A stretch of 24,065 nt of DNA, taken from IMG/VR virus record IMGVR_UViG_3300037189_023094, positions 1 through 24,065 of that record. One strand, written 5' to 3'. This document shows positions 1-24,065 of this stretch, one piece after another; position 1 is the first letter of the stretch; each line of letters opens with the position of its first letter. Source of the DNA: a virus. The notes below the pieces were generated by a model, which was not told where the DNA came from, ran no database searches, and saw nothing but the letters and a program-made list of their open reading frames with translations. Made by a program: the position numbers and the translations under genes.

Positions 1-71
1 CCCAATCCCAATATTGCTATTACTATAATGAGAACCATGCCTTTCATTTTTTCTATTAATTTATTTTCCAT
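1..71 (-). CDS. Small membrane protein, N-terminus only (cut by window edge)
   Basis: The minus strand encodes 23 complete codons from an ATG at 71 before the window ends. The peptide starts MENKLIEKMKG and continues as an uninterrupted hydrophobic stretch of Val, Leu, Ile, Ala and Gly, which reads as a signal anchor or single membrane helix. The start lies one base after the TAA stop of the 64-residue gene upstream, the tight spacing seen throughout this transcript. The short length makes the call tentative and no family can be assigned. The strand, the spacing and the hydrophobic composition are the only support. Confidence 0.45.
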   Translation of the reverse strand, partial: MENKLIEKMKGMVLIIVIAILGL

Positions 72-72
72 C

Positions 73-267
73 TTATTCTGATTTAAATGTTTTGTTGTAG
101 TAATGTTCTGATATTTCTGTAGTACCAATAGAAGGTCTATATCCTTGATAATGTGCATTAATTATATACTCCTTCTCTATTTCTTTGGCTTGTTCAATTA
201 TATCTCTTAATCCCTCTTGTTGAATTAATGGTAATTGCTCAACTAACCATTCTACTGCTGTTTTCAT
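73..267 (-). CDS. Small conserved phage hypothetical protein, 64 aa
   Basis: This is a 64-residue acidic, largely helical protein starting MKTAVEWLVEQL. The central segment IIEQAKEIEKEYIINAHYQG and the C-terminal EHYYNKTF are familiar from a family of small proteins of unknown function in phages of Flavobacterium and other Bacteroidetes; that recognition is from memory. The start is preceded on the minus strand by the A-rich leader AAAAACAAGAAAA, with no Shine-Dalgarno site. It lies just downstream of the tRNA-like gene and one base upstream of the next start, so the two small genes are probably cotranscribed. There are no signal peptides, membrane segments or catalytic motifs. The function is unknown. 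Confidence 0.75.
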   Translation of the reverse strand: MKTAVEWLVEQLPLIQQEGLRDIIEQAKEIEKEYIINAHYQGYRPSIGTTEISEHYYNKTFKSE

Positions 268-291
268 TTTTCTTGTTTTTTAAAGGTTAGT

Positions 292-416
292 AGTCAGGAC
301 AGGATTCGAACCTGTAAATGAGCTGCGCCTACCCCCACCAGAGTCTACTTCTCGAATCGAACGAGAATCACGCCCAGCGTCTCAGATAATAGCGTCTACC
401 ATTCCGCCACCTGACT
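292..416 (-). tRNA. tRNA-like gene with an abnormal 125-nt body (Leu/Ser-type D arm)
   Basis: Read on the minus strand, the ends fit a tRNA exactly. A 7-bp acceptor stem pairs AGTCAGG (416-410) with CCTGACT (298-292). After TG comes a D arm, GCGGAATGGTAGACGC, of the type typical of leucine tRNAs. A perfect T arm, ACAGG-TTCGAAT-CCTGT, precedes the acceptor 3' strand. CCA is not encoded. The middle is the problem: about 75 nt separate the D and T arms, where a Leu tRNA has roughly 35. A CTGAGAC heptamer could be an anticodon loop (GAG, Leu), but its flanks do not pair. A second T-arm-like hairpin, TCTCG-TTCGATT-CGAGA, also sits inside. It could be an intron-containing tRNA, a fusion of two tRNAs, a decayed tRNA, or a tRNA mimic. 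I cannot assign an anticodon. A small hairpin (422-437, GCTCG/CGAGC) lies just before its 5' end. Confidence 0.6.
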
Positions 417-513
417 ATGTTGCTCGTCTTTCCGAGCCGTCAGCGTTCTATTGAAAACAGGAGTTGTTGCGCCTATCCCTTATTACATTTCGTGTTTACA
501 TATGTGGCATTTT

Positions 514-729
514 TTACCACTTATCATTATTCGTTTTGACATCTTGCTTCAGCTTCTCAATGTAGAGCGTGGCATCCATCAATTCATCCTGTAAGTGGTT
601 CAGCCAATCGGTGAGGCTCAAATCATCACGATCTAAAGTGCGCCCATATTTCTCGATTCCGAGCTGGCTGCGCTCATAATACTTACCAAGCACCTTGATT
701 AGTATTGGGTCTTGTATTTGCTGTTCCAT
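514..729 (-). CDS. MazG-like small phage protein (all-alpha NTP-PPase-like), 71 aa
   Basis: The 71-residue protein has the segment YERSQLGIEKYGRTLDRDDL followed by LTDWLNHLQDELMDATLYIEKLK. The pattern of a conserved KYG, a T-L-D-R-x-D-L turn, then a helix with H-x-Q-x-E-L-x-D-A is typical of short phage proteins placed in or near the MazG/all-alpha nucleotide pyrophosphohydrolase group. The helix with E and D would be the metal-binding one. At 71 residues it is close to one half of a MazG four-helix unit, so it would act as an oligomer if active. It shares a TAATG stop/start junction with the gene upstream. A role in nucleotide-pool housekeeping is inference; annotation as a plain hypothetical is also defensible. 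Confidence 0.6.
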   Translation of the reverse strand: MEQQIQDPILIKVLGKYYERSQLGIEKYGRTLDRDDLSLTDWLNHLQDELMDATLYIEKLKQDVKTNNDKW

Positions 730-917
730 TAGTTAAGGCTTGACCATTGTTCATAAAATTCCTCTGGAGTCACTTCAGAGATGTGTACCTCATCAGAGAT
801 GGTGAGCACGATGCAAGTGTTGACACCTGGCATCATGTTGAATAAGTCATGCACCCTTGCAACCAAGTTATCGAGGTTGTCATTCTTGGTGCCTATGTAT
901 GCGATGAAGTACTTCAT
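729..917 (-). CDS. Hypothetical protein, 62 aa
   Basis: This 62-residue protein starts MKYFIAYIGTKNDNLDNL and has an alternating beta/alpha look: a hydrophobic strand (YFIAYIG), a helix (LVARVHDLFNMM), another strand (NTCIVLTIS) and an acidic C-terminal helix ending EQWSSLN. I do not recognise the family. Its ATG overlaps the TGA of the helix-turn-helix gene upstream (ATGA), and its TAA overlaps the ATG of the MazG-like gene downstream (TAATG). That strongly supports it as a real, translationally coupled gene in the recombination operon. Confidence 0.65.
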   Translation of the reverse strand: MKYFIAYIGTKNDNLDNLVARVHDLFNMMPGVNTCIVLTISDEVHISEVTPEEFYEQWSSLN

Positions 918-1114
918 TTCATCAGAAAGTTGAATGCTTGAATGTAGAACTCATCTCCCACCCCATGACCTCTCATAAATCGGTTGACGGTGTAGTAGTT
1001 GAGATTCATATCCTCGGCCAAATGTGTCATTTTGTAGCGAATCGAGAGTCGGGACCTCAACTCTTTGTGGATGAAGTCCCGAATGTTCTCGCCATCAGAA
1101 AGGTAAATCGTCAT
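914..1114 (-). CDS. Small helix-turn-helix protein, 66 aa
   Basis: The frame is open further upstream to 1264, but that extension is only a shadow of the DUF3127 gene. I start at the ATG at 1114, giving MTIYLSDGENIRDF and 66 residues that overlap the previous gene by 20 nt. Residues 29-49, MTHLAEDMNLNYYTVNRFMRG, have the spacing of a helix-turn-helix (LAEDMNL, turn, YYTVNRFMRG). This suggests a Cro-like or adaptor DNA-binding protein. The end overlaps the next ATG as ATGA. It may be a transcription regulator of the early region or a replication accessory; nothing in the sequence decides between these. Similar Y-x-V-N-R-F wording appears in the 35-residue gene at 6452-6559. Confidence 0.65.
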   Translation of the reverse strand: MTIYLSDGENIRDFIHKELRSRLSIRYKMTHLAEDMNLNYYTVNRFMRGHGVGDEFYIQAFNFLMK

Positions 1115-1418
1115 CGATTTCATCTGTGATTGGTTTTGATGGTGCTGCTGTCGTTGCGATGCGGATATCCCAAGCATTGAGGCTGACATAATACTTGCCA
1201 TTGTACTCTCTGCCTCGAAGGTCGAACTTGACCTCACATTCTTGACCGACTTTGGCTCCATCAAGGAACTTCACTCGCTCATTGACTGCTTGAAATTGTA
1301 CCAACTGCGGATACTTGTCACCGATTGAGAGCACGAACTCTCTGATGTTCATTTTCTCACTCACTTGTCTGGCTTCACCAAGGTGGTGAATGGTGCCCTT
1401 TGCTTTTAGCTCTTCCAT
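1095..1418 (-). CDS. DUF3127-family OB-fold protein (SSB-like)
   Basis: The 107-residue protein matches the DUF3127 family well known in Bacteroidetes. It starts MEELKAKGTIHHLGEARQVS and continues with a strand-rich core (REFVLSIGDKYPQLVQFQAV, then GQECEVKFDLRGREYNGKYY and VSLNAWDIR). The EYNGKYY...AWDI segment is the family hallmark. It ends with a flexible linker and an acidic tail, DEIDDDLPF. Short acidic tails ending in a hydrophobic pair are typical of single-stranded DNA-binding proteins, where they recruit partners, so this is probably the phage's SSB-like OB-fold protein working with the exonuclease and ERF genes just upstream. That role is inferred from fold, tail and position. One base separates it from the upstream gene. 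Confidence 0.8.
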   Translation of the reverse strand: MEELKAKGTIHHLGEARQVSEKMNIREFVLSIGDKYPQLVQFQAVNERVKFLDGAKVGQECEVKFDLRGREYNGKYYVSLNAWDIRIATTAAPSKPITDEIDDDLPF

Positions 1419-1419
1419 T

Positions 1420-2037
1420 TTACTTATTGTTTAATTGTTCATAATATTCGTGATATAGATCGGATGCTTCTTTAAGGCGAGCAACCATCTTTGCCTCAAT
1501 ATCTTCATCTCTATCGTACCAGAGAGCTGTGATTCGCTTCTCAGGATTGATGTGGTCCACTCTGTGCAGCTGGAGATTCTCGTATTCATTGAGGAATTCA
1601 TCCCAGGTTGTGACCATGCAGTATATGAGCTCAGCACATGGCTTGTCATAGAGCATCATGTAAGCACGCAGCTGCCATTCATAGAGTGGATTGACAGCAT
1701 CTTCCATCAGTGCCGGAAAAGTATCCAATGACCACGATGTTTTGACGTCGATGACTCGCTGCTCGATTATGATATCAGCAGTTCCGATGAGATATTCATT
1801 CTCGATAGTCACTTCATTCTTGGTATACTGTGTGAATCTCACCGAGTTGATGAGGTTGATTGATTCCAGCTCTTGCTCTCTACCCTTCCAGATGTATTTG
1901 TTGTTGAGTTCTGTGGTGTAGTTGTAGAAGTCTTGCTTCGCACATTCCTTGATGTAGCTCTTGGCTGTTTCTCCGATGCTGTCCTTGGCTCTGCCATTGG
2001 TCATCAGCTTTCCGATTTGCGATGGATGCCATTTCAT
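1420..2037 (-). CDS. PD-(D/E)XK exonuclease (YqaJ / RecB-Cas4-like), recombination
   Basis: This 205-residue protein carries a clear nuclease core: an N-terminal helix with SQIGKLM, a GxxxE-type segment (KGREQELES, Glu54 or Glu56), GTAD with Asp88, then VIDVKTS with Asp97 and Lys99, and finally a helix with Q-x-x-x-Y (YEWQLRAYMMLY, Gln122). This is the motif order of lambda-exonuclease, YqaJ and RecB/Cas4-like nucleases. It would resect double-stranded DNA ends with a two-metal mechanism, feeding single strands to the ERF annealing protein. The ERF gene overlaps its start as ATGA, the classic two-component phage recombinase arrangement. The downstream gene is the OB-fold SSB-like protein. Length is normal for the family. 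No cysteines form a Cas4-type iron-sulphur cluster. Confidence 0.85.
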   Translation of the reverse strand: MKWHPSQIGKLMTNGRAKDSIGETAKSYIKECAKQDFYNYTTELNNKYIWKGREQELESINLINSVRFTQYTKNEVTIENEYLIGTADIIIEQRVIDVKTSWSLDTFPALMEDAVNPLYEWQLRAYMMLYDKPCAELIYCMVTTWDEFLNEYENLQLHRVDHINPEKRITALWYDRDEDIEAKMVARLKEASDLYHEYYEQLNNK

Positions 2038-2567
2038 AGTGCGAGAGCTTTGAGTTGTACTTCAGTGAGTGCATAGTTGGAATTCAACTGTTCTGCTGTG
2101 TACTTGCCAGCTTCGATTGATTCGAGTGCTTTTTTGAAGCGGTCATCTGTGATCGTTGGCTTGGATGCTGCACCTTGAGCGGCTGTGTTTCCATCATCAT
2201 CCACAGCTTGAAGTGATAGCAGTGACTGCAATGTACCTCTACGGAAGTAAGTGACGGCAGCGAGCACCTTTTGTGGGTCTGTGATGACTGGAAGGCTCAT
2301 GAATGACTCGATGACATCACCAGAATCGATGTCGATGATACGAGTCACCACATCATTGCCAACCACTGGCTGCAAGAGAAGCAGTCCATGCTCGTGAAGG
2401 ATTGGCTCCACCGTTGTGAGCAGCGCATTGATATCAGCGTAGCTCTTCTTGAAATGAGGATTCGTTGCATTCTTTGCAACCTTTCCGATTTGCTGCTTGG
2501 CAGCGTGTAATTTTTGCCAAATGTTCATTGGCTCTGCGAGTGTAGCCTCCGCTTTCTTTGTAGTCAT
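2034..2567 (-). CDS. erf: ERF-family single-strand annealing recombinase
   Basis: The 177-residue protein has the ERF signature: FKKSYADINALLTTVEPILH, then DPQKVLAAVTYFRRGTLQSL and LQAVDDDGN (residues 123-127). These match the DPQ-x-x-(G/A)-(S/A)-x-T-Y-x-R-R and DDDGN elements of the family. ERF proteins form rings that coat single-stranded DNA and anneal complementary strands during phage recombination. The frame is open up to 2618, but I choose the ATG at 2567 because it follows a promoter box and an A-rich leader (CAAAACAACATATT). The C-terminal 40 residues are a separate helical tail, as often seen. It is coupled by ATGA to the exonuclease gene. Confidence 0.9.
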   Translation of the reverse strand: MTTKKAEATLAEPMNIWQKLHAAKQQIGKVAKNATNPHFKKSYADINALLTTVEPILHEHGLLLLQPVVGNDVVTRIIDIDSGDVIESFMSLPVITDPQKVLAAVTYFRRGTLQSLLSLQAVDDDGNTAAQGAASKPTITDDRFKKALESIEAGKYTAEQLNSNYALTEVQLKALAL

Positions 2568-2585
2568 AATATGTTGTTTTGAATT

Positions 2586-2594
2586 GTAAATATA
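2586..2594 (-). promoter_or_regulatory. Early promoter -7 box, TATATTTAC
   Basis: The minus strand reads TATATTTAC, 18 nt before the ERF start, resembling the Bacteroidetes -7 element TAnnTTTG. A TTTG lies 21 nt further upstream (ATTTTGCG), close to the known 19-23 nt spacing of the -33 element. The same box recurs at the same distance before the primase gene and the 61-residue gene at 7244. The leader CAATTCAAAACAACATATT is also shared in style. Confidence 0.6.
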
Positions 2595-2599
2595 CGCTT

Positions 2600-3058
2600 T
2601 TATTTGATTGATTCGCAAAATTGCTCATAAAATTGCAAAAATCCTTCAAAATCTCGGGCAATAACATACACACCACCAGCCTCTTCAATGGCTTTCTGGT
2701 ATGCTTTCTGCGCATCTGACTGCCTATCCTTTCCATATTTGACCTCAATCTTGACCGAGCGGCCCTTGATCGTGGCGGAGATATCTGCCGAGCCTGGTGT
2801 TCCGGTTCCCTTGGTCCATTGCCCACCGATTGCCACTCCATCTGTGCGGTATTTCTTGCGATACACACCCATCGTATTGATTCGCTCAGCTTGGCATCCG
2901 CTGAACTGAAGGAATGCGATGATTGACTTGGTCAGTGCATTGGCACTGTTGTCATTCCATTGGTCCAGGGCGATGAGGTGCGGTGGGATGGTTGGATACT
3001 TTTCCATTTTGTGTTTGAGCTGGAGGTCTTTTATGATTTGTCGATGTTGTCGTGTCAT
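2600..3058 (-). CDS. VRR-NUC-like PD-(D/E)XK endonuclease
   Basis: The 152-residue protein fits the small phage VRR-NUC group. An N-terminal helix carries a candidate Glu58. A glycine-rich loop leads to GSADI (Asp92), then KIEVKYGKDRQS with Glu105 and Lys107, a Q-x-x-x-Q pair (Gln113, Gln117), and a final strand VYVIARD. Asp92/Glu105/Lys107 form the D...E-x-K catalytic triad. Members act as structure-specific nucleases or Holliday-junction resolvase-like enzymes. Its ATG overlaps the stop of the primase-helicase gene, so it is translated right after it and probably resolves replication or recombination intermediates. About 32 bp, holding a promoter, separate it from the ERF gene. The exact substrate is not shown by the sequence. 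Confidence 0.8.
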   Translation of the reverse strand: MTRQHRQIIKDLQLKHKMEKYPTIPPHLIALDQWNDNSANALTKSIIAFLQFSGCQAERINTMGVYRKKYRTDGVAIGGQWTKGTGTPGSADISATIKGRSVKIEVKYGKDRQSDAQKAYQKAIEEAGGVYVIARDFEGFLQFYEQFCESIK

Positions 3059-5454
3059 TGCTTCGCTTTTTCGTTAAGTTCATCCCAAATATCATCAGCT
3101 TCTTGAGTCGGTTTGGGAGTTCCCGAATCGAGAAGGAAGTATCTGCCGTTGTGGTTGCGCCCTTTGTTGAGATTGTATCCTTTGTAATCGGCATACGATT
3201 GCACCCATTTAAGGAATCGGCGTGGCTCGAGCTCCTTGAATGAGATAAATTCGGAGGTGAATTCTTGAATCTTAGTTCCGTTGTAGTAGTAAACATCAAG
3301 AGCAAGGTTGCCTTCTTCAGCCCAGTCAAAGAAGTCCTTGCACGTTGCCTGGATGAGTCGCTTGGCATCTGCGTTGATGCTGATGGCTTTCATCAATCCA
3401 TTTGTCAGGTATTTTTGGAGGTTCTTCACCATGTAGTTGTCGAAATTCAACCAATCTTCATCGGTCCAAGAGTCGAATAATAGCCGACCATACTCATCGA
3501 GTGGGCTGCGCTTGCTGTGGAAGTACTGATAGAACTCAAGCTCGTGCCTTCTGCGATCATGAGAAGAGCCGGCACCACTGATGACATAGTTGGTGGTGAT
3601 GACAATTTTTGGTGATCTGTTGAATGGAATAAATATCTCATCCTTATTCTTTCGGTTGACAGTGATACCCTCGGTGATGAGGCTGAAGAGCTGCTCGAAG
3701 TCGAATGCTTTTCTCACGTCATCGAATGCAAGAATCTGTGTGTCCAGGTTGACTCGCTGATAAACGAAATCTGACTTGGATGGATTGAAGCTCTTGCCAT
3801 CAATCTTCACGACTCTGCGCAGATTGCCGAGTGCTGCCAACATCAGTGACTTGCCTGACCCACCATTCGGATTGTCATCAATCTCTTGGTCATTGAAGAT
3901 GATTGCCTTCTGGTCTGTCTTGTCCTTGAAGGTGTGCATCAAGTAGCCAAGTGTTGTCTCCAGGGCATCGACTCTGCCGCTGTCATCTGCTGATACCTTG
4001 CTGACAAAATCTTGAAAGTCATTCTTGCATTCATCCAGCTTGGTGAAATCTCGCTCGATGATTTGATTCTCCCAAATATAGCCATCGACATCGATGTAGC
4101 TCTTGAGCTCCACTTTGCTCTTGGATATCTTGGCCACTCCATTCTTGAATGGGATATATGATGTATCCTTGCTATCTTGTAGCATTAAGATGTTGATGCT
4201 GTCAATCATATTGATGAAATTCTCATTGAATAAAAACGCATTGCGTGAGCAGTAGTTCCAGACATCCATCTCGCCCTTGCCTTGCAGATAGTTCAGCACA
4301 AAGTCCTTGATTTGCTCGGCTGAGGATATCTTGACCTTGTTCTCCTTGACTCTGACAAATGTAGGTTTCTCAGCGTTCTCTGGATAGTACTTATTGAAGC
4401 CATTTTTGACCAAGAATTCAGCGTAATTTGATGGCTGTATGGTGATACCACCCTTCTCATTGACTGACCAAAAGATATCATCACCGGTCTGAATCTCTTT
4501 CTTGATATCCTCAATTACATCCTCTCGCACGTTCAGCTGCTTTTTGATGTCATCATCAGTGATGCCGCTCTTGAGCTTCTGACGGACCTTCTGAAAGGTA
4601 TCTTTATCTTCGAAGTACTTGATGCCATAGGATGCTTTTTTGTAAGCAGAGCGCACTGTTGTGACCATCTCTTGCTCACTGAAGCTGGTGCCTTGAGCAT
4701 ACCTGGTGTATATGTACTGTTCTGCCGTATCCTTTGAGATGCCATACTCGCACAGCACTGCTGCCAATTTGAACACGAATTCATTGCGGCTGCCCTCAAC
4801 GAACTGACAGCCATGGTCGAATCGCTCAATGAGGCTGATGATTTTGTCCTCATCAGATAGGATGCAGATAGGAGTGCGCTCGGTGTAGCTGAAGCCTTGG
4901 TCTTGCTCTATGCCTTCGAACACTTGGCAGAACTCATTGAAGTAGATGTCAGGGTCGTATGACTCAAAACACACACGACTGACGTTGCTGTTCTTTGTAT
5001 CGAAGTATTCGCTGTCAAAATACTTACCGAATGCAGTGAATCTGCGCTTGTGCTCTACCTTGTCTGATTTCGGGATTCTGATGACAGCTTTCAGCCCATT
5101 CCCAGATGGCGAAGTGAATACCATCATCACATGAGGGTCAGCAATCAGTCGCTTGCGTTCCTCAATCATCAGATTCTTGGTTGGATATTGGTCGAAGTCA
5201 AGGATGCACAGACCAGAATGCTCAACCAAGCTGCTGTCATTGCGCTCGGTGAAGGTACCATTGAACATGATTGCGTTCAGTGAGGATTTGAGGCGGTCAT
5301 GCTCTGGGTCTGCCTTCTCAAGTGATCGTATTGTTGTCACTTTTTTGATTAGCTCGGGGTTGCCGAGTCTGATGCGGTTGTATACCTCTTGAATAGACAG
5401 TTCAAAAGGGGTCTCTTTGATGTTAAAGAGTGATTTAAAGATTGATACTTTCAT
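3055..5454 (-). CDS. Primase-helicase: BT4734/VirE-N-like primase region fused to an SF3-type helicase
   Basis: The 799-residue protein has two enzymatic ends. Residues about 40-180 resemble the BT4734-like/VirE N-terminal domain: CILDFDQY (Asp86, Asp88), SPSGNGLKAVIRI (115-127) and NVSRVCFESYDPD, the D-x-D and S-x-(G)-x-G arrangement of archaeo-eukaryotic-type primases. Residues about 200-285 form a helical PriCT/D5N-like linker. The C-terminal half is a D5/SF3-type ATPase with Walker A GGSGKS (531-536), Walker B ILAFDDV (574-580), a motif-C-like IVITTN (617-622) and an arginine cluster DRRRHE (633-638). It would prime and unwind DNA at the phage origin. Four GTGACGAT repeats and a promoter lie directly upstream, and nuclease and recombinase genes follow. 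The D-x-D primase assignment is less certain than the helicase. Confidence 0.85.
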   Translation of the reverse strand: MKVSIFKSLFNIKETPFELSIQEVYNRIRLGNPELIKKVTTIRSLEKADPEHDRLKSSLNAIMFNGTFTERNDSSLVEHSGLCILDFDQYPTKNLMIEERKRLIADPHVMMVFTSPSGNGLKAVIRIPKSDKVEHKRRFTAFGKYFDSEYFDTKNSNVSRVCFESYDPDIYFNEFCQVFEGIEQDQGFSYTERTPICILSDEDKIISLIERFDHGCQFVEGSRNEFVFKLAAVLCEYGISKDTAEQYIYTRYAQGTSFSEQEMVTTVRSAYKKASYGIKYFEDKDTFQKVRQKLKSGITDDDIKKQLNVREDVIEDIKKEIQTGDDIFWSVNEKGGITIQPSNYAEFLVKNGFNKYYPENAEKPTFVRVKENKVKISSAEQIKDFVLNYLQGKGEMDVWNYCSRNAFLFNENFINMIDSINILMLQDSKDTSYIPFKNGVAKISKSKVELKSYIDVDGYIWENQIIERDFTKLDECKNDFQDFVSKVSADDSGRVDALETTLGYLMHTFKDKTDQKAIIFNDQEIDDNPNGGSGKSLMLAALGNLRRVVKIDGKSFNPSKSDFVYQRVNLDTQILAFDDVRKAFDFEQLFSLITEGITVNRKNKDEIFIPFNRSPKIVITTNYVISGAGSSHDRRRHELEFYQYFHSKRSPLDEYGRLLFDSWTDEDWLNFDNYMVKNLQKYLTNGLMKAISINADAKRLIQATCKDFFDWAEEGNLALDVYYYNGTKIQEFTSEFISFKELEPRRFLKWVQSYADYKGYNLNKGRNHNGRYFLLDSGTPKPTQEADDIWDELNEKAKQ

Positions 5455-5474
5455 AAAATATTGTTTTGTGGGCT

Positions 5475-5483
5475 GTAAATATA
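5475..5483 (-). promoter_or_regulatory. Early promoter -7 box for the primase operon, TATATTTAC
   Basis: The minus strand reads TATATTTAC, 20 nt before the primase start, followed by a CAAAACAATATTTT leader almost identical in style to that before ERF. No clear TTTG -33 element is visible. Instead the first GTGACGAT repeat (5492-5499) sits immediately upstream, so a repeat-binding protein could either recruit or block RNA polymerase here. Confidence 0.55.
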
Positions 5484-5491
5484 GGCATTTT

Positions 5492-5594
5492 GTGACGATA
5501 AATGGCTGTTTTGTGACGATGCGTGACGATAAATATGCAAATCTTGAGGCTTAAAAAATTGATATTGTGCGAATTAACGTTTTTGCGTGACGAT
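5492..5594. repeat. Four direct GTGACGAT repeats (candidate origin iterons or operators)
   Basis: GTGACGAT occurs at 5492-5499, 5513-5520, 5523-5530 and 5587-5594, all in the same orientation. Two copies extend to GTGACGATAAAT. Start-to-start distances are 21, 10 and 64 bases, close to whole turns of the helix, so all four would face the same side. They fill the only non-coding gap (5455-5665, 211 bp) between a DnaA-domain-IV-like gene and the primase-helicase gene. This arrangement fits an iteron origin or an autoregulatory operator. The rest of the gap is AT-rich with nothing else recognisable. Confidence 0.65.
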
Positions 5595-5665
5595 GACGCT
5601 ATCAAAAATTTTTGGCTCTTGGTGTGTTTGATATCTCTTCAGTAATCGGTATATAAGAGAATCCG

Positions 5666-6070
5666 TCATTGCGTCACGCCATACACCCCTTTCTTGATGT
5701 CATCCTGTATCTTTCTCATCTCCCAAAATGACTCGCACTGGAGTACATCAAGCATGATATTGCGCTCAACCAAGTAGTCCATGGCTGTGTATGCCTCAAA
5801 TTTTTGGCGCAGCTCATCGGTCATGCGAAGGAATAGGCGGTCGTTCTTCCATTCTTTTGCTTTTTGCGCACCATGAACCACTGACGAATGGTCCATATTG
5901 AATAGCTTGCCTATATCGTACATCGTTAGATGGTGAGAGCGAAGGAATGAGAATAAGTAGTAACGCTGGTACACCTTGTGACGTGCACGATTGATGGCAC
6001 CATGTTTCAAGGATAGCTCTCTTGTTTCTATTTCTTCTTTTACTTGGTCAATTAGTTCTTGTATTGTCAT
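5666..6070 (-). CDS. DnaA domain IV-like DNA-binding protein, 134 aa
   Basis: I use the ATG at 6070, three bases after the upstream stop; the open frame to 6094 overlaps that gene without need. Residues 48-73 read LTMYDIGKLFNMDHSSVVHG followed by AQKAKE. This closely follows the DnaA C-terminal signature, in which an I-G-x-x-F turn is followed by D-H-(S/T)-(S/T)-V and a basic helix. A basic helix with R28, R30 and K32 precedes it. No ATPase domain is present, so this is a stand-alone box-binding domain with a helical extension (residues 80-134). It is the last gene of the early operon and lies next to the GTGACGAT repeats, suggesting it may bind them to start replication or to regulate. Binding is inferred from family and position. 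Confidence 0.7.
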   Translation of the reverse strand: MTIQELIDQVKEEIETRELSLKHGAINRARHKVYQRYYLFSFLRSHHLTMYDIGKLFNMDHSSVVHGAQKAKEWKNDRLFLRMTDELRQKFEAYTAMDYLVERNIMLDVLQCESFWEMRKIQDDIKKGVYGVTQ

Positions 6071-6072
6071 GA

Positions 6073-6312
6073 TTAAAAGTTTTTCTCCACCCATTGGCGA
6101 AATGATTGTTGTATCTCTATTTGTTGCTGAAATATATCCATGTTGCCACCAGCGAGAATGGTTGCATCTGCCTTCTGAATCTCCTGGAGCAGCATGGTTG
6201 CCTTCTGCTTGATGACTCGCTTGAATACACCTTGATCGTTGAGGTCCTCGATGAAGTCACCGAGCACTGGAAGCACGCCGCAGAGGGCGAGTAGTTTTTG
6301 TTCTCTTGTCAT
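6073..6312 (-). CDS. Hypothetical protein, 79 aa
   Basis: This 79-residue, mostly helical protein starts MTREQKLLALCGVLPVLGDF and ends RQWVEKNF. The N-terminal third is hydrophobic (LLALCGVLPVLGDFI), with too many breaks for a confident membrane helix. The rest is amphipathic with several Gln pairs. Its ATG overlaps the stop of the 48-residue gene upstream (ATGA), and it ends three bases before the DnaA-like start. The coupling supports a real gene. I do not recognise a family; an accessory of the DnaA-like protein is possible from position only. Confidence 0.6.
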   Translation of the reverse strand: MTREQKLLALCGVLPVLGDFIEDLNDQGVFKRVIKQKATMLLQEIQKADATILAGGNMDIFQQQIEIQQSFRQWVEKNF

Positions 6313-6455
6313 ACCGGTGTCACTTTGAATTGTCCATCATTGAACCGACCTGTCTCAATCAGGTCCATCTTCTTCCAGTATGCCAGCGATTTGCTGGTGA
6401 ATATCCACTCTTGCACGACTGCGAGGCCGATGTGGTATGTTAGTTTGAATCTCAT
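6309..6455 (-). CDS. Very small hypothetical protein, 48 aa
   Basis: The minus strand encodes 48 residues starting MRFKLTYHIGLAVVQEWIF and ending FNDGQFKVTPV. The N-terminus looks like a beta strand pair, with a helix around SKSLAYWKKMDL. Both ends use ATGA overlaps: its ATG with the stop of the 35-residue gene upstream, and its TGA with the start of the 79-residue gene downstream. This unbroken chain of couplings is the main evidence, because the alternative frame across 6355-6549 has low-complexity, unlikely content. The function is unknown. Confidence 0.6.
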   Translation of the reverse strand: MRFKLTYHIGLAVVQEWIFTSKSLAYWKKMDLIETGRFNDGQFKVTPV

Positions 6456-6559
6456 AGCTCTTGCATTTTGATTTCACAAATTCGGTTGTACAAGTCATGA
6501 TTGAACGACGTCCAAAAGCGGTTGACCTGGTAGTGGTTAAACGAACCAATCAAGCTCAT
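6452..6559 (-). CDS. Micro-protein, 35 aa
   Basis: Starting at the ATG at 6559, inside the end of the 102-residue gene, the frame gives 35 residues beginning MSLIGSFNHYQVNRFW and ending ICEIKMQEL. The start overlaps the upstream gene by 23 nt and the stop overlaps the next start as ATGA. Without it a 78-nt hole would break the otherwise continuous overlap chain. The segment FNHYQVNRFWTSF resembles the YYTVNRFMRG of the helix-turn-helix protein at 914-1114, hinting at a minimal DNA-binding helix. It is very short, so confidence is moderate. Confidence 0.45.
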   Translation of the reverse strand: MSLIGSFNHYQVNRFWTSFNHDLYNRICEIKMQEL

Positions 6560-6845
6560 CCTCGTTGATGGCTTCGACATAGGCTTGCTCGAAGTAGCAT
6601 TGCTCGTAGAGCTTTGCGAGGTAGTCATCGCATTCTTTTGTTTGTTTAATTGTAAGTCCTTCATAATAGTGTTTTTCTGTTATTTTATAATCGCCATAAC
6701 TGTCACCCACTTTGATGACATAGTTTGCCATGGTTGTTCCATTGGTCTCGGTCTCACCCACATCTTCGAATTCAACGAATAAATCAACGGCAGCTTCGCC
6801 AAATATCTTGATGCATTCATGGTCACGGATATCGATATCAATCAT
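6537..6845 (-). CDS. Hypothetical acidic protein, 102 aa
   Basis: The 102-residue acidic protein starts MIDIDIRDHECIKIFGEAAV. It looks alpha/beta, with strands (LFVEFEDVG, ANYVIKVGD, DYKITEKHY) and a C-terminal helical region rich in Tyr, Cys and Glu (DDYLAKLYEQCYFEQAYVEA) ending NEDELDWFV. High acidity and small size are features seen in phage DNA mimics and host-takeover proteins, but no family match is recognised, so this is only a possibility. It is coupled by ATGA to the membrane-protein gene upstream and overlaps the 35-residue gene downstream. Confidence 0.65.
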   Translation of the reverse strand: MIDIDIRDHECIKIFGEAAVDLFVEFEDVGETETNGTTMANYVIKVGDSYGDYKITEKHYYEGLTIKQTKECDDYLAKLYEQCYFEQAYVEAINEDELDWFV

Positions 6846-7072
6846 TGCTTATTGTATTTGTCGTTGTACACATGGTTGACGTACTTATCAAAAGAAGCTG
6901 GCAGCTCGTAGCTTTTCTCATGATATATTTGTTGGTCGATGCTTGGGTGGTCCATCACCGGTCTTGATACGGTTGTAGTCAGCCAAAAAAGGAATGCGAG
7001 TCCCGCAACCATCACAGCTGCGCCACTAAGTATCTCACGTTGGTCTTGGTTTAGGTTCTTAATTGTTTTCAT
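6842..7072 (-). CDS. Single-pass membrane protein, 76 aa
   Basis: The 76-residue protein has a short charged N-terminus (MKTIKNLNQDQREI), one strong membrane helix at about residues 14-35 (ILSGAAVMVAGLAFLFWLTT), and a 40-residue polar tail with many Tyr, His and Asp. There is no lipobox or cleavage site. It overlaps the 61-residue gene upstream by 14 nt and the next gene by ATGA. As an early gene it could modify the host envelope or exclude other phages, but nothing specific is visible. Confidence 0.65.
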   Translation of the reverse strand: MKTIKNLNQDQREILSGAAVMVAGLAFLFWLTTTVSRPVMDHPSIDQQIYHEKSYELPASFDKYVNHVYNDKYNKQ

Positions 7073-7244
7073 TTTCTTCGATTGTTTCGATGGTTTCTAA
7101 TAAATTTAACATTGAGCCCCATGCTCCTAAAGCATAACGGGTGTGCTTGTGGTCTGTGCCATATTGACTTTGGCAACATCTAAAGTCCGCATACAATTCA
7201 GCTTCTTTGCTGCGGATGAGCTCTAAAATTTGTTCTTTTTCCAT
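7059..7244 (-). CDS. Hypothetical protein, 61 aa, first gene of the early operon
   Basis: The 61-residue helical protein starts MEKEQILELIRSKEAELYAD and ends ETIEENENN. The heptad-like spacing of Leu and Ile suggests a short coiled coil, and a CC pair lies at residues 23-24. Its ATG follows the leader AAACAAAAACAATTTATT, and the promoter box TATATTCGC is 20 nt upstream, the same spacing as at the other early promoters. This makes it the first gene of a seven-gene overlapping set ending at 5666. The family is not recognised. Confidence 0.6.
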   Translation of the reverse strand: MEKEQILELIRSKEAELYADFRCCQSQYGTDHKHTRYALGAWGSMLNLLETIETIEENENN

Positions 7245-7264
7245 AATAAATTGTTTTTGTTTCT

Positions 7265-7273
7265 GCGAATATA
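7265..7273 (-). promoter_or_regulatory. Early promoter -7 box, TATATTCGC
   Basis: On the minus strand TATATTCGC lies 20 nt before the first gene of the early operon, with a leader rich in A and C (AGAAACAAAAACAATTTATT). It matches the boxes at 2586 and 5475 in sequence and spacing. A -33 TTTG at the proper distance is not evident; TTTG runs lie 11 and 33 nt upstream. Confidence 0.5.
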
Positions 7274-7421
7274 CGCAACATTTGCAAATATGTTCACTTT
7301 TTTAAACAAATTTTTTATTTTTTTTCACATTTATTTTTGGAGCGTAAGGATTTACCCTGATTTTGTGACAATTTTCGTCAGGTTTTACCCTTATTTTATG
7401 ACATGAATACCCGTTAAGGTG
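7274..7421. repeat. Non-coding AT-rich stretch with two direct TTTACCCT repeats
   Basis: The 287-bp gap 7245-7531 has no convincing gene. Inside it, TTTACCCTGATTTTGTGACA (7351-7370) and TTTACCCTTATTTTATGACA (7384-7403) agree at 18 of 20 bases with a 33-base period. They lie about 80-130 bp upstream of the early promoter box and could be operators or activator sites. CCTGA...TCAGG (7356-7382) also brackets the first copy as a short inverted repeat. Confidence 0.55.
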
Positions 7422-7472
7422 TAATATATTATACATTTAGTCGGTTTTTTGCCGATTTTGTATAATATATTA
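7422..7472. repeat. 14-bp perfect inverted repeat with inner stem
   Basis: The arms TAATATATTATACA (7422-7435) and TGTATAATATATTA (7459-7472) are exact reverse complements separated by 23 bases. A second short stem, TCGG/CCGA (7441-7444 and 7452-7455), lies within, around a run of T. The element sits between the lysis-end terminator and the early control region. It could form a cruciform or an RNA hairpin, or be a binding site for a dimeric protein. There is no coding content. Confidence 0.65.
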
Positions 7473-7475
7473 AAC

Positions 7476-7499
7476 AAAAAAGGGAGCCCGAAAGCTCCC
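7476..7499 (-). terminator. Rho-independent terminator after the lysis/late unit
   Basis: On the minus strand a perfect 6-bp stem, GGGAGC-TTTCGG-GCTCCC (7499-7482), is followed at once by TTTTTT (7481-7476). It lies 33 bp after the metallophosphoesterase stop and would separate the late transcript from the early region. Confidence 0.85.
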
Positions 7500-7531
7500 C
7501 CAAAACAACGTATTATAAATACGGCACTAAA

Positions 7532-8410
7532 TTACAAAGGAAATTTCATTGAATCTATACTTTTGACGGTTTTTCTTACATTGTCTTGCTCATATCTTCG
7601 GCACTCAATGGTAAGGATGCGCCCTCCTGTTGGCTTCACTGGAGCACCTCGCTCAACGTGCCACCCTTTTGACCCATCACCGTACTCTTCTTTGTAAGTT
7701 CCTGTTAGCATGAGATGAATGTCTTTGTGTTGGTGGCGGTATCCAGTCTTGGAGTGCGAAGTGATTGTATCACGCACATCATTTCGGGCTGCATTCTCGT
7801 GGATGTGTCCCATTGTGAAGACATCGAAGTCCTCATACATCTCCAAAGCACGAGTCAAGTTGAGTGCTCCCTTGGTGACTACACCACCACCACCACTGCC
7901 GTGAAAGTATTTGATTTTGGTAGTCATCTGCACGTTGCCGTTGAACGTCTGACGCACAATAAGCCAACCACCATAGCCACCAGTGAATACATTGCTGCCA
8001 GCTTTGTAGTTTAGAAGGTCTACGAATCTCTGAAGGAGGTCGGTCTCCTGGTGCTTGATGATTGCGGTTTCGTGGTTGCCGTATCCGATTACCGTCAGAA
8101 TGTGAGCATACGGCAGAAACCATTCGACAGCGGTCTCAACCACACTATCCAAGTACTTTGCATTGTTGTGCTCTGGTCGGATGTCAGACTTATTTCCTCT
8201 GCGATCTCCCTTCCCTTGCATCAGGCAGAACATATCACCATTAATCATGACAGGGATGTTGTGCTCAAGACAATGGTCGAGGTCACGCTTGAGAATTTTC
8301 CAATCGCTTTTTGGATTGTCCCAATGGAGGTCTGATATCATCGCTATCTCTACCAAGTTACCATCAAGCTGAAGCTCGTGGATATTCTTGGCGTGTTTTT
8401 TTACAATCAT
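7532..8410 (-). CDS. Metallophosphoesterase (calcineurin-like)
   Basis: All the metal-binding motifs of the calcineurin-like family are visible in this 292-residue protein: SDLHWD (Asp27, His29), NGDM (Asp59), GNHE (Asn112, His113), a His170 in YFHGSGGGG, and GHIHE (His202, His204). It would hydrolyse phosphodiesters or phosphomonoesters with two metal ions. Relatives in phages are often annotated as DNA-repair or Mre11/SbcD-like nucleases, but no capping domain identifies a DNA substrate here. Its start overlaps the spanin-like gene (ATGA), so it is expressed with the lysis genes, an unexpected place for a replication enzyme. A terminator follows. A role late in infection, such as DNA or nucleotide processing, is inferred only. 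Confidence 0.85.
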   Translation of the reverse strand: MIVKKHAKNIHELQLDGNLVEIAMISDLHWDNPKSDWKILKRDLDHCLEHNIPVMINGDMFCLMQGKGDRRGNKSDIRPEHNNAKYLDSVVETAVEWFLPYAHILTVIGYGNHETAIIKHQETDLLQRFVDLLNYKAGSNVFTGGYGGWLIVRQTFNGNVQMTTKIKYFHGSGGGGVVTKGALNLTRALEMYEDFDVFTMGHIHENAARNDVRDTITSHSKTGYRHQHKDIHLMLTGTYKEEYGDGSKGWHVERGAPVKPTGGRILTIECRRYEQDNVRKTVKSIDSMKFPL

Positions 8411-8817
8411 ATTTCTTTTTTAGAATATCTGAATAGGTACATGGTACCCATACCAACAACAAAGCCAAGAATCAGCACCCAAAATGCGGGCTTTTCTTTC
8501 TGTGATTTGTACTTTGCCACCTCAATCTTCTGCACCTGGTGAATGGTGTCACGCTTGAGCTTGTATCGAATGCGCTCCTGATATCTTGTCAATGGCACAA
8601 AAGACGTCTTATAGCGCACTATCGTGTCTTTGGTGGTGTGATAGTACTCGTATACAATCTTATTGTCTACAATCATAGGAAATGAGTCCACTGAGGTGAT
8701 GCGGATGGTGTCCGCTACGCTATCACAGCGATATCCTTTCTTGATAGCTTTGGTCAGATGATAGTTGGCGGTGCAACTTGTCACAAGAATGAGCAAAAAT
8801 AGTGACTTAAAATTCAT
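8407..8817 (-). CDS. Candidate unimolecular spanin (lipoprotein with C-terminal membrane helix)
   Basis: The 136-residue protein starts MNFKSLFLLILVTSC, a signal peptide ending in a lipobox (Val12-Thr13-Ser14-Cys15), so it should be lipidated. A periplasmic region (about 16-108) is rich in charged and beta-prone residues, including YQERIRYKLKRDTIHQVQKI. A strong membrane helix follows at residues 111-129 (AFWVLILGFVVGMGTMYLF), with a basic end. A protein tethered at its N-terminus to the outer membrane and at its C-terminus to the inner membrane is the layout of u-spanins such as T1 gp11, which disrupt the outer membrane at lysis. It lies directly after the cell-wall enzyme and holin-like genes. 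No sequence-family match is claimed. Confidence 0.65.
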   Translation of the reverse strand: MNFKSLFLLILVTSCTANYHLTKAIKKGYRCDSVADTIRITSVDSFPMIVDNKIVYEYYHTTKDTIVRYKTSFVPLTRYQERIRYKLKRDTIHQVQKIEVAKYKSQKEKPAFWVLILGFVVGMGTMYLFRYSKKEI

Positions 8818-9382
8818 TTATCAGACAATATGAGGTGAATTTCTGTGGCTTGCAGAGCTTAATGAACTCTTTGTATTTGGTGACGTTGTTGACCACTTGG
8901 CAACCAGCTGACCACCATCCAATCGAGGTGCCTGATGGCTTGCTCAAGTCGTATGTGTTTGGGTGAAAGTTGATGCCGAAGTATCCGGTGTCGAGCTTGC
9001 CTTGCTGTTCGCTGTCGTCATCCTTGTCGGCATCACGATACACCTGGACAGCAGCTCCAAGCTGGAGAAGTGCATCGACCTTGCCATTGTGCTTGCCAAA
9101 CTTCCAAACATCATAGTACCATTGCTCCGATTTGAGCACAGCTGCACCATTTTTATTGACCTTTTCAAACTGCTTGAGAGTCGGTGTTCCTGGGTTAGTG
9201 GTGCCAGATGTCACCCAAATGAACTCCTCGCCATGGAATAGGTAGAATTTATCATCGAAGCTGTTGGCTGTATCTTCAGTGGAGCGCACTCCAAGAATCC
9301 AGTACCCTGATGGAATACCAACATAGTTGTGAATCGACTTGACTCGCTCAAGTAGTTGCTTATCGTTATACGTTTTGACCAT
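8807..9382 (-). CDS. Cell-wall-active lysis enzyme with an H...S-x-G-C motif (endolysin candidate)
   Basis: The 191-residue protein has a C-terminal block with GYFGINFHPNTYD (His140) followed by GWWSAGCQVVNN (Ser158, Gly160, Cys161). A histidine, then S-x-G-C, recalls the L,D-transpeptidase (YkuD) active site, where Cys is the nucleophile. Proteins with this block occur next to holins in other Bacteroidetes phages and are usually annotated as hydrolases. There is no signal peptide, so export would depend on the holins. Its start overlaps the holin-like gene by 17 nt, and the spanin-like gene overlaps its end by 11 nt, completing a lysis cassette. Its bond specificity cannot be read from the sequence. 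Confidence 0.7.
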   Translation of the reverse strand: MVKTYNDKQLLERVKSIHNYVGIPSGYWILGVRSTEDTANSFDDKFYLFHGEEFIWVTSGTTNPGTPTLKQFEKVNKNGAAVLKSEQWYYDVWKFGKHNGKVDALLQLGAAVQVYRDADKDDDSEQQGKLDTGYFGINFHPNTYDLSKPSGTSIGWWSAGCQVVNNVTKYKEFIKLCKPQKFTSYCLINEF

Positions 9383-9593
9383 CTTTTATTGTTTTATTCC
9401 ATACGGTGAGGCCGATGGCAGTAGCTGAGTAGGTGAGAAGCCCTACAAAGACGAACTCATGCACCTTGAATGGCTTGAGAAGCGGCAGAAATGCGTAAAT
9501 AATCGCCATCCAAAATGATGTGAATGCGCTCAATCGCTTCATTGACCACTTGCCTTCAGGCTTGAGTGTGTCGCTTATTAGTTTTTTTATCAT
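9366..9593 (-). CDS. Holin-like protein with two membrane helices, 75 aa
   Basis: I start at the ATG at 9593, giving MIKKLISDTLKPEGKW; the frame is open to 9734 but that part mirrors the upstream gene. Two membrane segments follow: about residues 21-39 (LSAFTSFWMAIIYAFLPLL) and 46-65 (EFVFVGLLTYSATAIGLTVW). The tail is short and charged (NKTIKDGQNV). Size, topology and place just before the cell-wall enzyme fit a class II holin. The 38-nt overlap with the upstream gene suggests coupled translation. A role as antiholin, with the other gene as holin, is equally possible. Confidence 0.75.
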   Translation of the reverse strand: MIKKLISDTLKPEGKWSMKRLSAFTSFWMAIIYAFLPLLKPFKVHEFVFVGLLTYSATAIGLTVWNKTIKDGQNV

Positions 9594-9783
9594 TTGGCAG
9601 CACTGCATATAGTCGTTCTGGTAGTTCGATTCGAGTGTGTGTAGCTTGGCGATAGCTCTGCTCTTTGTAGCAGTCATACAACGCTGTCTCAACTTTATTG
9701 AGTCGACTGTCAGTGTGCCACAACCACAAAGCAAGCACCCCAGTCACTCCGTATTTTTTTATGATGGTAACGAATTCGGTCAT
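9556..9783 (-). CDS. Small membrane protein, holin- or BhlA-like, 75 aa
   Basis: This 75-residue protein starts MTEFVTIIKKYGVTGVLALW. It has one N-terminal membrane helix (about residues 5-22) followed by an amphipathic segment with an R-L-N-K-V-E-x-A-L spacing and a basic C-terminus. That layout resembles BhlA/UviB or XhlA-type holin-associated peptides. It shares a TGATG junction with the connector gene and overlaps the two-helix holin candidate by 38 nt. Together they probably form a holin/antiholin or holin/accessory pair controlling lysis timing. Which gene makes the lethal hole cannot be told from the sequence. Confidence 0.65.
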   Translation of the reverse strand: MTEFVTIIKKYGVTGVLALWLWHTDSRLNKVETALYDCYKEQSYRQATHTRIELPERLYAVLPNDKKTNKRHTQA

Positions 9784-10349
9784 CAGATCACAAGCATTTG
9801 GTTGTTATATCCGTTATTTCGTGGATATCCGCAGTTCCACTCATTATTCATGAAGCAATCACCTGTGCACTGCACGCATTCGATTTGTGGGCGAAGGTCA
9901 GTATCACGATTCTCGTGGCTGATGAAGATGGGATACTCTGCTCGGTTTTTGACCAGGTATCTGATGAGGCGCATTTCAAAGAATGAAGCCTTCTGAGCGA
10001 AGTGCTCCATGCCGAATGCAACCTCGCTACGCCCTACTGGCTGCGAATAGTCACCACTTTGCTGCTGGAGACCCTTGTTCTTGAGCTGATAGGTCAAACC
10101 AAAGACAGCATCTTCGGCAGACCTCCAAGCGATTACAGGCTGAATGAAAGCCACGAGCTGCTCCTCTTCTGTTGTGAGAGTCTGGTCATTGTATGCCTCG
10201 AGCAAATGGTTATAGAATACGGTGCCAAGTATCGGCATGACTCGAAGCTGCGCTTGAGTTGCTACATATGGAAATACATCAGTCACATCCACATTGGCGG
10301 TGATGGGTGTGTTGGTCTTGAGATAGTTTTCTGTGATGAAGTACAACAT
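9783..10349 (-). CDS. Head-tail connector protein, DUF6712-like
   Basis: The 188-residue protein begins with a helix-rich region, MLYFITENYLKTNTPITANV, then QLRVMPILGTVFYNHLLEAY, and EEQLVAFIQPVIAWRSAEDA. This is the pattern of DUF6712/gp6-like adaptor proteins that sit under the portal and connect it to the tail. Its neighbour the portal supports this, with a TAATG junction. The last 35 residues are unusual, with four cysteines in the spacing C-x2-C-x3-C-x7-C (CVQCTGDC ... NEWNC) that could hold a metal or form disulphides. Family naming is by recall of the pattern, not a search. Confidence 0.7.
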   Translation of the reverse strand: MLYFITENYLKTNTPITANVDVTDVFPYVATQAQLRVMPILGTVFYNHLLEAYNDQTLTTEEEQLVAFIQPVIAWRSAEDAVFGLTYQLKNKGLQQQSGDYSQPVGRSEVAFGMEHFAQKASFFEMRLIRYLVKNRAEYPIFISHENRDTDLRPQIECVQCTGDCFMNNEWNCGYPRNNGYNNQMLVI

Positions 10350-11680
10350 TAGGCTTGAGGTGTTTGATTTTGTGCTGCTGCTGCTTGTGCTTGAGTCATG
10401 TCACCACCTTCAATCGGTGGTAGTGATGCGAGTGCTCTGACCTCGTTTGGTGTCATCTGCTCGAGTACCTTGGTAGCAACCAATGGGCTGAGTGAGTTGA
10501 GTGCATCAGATGTCTTTGATGCATCGCCTTCGATTTCAACAATAGTCTCATTGATGATTTGGAAGTTGTTGATCGTGAAGTCGGCATTGATTTTGGCAAT
10601 GCGAAGGATATCATTGAAGATGTCAGCCACTTGCTCACGCAATGGCATCACGACATTCTTTTCAAATATGACATATGCTTGCTTGATATCGCTACCAGAA
10701 CCAAGTGAGCCAGTGGTGCGTACACCCATCAAGATAGGGTCAATGGTGTGAGCAAAACAGATTTGCTCTGTGTTGAGTCCTGAGGCCTCCTGGAAGAGCT
10801 TGTCATTCGAGTTGGTTGGGATGCTCTCAATCTTCGGTAGTTGGTCTTGTGAGTTGGCAAAAAATGCGACAGCTTTGCCCGAGTTGGCGGCTCCCTTCAT
10901 CTTGTCAATGGTGCTTCTCAAGACATTCTTCTCCTCTTCGCTTTGTGGTCGCTTCGGAAACATCATGGCAAATGATGGGAAGATGCTGTTTTGAATGTTT
11001 GATTTTGCGAAGTACGAAAGCTCGCCAGAGAGATATGCGAAATTTAGTGCCGATGTGTACTTTGGAAGCGGATACCACTCTTGGCCCAAGCACTCGACCT
11101 CGTATACAAATAACTGACAACGATCAGTACAAGTCGGATGATATCTCTTTATCGGCATTACATCAATGCGGCTGCTCCAGTCGTCACAAATAAAATAGCT
11201 TTGTGGGTCTCTACCTCTCCTCACCTTGTCTGGTGATTGGTTCTCGATGCGAGTGAGCTTCATCTTCTCATCAAAGTGCAGCTTGAAGTATACACGATTG
11301 TGAACAATCAGTTGCTCTGTTGTGATTCTGACTGTCTTTTTTAGTCGAGATTTCTTTTCGAATGTGTACAATTCAAGAAGCTCTTGAGGTGTGGTCGTGG
11401 ATGGTTTCAACTCGATGCCACCACCAACTACTGCATTTGTCTTGTAGTCAACGATGGAACCATGCAGAGGCGATGAGTAAACAAGCTGATTCAATACGCT
11501 TGGAAATAGATTCGAATCGCCAAATGGAATCCATCCGGTGGTCTGATGTCTACCATTTACATATGGAAGAGATAAATTGCCAGCACCAATGTTGAGAAAT
11601 GGTGTTGAGAAGGATTGATATCCCTCTACCATCTCTGGTGCTTTTTGCTGTGATGTTCTGAATCGGTCAAATATGCCCAT
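10349..11680 (-). CDS. Phage portal protein
   Basis: The 443-residue protein matches phage portal proteins in length and layout: an N-terminal region leading to YSSPLHGSIVDYKTNAVVGG (the portal wing entry), a domain with IVHNRVYFKLHFDEKMKLTR, a central part with SSGxLNAEQ-like content (ASGLNTEQICFAHTIDPILM followed by GVRTTGSLGSGSDIKQAYVI), and a C-terminal helical stem with MPLREQVADIFNDILRIA. Twelve copies would form the DNA channel at one capsid vertex. The C-terminus is Gln/Ala-rich (TQAQAAAAQNQTPQA). The gene lies between the small 113-residue gene and the connector. Because transcription is leftward, the portal follows the capsid gene, reversing the usual order. Confidence 0.85.
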   Translation of the reverse strand: MGIFDRFRTSQQKAPEMVEGYQSFSTPFLNIGAGNLSLPYVNGRHQTTGWIPFGDSNLFPSVLNQLVYSSPLHGSIVDYKTNAVVGGGIELKPSTTTPQELLELYTFEKKSRLKKTVRITTEQLIVHNRVYFKLHFDEKMKLTRIENQSPDKVRRGRDPQSYFICDDWSSRIDVMPIKRYHPTCTDRCQLFVYEVECLGQEWYPLPKYTSALNFAYLSGELSYFAKSNIQNSIFPSFAMMFPKRPQSEEEKNVLRSTIDKMKGAANSGKAVAFFANSQDQLPKIESIPTNSNDKLFQEASGLNTEQICFAHTIDPILMGVRTTGSLGSGSDIKQAYVIFEKNVVMPLREQVADIFNDILRIAKINADFTINNFQIINETIVEIEGDASKTSDALNSLSPLVATKVLEQMTPNEVRALASLPPIEGGDMTQAQAAAAQNQTPQA

Positions 11681-11682
11681 GA

Positions 11683-12024
11683 TTAGTCGTAAATTGATGA
11701 TGTTGATGCGCCACTGACAACCATTCTGCCCTCTTCAATGACCACTCCAGTGGTGTCACTGATTTCTGTGGGCGGTATGGTTGACTCATAAACGCTGTAT
11801 GTATATTGTCCCTTCACGAGATCGACATCAACAGGCTCATCCAGGTAGAATAGATTGAATCTCTCTGGATAGTCGGAGTCATCAGGTGCGGTGAAGAGAA
11901 TCGTGTCGGATGTTGGGTTCATTTCGTTCTGAAAAACGAACAAATAATAAGGTGAAGTAAGTGTTGACACCTCTGTCAGCGTCAGCACAATCGAATTCAC
12001 CTCTCCTTTATTGATGTATATCAT
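11683..12024 (-). CDS. Small phage hypothetical protein, 113 aa
   Basis: The 113-residue beta-rich protein starts MIYINKGEVNSIVLTLTEVS and continues with YYLFVFQNEM, FNLFYLDEPVDVDLVKGQYT and YSVYESTIPP. I recall this type (NSIVLTLTE, then PYYLF) as a common structural-region hypothetical in phages of Flavobacterium and relatives, possibly a minor virion or head-associated protein. It is the first gene after the 12064-12090 terminator, so it must use its own promoter or readthrough. TTGCAATATAA ends five bases before its start. Its stop lies two bases before the portal start. Confidence 0.7.
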   Translation of the reverse strand: MIYINKGEVNSIVLTLTEVSTLTSPYYLFVFQNEMNPTSDTILFTAPDDSDYPERFNLFYLDEPVDVDLVKGQYTYSVYESTIPPTEISDTTGVVIEEGRMVVSGASTSSIYD

Positions 12025-12029
12025 TATAG

Positions 12030-12040
12030 TTATATTGCAA
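12030..12040 (-). promoter_or_regulatory. Start-proximal motif TTGCAATATAA (copy 1)
   Basis: The minus strand has TTGCAATATAA ending five bases before the ATG of the 113-residue gene. Identical 11-mers precede the starts at 14628 and 16334. Here it follows TTTTTTGACCTA and lies between a terminator and a start, so it may be part of a promoter or a translation signal. Confidence 0.45.
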
Positions 12041-12063
12041 ATAGGTCAAAAAATGTTCACAAA

Positions 12064-12090
12064 CAAAAAAAGCCACCCGTTTGGATGGCT
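12064..12090 (-). terminator. Rho-independent terminator after the tail-tube gene
   Basis: On the minus strand AGCCATCC-AAAC-GGGTGGCT (12090-12071) forms an 8-bp stem with one G-U pair, followed by TTTTTTTG. On the plus strand the same stem would have a C-A mismatch and no T run, which fixes the direction as leftward. It sits about 22 bp after the stop of the 170-residue gene. Confidence 0.85.
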
Positions 12091-12111
12091 CTTTGAGTAG
12101 GTTATTTCAAA

Positions 12112-12624
12112 TTAAATAACAGCAAGTACAGCAGCCTCTGCGATTTCGTATGCAAGATAGTCATTCTCCGCCACCAAAGTCACGGAATACTTACTACCAT
12201 CTGCACGATTTTGGCCAGAGCCTTCACCAACTGCGCTCAACTGAAGGTATGGGAAGTACCAATATTTCCCATTCATATCCTTCACAATTGCGTTGAGGTA
12301 TTGTTGACCAGCACCCAAGATTTTGATGGCTTGAGATTTGTCCTGGTCACGTCTGTGGAACATCAACGTGATGGTCGCAGTGACATAAGATGAACCATTC
12401 ACAAGGTCAATGGCTGCATCTTCAACATAGCTTCCAGTGTTGCGACGTATTTCGAATGGAGTATAGTCAGGAGCACCGACCATTAAATTGATGTCATTTA
12501 TCTCCCATGTGCCAGTTGGAACAACGGCGGTATCTATATTGTCTTGCTGATTAATCCAAATCTTTTCGATGCCACCACTATTGTTGTCGCACGATTTTAC
12601 GATTGTTTCTAAAGCTTCACACAT
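12112..12624 (-). CDS. Candidate major tail (tube) protein, 170 aa
   Basis: The 170-residue protein starts MCEALETIVKSCDNNSGGIE and is beta-rich: GTWEINDINLMVGAPDYTPF, an R-x-N-T-G-S-Y segment, then SSYVTATITLMFHRRDQDKS and a C-terminal domain with KYSVTLVAENDYLAYEI. Tail tube proteins of siphoviruses have this size, with an N-terminal assembly arm and a beta sandwich; EIRRNTGSYVEDA followed by alternating strands resembles major tail proteins in Bacteroidetes phages. It has its own terminator downstream and sits between two terminators, as a highly expressed structural gene might. The tail-tube role is inferred; no other gene in the window fits it better. Confidence 0.6.
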   Translation of the reverse strand: MCEALETIVKSCDNNSGGIEKIWINQQDNIDTAVVPTGTWEINDINLMVGAPDYTPFEIRRNTGSYVEDAAIDLVNGSSYVTATITLMFHRRDQDKSQAIKILGAGQQYLNAIVKDMNGKYWYFPYLQLSAVGEGSGQNRADGSKYSVTLVAENDYLAYEIAEAAVLAVI

Positions 12625-12646
12625 TTTTTTTTGAATTTAGTCAGTT

Positions 12647-12673
12647 AAAAAAAAGGGGGGAATTTCACCCCCC
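12647..12673 (-). terminator. Rho-independent terminator directly after the major capsid gene
   Basis: Minus strand GGGGGG-TGAAATT-CCCCCC (12673-12655) is a perfect GC stem followed by TTTTTTTT (12654-12647). It starts nine bases after the capsid stop, so most transcripts of that gene should end here and a fraction should read on into the tail-tube gene. Confidence 0.85.
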
Positions 12674-12681
12674 TAAATTAT

Positions 12682-13614
12682 TTAGGCAGCTGCGTTGTAG
12701 AATACAATCTCTCCACCATTCACGTGAGTGAATCCGACTTTCATGTTTGCACGAGTACGGATAACCGGCTCAGCAACTGTGTCTGCTAAGTTGATAGCAC
12801 GCAATGCTTTGCCATCACCTTCAGCATCAAAACTGTATATAAGATTGCCTTTCAACGTAGCGACAATTTTGGATGTCGTACCCATACCAGGACACAATAC
12901 CATCTTGATGCCTAAGTATGTGAAGTCAAGAGCTTGAGTCAAGTTGGCTTGAGTGTTGGCAGCAGCAACAGCAGCACGGTAAGCCGTAGCAACTGGAGTC
13001 GATACATAGATTCTCAAGTCTTCTTGGTTGGCGATTACAGCAGCTGGGATAGCAGCGTAAACTAAAGCCAATTTAGCAAGGACATTTGATGGAGTGATCG
13101 CAACTGGTGAAGCGATGTCAATCACAGCTGAATCAGCAAGCAATCCTTTCACATAACCATCGCACAATGCAAGTGCTGGTACCAATGAAGTTGTATCACC
13201 TAACCAACGAAGTTTTTCGATGTTCTCGGCGATTGTCTTAGCCATTTCATTCCAGTAGAAGTCCATGAAAGATGCAACAGTGAAGTCACCATTAGAACCT
13301 TTTGTCATTTGCAATGATACGAATGATTGTTCCAAATTGAATTGGCAGACCTCGGCCATTGCCGATAATCCACATACGTCAATTTCAACAGATGAGAGGT
13401 CGTCATCGCTTGCGTTCCATCCGCAGTTCTCTGCCTGGAGGACCTGACCGAAAGTTACGGTCGAAATTTTAGTCTTATATTTGACACCTGGAAGTGTACG
13501 GTAGTTGTCAGCAACTTCCTCGTTCAAATACGCACGAGAATAGAATGCCTCGCTGTTTGCTTGCAATAACGCCGATGCGTCAATGTCCAAGTCGAATCTT
13601 AATTTTCTGCTCAT
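12682..13614 (-). CDS. Major capsid protein (HK97-like fold expected)
   Basis: The 310-residue protein starts MSRKLRFDLDIDASALLQAN. Its length, the position just downstream of the protease, and segments such as FMDFYWNEMAKTIAENIEKL, DLRIYVSTPVATAYRAAVAA and LGIKMVLCPGMGTTSKIVAT (the typical capsid P-domain and late strand pattern) identify it as the major capsid protein. No long N-terminal delta domain is present; a scaffold-like region is instead attached to the protease gene. The ATG follows an A-rich leader (AACCAATAAAAACCAACCAAA). Twelve bases separate it from the protease stop, and a strong terminator follows. Confidence 0.85.
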   Translation of the reverse strand: MSRKLRFDLDIDASALLQANSEAFYSRAYLNEEVADNYRTLPGVKYKTKISTVTFGQVLQAENCGWNASDDDLSSVEIDVCGLSAMAEVCQFNLEQSFVSLQMTKGSNGDFTVASFMDFYWNEMAKTIAENIEKLRWLGDTTSLVPALALCDGYVKGLLADSAVIDIASPVAITPSNVLAKLALVYAAIPAAVIANQEDLRIYVSTPVATAYRAAVAAANTQANLTQALDFTYLGIKMVLCPGMGTTSKIVATLKGNLIYSFDAEGDGKALRAINLADTVAEPVIRTRANMKVGFTHVNGGEIVFYNAAA

Positions 13615-13626
13615 TTTGGTTGGTTT

Positions 13627-14628
13627 TTATTGGTTATTTAGGTTTAAAAATTTACTTACTGCGGTGAACTTTTCTTGCACTGACATCTTTGTTTTGTTGT
13701 CGGTTGCTCCAAGTTCTGCTTGTGTTTCTTCAGCGTACATCTCTTCCATCTGATTGCGAAGGTCTGCAATCATGGCAATCAATGCCTTCTCACGCTCCTC
13801 AATCACAGGCATCACGATTGCAAGAATCGCTTCAGAATCTGCTGTCGGGTCGATAGCCATCTCTTCATCAGTGATGGTTGCATCTTCAGTGACTGTCTCA
13901 TCAACTGTTGTGTCTTCCAACGCTACTGGCTCAGCTGACATTTCTTCAGCAACTGGCTCTTCAGCAACTGGTTCTTCTTTTTGCATCTCTTTGATTTCAA
14001 CAACCTCGCCATCTTTCATGACGTAGATTTTGTCCTCAACAAGATATTCTCCATCTGGTAACTTGTTCATGTTATTTGTGTTTAATTGTTCCGATAATTT
14101 AAGACCAAGAAAGCCCTCGATGGAGAAACCGACTTGCCCATCTTCAACCAATTTGTTGTAGTACTCGGGGTCAGTTACCTGAACAGTCAACATTAGAGTG
14201 CCTTTCGGTACGTCGATGCCAAATGTGCTCAATGCTTTGTCTTTGGTTGGGTTGTCCACGACCCATGTTTCAAGGATGTAGGCTGGTACCTTCTTTTCTG
14301 TGTCATGCTCCAGGTTGAAGATGTCACGATTGCGGAGGTCAGCCATGAATTTCGAGTGAATCTTGTCGATGACCTCAGCAGTGAACTGCACATAATACTC
14401 GCCATCTTCTTTGCTGTTGCGGTAGATGTCCATAGGTATCATTGCCGGTGCCGTGATGCGATACTTTAGATCGTCAGCGAAAATCATTTTTTTATCTGCG
14501 CTGAAAGCTAAGCCACGAACCTTTATGGCTGGAGTTTTCGTAAACGCTATCATCTCAATTCCAAGATTCTCGCCGTCGCTGTACTCGTCTTCGATGGTAA
14601 TTTTGTAAACTGGAATATCTTTGGTCAT
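13627..14628 (-). CDS. XkdF-like prohead serine protease fused to a scaffold-like tail
   Basis: The 333-residue protein begins VYKITIEDEYSDGENLGIEM and includes HSKFMADLRNRDIFNLEHDT (with a catalytic-candidate His), ETWVVDNPTKDKALSTFGID, VPKGTLMLTVQVTDPEYYNK and GQVGFSIEGFLGLKL. VxDPxxDKA...GxxVPKGTxxxxVxxxD and GFSIEG are the hallmarks of the XkdF serine protease family, with the Ser in GFSIEG as nucleophile. After about residue 185 comes a Glu-rich, repetitive region (EEPVAEEPVAEE) and a helical part (EEREKALIAMIADLRNQMEE) that looks like a scaffold. It would organise capsid assembly, then be cut away. TTGCAATATAA precedes the start. Confidence 0.8.
   Translation of the reverse strand: MTKDIPVYKITIEDEYSDGENLGIEMIAFTKTPAIKVRGLAFSADKKMIFADDLKYRITAPAMIPMDIYRNSKEDGEYYVQFTAEVIDKIHSKFMADLRNRDIFNLEHDTEKKVPAYILETWVVDNPTKDKALSTFGIDVPKGTLMLTVQVTDPEYYNKLVEDGQVGFSIEGFLGLKLSEQLNTNNMNKLPDGEYLVEDKIYVMKDGEVVEIKEMQKEEPVAEEPVAEEMSAEPVALEDTTVDETVTEDATITDEEMAIDPTADSEAILAIVMPVIEEREKALIAMIADLRNQMEEMYAEETQAELGATDNKTKMSVQEKFTAVSKFLNLNNQ
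13946..13975 (-). repeat. Tandem 15-bp repeat encoding E-E-P-V-A twice
   Basis: TCAGCAACTGGCTCT at 13946-13960 is followed by TCAGCAACTGGTTCT at 13961-13975, one base different. On the minus strand they encode the tandem EEPVA EEPVA in the flexible region of the protease/scaffold. Such in-frame repeats change length easily by slippage. Confidence 0.7.
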
Positions 14629-14630
14629 GC

Positions 14631-14641
14631 TTATATTGCAA
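14631..14641 (-). promoter_or_regulatory. Start-proximal motif TTGCAATATAA (copy 2)
   Basis: Minus-strand TTGCAATATAA ends two bases before the protease ATG at 14628. It is the same 11-mer as at 12030 and 16338. The 44-bp gap here is the only divergent intergenic region, so the minus-strand promoter for the protease/capsid unit should lie within it or just beyond. Confidence 0.45.
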
Positions 14642-14647
14642 AAATTG

Positions 14648-14655
14648 TATCTTTG
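14648..14655 (+). promoter_or_regulatory. Plus-strand -7 box TATCTTTG
   Basis: TATCTTTG fits the Bacteroidetes consensus TAnnTTTG exactly and lies 17 nt before the plus-strand start at 14673. TTTG at about 14620-14623 is 24 nt upstream, slightly long for the -33 element. The AT-rich leader TTCATAAAATAATTTTT is typical. It would drive the two plus-strand genes independently of the leftward late transcript. Confidence 0.6.
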
Positions 14656-14672
14656 TTCATAAAATAATTTTT

Positions 14673-15221
14673 ATGATACAAGTATTCGACCAGGAAATCC
14701 CTAACAAAATGAGCGAGCTGACCATTGAGCAGTTCGAAAAAATCAGCCAAATCCTTAACAACCAAGACTTCGACAACATCGAGAGATATGTTGAGATGTT
14801 CAAATATCTTGGAATAAAAGAGGAGCTATGGGATGACTACCCATTCAGCAAATTTGTTGAGCTCATCAAGGAATTCAACCTCAATTCATTCACTCCAAGT
14901 GAAACAGTCACAAGCATCGAGGTGGATGGCTACACCTATGAGGCGCAGCTCAAGCTCTCAGTGAAGGAGACCAAGCTCATCGAGAAGATTGTGAACACCA
15001 AGCCAAACAACTACATCAGTGACATCATGGCGATCATGTTCAAACGCACTGACCTGTCGAACACTGAGCACTTCACCGATGCCCATCTCAAGCACAAGGC
15101 CAAGTTATTCCGCACTCAGAAGGCTGAGTTGTGTGTGCCTTACATTGTATTTGTGACTGAGAAAATCGCTGAGTATGCCCAGACCAACACTGCCGAACAG
15201 GTGGAATCAAGTCAGTCTTGA
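14673..15221 (+). CDS. Plus-strand protein of the island, 182 aa (tail assembly chaperone candidate)
   Basis: The 182-residue protein starts MIQVFDQEIPNKMSELTIEQ, then EQFEKISQILNNQDFDNIER and YVEMFKYLGI. The rest is helical (VKETKLIEKIVNTKPNNYIS, DAHLKHKAKLFRTQKAELCV), with no signal or membrane segments. Its N-terminal plan, (I/L)PN-x(5)-(L/V)-(S/T)-(L/I)-E-Q-F-x(2-3)-(I/L)-x-Q-L, recurs in the next gene, so the two look paralogous. It sits between the head genes and the tail terminator/tape measure, where siphoviruses place tail assembly chaperones. Codon style matches the neighbours, arguing against recent foreign insertion. The role is inferred from position, pairing and the 47-nt overlap; a moron pair is the alternative. 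Confidence 0.5.
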   Translation: MIQVFDQEIPNKMSELTIEQFEKISQILNNQDFDNIERYVEMFKYLGIKEELWDDYPFSKFVELIKEFNLNSFTPSETVTSIEVDGYTYEAQLKLSVKETKLIEKIVNTKPNNYISDIMAIMFKRTDLSNTEHFTDAHLKHKAKLFRTQKAELCVPYIVFVTEKIAEYAQTNTAEQVESSQS

Positions 15222-15912
15222 GCAGTTCATTGAGCTTCGACAACTGAAAGGTGAGGATGGTGTATTCAACCACAACATCGACATCCTCTGCGTACTCACA
15301 GACTCATTACCTGAAGACTTCGATGACCTCGACATCGCAGAGGTGGCTGAAATCTTCAAGGACCTTCAGTGGCTCTACACCGAGCCGAGCAAATTGTATG
15401 CCGATAGGATAGGCAAGTTCTATCTCAAGCCAATGACTGACCTCACTCTCGGTGAGTTTATAGACCTGGAGTACTATTTCACCAATGACTATCTTCAGTA
15501 TCTTCCCAACATATGCGCTCTGCTGTATCGCATACCAGAACTTGTGGAGGACAATGTGGTTGCACAGTGGGAGTCAACCAAGTTCAAGACATCAAGTCGG
15601 GTGCACTATTTCCTGGACCAACCAATCACCAAAGTTTATGGAGTTCTTACCGAGTATATCAAATTCAGAGATACCTTCATCACGAGCCACAAGAACCTGA
15701 TGACCGAGCAAGTCGCTGAAGACCTCAATGACATCACTGACCCGGATGAAAAGAAAGAAGCGGAGCGTGAGAAATCATCTCAAAAATGGGGTTGGGAGCA
15801 GCTAATCTGGTCCATGTGCAACGGTGACATCACCAAATACGACCAAGTAATTAACATGAAGCTGGTGCTTGTGTTTAATTTCTTGGCGATGAGAAAAGAG
15901 CTCGAGATTTAG
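15175..15912 (+). CDS. Second plus-strand protein, paralogue of the previous one, 245 aa
   Basis: From the ATG at 15175 the 245-residue protein reads MPRPTLPNRWNQVSLEQF, then IELRQLKGEDGVFNHNIDIL and DLDIAEVAEIFKDLQWLYTE. LPNRWNQVSLEQF parallels IPNKMSELTIEQF in the first gene, and both are followed by helical segments of like spacing. A long acidic/basic linker (ITDPDEKKEAEREKSSQKWG) precedes a final helical block, WEQLIWSMCNGDITKYDQVI. It overlaps the first gene by 47 nt in the +1 frame, so it may be made by reinitiation, or as a +1 frameshift extension like the gpG-gpGT tail chaperones. It ends on a stop that overlaps the stop of the convergent neck gene. Confidence 0.55.
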   Translation: MPRPTLPNRWNQVSLEQFIELRQLKGEDGVFNHNIDILCVLTDSLPEDFDDLDIAEVAEIFKDLQWLYTEPSKLYADRIGKFYLKPMTDLTLGEFIDLEYYFTNDYLQYLPNICALLYRIPELVEDNVVAQWESTKFKTSSRVHYFLDQPITKVYGVLTEYIKFRDTFITSHKNLMTEQVAEDLNDITDPDEKKEAEREKSSQKWGWEQLIWSMCNGDITKYDQVINMKLVLVFNFLAMRKELEI

Positions 15913-16334
15913 TAGTCGAGTGCGTAGTTGAATTCACCAAATAACGGCTTGAAATCATAGATGACCTTTGGCTTTTTTCGCAATAATCCACCGAGCTCAA
16001 GAATCGGGAAATTTTGTGCCAAATTTTGCACATACATTCCATACATTTCAGCTATCAATCCATTCATCTCAAGTGCTTGGTTGAATTTCTTCACCAGGTG
16101 AAATGGTACAATGGTGGCTGTTCCGTTATTGAGGTAGCCAAAATAGTATGCGGCAAGAATTTCGATGCGAATGTTGCCCTCAGTGCTCACCTTTGCATTG
16201 ATGCGAACCGAATCATACAACGTACCTGTGTCGATGAGAGCTTCATCCTTGATTACTTTCTTGAGTGTGTTGGCGACTCGTCTCCTTAGAGGATATTTGT
16301 AGTTGTATTCGCCGGTGTTTTTGTACCTTCCCAT
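15909..16334 (-). CDS. HK97 gp10-like neck / tail completion protein, 141 aa
   Basis: The 141-residue basic protein has the gp10-like pattern LIDTGTLYDSVRINAKVSTE, then IRIEILAAYYFGYLNNGT, matching the D-T-G-x-L-x-D-S, beta-strand, Y-x-x-x-x-x-x-G-T layout of HK97 gp10-family proteins that seal the head-tail joint. Its neighbour upstream is the tail-terminator-like gene, 14 bp away, with TTGCAATATAA before the ATG. Its stop overlaps by four bases with that of the convergent plus-strand gene, with no terminator between them, so both transcripts must run into each other. Confidence 0.65.
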   Translation of the reverse strand: MGRYKNTGEYNYKYPLRRRVANTLKKVIKDEALIDTGTLYDSVRINAKVSTEGNIRIEILAAYYFGYLNNGTATIVPFHLVKKFNQALEMNGLIAEMYGMYVQNLAQNFPILELGGLLRKKPKVIYDFKPLFGEFNYALDY

Positions 16335-16337
16335 TAC

Positions 16338-16348
16338 TTATATTGCAA
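16338..16348 (-). promoter_or_regulatory. Start-proximal motif TTGCAATATAA (copy 3)
   Basis: Minus-strand TTGCAATATAA ends three bases before the ATG at 16334 and begins right after the TGA of the upstream gene. Here no terminator or long gap requires a new promoter, which makes a role in translation start as likely as one in transcription. Confidence 0.45.
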
Positions 16349-16798
16349 TCAGTCACCGATTTGTTTAGGAATCTGGCAATCGGTCCAGGAATCCATGGTG
16401 AATGTGATGGTCATCAACCATCCAGCAGCATAGTCGAGGAGGTCATTGTTGAGCGGCACCAAAGCTGGGAAGCCGACCACATCAAAATCACGATCATTGT
16501 CATTGAATGTGTAGTTGAGATAAAGGTCCATTAGAATCTGATGGCAGTCACTCAATATGGTGTTGATGTTTGCACGGTCTTTTTGGATGATGTCGAAGCA
16601 ATATATCTCAAGTGTGAAGTCATTGGTGTTCTCAGTTGGGATGGCATCCACAGGCACGATGTAGACAATCGGATACTTCTCGTCTTTGGTAGCGAAGTTG
16701 AAGAGCTGCTCCTTGAAGTCAGAGTTAACCTTTTTGACTTGAAGATGTGCGTTGTAGAATGCGATGATTTCGTTGACGAGTGCTTGATAGCTTATCAT
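16349..16798 (-). CDS. Tail terminator-like protein, 149 aa
   Basis: The 149-residue protein starts MISYQALVNEIIAFYNAHLQ and is alpha/beta: KYPIVYIVPVDAIPTENTND, FTLEIYCFDIIQKDRANINT, LSDCHQILMDLYLNYTFNDN, and a final strand AAGWLMTITFTMDSWTDCQI. This order (N-terminal helix, strands with P-x-x-Y/V, a long helix before a closing beta hairpin) is that of tail terminator proteins, which cap the tube. It overlaps the tape-measure ATG (ATGA) and lies next to the gp10-like protein. The assignment comes from pattern and position, not a signature motif. Confidence 0.55.
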   Translation of the reverse strand: MISYQALVNEIIAFYNAHLQVKKVNSDFKEQLFNFATKDEKYPIVYIVPVDAIPTENTNDFTLEIYCFDIIQKDRANINTILSDCHQILMDLYLNYTFNDNDRDFDVVGFPALVPLNNDLLDYAAGWLMTITFTMDSWTDCQIPKQIGD

Positions 16799-18849
16799 AG
16801 TACTGAGTTTTTCATTATTTTGTTGACCTTACTTTGTGTGGCTGTCATCTCGGTCTCACTGACCACAGCGGTGACGGTGATATTCTGCCCTCCATTTGCA
16901 TTGTTGGTAGCACCGACGTTGTTGGCTGCGTTACCTTGACCGAATAGGTTACCAGGCACGAATGATGGAACGGCTGAATTCCCTCCTCCAGCTGAACCTC
17001 CACCGCCTCCAACTGATGGAGGGGTTGGTGGTGTGCCTCCTCCTAATGACTGCAATGCCTTGGCTGTGGCTGCGATGTTTCCAGCGATTCCGATGGCTGT
17101 TGAGATGTTGTTGAGTGCAATGACTGGAGCCGCTGCCGCACCTGATGTGGCGATTGCTTGAGGTGTTGCCAATGCTCCGACGTTTGCTGTCTTGTTGGCG
17201 ATTATCATTTTGGCGATACCGATGGCTGATTCAGCGATGACTGCTGCCTTCTGCACACCTTTTGACTTCTCGAATAGCCCTGCAATCAATTTGACTCCTT
17301 GAGATGCTACCTCAAGCCCTTGCATTTGAATCGATCGCTTCTGCTCTTCCACAGCAGCAGCTGCTGCGATTGCTTTTTTATCGGCAGAATCTTGTTCTTC
17401 TTTGCGTTTGTTGTTGCCTTCCACATCGATTGCGGTGAGGTCAGATTGCAACTTCTTGGTGAGCTCTGTCTCAAGTACTGCGTTGCCAGCTGCCGCTGCG
17501 ATGTCGGCATCGTATTGTTGTTGGAGCTGAAATTTTTTGAACTCATCGGCACTCATCGTGAGCTCTTGCAGCTTCAAGAACTGAGCATCCTCGATGGCGT
17601 ACTTTTTCTCGTTCTCTGCCTTGACCTTGTCAGCTGCTGCCTTGGCTGCATCTTCATTTATCTTGGCGATTTCGGTCTCTCTTGCCTTCTCAAGACCAGT
17701 GATATCTTGCTTGTATTTTTGCGCTTCCGCAATTAACGCAGCATACTTGGTCTTGACGTCATCAACCTCTCTCTGTTGTTCTGTTTTGGCAGAGTCAGCC
17801 ACAAGTTTATTGGCAGCTGCTATCTCTTTTCTGATGGCATCTTTGCCGTCTTTGTATGCCTTCTGGGCGGCCTCTCTTCTTTGCTTTGCTTCCTCCGCTT
17901 TCTTATCTTCTTTGGCTTTCTCTTCTGCATCGTCAGCGATTTGAATAAGCTGACGTTCTTTTGAGCCATCCTTGATTAGTTTATTTTCCTCCTCAATGCG
18001 CTTGCGCAATGCCTTGCGTCGCTCGATGCTGTCCTTATCAGTAAGACCCTTGAGTTTGGAATATTCATTGCGAGCATCTCCAAGCCTATCCTTTGCTGCA
18101 TCGGTGATTGCTTTGGATTTGTCAAGCTCGAGCTGCGTGGTATCTTTTCCAGCTGCTTTTGCCTTGGCAATCTCGATATCATATTGGTCGGAGATGGCAG
18201 CAGTTTTCTTCTCAGATGACTTGAATGCCTTCTCGTTGGCTTTCTCCATCTTGCGTGCGTTCTCCTCAGCTTCATAGCTCGTGAGACCAATGGCATCGGT
18301 CAGCTCCTTGAATGCATCGATGAGCAAGTTGATTGGCATCATCAAGAAGTCGATGGCTTTCTGGAGCACACCAATCTTATTCAACCATATACCAATAGCA
18401 ACCACAATGGCTGTGACAACGGCAGCGATTAAAAATATCGGATTGGTGAGAATCTGCGCTCCGAGCTTAACGAATGCGCCACCCATAGTGGTGACAGTAC
18501 TCGTGAGGCCCTTCATTGATTTGCTGATGTCCTGAGCATTGAGTCCACCAAGTGACTTGCTGAAGACCTTTGCTTTCTCAGATGCCTCCTCGAAGTCGAG
18601 TGACATCAATGAGTCCTTTATGCCTCCAAATGAGTTGGAAATCTGCTCGAATTTCGAACCGGATGCGAAGACATTTACAGCATCATTGGCATCCTTTATT
18701 CTATCCGCTACCTCACCAGCTTTCTGGGCGAGGGCGGCCATTTGTTCTGGGTCAGATGCTTCTGCAATGGCTGCCTTGAGTGAACGGAGCTCGGCCTTGA
18801 GTGACTGAACACCTGAGACCTTGAGAGGTATTTCTATTTCATTAGCCAT
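16795..18849 (-). CDS. Tail tape measure protein
   Basis: The 684-residue protein starts MANEIEIPLKVSGVQSLKAE. One strong hydrophobic helix lies at about residues 134-156 (ILTNPIFLIAAVVTAIVVAI), followed by a long highly charged coiled coil (about 190-480, rich in Ala, Lys, Glu) with repeats such as EEKAKEDKKAEEAKQRREAA. A small-residue hydrophobic region (about 515-600) and a Gly/Pro stretch (GGGTPPTPPSVGGGGGSAGG) precede the C-terminus. This is the classic tape measure design, setting tail length and reaching the host membrane. At 684 residues a siphovirus tail of roughly 100 nm would be expected by the usual rule. It overlaps both neighbours by 4-8 nt. Confidence 0.85.
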   Translation of the reverse strand: MANEIEIPLKVSGVQSLKAELRSLKAAIAEASDPEQMAALAQKAGEVADRIKDANDAVNVFASGSKFEQISNSFGGIKDSLMSLDFEEASEKAKVFSKSLGGLNAQDISKSMKGLTSTVTTMGGAFVKLGAQILTNPIFLIAAVVTAIVVAIGIWLNKIGVLQKAIDFLMMPINLLIDAFKELTDAIGLTSYEAEENARKMEKANEKAFKSSEKKTAAISDQYDIEIAKAKAAGKDTTQLELDKSKAITDAAKDRLGDARNEYSKLKGLTDKDSIERRKALRKRIEEENKLIKDGSKERQLIQIADDAEEKAKEDKKAEEAKQRREAAQKAYKDGKDAIRKEIAAANKLVADSAKTEQQREVDDVKTKYAALIAEAQKYKQDITGLEKARETEIAKINEDAAKAAADKVKAENEKKYAIEDAQFLKLQELTMSADEFKKFQLQQQYDADIAAAAGNAVLETELTKKLQSDLTAIDVEGNNKRKEEQDSADKKAIAAAAAVEEQKRSIQMQGLEVASQGVKLIAGLFEKSKGVQKAAVIAESAIGIAKMIIANKTANVGALATPQAIATSGAAAAPVIALNNISTAIGIAGNIAATAKALQSLGGGTPPTPPSVGGGGGSAGGGNSAVPSFVPGNLFGQGNAANNVGATNNANGGQNITVTAVVSETEMTATQSKVNKIMKNSVL

Positions 18850-21535
18850 AGATTCTGACTTCGATTGGTGTGTTTAATAATATGCCATCATTGTGTTGAT
18901 GGTTCTGCGTGTTGGTTGTTCTGACCACAATCTCTCCGCTGCTGTTGATGTATGCCGAAGTAAGGTGATCGTGTTCTACATTGCCGATAATTACAAAAGT
19001 GTTTGCAGGCTCAAATGGTGTTGGCGGTGTGCCCACATAGATACCTTGAGCAGAGCGATTCCATCTGATTTCTCCAATATTATTGGCCATCACCAAAGTA
19101 GTTGGCATATCATTTCTGCTTTGCGTTAGCAAGGCCACATATGTCTGCTGTACAGCTGCGGCTCCGTTGATTTGTGGCGTGAATATTCCATCCTCCTGGA
19201 GCGTTTTGTTGTCACCGATGACCAAGCCTTTGAGACCATCACCGATGTTGTTTCCCTTGCCAAGAACAACGACGTCGTGACCCGATAGGTTGATATTGGC
19301 TTCCGTTGATTTGGTAACAAGGATGCTGTCATTCGATACGGAAGTGATTGGCGGTGAGGTCGGTGTTCCTGGATTTGTTACGAATGGAGCGAGGTCAATC
19401 TCGCTATCAATGCTGATGAGCTCCACCTTGGTCGGGACATCTGAGTTGGCATCATAGTCGATGACCTTGTTGATGTTCCACCATGAGTTGTCGATGCGTA
19501 TCTTGTCATTGAGCTTGAGTGTCTGAATGTCAGCCTCATTCAAGTGGAAGTAAGCCACCAACATCTTGCCCACATTTATCTGGTTCACTGTTCTACGCCA
19601 GTACAGATTGTAAAGCGTATTGGCAGTCAGCGTGGTAGGTGTGTAGTAGTAATAGTCGCACGTTGCGAAGTTGATGTCGAATGTCGGTGTGAGCGCATTG
19701 TCGAAGTGACCGAGCATCGGATAAACAGTGACACCGAGCACACCTGTTGTGCCGTACTCGATGAGGTCCCATGAGCCGCATGACTGCTGACCACCATCAT
19801 ACAAGATGCGGATGTTGGTCTTTGGTGCCTCACCATTCAAAGCTGGCACATATGAATCGAATGTCGTGGACACTACTGGAGTCGGTGAGAAGATGAGCTC
19901 CTTGGTGTCGGTATCCTTGACATATTCGTTATCAAAGGTGTACTCGAGCTGCCCATAAATTTCATCAGTCATTTGAGTGTACACCTCATTCGGTGAATCC
20001 TTGTCGGGCTTGTATGTGAGCTTGAGTTTCTTGGCTGTTAGGTCAGGTAGGAATATGAGATTCTGCTCTCTGTCCTTCATCAGCTTGGCCGACCAATCCT
20101 TCTCTGCTCCGCTGTCATAGTATTCGTCACGATGGCGAAGGATGAGCTTGTTTGGTTGGGCAACATCGCTGTCAGCGAATAGGTTGTACATCTGAAAGAT
20201 TGACTTCACAAAGTCGCTCTGCTTAATTTTCAGCGGCACATATTGATTCATTCCTAAGATGCCACCAATCACCTGTATATTTGCAGTTGGAAGGATGCGC
20301 ACTCGAAGCCTGTTGACCTTCATGACAAGATTCACAGCAGCTGCTGCGCTTGTTGATGTGTTAAACCATGCCGTGTAGCTTGTATGATTTCCAATTTTTA
20401 TTTGAAATGTACTACCAGCAATGAGAATGCCCGAACCAGATGTGCTCTGTGTGATGGCAACAGTACCAGTCTTAATGCCGTTGATAAGTGACGTTGGACC
20501 TGGTGCGATAGTTGTGTTGATGGGAACCGTCTGATTAGCTGTGATATTGCTGAACTGACCCACATATGAGCCAAATGCAGCAGCAATGCGTGGCCGACAA
20601 TTCAGCGCATTGTTACTATTTATGGCGTTATTGCCACTTGTGTTGTCCAGGATGAAGTCAAAATCTATCTCATACTCCATCGTGTAGCCTGTGCCAGCCG
20701 ATGCGGTGGTCGTTATTGGTATTGTGTATACTCCAGCCGATGGGTTGAATGAGCCTTGCACATCAGTGATTTCAGTCCATCCTGTGACGTTGCTATATGA
20801 GCCATATGATGTTGTCGGAGTATCTACCTCAAAACCTGAATCTGTTGCCTCAACCAAATAGTCCTGATTGTCGAATGTGTTGCTGTCCCCATTGTAAGGG
20901 ATGAGCAGCTTGTCGAAGCGAGCAGCAGCCAATTCACTCCACTCGTATTGAAAGCCAGCAGTGGCGAAGATGCGGTCAAAGTATGTCTTGGCATATATGG
21001 CTGGCTTCATCTGGCGCACGTTGTAGATGTTGTCGTTGTCATATGGCAACACATACTTGAAGCCATCAACAACAGTGTTGTCAAATGTATCGATGATTGC
21101 CGCAGCCGAGAAGGTGTGGTTGAGGTCAGTGAAGTCGAGGTCAGTCAGCTCCCTGTTTGTGATCGCAGTGAAGAACTCGACCCTGGTATCCTTTACGAGC
21201 ACCTCGTATTCAACAGCTTGCTCATACGCATCGGTCTGCTGATTCTTGTTGACTGAGAGCAGCTGAAGAAGCGCAGACTCCATGATTGGCACCCCGTTCT
21301 GAATGACGCTGCACTTGGTCAGTGCGTTGATGTCGAAGGTTCCAGCTTGGATGTTGACATCATAGTAATGATTGAGCAGCTCGTTGTTGTTCTTGCTGCC
21401 AACCAATGTGATGGTCTTTGAGAAGGCTCCGCTGCGCTTGGTGAGGTCACGAATGTCCCCGACTGCGAAGTTCAATGGGAAGACTGTCCCTTCCTTCACG
21501 TCGAGGAATCCATTCTCGAGTTGTATTCTAACCAT
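18842..21535 (-). CDS. Large distal tail / baseplate protein, 897 aa
   Basis: The 897-residue protein starts MVRIQLENGFLDVKEGTVFP, then LNFAVGDIRDLTKRSGAFSK, a beginning I associate with large tail-tip proteins in Bacteroidetes phages. The middle is beta-rich with a YVPLKIKQSDFVKSIFQMYN segment followed by DSDVAQPNKLILRHRDEYYD, typical of baseplate hub-like domains. The last 200 residues have short repeating strands (ILVTKSTEANINLSGHDVVV, LGKGNNIGDGLKGLVIGDNK), resembling beta-helix or head-fibre decorations. It overlaps the tape measure start and the next upstream gene by 8 nt each. It probably forms the tail tip; receptor binding is possible but not shown. Confidence 0.65.
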   Translation of the reverse strand: MVRIQLENGFLDVKEGTVFPLNFAVGDIRDLTKRSGAFSKTITLVGSKNNNELLNHYYDVNIQAGTFDINALTKCSVIQNGVPIMESALLQLLSVNKNQQTDAYEQAVEYEVLVKDTRVEFFTAITNRELTDLDFTDLNHTFSAAAIIDTFDNTVVDGFKYVLPYDNDNIYNVRQMKPAIYAKTYFDRIFATAGFQYEWSELAAARFDKLLIPYNGDSNTFDNQDYLVEATDSGFEVDTPTTSYGSYSNVTGWTEITDVQGSFNPSAGVYTIPITTTASAGTGYTMEYEIDFDFILDNTSGNNAINSNNALNCRPRIAAAFGSYVGQFSNITANQTVPINTTIAPGPTSLINGIKTGTVAITQSTSGSGILIAGSTFQIKIGNHTSYTAWFNTSTSAAAAVNLVMKVNRLRVRILPTANIQVIGGILGMNQYVPLKIKQSDFVKSIFQMYNLFADSDVAQPNKLILRHRDEYYDSGAEKDWSAKLMKDREQNLIFLPDLTAKKLKLTYKPDKDSPNEVYTQMTDEIYGQLEYTFDNEYVKDTDTKELIFSPTPVVSTTFDSYVPALNGEAPKTNIRILYDGGQQSCGSWDLIEYGTTGVLGVTVYPMLGHFDNALTPTFDINFATCDYYYYTPTTLTANTLYNLYWRRTVNQINVGKMLVAYFHLNEADIQTLKLNDKIRIDNSWWNINKVIDYDANSDVPTKVELISIDSEIDLAPFVTNPGTPTSPPITSVSNDSILVTKSTEANINLSGHDVVVLGKGNNIGDGLKGLVIGDNKTLQEDGIFTPQINGAAAVQQTYVALLTQSRNDMPTTLVMANNIGEIRWNRSAQGIYVGTPPTPFEPANTFVIIGNVEHDHLTSAYINSSGEIVVRTTNTQNHQHNDGILLNTPIEVRIYG

Positions 21536-22973
21536 TTATGTTGTCCTGGTTTGCGAAGCGCACGGTGATTGATTGGCGCATCAGATTCTTATTTCGTTGG
21601 TTGAGCATCTCGTATGAGTTGGTCTCCACGATGACAGGTTGGTATGTGCTGCTCGATGGCACCAAGTCATCACCACAAGTGTAGCTCACCGACTTGATGA
21701 AGACCTGAGGCGATGTGATGAGCTCCTCGAAGTATGTCGCCATCTCTTGGGTCATCCAGTTGGTGTTGAGCTCCATGCGCTTGATGACGTTGATGTTGAA
21801 TGTGTTGAAGCCGAAGTCCTCTGTTGTGTATGTCCACTCGTCTGATGCGTTGACGTAGCCGACCACATCTCTGTTGTACATATCACGAGTCACGTCTCCT
21901 CGCTGGTATGCACGCAGCTGGAAGGAGAATGATGAGTAAGAGCCAAGGCGGTCCAGGAACAACAGCTCATGCTCGCTGATGGATGCACGCCTGTCGAGAT
22001 GGATGCGGTACTTGAGCGTGTCTTGAGATGTGCCTGTCGCATCATTGTTGAACCATACGTCGTACCATTCAACGGTGTTTTCGATGAGGTCACCTGTACC
22101 GGTCAATGAGCCGTAGTTGTTTGGACCGACACCCGCTTGCATAATCTGAGGCGATGTGGCTGCTATCTTGTAGAATGATGCTCCGTTGCTATTCTGAAAA
22201 TAGATGCGGCCAGTGAAACTGGGCTTCCATAGGTTCAGCCATAGGTCTTGACCGAGTGTGCACTGAAATGACGTAGGTTGGTTTGTCAACCATCTTTTAG
22301 TTACATTCACAGGCAAGAAGTCGGTGCCATCATAAGATGTCCATTCCTCCGATCTGAAGGCTCCGTTGAATACCTTGTATGAATCAATCTCGATGATTCC
22401 AGGAGTGTCAGTTTTTCGCTTGTCAGCATAGCTCACCGAGCCATCGATGGCAGCGTTGGTGATCGTGGACCAGTTTACGTTGACCACGAATGATGTCGAT
22501 ATCGAACTGATTACAGTGTGCAGTCCTTCGAGCTGTGGGTTGGCAACTCCACCATCATCTTGCGTGATGATAAGCTGGTCACCTGGTGCAAATGAGTTGG
22601 TCATGTTTATCCTCACATTGCCGCTCGCATTGGTCAAGCTCGATGTGTACAAATCAAAGAAGGTGTACTCCTCGCCTATCTTCACGTCGTACAAATAGTA
22701 TGAATTCGGTGCGGAATAGCTCCCTGTGTTGCTCGTGTCGAGGTCCCAGCTTACTTTGTTTTGCAGTAGCTTTGAGAGGTCCTGTTCGCCATAGCCAGTG
22801 CCGAAGGTTGGTAGTGGTTTGTACTGCGCTATCTTGTTGGAGGTGCCAGCTTCATAGATGTCGAAGATATAGCGAAATCCATCCTTTGACTTATTCGTTG
22901 AGTCAACAATGAACTTGACAGGGTTGTACGCTGCCGTGAATGATTGAGGTGATGCGATGAGTGTCTGAGCCAT
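21528..22973 (-). CDS. Distal tail structural protein, 481 aa
   Basis: The 481-residue protein starts MAQTLIASPQSFTAAYNPVK. Segments such as RYIFDIYEAGTSNKIAQYKP, SYYLYDVKIGEEYTFFDLYT and LKYRIHLDRRASISEHELLF indicate beta domains with aromatic patches. A repeated strand pattern around SPQSFTAAYNPVKFIVDSTN and FQCTLGQDLWLNLWKPSFTG resembles Ig- or carbohydrate-binding-like modules. Such proteins lie next to the baseplate gene in many Bacteroidetes siphophages. The upstream gene ends one base into its ATG (TAATG). The function is assigned by position; no enzymatic motif is visible. Confidence 0.6.
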   Translation of the reverse strand: MAQTLIASPQSFTAAYNPVKFIVDSTNKSKDGFRYIFDIYEAGTSNKIAQYKPLPTFGTGYGEQDLSKLLQNKVSWDLDTSNTGSYSAPNSYYLYDVKIGEEYTFFDLYTSSLTNASGNVRINMTNSFAPGDQLIITQDDGGVANPQLEGLHTVISSISTSFVVNVNWSTITNAAIDGSVSYADKRKTDTPGIIEIDSYKVFNGAFRSEEWTSYDGTDFLPVNVTKRWLTNQPTSFQCTLGQDLWLNLWKPSFTGRIYFQNSNGASFYKIAATSPQIMQAGVGPNNYGSLTGTGDLIENTVEWYDVWFNNDATGTSQDTLKYRIHLDRRASISEHELLFLDRLGSYSSFSFQLRAYQRGDVTRDMYNRDVVGYVNASDEWTYTTEDFGFNTFNINVIKRMELNTNWMTQEMATYFEELITSPQVFIKSVSYTCGDDLVPSSSTYQPVIVETNSYEMLNQRNKNLMRQSITVRFANQDNING

Positions 22974-23170
22974 TACTCTGTCGGTGTGTAGGTGATTTGC
23001 TCAAGCTCAAGCAACTGCTCACGAATCTCGCTGAAGTTAGGGTCATTCAATACCTCGAGGCCGACGATGAAGCGGTCACTGCCATCCTTGACGAATAGCA
23101 GCTCGCTTGTGTTTTTCTTATAGCCGTTCAATGCTGTATATTGCTCCTCGTTTGGGTGTAGAACTATCAT
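22973..23170 (-). CDS. Small tail-region protein, 65 aa
   Basis: The 65-residue protein starts MIVLHPNEEQYTALNGYKKN and ends LLELEQITYTPTE. It looks alpha/beta, with a small strand pair (SELLFVKDGSDRFIVGLEVL) and a C-terminal helix. The start overlaps the stop of the fibre gene (ATGA) and its TAA overlaps the next ATG, so it is translated with the tail genes. I recognise the style from Bacteroidetes phages but no function. It may be a small fibre chaperone or baseplate part. Confidence 0.6.
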   Translation of the reverse strand: MIVLHPNEEQYTALNGYKKNTSELLFVKDGSDRFIVGLEVLNDPNFSEIREQLLELEQITYTPTE

Positions 23171-24065
23171 AAGCTATTTTTATAAGTGTTCCAAGTATTA
23201 ATAAAATTTGTATGTTCAGCAATCATTGATGCTCCCATTGCATATGCTGCACAGATGTGGGCTGCATATGTTGTACCAGAACGCAATACAAATTGGTTTG
23301 CACTTTGCACCGATGTTGAAGTCTGCGTTGTACTTGAGCCTGTTGTGCTGTTGTATAGGGTCACATCAACTAATGATGTTCTGTGAATTGATTTTGTATT
23401 TGCGGTAGCAGTAAAATCAAAAGAAGTTGCCAAAGTACCAACACTTCCAGAATTTATTCTTTGAGCAGTAGCTAAACCTCTAACTATTGAATTAATACCT
23501 GCGTTTGTATTGCCATCAAATCTACCCGTACCACTAATAGCATGAGTAAAAAAGTAACGTGAAGCGTTATTCAATGTGTACTGAACGCCTTGTGTTGCTG
23601 GGTTAAAGTTTGTATCTATGTAGCTACTTGTTCCGTTGCCTTGTAATCCGCCATTGCTTACAAACGTAGGCGAGTTTACAAGCGTTGATTGATTAGCATT
23701 AGGATTCTTCCAGTTGAGTGTGCCGAATGCTGAGCCACCATCTTGAGCGAACACATAGAATACATCCAGCTTTGCCCATACACCGATTGTTTTCATCGAA
23801 GTAAGCAATGTGTTCTGCTTAACTTTTACGCTGTCGCTTGGTAGGGTGTAGCCAAAACCTACGGATGACGCCTTGTCCAAAATTGCTTGGTAGTCAGTGT
23901 CGAAAGCAGCAACTGCAATGGCATTTGAGTTGGCATCAGTCGAGCCGATTACATTGGTAGCCGTCACAACGCAACGCACATTCGCTCCCCTGTCAGCATA
24001 TACGAGAAGGTATGTCGATGATGTAGCACCAGAAATCGGTGAGCCGTCACGCTGCCATTGGTAGG
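23167..24065 (-). CDS. Tail fibre/adhesin: Ig-like domain plus laminin-G-like region (5' end cut by window)
   Basis: The open frame runs past a possible GTG start at 23979 to the window edge, and the extra 28 codons read YQWQRDGSPISGATSSTYLL followed by VYADRGANVRCVVTATNVIG, a textbook Ig-like domain (W-x-R-D-G, then C-V-V-T-A-T-N). So the gene starts outside the window. After it, SDSVKVKQNTLLTSMKTIGV and DVFYVFAQDGGSAFGTLNWK lead into a beta-rich C-terminal domain with small residues (SFDFTATANTKSIHRTSLVD, then VTLYNSTTGSS), resembling LamG or lectin-like binding folds. The layout fits a host-recognition fibre, and Ig-like domains are common on phage surfaces. The stop overlaps the next start. 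Confidence 0.7.
   Translation of the reverse strand, partial: YQWQRDGSPISGATSSTYLLVYADRGANVRCVVTATNVIGSTDANSNAIAVAAFDTDYQAILDKASSVGFGYTLPSDSVKVKQNTLLTSMKTIGVWAKLDVFYVFAQDGGSAFGTLNWKNPNANQSTLVNSPTFVSNGGLQGNGTSSYIDTNFNPATQGVQYTLNNASRYFFTHAISGTGRFDGNTNAGINSIVRGLATAQRINSGSVGTLATSFDFTATANTKSIHRTSLVDVTLYNSTTGSSTTQTSTSVQSANQFVLRSGTTYAAHICAAYAMGASMIAEHTNFINTWNTYKNSL

Follow-up and report, generated by a model that had tools for sequence, protein, structure and literature searches.

A repeat array before a phage primase-helicase gene follows the replication protein rather than the neighbouring DnaA-like protein

Introduction

The P4 alpha protein binds the repeats of its origin by means of a winged helix and subsequently unwinds and primes the DNA (PMC4234260). 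In the orf56/orf904 operon of pRN1 the gene of a small DNA-binding regulator is located directly before the primase-helicase gene (PMC4234260). The residues R399 and H434 of DnaA contact the DnaA box (PMC7561715), and GafA employs a DnaA-like DNA-binding domain as transcription activator outside replication initiation (PMC9638019).

The stretch of DNA analysed here over its whole length (referred to as the window) corresponds to an IMG/VR virus record of 24 kb. Similar to P4, primase, helicase and a predicted C-terminal winged helix are combined in a single protein, whose gene lies beside a repeat array that we propose as its target. In contrast to P4 alpha, the primase part is of the BT4734-like/PriCT_1 and not of the Toprim type, the repeat sequence is a different one, and the origin is a predicted one. 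The gene of a small, putatively DNA-binding protein directly precedes the primase-helicase gene as in pRN1, which however lacks iterons, has its origin downstream and encodes an ORF56 that is not DnaA-like. The small protein of the window shares a DnaA-like DNA-binding domain with GafA of gene transfer agents and with the products of the small DnaA-like genes adjacent to gafA, although GafA additionally contains a sigma-like domain at its C-terminus and belongs to an unrelated genomic setting.

Results and discussion

The DnaA-like protein

The gene of the DnaA-like protein (134 aa) occupies positions 5666 to 6070 of the minus strand; an alternative upstream ATG at 6094 is possible and would extend the protein to 142 aa. 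The protein matches the Pfam family Bac_DnaA_C with 22 bits (E = 1.6e-4), which does not reach the gathering score of 31.5. The same family was matched by 24 of its 26 aligned relatives, and the protein of the relative L100 exceeded the cut-off with 44.5 bits. An AlphaFold (AF2) model based on the alignment of the 26 relatives obtained a pLDDT of 82.9. Its top fold match in the PDB according to Foldseek was 3pvp, the DNA-binding domain of M. tuberculosis DnaA with its box bound (probability 0.94, TM 0.46/0.61, E only 0.83); the 3pvp chains among the top matches had probabilities of 0.94 and 0.80 at non-significant E values of about 1. Searching the PDB by sequence with the protein alone gave no match, while DnaA was found weakly when the alignment was used. 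The stand-alone DnaA domain IV-like protein proposed by the sequence-only reading is thus borne out by the fold of the model and the better Pfam matches of the relatives.

Based on the secondary structure of the model and a profile alignment to 1j1v and 3pvp, the helix-turn-helix was assigned to residues 50-76 (IGKLFNMDHSSVVHG; positions 5843 to 5923, minus strand). In the profile alignment Arg28 corresponds to E. coli R399 and His61 to H434; among the relatives the arginine is invariant and the histidine nearly so. Since these residues match the box contacts of DnaA, the ability to bind DNA has likely been kept. The position equivalent to D433, in contrast, is occupied by D, K, A, H or S within the family. 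Further differences from DnaA domain IV are the stand-alone character of the protein and about 60 additional residues at its C-terminus without known match. As already assumed from the sequence, no ATPase domain was found in the 134 aa, which hold the helix-turn-helix only; domains I to III are missing, including the AAA+ ATPase and the helicase-recruiting domain I of a full DnaA initiator. No relatives were detected among 50,697 records of isolated phages, and matches in bacterial genomes were short and weak.

The repeat array

About 210 bp of non-coding DNA separate the DnaA-like gene from the primase-helicase gene on the minus strand. Exact copies of GTGACGAT were found on the plus strand at 5492 to 5499 (the promoter-proximal copy, whose position is kept in relatives), at 5513 to 5520, at 5523 to 5530 and at 5587, where an overlapping degenerate TGACG at 5594 extends the feature to 5598. 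The first three copies are spaced by 21 and 10 bp, corresponding to two turns and one turn, and the fourth follows 64 bp further. An inverted pair, CGTCA/CGTCAC at 5664/5672 (positions 5664 to 5677; GTGACGCAATGACG on the minus strand), which shows the same arrangement in relatives, overlaps the 3' end and the stop codon of the DnaA-like gene, with the exact GTGACG core at 5672 and the degenerate partner over the stop. When the whole window was subjected to dinucleotide shuffling, four or more copies of GTGACGAT anywhere arose once in 100 shuffles. The core GTGACG is present 15 times in the window, five of these exact copies being located within the 186 bp from 5492 to 5677; the largest cluster per 190 bp in 300 order-1 Markov genomes comprised three. 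The repeat cluster described from the sequence is therefore real, but larger than the four copies counted at first, and the distance of 72 bp given between the end of the DnaA-like gene and the last repeat holds only when the inverted pair is left out of account.

The array lies, as had been noted, just upstream of the primase-helicase gene (3055 to 5454, minus strand). A Bacteroidota-type -7 element (TATATTTA; 5476 to 5483, minus strand), read from the sequence and kept in relatives, is found just downstream of the last iteron and may belong to the promoter of the primase gene. Several conserved short repeat copies thus adjoin a replication gene, as is the case in iteron origins, and this makes the array the most likely origin of the phage, whereas the GC skew, in which the coding strand dominates, shows no clear inflection and marks no origin at the array.

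Conservation of the repeats and of the DnaA-like protein

The comparison as a whole covered more than 100 related phages, with iterons not callable at several of the loci. All 34 scored loci of the window clade retain three to seven GTGACG per 250 bp, and the core occurs in both orientations before the primase in the relatives as well. The DnaA-like gene is located upstream of the primase in every window-clade relative with enough upstream sequence. Its product, however, drops to about 31% identity with that of the window and to 26% in pairwise comparisons, and its helix appears in the variants MDHSTV, LKHCTV, MAHCTV, RDHATV and RHHALV.

A third, more distant clade, which was found via the repeat itself, has also kept GTGACG, in an array of about 11 repeats over some 300 bp. 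Apart from the C-terminus its primase shows about 67% identity, and its winged helix retains LExRR[FY]LKW and R[ND]HxGR[YF]F. The GC-rich contigs L248 and L283 recovered by the repeat-pattern search are probably chance matches, since neither a related primase nor a DnaA-like gene was detected. The DnaA-like gene is likewise absent from L269, L281 and L301, the match in L301 being located inside a different primase gene.

In many relatives (L033, L034, L039, L056, L072, L078, L098 and others) a NUMOD4/HNH endonuclease gene was observed between array and primase; in L034 (4639-5004) the HNH_3 match was confirmed.

The sister clade shows the opposite picture. Its 37 loci fall into seven combinations of iteron class and type of replication protein, while its DnaA-like proteins share 96-100% identity among themselves. 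In five cases a set of DnaA-like proteins with 115/115 identical aa is combined with two or three cassette types; in L204, L205, L206, L211, L212 and L213, for instance, identical proteins are encoded before TGTAAAC, GGTACAAA and AGTACAAA. The repeats go with the replication protein instead: TGTAAAC with a 745-aa DUF3987 protein that has an HTH-like C-terminal end, GGTACAAA or GGTACTTA with two forms of the MIVSIF primase-helicase, AGTACAAA with the MKVSFF form, AGTACACA with the MKVDYY form and CGAAATATTT with further modules. L164 and L176 share the MKVDYY start and differ in their repeats, the sequence of L164 ending before the C-terminus. The helix of L100 (RDHATVLH) resembles that of the sister clade (RDHASVIH), although the iterons of the two are wholly different.

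Helix and repeat therefore vary separately in both clades, and the linked change that would be expected of a reduced initiator binding its own iterons, as suggested by the sequence-only reading, did not occur: identical proteins stand before different repeats, diverged proteins before the same ones, and the type of repeat tracks the replication protein. On account of this two-way dissociation the DnaA-like protein was rejected as reader of the iterons. A decoy that competes at the primase promoter is conceivable, but the same comparisons make it unlikely that the protein recognises GTGACGAT specifically.

Further features were observed in the sister clade and beyond. Upstream of the replication gene, L211, L176 and L165 contain a stem of the type GGTCTGAC...GTCAGACC followed by a T-run; this leader is possibly a structured regulatory RNA, and an Rfam search of the sister-clade leaders gave no match. 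Primases of this clade (e.g. L211, L206) end in acidic tails with DEDLPF or ETPF, resembling the C-terminal tip of SSB. The 60-kb podophage L108 (MW202828.1), the primase of which is 40% identical, carries two genes annotated as DnaA-like, neither of them directly before the primase.

The primase-helicase and its predicted winged helix

The primase-helicase (799 aa) comprises BT4734-like_N, PriCT_1, a helicase core with the Walker A motif GGSGKS and a predicted C-terminal winged helix. Its residues 1-179 match phrog_18375 (DNA primase/helicase), and Walker A and B of the helicase core were read from the sequence, so that primase and helicase are found in one chain as in P4 alpha. Since the matches of the primase derive from Flavobacterium, Polaribacter, Maribacter and Bacteroides phages, the phage genes of the window appear to be of a type related to those of Bacteroidota phages.

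The model of the C-terminal 109 residues displays the topology of a winged helix (pLDDT 83.6) with the recognition helix at residues 54-68 and the wing at 71-86. The predicted domain covers residues 717-776 (3127 to 3306, minus strand), the recognition helix (PRRFLKWVQSYADYK) is encoded at 3181 to 3225 and the wing (GRNHNGRYF) at 3127 to 3174, both on the minus strand. Foldseek retrieved weak generic winged-helix matches, none with E<=0.001, and the P4 alpha domain was absent among the 50 fold matches listed. Forty-seven C-termini of the GTGACG class, from the window clade and the third clade, were compared with 11 others. Residues that are invariant in the former and missing from the latter include E53, L58 and K59, located at the recognition helix, as well as R76, H78 and G80 of the wing, which identifies the domain as a candidate for reading the iterons; further class-specific residues, e.g. 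N35 and Q40, lie outside helix and wing.

An additional indication comes from the L370-type primases of a wider sample, which are associated with AGTACAC iterons. Over residues 1-500 they resemble L206 (58%) more than L176 (40%), whereas in the reading residues they share 82% identity with L176, likewise an AGTACAC primase (AGTACACA), and 59% with L206 (GGTACAAA). No DnaA-like gene was detected within 1.5 kb upstream at these loci. Across representatives the similarity of the iterons correlated about equally with that of the N part (0.65), the helicase (0.72) and the winged helix (0.68) of the primase, and the role of the winged helix as reader therefore rests on its structure, the class-specific residues and this one crossover case. 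Narrowing the reader down from the whole replication protein to the winged helix accordingly has moderate rather than strong support.

Proposed function of the locus

Taken together, we consider it likely that the array is the origin of the phage, read by its own primase-helicase through the winged helix, and that the DnaA-like protein is not the partner providing specificity. The GTGACG repeats at 5492-5677 would act as iterons, which the primase-helicase encoded directly downstream would recognise through its C-terminal winged helix by analogy with P4 alpha. Once bound, it presumably opens the A+T-rich spacer, unwinds the DNA, primes and starts replication. Binding to the iterons probably also autoregulates the primase gene, as suggested by the location of the last iteron just upstream of the TATATTTA element. 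Origin and replication gene would move together as an exchangeable cassette, with the DnaA-like protein being a neighbour that most likely serves as a DNA-binding regulator of other sites. As it is conserved whichever origin follows, its function probably does not depend on the sequence of the origin.

Two copies of an imperfect palindrome (TMAGGGTAAAACCTKA; 7347-7391 of the window), exactly 33 bp apart and located upstream of the early promoter, represent candidate regulator targets. A function of the DnaA-like protein as phage transcription regulator similar to GafA, which would be compatible with the proposed origin, may tentatively be considered. A precedent exists in GafA and in the small DnaA-like genes that stand alone beside gafA (PMC9638019), and the early repeats occur twice in nearly all MDHSTV-type loci that contain the region, but are eroded to 0-2 in the LKHCTV-type. 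The same pattern could, however, result from linkage and clade structure, the early repeats are imperfect palindromes unlike DnaA boxes, and another HTH-like protein of the window (914-1129) could be the binder.

Alternatively, the protein might target DnaA boxes of the host, at oriC or at DnaA-regulated promoters, and thereby block or modulate host replication, given that the residues reading the box are kept, most closely in relatives such as L100 (KRDHATVLH; 44.5 bits), and that the ATPase and helicase-recruiting domains are missing. In agreement with this, no exact TTATCCACA was found in the window or in 29 relatives scanned, and the protein is conserved independently of the origin type of the phage itself. 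Allowing up to one mismatch, the window contains 4 DnaA boxes compared with 6.4 expected; matches to TTWTNCACA are sparse, several of them near the early promoter adjoining an A/T tract. Due to the variable D433 equivalent (D, K, A, H, S), one fixed host target for all members is doubtful, and on balance we regard a role at host boxes as rather improbable. The wider assumption that orphan DnaA DNA-binding domains form a widespread family in Bacteroidota-type phages, where they would occupy host DnaA boxes and remain constant while the ori-rep cassette is swapped freely, seems doubtful too.

With regard to the array, it appears unlikely that the repeats are merely operators of the primase promoter without origin function. 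The last iteron is indeed located directly before the -7 element, but the array contains many copies distributed over both strands within ~190 bp, the third clade has about 11 within some 300 bp, the repeats are exchanged together with the replication gene, and an A+T-rich spacer separates the pairs, all of which is typical of origins with iterons. A role of the DnaA-like protein as reduced initiator, which would bind the GTGACGAT iterons and bring in the primase-helicase, is very unlikely: its gene adjoins the array in every window-clade locus with enough upstream sequence and the DnaA-type contact residues (R399 and H434 equivalents) are largely kept, but identical proteins occur with different iterons and diverged ones with the same, iterons are present in the primase family without a nearby DnaA-like gene, and the protein has no domain I or III for recruiting a helicase, which the phage encodes itself.

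Conclusions

An origin read by the primase-helicase therefore remains our preferred explanation of the array. The locus corrects an easy misreading, as the location of a DnaA-like gene next to repeats does not show that it encodes the initiator. In these closely related phages initiators and origins occur in natural pairs, about seven iteron types being assigned to replication proteins of which the majority carry one predicted winged helix, and the recognition code of phage primase-helicases should therefore be directly testable.
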